Source: Nitrospinota bacterium
Lineage (GTDB): Bacteria; Tectomicrobia; Entotheonellia; J063
Reading direction: 5' to 3'
Assembly (NCBI GenBank): GCA_003696125.1
Contig: RFHZ01000784.1
Span: forward strand, 1-10,747
DNA: 10,747 nt
In this document: one piece after another, positions 1 to 10,747 of the stretch
Position numbering within the stretch: position 1 is the first letter of the stretch
Layout: each line of letters opens with the position of its first letter
Made by a program: the position numbers and the translations under genes
The notes under the pieces: generated by a model
What the model was told of the DNA's origin: nothing
Seen by the model: the letters and a program-made list of their open reading frames with translations, nothing else
The model's database searches: none

Positions 1-2542
1 AACGGTTCATACCGGCCCTGGCCGGTACGCGAGGCTCTTGAGGGCCGTGAGAATCCTCCTGCGTATCCGCCTGGCTGGAGAAGCGCTTGATGATCTCCCC
101 CTGCGCGTCACGGAAGGTCAGGGTCACCTCTCCTTCTGGCTCCTCGCGCAGGTAGTAGGTGATGATAACCCCATCCGGTGGGTTCTGCCCGGCATCGAGA
201 AGGTCGCGTACCGTCTCCCCTTCCGGCGTTTTGCGTTCGTAAAAGGTGGCCGGCACACCGGAGGCGAGTCGATAGTTCTTGCCCGGTCCCCCGGGGCGAC
301 CCGATCCGATGGGAGGAGGAAAACGGTAGGCAGGACGGGGGGAAAAGAGGTGGAGGGGAGAACGGGTAACCTGTTCGTTGAGTTGATGCAGGGGGGTCAG
401 ATCGTCCAGGATCCAGAACGATCGACCATGCGTGGCCGCAATCAGGTCGTTGTCTTTCACGACCAGGTCGTAGATGGGGACAACAGGGAGGTTGCGCTGG
501 AGCGATTGCCAGGAGGCACCGTCGTCGAAAGAGATGTATACTCCGGTCTCTGTGCCTGCATAGAGGAGTCCGCGACGGGCAGGATCTTCGCGGATGACGC
601 GGGTAAAGTCGTGTGCGGGAATTCCGCTGGTTATCCGGGTCCAGGTCTTCCCATAATCGTTGGTCTTGTAGAGATAGGGACGGAAATCGTCGAGGCGGTA
701 CCGGGTGGCGGCGACATAGACGGTGGCCGGATCGTGTGGCGAAGGCTCGATCATGCTGATGAGGGTCCATGCAGGTAGATCGGGTGGGGTCACATTCTCC
801 CAGGTCTGCCCTCCATCACGGGAGAGATGAATGAGACCGTCGTCCGAGCCGGCCCAGAACACCCCGGCTTCGTGTGGCGACTCGACAAAGGCAAAGATGG
901 TACCATAGTGCTCTGCACCGGTGGTGTCTTTGGTGATCGGTCCGCCAGACGGCTCCATCTTGCTGACATCGTTCCGGGTCAGGTCTGGGCTGATCGCCTC
1001 CCAACTGGTCCCCTCGTCGGTGGAGCGGAAGACCAGGTTTCCCGCCGTGTACAGGACCTGGGGATCGTGAGGAGAGATGAGGATGGGGAAGGTCCATTGA
1101 AAGCGGTACTTGAGATCCTTGGCTCCCCAGCCACCGTATATCTCCGGCCAGACCGTGATGATGCGTACCTGGCCGGTCCGGTGATCGTAGCGGAGCAGGA
1201 CCCCTCCCCCACCCGGTGCACTCCCGATGGCACCTGAATAGACCAGGTTGGGATCCTGGGGATGAACCACGATATGCCCGCTCTCCGCACTCCCCACCGG
1301 GTAGCAGTCGGTCCAGAGGATGGCTCCTTTGTAAGAACGACTGGGAACGCTGATGGCGGTGTTGTCCTGCTGCGTGCCGTACACGCGATAGGGAAACTGG
1401 TTATCGGTGGCCACATGGTAGAACTGGGCCGTGGGCTGGTTATAGATGGTAGACCAGGAATCCCCGCCGTTAAAGGAGACACAGGCTCCTCCATCGTTCC
1501 CCTCGATCATCCGCTGGGGATTGCGTGGATCGATCCACAGGTCGTGGTTATCACCGTGTGGAGTGGGTATCTCGGTAAAGGTTCTTCCCCCGTCGGTCGA
1601 TTTCCAGCACTGCACGTTGAGAACATAGAGTGTGTCCGGGTCCTGGGGATGGGCAAAGATATGGCTGTAGTACCAGGGACGGGTCAGCAGATTGCGGTCG
1701 GTGCTGAGGCGCTCCCAGGTCGCCCCGCCGTCATCGGAGCGGAAGAGTCCTCCCTCCTCTGCCTCTATGATGGCCCAGACCCGATCCGGCCGGGCCGGGG
1801 AGACGGCGACCCCGATACGACCCTTGATCCCGGTGGGAAGACCCGGGTTAGAGGTCAGCTCGATCCAGCTATCCCCTCCATCGGTCGATTTGTACAGGCT
1901 GCTCTCCGGGCCACCACTCTCCAGGCTCCAGGGAAAACGCTGCACCTGCCACAGGGCGGCATAGAGGAGGCGCGGGTTCTGGGGATGCAGGGAGAGGTCG
2001 GCTGCACCCGCCTTTTCGCTCCGGAACAGGACCTGCTCCCAACTCTTTCCCCCGTCTTGCGAGCGGAAGATGCCGCGCTCACGGTTGGGACCGTATATGT
2101 GTCCCAGGGCGGCCACATAGACCAGATCAGGGTTGTGGGGGTGAATACGGATGCGGGCGATGTGCCGGGTATCGTTGAGGCCGACATGCTCCCAGGTCTT
2201 CCCGGCATCGGTAGATCTATAGACCCCATCCCCGTGGGAGACATCGACCCGGATGCAGGCCTCGCCCATCCCGGCGTAGATCACATTCGGATCAGAATCG
2301 GCTACGGCGAGGGCACCGACGGCTGCGGTCTGGAAAAATCCGTCCGAGATGTTCTCCCAGTAGGTTCCTCCATCCGTCGTCTTCCACACCCCACCGGCAC
2401 AGGCCCCGAAGTAGAAGACGGCTGGGTCCGACGGGTCACCGGCCACGGCGACGACACGGCCGCCGCGGTGGGGGCCGATACAGCGCCACTCGAGGGTTTG
2501 TAAGATGTCCTGTGTTTTAGCTGTCGTGTGTTCCGCTCCCAT
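1..2542 (-). CDS. Vps10/sortilin-type BNR (Asp-box) repeat beta-propeller protein, 3' end outside window
   Basis: An open frame of 847 codons with no stop runs from ATG at 2542 off the left edge. The start has a good ribosome binding site (AAAGGAG, about 6 nt upstream). The N-terminus reads WRCIGPHRGGRVVAVAGDP, the usual opening of the bacterial sortilin/Vps10 glycosyl-hydrolase-like family. About eleven Asp-boxes (S/T-x-D-x-G-x-T/S-W) recur through the protein, for example KTTDGGTYW, RSTDAGKTW, RSQDGGKSW, KSTDGGDSW, RSDDGGATW, RSTDEGTSW, LSRDGGQTW and KTNDYGKTW, as expected of one or more beta-propellers. The visible part ends in AGMNRF, which in this family begins the conserved stretch after the propellers, so perhaps 100-250 residues are missing. 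There is no signal peptide or membrane segment at the N-terminus, so a cytoplasmic location is possible. Substrate and role are unknown; the name glycosyl hydrolase often given to such proteins is not supported by catalytic residues I can identify. Confidence 0.9.
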   Translation of the reverse strand, partial: MGAEHTTAKTQDILQTLEWRCIGPHRGGRVVAVAGDPSDPAVFYFGACAGGVWKTTDGGTYWENISDGFFQTAAVGALAVADSDPNVIYAGMGEACIRVDVSHGDGVYRSTDAGKTWEHVGLNDTRHIARIRIHPHNPDLVYVAALGHIYGPNRERGIFRSQDGGKSWEQVLFRSEKAGAADLSLHPQNPRLLYAALWQVQRFPWSLESGGPESSLYKSTDGGDSWIELTSNPGLPTGIKGRIGVAVSPARPDRVWAIIEAEEGGLFRSDDGGATWERLSTDRNLLTRPWYYSHIFAHPQDPDTLYVLNVQCWKSTDGGRTFTEIPTPHGDNHDLWIDPRNPQRMIEGNDGGACVSFNGGDSWSTIYNQPTAQFYHVATDNQFPYRVYGTQQDNTAISVPSRSYKGAILWTDCYPVGSAESGHIVVHPQDPNLVYSGAIGSAPGGGGVLLRYDHRTGQVRIITVWPEIYGGWGAKDLKYRFQWTFPILISPHDPQVLYTAGNLVFRSTDEGTSWEAISPDLTRNDVSKMEPSGGPITKDTTGAEHYGTIFAFVESPHEAGVFWAGSDDGLIHLSRDGGQTWENVTPPDLPAWTLISMIEPSPHDPATVYVAATRYRLDDFRPYLYKTNDYGKTWTRITSGIPAHDFTRVIREDPARRGLLYAGTETGVYISFDDGASWQSLQRNLPVVPIYDLVVKDNDLIAATHGRSFWILDDLTPLHQLNEQVTRSPLHLFSPRPAYRFPPPIGSGRPGGPGKNYRLASGVPATFYERKTPEGETVRDLLDAGQNPPDGVIITYYLREEPEGEVTLTFRDAQGEIIKRFSSQADTQEDSHGPQEPRVPARAGMNR

Positions 2543-2636
2543 ACGCTTCTCCTTTCGCTGTGGTGGTGCAACCCCTGACGGGGAGGAAAGATCGACCAGG
2601 GCTGGCTGCTGCATCGGCTGGCACAGCTCAGGATTG

Positions 2637-2665
2637 AGTATACTCGTCTCTGGGGTGGGGAGCAA
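2637..2665 (-). promoter_or_regulatory. Candidate sigma-A promoter of the BNR-repeat gene
   Basis: On the minus strand TTGCTC (2665-2660) is followed after 17 bp by TATACT (2642-2637). The -10 matches consensus at 5 of 6 bases; the -35 matches only in its TTG. It lies about 95 bp before the BNR start, and the -10 is embedded in the perfect palindrome GAGTATACTC (2636-2645). It would let this gene be transcribed independently of sufE upstream. No strong terminator is visible between the two genes, so readthrough is also possible. The rest of 2543-2689 shows nothing else I can name. Confidence 0.4.
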
Positions 2666-2689
2666 GGCAAAAGCGGGGTAGGTATCGGG

Positions 2690-3157
2690 TTAGGGGGAAG
2701 AGAGACGACACTGGGGACAGCGGGCCAGGTGTTGTTTTGCCTCTCGTTGGACCATGGAGACGATACCGGTGAGACCCTGGCCTTTGCCCATGGAGATGTC
2801 TTTGCCAAAGATCTGGAAGACGATGTCTACCGGGACACGGGCCACCTGGGCGATGGGAGCGCCGGAGAGGGTTTCGTCCAGGATGGTGGCCAGGGCTTTG
2901 GCCGAGATTCCTTGTGGATTCTCCACGGCGAAGTAGAACTTGAGGGTATGATCTGGCTGTTCTTCTGACCAGACAAAGGCTTCCGACTCACAGAAAGGGA
3001 CGCGGTGTTCCTCGGGGAAAGGGCGTTTGGCAATCCGTTCCGGGACTTCCTGGAAACGGTCGGCGATCTCTATCAGCATCTCTGACCGCTCCCAGCGATC
3101 GGTGATCAGGGCGAAGTCTTCCAGCAGTTGGGCCAGTTTTTCCGGGTACTCAGTCAT
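2690..3157 (-). CDS. sufE: SufE-family Fe-S cluster assembly sulfur acceptor
   Basis: A 155-residue protein with the length and pattern of SufE: an N-terminal helical stretch (LAQLLEDFALITDRWERSE, IADRF), then RVPFCESEAFVW, equivalent to the family's V-x-GC-x-S-x-VW loop. Cys56 would be the residue that takes persulfide from a SufS-type cysteine desulfurase. The middle (HTLKFYFAVENPQGISAKALATILDETLSGAP) matches the SufE core that follows the active-site loop. SufE hands sulfur to the SufBCD scaffold in the cytosol; no sufS, sufB, sufC or sufD is in the window. The tail carries an extra CPQC motif (Cys147, Cys150) that I do not recognise as part of standard SufE. The start is chosen on fit to the family; the upstream AGGAT is a weak ribosome binding site. 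The gene lies 158 bp beyond the rhodanese gene, behind two hairpins. Confidence 0.85.
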   Translation of the reverse strand: MTEYPEKLAQLLEDFALITDRWERSEMLIEIADRFQEVPERIAKRPFPEEHRVPFCESEAFVWSEEQPDHTLKFYFAVENPQGISAKALATILDETLSGAPIAQVARVPVDIVFQIFGKDISMGKGQGLTGIVSMVQREAKQHLARCPQCRLSSP

Positions 3158-3197
3158 GCGCTATCCTATCGTGCTTTCGTTATGGTTAACATATTAG

Positions 3198-3213
3198 AAA
3201 AAGGCTCTGCCTT
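3198..3213 (-). terminator. Small hairpin with T-run before sufE
   Basis: On the minus strand AAGGC-AGA-GCCTT is followed directly by TTT, giving a short stem (5 bp, extendable with A-T and G-U pairs at the cost of the U-run) and a five-T run. It sits about 40 nt before the sufE start and could weakly stop transcripts arriving from the rhodanese gene. It is short and A/T-rich and may be chance. Confidence 0.25.
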
Positions 3214-3249
3214 CTCGGCTGCCACGGCGGTTGTATATATTTGTGATGT

Positions 3250-3279
3250 CTGGGAGCAATCGGTGGAGATTGCTCCCAG
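3250..3279 (-). terminator. Perfect 12-bp hairpin downstream of the rhodanese gene
   Basis: CTGGGAGCAATC (3250-3261) is the exact reverse complement of GATTGCTCCCAG (3268-3279), separated by a 6-nt loop. It lies 36 bp past the rhodanese stop. No U-run follows on either strand, so a standard intrinsic terminator is not demonstrated. It may instead protect the rhodanese mRNA 3' end, act as a processing site before sufE, or bind a protein as DNA. Confidence 0.4.
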
Positions 3280-3315
3280 CAGGTTTGGGTAAAAGAGGGG
3301 AAGTGAGGCCTCTAT

Positions 3316-4179
3316 CTACCGTTCGATAGGGGAGTTTACCAGGTTTCCCCACTCGGTCCAGCTCCCGTCATAGTTGCGGACCTTGGGGAAGCCGAGCAGG
3401 TTAGCCAAGACAAACCAGGTATGGCTGCTCCGTTCTCCGATCCGGCAGTAGACCACCACCTCGTCTTCTGGCTTGAGGCCCTGTTCCTGCACATAGATGG
3501 CGCGCAGCTCGTCTGCCGGTTTGAAGGTGCCGTCCTCCGGGTTGACGGCGCGACTCCAGGGGACGTTCTTGGCGCCCGGGATGTGCCCGCCGCGCAGGGC
3601 TCCTTCGTTCGGGTAGTCTTCCATGTGGAGTCGCTCTCCGGTGTATTCGGCCGGGCTGCGGACATCGACCAGAGGGAGGCCGGCCTGCACGTGCTGGAAG
3701 ACCTGGTCACGGAAGGCGCGGATCTTGCTGTCATCCCGGTCTTTGGCCTTGTACTGGGTGGGGGGATAGCTCGGGACTTCCCGGGTCAGGGGACGCCCTT
3801 CCTTTTCCCACTTCAAGCGGCCGCCGTCCATGACCTTGGCGTTGGTATGGCCGAACAACTGGAAGACCCAGTAGGCATAGCAGGCCCACCAGTTGTTCTT
3901 ATCGCCGTAGAAGACCAGGGTGGTCTCTGGGGTCACCCCGATACGGGACATGAGGGCTTCGAACTGCTCTTTGTTGATGTAGTCCCGTTTTATCGGGTCG
4001 TTCAGGTCTTGGGTCCAATCGACGTTCACCGCGCCCGGGATATGTCCGGAGGCGTAGAGGAGGGGGTCTTCGTCGGACTCGATGATCCGCACCTGGGGGT
4101 CGTGCAGATGTTCGGCCACCCAGTCGGTAGAGACGAGCACCTCTGGGTGGGCATAGCCTCGACTGGCAATATCGCTCAT
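3316..4179 (-). CDS. Thiosulfate sulfurtransferase (tandem rhodanese, CysA type)
   Basis: A 287-residue protein of the usual two-rhodanese length. The N-terminal domain (about 12-135) keeps the fold motifs [12 protein letters not shown] and [11 protein letters not shown] but has [10 protein letters not shown] where an active loop would be, so it is the inactive half. The C-terminal domain (about 155-280) has [24 protein letters not shown] and the active loop [12 protein letters not shown] with catalytic Cys245. This CRIGER loop is typical of CysA/SseA-like thiosulfate:cyanide sulfurtransferases, which move sulfane sulfur through a Cys persulfide; 3-mercaptopyruvate enzymes usually have CGSGVT. 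No export signal is visible, so it should be cytosolic. The start has GGAGGA 6 nt upstream. Its promoter and operator-like palindrome are listed separately. The physiological donor and acceptor are unknown; the downstream sufE suggests sulfur trafficking, by inference only. Confidence 0.92.
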
Positions 4180-4218
4180 GGTGTATCCTCCATGGATCTT
4201 TCCTGATATAGATATTCA

Positions 4219-4237
4219 TTATCAAAAGGGATGATAA
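4219..4237. promoter_or_regulatory. Operator-like inverted repeat over the rhodanese -10 and start site
   Basis: TTATCA (4219-4224) and TGATAA (4232-4237) are exact inverted repeats with a 7-bp spacer. One arm overlaps the -10 hexamer (4231-4236) and the other falls at the predicted transcription start, the position of a classic repressor operator. The 13-bp centre-to-centre spacing is near one helical turn, which suits a dimer. The binding protein is not identifiable from the window. Confidence 0.45.
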
Positions 4238-4259
4238 CACACCTCCCTCCCCCTGTCAA
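4231..4259 (-). promoter_or_regulatory. Near-consensus sigma-A promoter of the rhodanese gene
   Basis: The minus strand reads TTGACA (4259-4254), exactly 17 bp, then TATCAT (4236-4231). The -35 is perfect and the -10 matches 5 of 6. The expected transcription start, near 4224, gives a leader of about 45 nt carrying the GGAGGA ribosome binding site. The phosphatase gene upstream has its own terminator just before this promoter, so the rhodanese is an independent unit. Confidence 0.75.
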
Positions 4260-4263
4260 GAGG

Positions 4264-4295
4264 AAAAGGCCGGACCCAGCGGGGATAGGGCCGGC
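4264..4295 (-). terminator. Intrinsic terminator after alkaline phosphatase
   Basis: On the minus strand GCCGGCCC pairs with GGGTCCGGC (8 bp with one bulged T) around a 10-nt loop, followed by CTTTTCC. It lies about 28 nt past the phosphatase stop. A second helix, CAGCGGGGAT with ATCCCCGCTG (4304-4313 and 4277-4286), interleaves with it, as described in the findings. Confidence 0.6.
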
Positions 4296-4322
4296 ACACC
4301 TCCATCCCCGCTGACGATACCC

Positions 4323-5735
4323 CTACCGCTTGGCCATCGGCGGTTCGCTCAACAGCTCGATCAGGATGCGACCAAACTCGGTGTTGTCCATATACCCCCG
4401 GAAGCGCTCGGCCCCAACCCCGATGGCCCCTACATAGACCGGCTGCTGCGTATGACCACGACTGGCCCAGTAGATCTGGGTCAACTCAGAAATGGCTCCC
4501 CCAATGGCGTTCTGGGGCAGGTTGTAAAAGTTTCGCGCGTAGAGCTTCCCGGTCTTGATCGCCTCCCGCTGCTGCGGGGACAGGGTCACCCCCGGGAAGT
4601 ATTTGGCCATGACCTCATCGATCTTCTTGTCACTCGGATTCTTTCCCAGCAGCTTCTTCGCCTTGTTGAGGGAAATCGAAAACCTGGTGGCTACCCGCAG
4701 GTTTTCCACCGTCGGATAGACCGTCTTCCCTCCGGAGAGGCTCTCCTTCACGTAGGTCATCCCCGGTCCACCCGTATCGTGGTCTCCGGCAACCAGCACA
4801 AGGGTTTCATCCGGATGCGCCTTGTAGAAATCGTAGGCCAGCCTGACCGCCCGGTCAAAGACCCGTAACTCGGCCAGCAGATCGCTGATGTCGTTGCGAT
4901 GCGAGGCGGTGTCCGTGTTCTCCGTCTCCAGCAGGACGAAAAAGCCGGGAGAGTTGTCTCGACTCAGGATCTTAAGGGCCGCATCGGTCATCTCATAGAT
5001 GGAGGGGACCGTCGAGCGATCCCGGTCCAGCTCCAGAGGCAAGGCCTTGTCGGCAAAGAGACCGATGACCTTGGTCCCCTGCACCTCCTTTAACTCTTTT
5101 AGATTGGTCACATAGGCGTACCCCTTGGCCTTAAGAGCGGCCAGGAGATCCTTGTCATCTTTCCTTTTACTCCCCTCCGCCGATTGAGGCAGAAAATAGG
5201 CCCGTCCCCCTCCCAGCATCAGATCCAGGTTTTTGGCCACATACTGTTCCGCAATCTGTGGGTGGAGTTTGCGACTCTTCACATGGGCGGCAAAAGCGGC
5301 CGGTGTGGCATCGGTAACGGTATCGGTGGTCACAATCCCCACACGGCGACCCGTCTCCTGCGCCACCTCCAGGGCGCTTTTGACCGGCATCCCCTCTGGG
5401 GTGACCCCGACCATCCCATTCTTGGTCTTATGCCCGGTGGCCATGGCCGTGCCGGCCGCGGCAGAATCGGTCACCAGGTAGTTGGCGCTCTGCGTGGTGA
5501 GGAGTCCCAAAGCCCCCTCGCGGAAAATCCTGTCCGTAACGGTAAACTCCTCGTTGTAGAGATAGCGGTTGGCCATCCGGCCCAACTCCATCTGGGCCAG
5601 ACCGGTTCCATCGGCAAAGAGCAGGATGACGTACTTGGGACCCGCCCCGTACGCTCCTGCCGCCAAGAAGAAGATCCCCAGAAAAAGGGTCAAGACCACA
5701 GCGCTGCATCGATACAGTAACTCCTTCCGCTTCAT
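4323..5735 (-). CDS. Secreted PhoA-type alkaline phosphatase
   Basis: A 470-residue metal-dependent phosphomonoesterase. The N-terminus is a clear signal peptide: KRK, then a hydrophobic core (VVLTLFLGIFFLAAGA), with likely cleavage near residues 30-31, so it acts outside the membrane. All main PhoA positions can be lined up: Asp42 (FADGTG), nucleophile Ser91 in VTDSAAAGT (the alkaline phosphatase signature), Asp142 and Thr144 (TDATPAA), Glu270/Asp275/His279 with the same +5/+9 spacing as E. coli, Asp318-His319 (AGDHDTGG) and His428 (RGHTQQP). Arg155 is a plausible phosphate-binding Arg. The Glu270 segment, ETENTDTASH, lacks the Gly that usually follows the Glu. The ATG at 5735 is preferred because GAGGAGGAAGG lies just upstream; an in-frame GTG at 5750 would put the start in front of that site. 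It would release phosphate from organic esters. A Pho-box is not recognisable. Confidence 0.93.
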   Translation of the reverse strand: MKRKELLYRCSAVVLTLFLGIFFLAAGAYGAGPKYVILLFADGTGLAQMELGRMANRYLYNEEFTVTDRIFREGALGLLTTQSANYLVTDSAAAGTAMATGHKTKNGMVGVTPEGMPVKSALEVAQETGRRVGIVTTDTVTDATPAAFAAHVKSRKLHPQIAEQYVAKNLDLMLGGGRAYFLPQSAEGSKRKDDKDLLAALKAKGYAYVTNLKELKEVQGTKVIGLFADKALPLELDRDRSTVPSIYEMTDAALKILSRDNSPGFFVLLETENTDTASHRNDISDLLAELRVFDRAVRLAYDFYKAHPDETLVLVAGDHDTGGPGMTYVKESLSGGKTVYPTVENLRVATRFSISLNKAKKLLGKNPSDKKIDEVMAKYFPGVTLSPQQREAIKTGKLYARNFYNLPQNAIGGAISELTQIYWASRGHTQQPVYVGAIGVGAERFRGYMDNTEFGRILIELLSEPPMAKR

Positions 5736-5845
5736 GGCCTTCCTCCTCACATGTAGGTTAACCCCATGCCACTACCAACCTCCTTGTACCCGGTTCCTGC
5801 TCCCTTTTCACCTCCCTTCTCTTTTTTCCTGCCAGGATGAAAAAT

Positions 5846-5875
5846 ATTTTACTCCTACTCCTCTTCCCGAGTAAA
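5846..5875 (-). promoter_or_regulatory. Weak promoter with inverted repeat upstream of the phosphatase
   Basis: TTTACTC (5848-5854) and GAGTAAA (5869-5875) form an exact 7-bp inverted repeat with a 14-bp spacer. On the minus strand the arms overlap a possible -35 (TTACTC) and -10 (TAAAAT) spaced 17 bp apart. The -35 is poor, as expected if an activator is needed. The predicted leader to the phosphatase start is about 105 nt. This could be the control region of the phosphatase, but the site matches no operator I know. Confidence 0.3.
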
Positions 5876-5898
5876 GTACTTTTGTTCTGCTCCGTCTT

Positions 5899-7005
5899 TC
5901 AGCCTGGATGAGAGAGGAGCGTCCTCAGCCAGCGTATCACCTCCTCCTTATCCCGATCCTGTGGGGGAATGGCATCCCAGGCGTTCTCGAAGTTCAAGAA
6001 GAAGCGAAACACAGACGTCTCATCCACCCACAGCACATAGCGCGGTCCCCAGTGAGGCCAGCGGTCATCCTCGTAGCGGCAGGCAGATCGCATCATGGCC
6101 TGCACCGTCCCCTTCAACTTCAACTCCAGGGCCGGTGTGGTTTCGGCCAGACCGACCTGGTAATGGTCGTAGGATTCTAAAAGGGTAATCCAGTGCGCAA
6201 TCTGTCGGCGTCGCTGTTCCAAAGTCAGCCGGTGCGAGAAGTCCCTCTGCAGGTACCGCTGAACACTGGCCTTACAATGGATACTGCGCTGGCCGTAGAG
6301 TTCGAGGTTGTGATAGAAGGTCTCTACCCGCTTCCAGTTTACCGAGAGCCATTGCTGCCGCAGGGCATCGGTGATAAAGCGGGAACCGACCAGTTCCCCG
6401 CTCTTGTGGGCTTCGGGAGGATGGGTGAGATGGGAGGGGTACTCGCTGACCAGGAGTGATTGGCCGGGGAGACGTTCCATCTGTAACAAGGCCTCATCCG
6501 CTTCCAATATGGCCCGTTCATCGCCGGAGAAGATGAGCTTGACCGTTACCGGTTGCACGCGGGGGGACTGGTCGTGCGCAGACAGGGCTTCCTGCAGCAG
6601 GCAGAGTACCAGGCGACGGAGTTCGGTCGTCGTATATTTGGCAGGGGCTGCTTCCGGGAGATAGCCCCGTACGTAACGGCGGATCTCATCTTCGTTAAGC
6701 GGTTCCCCATCGTATAACCAGAGGATGGCATCGATCCAGGCCTGTTCCAGCTCCAGTCCCCAGGTGAGCACCCGGATAAGCTCCTCTCGACTCACCCGCC
6801 GGCGACGGGAGGTGACCGCCTTTTCCAGATTCTCTAAGTTGCTGATGGTTGCCTGGGAAACCCGGGCGGCAATGGCCAGGGCGGTCTGATCGATTCCACG
6901 TTGCCCGGTCTCGGCAACATGGTATGTGGCCCTCGCCTGCCGGACCAGTTTCTGGATCAGTCGGTAGCGATCCACTTCTGCCGGATACATGAGGGGCAGC
7001 GGCAT
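5899..7005 (-). CDS. HTH (XRE-like) transcriptional regulator with unrecognised C-terminal domain
   Basis: A 368-residue protein. Residues about 38-61 (QTALAIAARVSQATISNLEN) form a helix-turn-helix of the XRE/Cro type. A helical segment to about 105 follows (EELIRVLTWGLELEQAWIDAILWLYDGEPL). Residues about 130-368 are a soluble domain I cannot assign, rich in aromatic residues (VNWKRVETFYHNLELYG, DHYQVGLAE, PRYVLWVDETSVFRFFLNFENAWDAI); it may sense a ligand. There is no membrane segment. The start is set at the ATG at 7005 because AGGAGG lies 7 nt upstream; the ATG 12 codons earlier has no ribosome binding site. The gene is divergent from the AhpD-like/ATP-grasp pair and their promoters overlap, so control of that pair, itself, or both is a reasonable inference. 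The phosphatase follows on the same strand after 163 bp without a clear terminator. Confidence 0.8.
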   Translation of the reverse strand: MPLPLMYPAEVDRYRLIQKLVRQARATYHVAETGQRGIDQTALAIAARVSQATISNLENLEKAVTSRRRRVSREELIRVLTWGLELEQAWIDAILWLYDGEPLNEDEIRRYVRGYLPEAAPAKYTTTELRRLVLCLLQEALSAHDQSPRVQPVTVKLIFSGDERAILEADEALLQMERLPGQSLLVSEYPSHLTHPPEAHKSGELVGSRFITDALRQQWLSVNWKRVETFYHNLELYGQRSIHCKASVQRYLQRDFSHRLTLEQRRRQIAHWITLLESYDHYQVGLAETTPALELKLKGTVQAMMRSACRYEDDRWPHWGPRYVLWVDETSVFRFFLNFENAWDAIPPQDRDKEEVIRWLRTLLSHPG

Positions 7006-7056
7006 CGGTGTTCCTCCTATAGGTTTCCTCTTTATATTCATCTAATAATTTTGTCT

Positions 7057-7084
7057 CTTATGGCCTCTTTAAACCTGTTGTCAA
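7057..7084 (-). promoter_or_regulatory. Promoter of the HTH regulator
   Basis: On the minus strand a perfect TTGACA (7084-7079) is followed after 16 bp by CATAAG (7062-7057). It gives a leader of about 45 nt ending at the AGGAGG site of the regulator. Its -35 shares bases with the -35 of the divergent promoter. Confidence 0.5.
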
Positions 7085-7105
7085 CCCATCTTGCGGTCTT
7101 ATACC
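7078..7105 (+). promoter_or_regulatory. Promoter of the AhpD-like/ATP-grasp unit
   Basis: TTGTCA (7078-7083) is followed after 16 bp by TATACC (7100-7105). Six of the seven bases of TTGTCAA (7078-7084) serve as the -35 in each direction, so the two divergent promoters cannot easily be occupied together. Between the start site and the gene lies a small dyad GATGA-TTC-TCATC (7127-7139), a possible operator or short hairpin just upstream of the GGAGGT site. Confidence 0.45.
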
Positions 7106-7156
7106 CTATTAGGAAAGCGTAGAGCAGATGATTCTCATCCAAACGGAGGTAATCGC

Positions 7157-7741
7157 ATGGCCCGTATTCCCCCCATCGCCAAGACCGACGCTCCTGCTCC
7201 CATCGCTACCCTTCTGGAGCGGGCGGAACAGGAGTTGCCCCTGTTTCGCAATCAGATCGCTACCCTGGCCTATCTTCCCGGTCTGGCAGGACGATTCCTC
7301 GATCTCTACCTGGCCTTTCCCCAGGAGAGCCAGCTCCCTCGACATCTGGTCGAGCTGGCCATTCTCACCGTCTCCCATCTGCATGCCTGCCGGTACTGCG
7401 TTGTCCATCACACGGTGCTGGGAACCTGGCATGGGTTGAGGCCAGAACAGATCCAGGTGCTCCAGCAGGGTGACTGGGCTACCAGTCCCCTCTTCGATGC
7501 CACGGAAAAGCTGGTCATCACCTATGCAGAGCAGGTGACACGTGACGCCAACAGGGTGAGCGATACCCTGTTTCAGCAGTTGTGCGAGCACTTCTCCGCT
7601 GCCCAGATCGTGGAACTCACCCTGCGCATCACCCTGTGCGGGTTCTACAACAAGTTCAACCAGGCTCTGCAGATCGATATCGAGCCAGAAGCGGTACAGG
7701 CTCTCGGAGCTGTGTCTGGAAAAAAGAAAGCCGAACAATAA
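7157..7741 (+). CDS. AhpD-like carboxymuconolactone decarboxylase-family protein
   Basis: A 194-residue, helical protein. The motif ELAILTVSHLHACRYCVVHHT (in pieces: Glu66, then Cys78-x-x-Cys81, then His84/His85) is the AhpD-like core, in which the CxxC pair is redox active and the Glu and His assist proton transfer. Most such proteins act as alkylhydroperoxidase-type thiol oxidoreductases in the cytosol. Members lacking the CxxC are the true decarboxylases, so peroxidase-like chemistry is more likely here. The start is the ATG at 7157 with GGAGGT 6 nt upstream; an earlier in-frame ATG at 7091 would lie inside the promoter. It is the first gene of a two-gene unit, 33 bp before the ATP-grasp gene. 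The true substrate is unknown. Confidence 0.85.
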   Translation: MARIPPIAKTDAPAPIATLLERAEQELPLFRNQIATLAYLPGLAGRFLDLYLAFPQESQLPRHLVELAILTVSHLHACRYCVVHHTVLGTWHGLRPEQIQVLQQGDWATSPLFDATEKLVITYAEQVTRDANRVSDTLFQQLCEHFSAAQIVELTLRITLCGFYNKFNQALQIDIEPEAVQALGAVSGKKKAEQ

Positions 7742-7774
7742 CCGTTCCCCTATCCCCTAAAAGGAGGAGAGAGC

Positions 7775-8770
7775 ATGACGGCACCCATCGGGATACTCTA
7801 CGAACACCCAGAATGGTTCATCCCCCTGTTTGAGGCCCTGGATGAGCTGGGAACGCCTTACGAGCGTATCCTGGTTCATGAACACCATTTCGATCCGGCC
7901 CTCCACCCGCCCCCCTATCAGCTTGTGGTCAACCGGATGAGTCCTTCCGCCTATCTGCGCGGCCACGGCAGTGGAATTTTCTACACCGTGTCCTACCTCG
8001 CCTATCTGGAGGCCCATGGCGTGGCGGTTATCAACGGGAGTAATGCTTATCAGATCGAGATCTCTAAGGCCCGGCAACTGACCCTCTTTGAACAGGTAGG
8101 AGTCCGCTATCCCCGGGCACGCGTGATCAACCATCCTGCACAAGCCCTCCTTGCGGCTTCCGGTCTCCGCTATCCCCTGATTATCAAGCCCAACATCGGG
8201 GGGAGTGGAGCCAGGATCCAGCGCTTCGACACCCCAGAAGCCTTGCAGGAAGCGGCAACAGCAGGGAAAATCGACCTGGGTATCGATCAGACCGCCCTGG
8301 TGCAGGAATACCTCCCGGCCCGAGAGGGGTGTATCGTACGGGTAGAGGTACTCGATCATGCCTTCCTCTATGCGATCAAGGTCTATCCCAATCCGGATAG
8401 CGGGTTTAATCTCTGTCCGGCCGATATCTGCCAGGTCGGTACCACACCGGCCATGCCGACTGGTGCAAGTGATAACATCGTTGCCAATTACCTGGCCCAT
8501 CCCACCGAAAAACCCGGGTTGCGTATCGAGCCTTATACGCCCCCACCTGCGGTCATCGACCAGGTGTTAGCCCTTGCCCGTCAGGCGCATCTCGATGTGG
8601 GAGGGATCGAGTATCTGGTTAACGATCAGGATGGGGAACCCTACTTCTACGATGTGAATGCACTCTCCAACTTCGTTACTGCTGCCGAGCAGATCGTCGG
8701 GTTTAACCCGTACGCCCGTCTTGCCGCTTACATCACCCGGCGGGCCAAACTGGCCGGTGCCGCCGTATAG
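7775..8770 (+). CDS. ATP-grasp (RimK/GshB-like) carboxylate-amine ligase, substrate unknown
   Basis: A 331-residue protein with an excellent start (AAGGAGG before ATG). The N-terminal pre-ATP-grasp region (about 1-95) includes YQLVVNRMSPSAYLRGHG and AVINGSNAYQIEISK. The ATP-grasp fold follows: Lys98, the glycine-rich nucleotide loop PLIIKPNIGGSGAR (Lys138 and 142-145), the hinge strand ALVQEYL (Glu177), and the metal-binding end GGIEYL and FYDVNALSNF (Asp293, Asn295). Enzymes of this fold activate a carboxylate as acyl phosphate and join it to an amine or thiol. The RimK/LysX/glutathione synthetase branch is the closest by appearance, but I cannot name the substrate. Its tight linkage to a CxxC AhpD-like protein hints at a small thiol or peptide product; that is speculation. 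A hairpin follows its stop. Confidence 0.8.
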   Translation: MTAPIGILYEHPEWFIPLFEALDELGTPYERILVHEHHFDPALHPPPYQLVVNRMSPSAYLRGHGSGIFYTVSYLAYLEAHGVAVINGSNAYQIEISKARQLTLFEQVGVRYPRARVINHPAQALLAASGLRYPLIIKPNIGGSGARIQRFDTPEALQEAATAGKIDLGIDQTALVQEYLPAREGCIVRVEVLDHAFLYAIKVYPNPDSGFNLCPADICQVGTTPAMPTGASDNIVANYLAHPTEKPGLRIEPYTPPPAVIDQVLALARQAHLDVGGIEYLVNDQDGEPYFYDVNALSNFVTAAEQIVGFNPYARLAAYITRRAKLAGAAV

Positions 8771-8780
8771 AGCCCCTCGA

Positions 8781-8808
8781 CGGGAGGAGGGAGACTCCCC
8801 TTCTCCCG
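8781..8808. terminator. Hairpin between convergent genes, possible bidirectional terminator
   Basis: CGGGAGGAGGG (8781-8791) pairs with CCCCTTCTCCCG (8797-8808) through 11 bp including one G-U, around a 6-nt loop. It occupies most of the 59 bp between the convergent ATP-grasp and cysteine synthase genes, where a shared terminator is expected. No U-run follows on either strand, so efficiency is uncertain. Confidence 0.45.
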
Positions 8809-8829
8809 CCGGAAATCCTGTCCCCCTCT

Positions 8830-9759
8830 TCAATCCCAGAGATGGGTGCTGAAGTACCGCTCTCCCGTATCACAGAGGATGGTGACGATCTTCCCCTTGC
8901 GGATGCGACGGGCAATCTCCAGTGCACCGCGTATATATGCTCCAGAGGATTGTCCGACAAAGAGTCCCTGTCTGGCCAAGAGGGTGCACATCTCGTACGC
9001 CTCTTCCACCGTGACCGGGATCTTCTGGTCGATGATGGTCTCGTCCAAAATCTCCGGGACAATATCCTCGGGCTTGCCCAGGGGTTTGAGTCCCTCGATA
9101 CCGGGAAACTCGTCCGGGATAATTCCCCAGACTTCGATCTTGGGGTTATATTCCTTGAGACGACGACCGATACCGGTAATCGTCCCCCCGGTACCGATTC
9201 CGGCAACAAAGTGGGTCACCTCACCCCCGGTTTGCCGGAGAATCTCCTCACCGGTGGTATCGTAATGGGCCCGCCAGTTGTAGTCGTTCTTATACTGATT
9301 GCACCAGAAATAGCGTTCCGGATTCCGCATATACCGCCGTCGTACCTCACGCAGGGCCTCATCATATCCGAGCAGCGGATCGGTGAGAACGAGGCGTGCC
9401 CCATGGGCGATCATCCGCTTGCGTCTCTCGGCACTGGCATTTCCCGGTACCACCAACTCCACCTGGTAGCCGAGGATTCCCCCGATCATGGCATAGGCGA
9501 TCCCGGCGTTGCCCGAGGTCGAATCGAGGATGGTCTTATCCGGTGTCAATTCTCCTGAGCGGATCGCCTCGATGAGCATGCGCAGCACCGGTCGATCCTT
9601 GATCGAGCCACCAGGATTGAGAAATTCTGCCTTGGCATAGATCTCGACTTCCGGGAACTCCTGGGAGAAGAGGTCGATTTTTACTAAAGGTGTGTTCCCG
9701 ATAAGTTGCAAAAGCGGATAGCGAGCGACTATCTGCTGGAACGTTTCCCTCATGGTCAT
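8830..9759 (-). CDS. Cysteine synthase (PLP-dependent, CysK/CysM family)
   Basis: A 309-residue fold-type II PLP enzyme. It shows the family landmarks in order: LIGNTPLVKI (19-28), the PLP lysine Lys54 in NPGGSIKDRP, the substrate-binding loop STSGNAG (80-86), the PLP phosphate loop GIGTGGT (187-193) and GQSSGA near the C-terminus. It makes L-cysteine from an activated serine (O-acetylserine or O-phosphoserine) and sulfide or another sulfur donor. The sequence alone does not settle which. The length leaves no room for regulatory CBS domains, so a full cystathionine beta-synthase is unlikely, although the core resembles that branch as well. The ATG at 9759 is 8 nt after AAGGAG; a second ATG two codons on is possible. 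A terminator stands about 40 nt upstream in a roughly 350-nt leader, pointing to transcription attenuation. Confidence 0.92.
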   Translation of the reverse strand: MTMRETFQQIVARYPLLQLIGNTPLVKIDLFSQEFPEVEIYAKAEFLNPGGSIKDRPVLRMLIEAIRSGELTPDKTILDSTSGNAGIAYAMIGGILGYQVELVVPGNASAERRKRMIAHGARLVLTDPLLGYDEALREVRRRYMRNPERYFWCNQYKNDYNWRAHYDTTGEEILRQTGGEVTHFVAGIGTGGTITGIGRRLKEYNPKIEVWGIIPDEFPGIEGLKPLGKPEDIVPEILDETIIDQKIPVTVEEAYEMCTLLARQGLFVGQSSGAYIRGALEIARRIRKGKIVTILCDTGERYFSTHLWD

Positions 9760-9798
9760 GCATCCATCTCCTTTTTCCCTGCAGCCTTGTGTTAGCCT

Positions 9799-9859
9799 AA
9801 AAAAAATCCCCCTCTCCCAGCAACCCTGCCCTTCCAGGAGGAGCGCTCGAGAGAGGGGG
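9799..9859 (-). terminator. Attenuator terminator (T2) just before cysteine synthase
   Basis: On the minus strand CCCCCTCTC (9859-9851, arm D) pairs exactly with GAGAGGGGG (9816-9808, arm E), followed by ATTTTTTTT. The 34-nt loop can hold an inner CCTG/CAGG hairpin. Its position between a strong promoter and the gene, about 40 nt from the start codon, means it must be bypassed for expression. Confidence 0.7.
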
Positions 9860-9880
9860 AAATAAAAAACCCCCTCTCTC
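9849..9880 (-). promoter_or_regulatory. Antiterminator hairpin (arms C and D)
   Basis: GAGAGAGGGGG (minus, 9880-9870, arm C) pairs perfectly over 11 bp with CCCCCTCTCTC (9859-9849, arm D) around an A/U-only 10-nt loop. Arm D is also the 5' arm of T2, so this hairpin and T2 exclude each other. Arm C is also the 3' arm of the upstream T1 hairpin. Confidence 0.6.
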
Positions 9881-9922
9881 AGAGACAGCCCCCTGGCAGG
9901 GGTGTTACTCGAGATGCGGGGG
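9864..9922 (-). terminator. Upstream terminator-like hairpin (T1)
   Basis: On the minus strand CCCCC and TCTC within 9922-9911 (arm B) pair with GAGA and GGGGG of 9880-9870 (arm C), with a small internal bulge, followed by TTTTTTA. The loop contains CCCCT-GCC-AGGGG, a further small hairpin. It is weaker than T2 and competes with the antiterminator for arm C. Confidence 0.4.
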
Positions 9923-9995
9923 TCACTTGCTCGCGACGTCGGCGAAGATAACTCGAAATTAGCGTGCCGTCCGGGCGGGCGTCAGTAACCCCCGC
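9916..9995 (-). promoter_or_regulatory. Long-range leader stem (arms A and B)
   Basis: GCGGGGGTTACT (minus, 9995-9984, arm A) pairs over 12 bp with AGTGACCCCCGC (9927-9916, arm B), with a single G-U pair and 56 nt between. Arm B overlaps the 5' arm of T1, so formation of this stem blocks T1. Arm A lies inside the candidate leader ORF, a few codons after its Cys codons. Confidence 0.55.
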
Positions 9996-10084
9996 CTCAG
10001 ACAGATGCACCGGATCGGTTGTATGCTAGACATCTGCTTACCCAGGCTGTATGAAGATAAAGATTCCTCTCTAAGAGATACCAT
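9959..10084 (-). CDS. Candidate 41-codon leader peptide with Cys codons
   Basis: An ATG at 10084, the first on the predicted transcript and about 26 nt from its start, opens a 41-codon frame closed by TAA at 9959. Codons 26-28 read TGC-ATC-TGT (Cys-Ile-Cys), in the context IRCICLRRGLLTPARTAR. An internal ATG (codon 18, at 10033) would give a 24-residue version. Neither has a clear ribosome binding site, which is the main doubt. Support comes from position: it lies between a near-perfect promoter and an attenuator for cysteine synthase, and its Cys codons stand 8-14 nt before arm A. Cys-containing short upstream frames controlling sulfur genes are known in mycobacteria. The peptide itself is probably not functional; its translation would be. 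Confidence 0.45.
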   Translation of the reverse strand: MVSLREESLSSYSLGKQMSSIQPIRCICLRRGLLTPARTAR

Positions 10085-10104
10085 ATACTACCAGATACTA
10101 CCAG
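10085..10104 (-). repeat. Tandem 10-bp repeat at the leader transcript 5' end
   Basis: CTGGTAGTAT occurs twice in tandem on the minus strand (10104-10095 and 10094-10085), perfectly, between the predicted start site (about 10110) and the leader ATG. The next bases, ATGGTATC, partly continue the pattern. A 10-bp period matches one helical turn, so it could be a direct-repeat protein site, or an RNA element at the 5' end. Confidence 0.6.
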
Positions 10105-10116
10105 ACTCAACGCTAC

Positions 10117-10144
10117 ATTATACTGTTTCTCTCGTTCTTGTCAA
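10117..10144 (-). promoter_or_regulatory. Consensus sigma-A promoter of the cysteine synthase leader
   Basis: The minus strand has a perfect TTGACA (10144-10139), 16 bp, and a perfect TATAAT (10122-10117). The predicted start near 10110 gives about 350 nt of leader before the cysteine synthase ATG. A promoter this strong in front of a terminator fits control by attenuation. Confidence 0.8.
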
Positions 10145-10188
10145 GAGGGGAATCGAGACAAAATGCTCTTTCGTAGACGACGCATACA

Positions 10189-10217
10189 TTGACACCCGCT
10201 TTCCCGCCACGTATACT
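10189..10217 (+). promoter_or_regulatory. Near-consensus sigma-A promoter of the LivG-type operon
   Basis: TTGACA (10189-10194) is followed after exactly 17 bp by TATACT (10212-10217). The start site is expected near 10224, about 45 nt before the GTG start. Its -35 is 44 bp from the -35 of the divergent cysteine synthase promoter, leaving 10145-10188 as a shared upstream region with no clear motif. Confidence 0.75.
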
Positions 10218-10268
10218 ACTTCAGGAGTTCTTCACAGGGATAGACAGAAGGGAAGGAGGAAGGGAAGG

Positions 10269-10747
10269 GTGTCCTTACTGGAGACACGAGGACTGGTCAA
10301 GGATTTTGGTGGTCTGCGGGCGGTCAACGACATCTCTCTCCGGGTTGAGGAAGGAGAGATCGTGGGGATCATCGGTCCCAACGGCTCCGGGAAAACGACC
10401 TTTATCAACCTGATCATGGGCTTCCACCGGCCGGATGCGGGACAGGTCTTCTTCCAGGGAAGAGAGATTACCGGTCTCCCCCCGGAAGCCATTGCCCAGC
10501 GTGGGATCAGCAAGACGTTCCAGATCAGCCGTCCCTTTGCCGAGCTGTCGGTGTTACAGAACATGCTGGTGGCCGGCCTGCGGCTTCCCAAAGAGAGGCG
10601 CGAGGAGCGGGCCCGGACCCTCCTGCAGCTCGTCGATCTCCTCCCCCTCCAGCACCAGAAGGCAGGGGAACTCTCCTTTGGCCAGACCAAGCTCCTCGAG
10701 TTTGCCCGCCTCCTGATGCTCGATCCCCACCTGCTCCTGCTCGACGA
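10269..10747 (+). CDS. LivG-type branched-chain amino acid ABC transporter ATPase, 3' end outside window
   Basis: A frame of 159 codons plus 2 bases, open to the right edge. The GTG start is preceded by AAGGAGG and gives MSLLETRGLVKDFGGLRAVNDISLRV, a standard ABC opening (quoted in parts: MSLLETRGL, KDFGGLRAV). Walker A GPNGSGKTT is at 36-44, the Q-loop Gln85 is in ISKTFQISRPF, the signature LSFGQ is at 135-139 and Walker B LLLLD is at 155-159, where the window ends. The KTFQISRPF and LSFGQ-TKLLEFARLL wording is that of the LivG/HAAT subfamily, which powers uptake of branched-chain amino acids, or in some members urea or other small polar solutes, with LivF, LivH, LivM and a binding protein. 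Those genes should lie downstream. Being first in the operon right behind a promoter is consistent with this. About 90 residues are missing. Confidence 0.88.
   Translation, partial: MSLLETRGLVKDFGGLRAVNDISLRVEEGEIVGIIGPNGSGKTTFINLIMGFHRPDAGQVFFQGREITGLPPEAIAQRGISKTFQISRPFAELSVLQNMLVAGLRLPKERREERARTLLQLVDLLPLQHQKAGELSFGQTKLLEFARLLMLDPHLLLLD

Follow-up and report, generated by a model that had tools for sequence, protein, structure and literature searches.

Leader-peptide attenuators are textbook regulators for Trp, His, Leu and other amino acids. The trp/his/leu-type attenuators, which occur in Proteobacteria and Actinobacteria, carry codons of the regulated amino acid in the leader peptide, have one arm in common between antiterminator and terminator, and contain a hairpin that blocks the antiterminator if the leader is not translated. 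For cysteine such control is rarely documented, and the descriptions that we found were limited to uORFs of mycobacteria, which have no terminator hairpins, and to a single predicted motif before cysS. In Actinobacteria, cys leader peptides were predicted, without terminators, by Seliverstov et al. (2005; PMC1262725). The mycobacterial Cys-rich uORFs were described as potentially the first case of cysteine-directed attenuation in bacteria (Shell et al. 2015; PMC4633059), and the passages of PMC7790235 and PMC13236596 that cite Canestrari et al. (2020) speak of translation attenuation in M. smegmatis. These leaderless polycysteine uORFs (cysA2 and others) put a Cys-coding leader ORF before cysteine/sulfur genes. 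A screen from 2021 (PMC8632094) predicted the motif uORFC-8-2 before cysS in the Rhodobacterales, with Cys codons and a terminator: its parts are a uORF in which two Cys codons are conserved, an intrinsic terminator and two stems, and ribosome-mediated attenuation by charged tRNA-Cys was proposed for it. The T-box (RF00230), found in some cases before Firmicutes cysteine genes, also senses tRNA charging 5' of amino-acid genes and does so with a tRNA-binding fold.

We analysed a window (the whole stretch of DNA, 10,747 nucleotides) in which a candidate attenuator precedes a cysteine synthase-like gene (Table 1). This general reading, proposed in a preliminary description, is supported by the arms, by their position and by the recurrence of A, B and C in a second copy (copy 2) in the same genome, and we think that these elements most likely make up a transcription attenuator that works through the ribosome, responds to charged tRNA-Cys and follows trp-type logic. 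Sequence and computation show the leader ORF, the arms, the recurrence at a second sulfur-linked locus and the opening of the terminator, in folding models, specifically at the Cys codons; translation of the peptide, stalling of the ribosome, actual termination and a response to cysteine are inferred. This putative example has those structural hallmarks of leader-peptide attenuation that sequence alone can reveal. It differs from the trp/his/leu type in its cysteine specificity, in that arm A supplies the 5' strand to H1 as well as to A:B, and in that one gating arm may serve two successive stops. The mycobacterial polycysteine leaders have no conserved terminator hairpins, whereas the window element has U-tract terminators and an antiterminator. 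From uORFC-8-2, with its cysteinyl-tRNA synthetase target, its alphaproteobacterial hosts and its tandem adjacent Cys codons (usually positions 14-15), the window element differs by a Cys-x-Cys pattern, a biosynthetic gene, an unrelated lineage and a second stop. Gene context sets the two apart: membership in uORFC-8-2 implies a position upstream of cysS, and downstream of our copies there are instead a cysteine synthase-like gene (window) and TrpD2-like/CbiX genes (copy 2). Compared with the T-box, the window has a leader ORF and no Rfam T-box match at E-values up to 1. The same scan (Rfam 15, E up to 1) yielded no riboswitch and no convincing bacterial cis-regulatory match; the matches that it did return (microRNA families, IRES, snoRNA, anti-hemB) were implausible, and all of them were under their gathering scores.

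Table 1. Features of the putative attenuator and its surroundings, in window positions
Feature	Position	Strand	Remarks
Promoter-like site TTGACA-16-TATAAT	10117-10144	minus	12/12 against the sigma-70-type consensus; consensus match only
Leader peptide ORF MSSIQPIRCICLRRGLLTPARTAR, then stop	9959-10033	minus	Putative sensor; sequence and translation; counterpart in copy 2
Hairpin H1 GUCUGAGGCGGG / CCCGCCCGGAC	9969-10002	minus	Predicted to tie up arm A without a ribosome on the Cys codons
Arm A GCGGGGGUUACU	9984-9995	minus	5' strand of the antiterminator A:B
Arm B AGUGACCCCCGCAUCUC	9911-9927	minus	Part of A:B, of the terminator T1 (B:C) and of B:E, the alternative stem of T2
Arm C GAGAGAGGGGG	9870-9880	minus	3' strand of terminator T1
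U tract of T1 UUUUUUAUUU	9860-9869	minus	Sequence; kept in copy 2
Arm D CCCCCUCUCUC	9849-9859	minus	Partner is C (hairpin nested in T2) or E
Arm E, with GAGAGGGGG at 9808-9816	9808-9818	minus	3' strand of T2; partner is B (ensemble preference) or D
A + U8 tract of T2	9799-9807	minus	Sequence
Presumed target gene, for a 309-aa PLP enzyme of the cysteine synthase family	8830-9759	minus	Pfam PALP, 2.2e-68

The arms sit between the promoter match (10144-10117) and the cysteine synthase-like gene (9759-8830), transcription is predicted to start at ~10110, and the leader folds more stably than its shuffled versions (z -2.9). The ATG of the gene is preceded by the Shine-Dalgarno sequence AAGGAG, the best NCBIfam models for its 309-aa product are cysM/cysKM (1e-94, under the curated cut-offs), and a cysteine synthase is a fitting target for a cysteine signal. 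The same strand also encodes a SufE-like protein (2690-3157, minus) and a two-domain rhodanese/3-mercaptopyruvate sulfurtransferase-like protein (3316-4179, minus), so that sulfur-handling genes are clustered in the contig of the window; a promoter-like site (TTGACA-17-TATCAT) precedes the rhodanese-like gene. The cysteine synthase gene is adjoined by a convergent ATP-grasp (RimK-like) gene (7775-8770, plus). On the other side there is a divergent promoter-like site (TTGACA-17-TATACT; 10189-10217, plus), and a plus-strand gene for an ABC transporter ATPase domain lies within 10189-10745 and runs past the window end.

Between the promoter and the terminator we found a short ORF with codons for the pathway amino acid, which had not been part of the attenuator in the preliminary description. 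Its two Cys codons (TGC, 10009-10007; TGT, 10003-10001) form a Cys-x-Cys pattern, the second codon ending right before arm A; an ORF carrying a Cys pair anywhere in such a leader was obtained in 4.7% of the shuffles. The peptide of copy 2 (MLRGWCTCPGRGLLAPARTAR, then stop) retains Cys-x-Cys. The two start regions differ, and from there on the in-frame layout is common to both copies: Cys-x-Cys, three residues, RGLLxPARTAR and the stop follow each other in the same frame and without indels. Cys, Leu and Ala codons differ synonymously between the copies and the stop is TAA in one and TGA in the other. Since the few substitutions between the two ORFs have no strong third-position bias and neither copy has a clear Shine-Dalgarno sequence before the leader ATG, we regard translation of the leader as likely rather than established.

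The five arms that had been reported on the minus strand were all found, pairing as described, with one adjustment: arm E truly starts at 9818 (9816 in the earlier version), which brings its pairs with D to 11. The antiterminator A:B, claimed at 12 bp, indeed has 12 bp with one G-U (~-27.7 kcal/mol), and it excludes T1 because arm B is common to both. The T1 stem B:C (~-22.2 kcal/mol) is followed by a U6 run 3' of C; its helix is imperfect in the window (5 bp, a bulge, then at least 4 bp), or has one G.A mismatch in the register used for the comparison with copy 2. C:D does form a perfect helix of 11 bp (~-26.9 kcal/mol), and D:E (11 bp with one G-U, ~-28.2 kcal/mol) is likewise possible, with AU8 3' of E. 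To these we add H1, which joins the inner half of arm A to a downstream strand (-23.1 kcal/mol in the window, -25.4 in copy 2); H1, as a third conserved alternative, and the Cys-x-Cys leader peptide, as the sensor, are what the present analysis contributes to the earlier reading. The strength of the T1 stem was reached in 7 out of 300 dinucleotide shuffles, that of T2 in 26 and both together in none of the 300, and a partner 5' of B with the quality of A:B appeared in 15 out of 1000 shuffles.

We then refolded the RNA for each codon of the ORF after removing all sequence upstream of the ribosome's leading edge, using equilibrium folding in place of co-transcriptional folding. The pairing probability of the base of the terminator was 0.81-0.99 (window) and 0.84-1.00 (copy 2) at all positions save the Cys-x-Cys codons and the preceding Arg. 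Assuming a footprint of 12-14 nt, across which the opening codon moves by one, the minimum in the window lay at the Ile that separates the two Cys codons (0.09-0.13) or at the first Cys (0.01), and that in copy 2 at the separating Thr (0.15) or at the first Cys (0.00-0.01); sampling the profile every 3 nt gave a window minimum of 0.13. Folding at 25-60 C preserved the dip in the window, which was shallower at 60 C. In the naked RNA, H1 formed and T1 was on, and the terminator was also on with the ribosome past arm A, in line with the original proposal that a ribosome over A favours T1. In both copies, thus, a modelled stall at the regulatory Cys codons frees the antiterminator, and does so specifically. 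A full switch, defined as a terminator that is strong both without any ribosome and once the ribosome has passed, and open in between, occurred with at least this quality in 8-10 out of 1500 shuffled leaders, where neither coincidence with Cys codons nor recurrence was required. All these shuffle frequencies weigh less than the recurrence of arms A, B and C, and of the peptide, in copy 2.

The probable course of events is as follows. RNA polymerase would begin at ~10110 and a ribosome would translate the leader peptide (10033-9959). A shortage of charged tRNA-Cys would make the ribosome stall on Cys-x-Cys, covering the 5' strand of H1 and leaving arm A free; the free A would pair with B, no terminator stem could then be formed from B, and the polymerase would continue into the gene for cysteine synthase. 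With ample cysteine, the ribosome would move over A to the stop codon and leave B free, and in the case of no translation H1 would hold A, with the same outcome for B. The free B would pair with C, next to the U6 run, and terminate transcription at T1, and any polymerase that gets past T1 would run into a second stop in front of AU8, for the most part made up of B:E around a nested C:D.

It is in this second stop that our analysis departs from the preliminary description. Of the five-arm attenuator with two stops, A:B, T1 and the existence of a second stop stand, and the antiterminator role of C:D and the part of D:E as the main stem of T2 do not. C:D, which had been supposed to block T2, is formed in every state of the ensemble once D is made, and the stem that abuts AU8 at equilibrium is B:E with C:D nested within it (-76.7 kcal/mol, against -74.6 with D:E enforced), although kinetic trapping in D:E is possible. 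The AU8-abutting stem thus pairs through B and not D, with a probability of 0.84-0.99 in the non-stalled states and of 0.01-0.14 only around the Cys codons, and the probability of B:E falls only when A:B forms; because of this pairing and its opening around the Cys codons, arm B would gate both stops. Arms C (9870-9880) and E (9808-9818) of the minus strand are near-copies of each other, GAGAGGGGG and then a U tract, and the second stop looks, from this likeness, as if it were born by local duplication of the first.

When the leader was searched against the DNA of its own genome, one other match was obtained, on another contig (C505, locus L082; E 1.7e-11), with 75% identity across window positions 10011-9912. 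Downstream of this copy there are genes for a TrpD2-like protein (Glycos_transf_3) and a member of the CbiX sirohydrochlorin-chelatase family. The blocks conserved between the copies are CTGTCYGRGGCGGGGGTTRCT..CGCCCGCCCGGACGGCWCGCTRATTT, then ACCCCCGCATCT (arm B) and then GGGGGTTTTTTATT (arm C), the latter two being identical in copy 2; the ~45 nt between A and B, which A:B would loop out, are poorly conserved. Both copies have 14 nt from the start of the first Cys codon to arm A, and in both the terminator B:C with its U6 run is present. The antiterminator A:B, which shares B with T1, has 12 bp in the window and 14 bp in copy 2, with three positions that vary one-sidedly and retain the pairing, and in H1 a U-G pair becomes C-G, so that every variable pair of A:B and H1 still pairs across both copies. 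Covariation is nevertheless thin because there are only two copies, which are paralogous, and the pair changes are one-sided. Arms D and E and the second U tract are present in the window copy only and absent from copy 2, and the five-arm form is therefore specific to the window locus; in the one homologous leader that was found, A:B and B:C are thus kept and C:D and D:E are not.

CbiX presumably serves sirohydrochlorin and hence siroheme supply, and since assimilatory sulfite reductase uses siroheme as its cofactor, both copies are plausibly tied to sulfur assimilation. The source MAG has a contamination of ~8%; the homologous element that is common to both contigs (C176, which holds the window, and C505) suggests that they belong together despite this. 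The genome has cysH-like (PAPS_reduct) and sulfite/nitrite-reductase-like genes of its own, adjacent to each other (L136, G000:C122, 2-3086), and a possible third leader before cysH is unreadable because the contig starts at the cysH start. ATP sulfurylase had no match in the own genome.

We searched 386 genomes (the own genome and 385 others, 4 of them from the same class) with a covariance model, R1, for which the two copies were the input, and only the two copies of the own genome matched; 22 further genomes, a set without a positive control, contained none. Exact matches to a degenerate pattern (Cys-x-Cys...CGGGGGTT) in the own genome were confined to the two copies, and the conserved core pattern was absent from viral contigs. 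No matching leader element was found among 80 related cysteine synthase loci, and the same-class cysteine synthase orthologues (62-65% identity) were without the element. Weak covariance-model matches in same-class genomes (E 0.02-0.4) had, on inspection, neither the ORF nor the U tract, and short Cys-bearing ORFs and T runs in Poribacteria were located in an upstream conserved coding-like region instead of a leader. The apparent rarity is partly a matter of sampling, because the class is thinly sampled and the family of the window is represented by one genome.

Could the element work without translation? A metabolite riboswitch of an undescribed class, in which a sulfur metabolite chooses between H1 with the terminator and A:B, would agree with a conserved block and mutually exclusive helices at two sulfur-linked loci. 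We consider it quite improbable: the conservation coincides with the ORF and the complementary arms and ends just past the stop codon, the ~45 nt A-B interval in which a binding pocket would be expected is the poorly conserved part, the Cys codons and their spacing to A are retained, and Rfam gave no match. A constitutive tandem terminator or insulator, with T1 and T2 cutting the read-through from a strong promoter, no response to cysteine and a fortuitous ORF, seems to us just as improbable; in its favour, two good U-tract terminators separate the promoter from the gene and the ORF is without a Shine-Dalgarno sequence, but it leaves the conserved A:B and H1 and the Cys-x-Cys ORF with its spacing in copy 2 unexplained.

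The conservation of the peptide's C-terminus up to the stop, past the 3' arm of H1, could in turn point to a nascent-chain arrest peptide, in which RGLLxPARTAR would stall the ribosome on another signal (e.g. an antibiotic or a general slow-down of translation) and the Cys codons would be secondary. The RNA arms account for the first part of this block, however, and the gene context points to sulfur; moreover, arrest at RGLLxPARTAR would not activate the gene, because a ribosome there covers A and the terminator stays on. This makes such an arrest peptide very hard to credit, and an attenuator that reads charged tRNA-Cys is the reading that we retain.

Only tentatively do we go further and propose a cysteine-biosynthesis attenuator in which arm B controls B:C and then B:E (with C:D nested), belonging to a small regulon that, in a deep uncultured lineage, would have two or more members linked to sulfur. 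The logic itself is that of the known trp/his-type attenuation; what is unusual here is the specificity and target, and possibly the variation in which one gate serves two stops. The compact two-stop design is amenable to a laboratory transcription-translation system. A full cysteine attenuator whose paralogue stands in front of a likely siroheme gene suggests a renewed origin of this kind of control in a distant lineage, where it could couple the sulfur pathway to the supply of cysteine.
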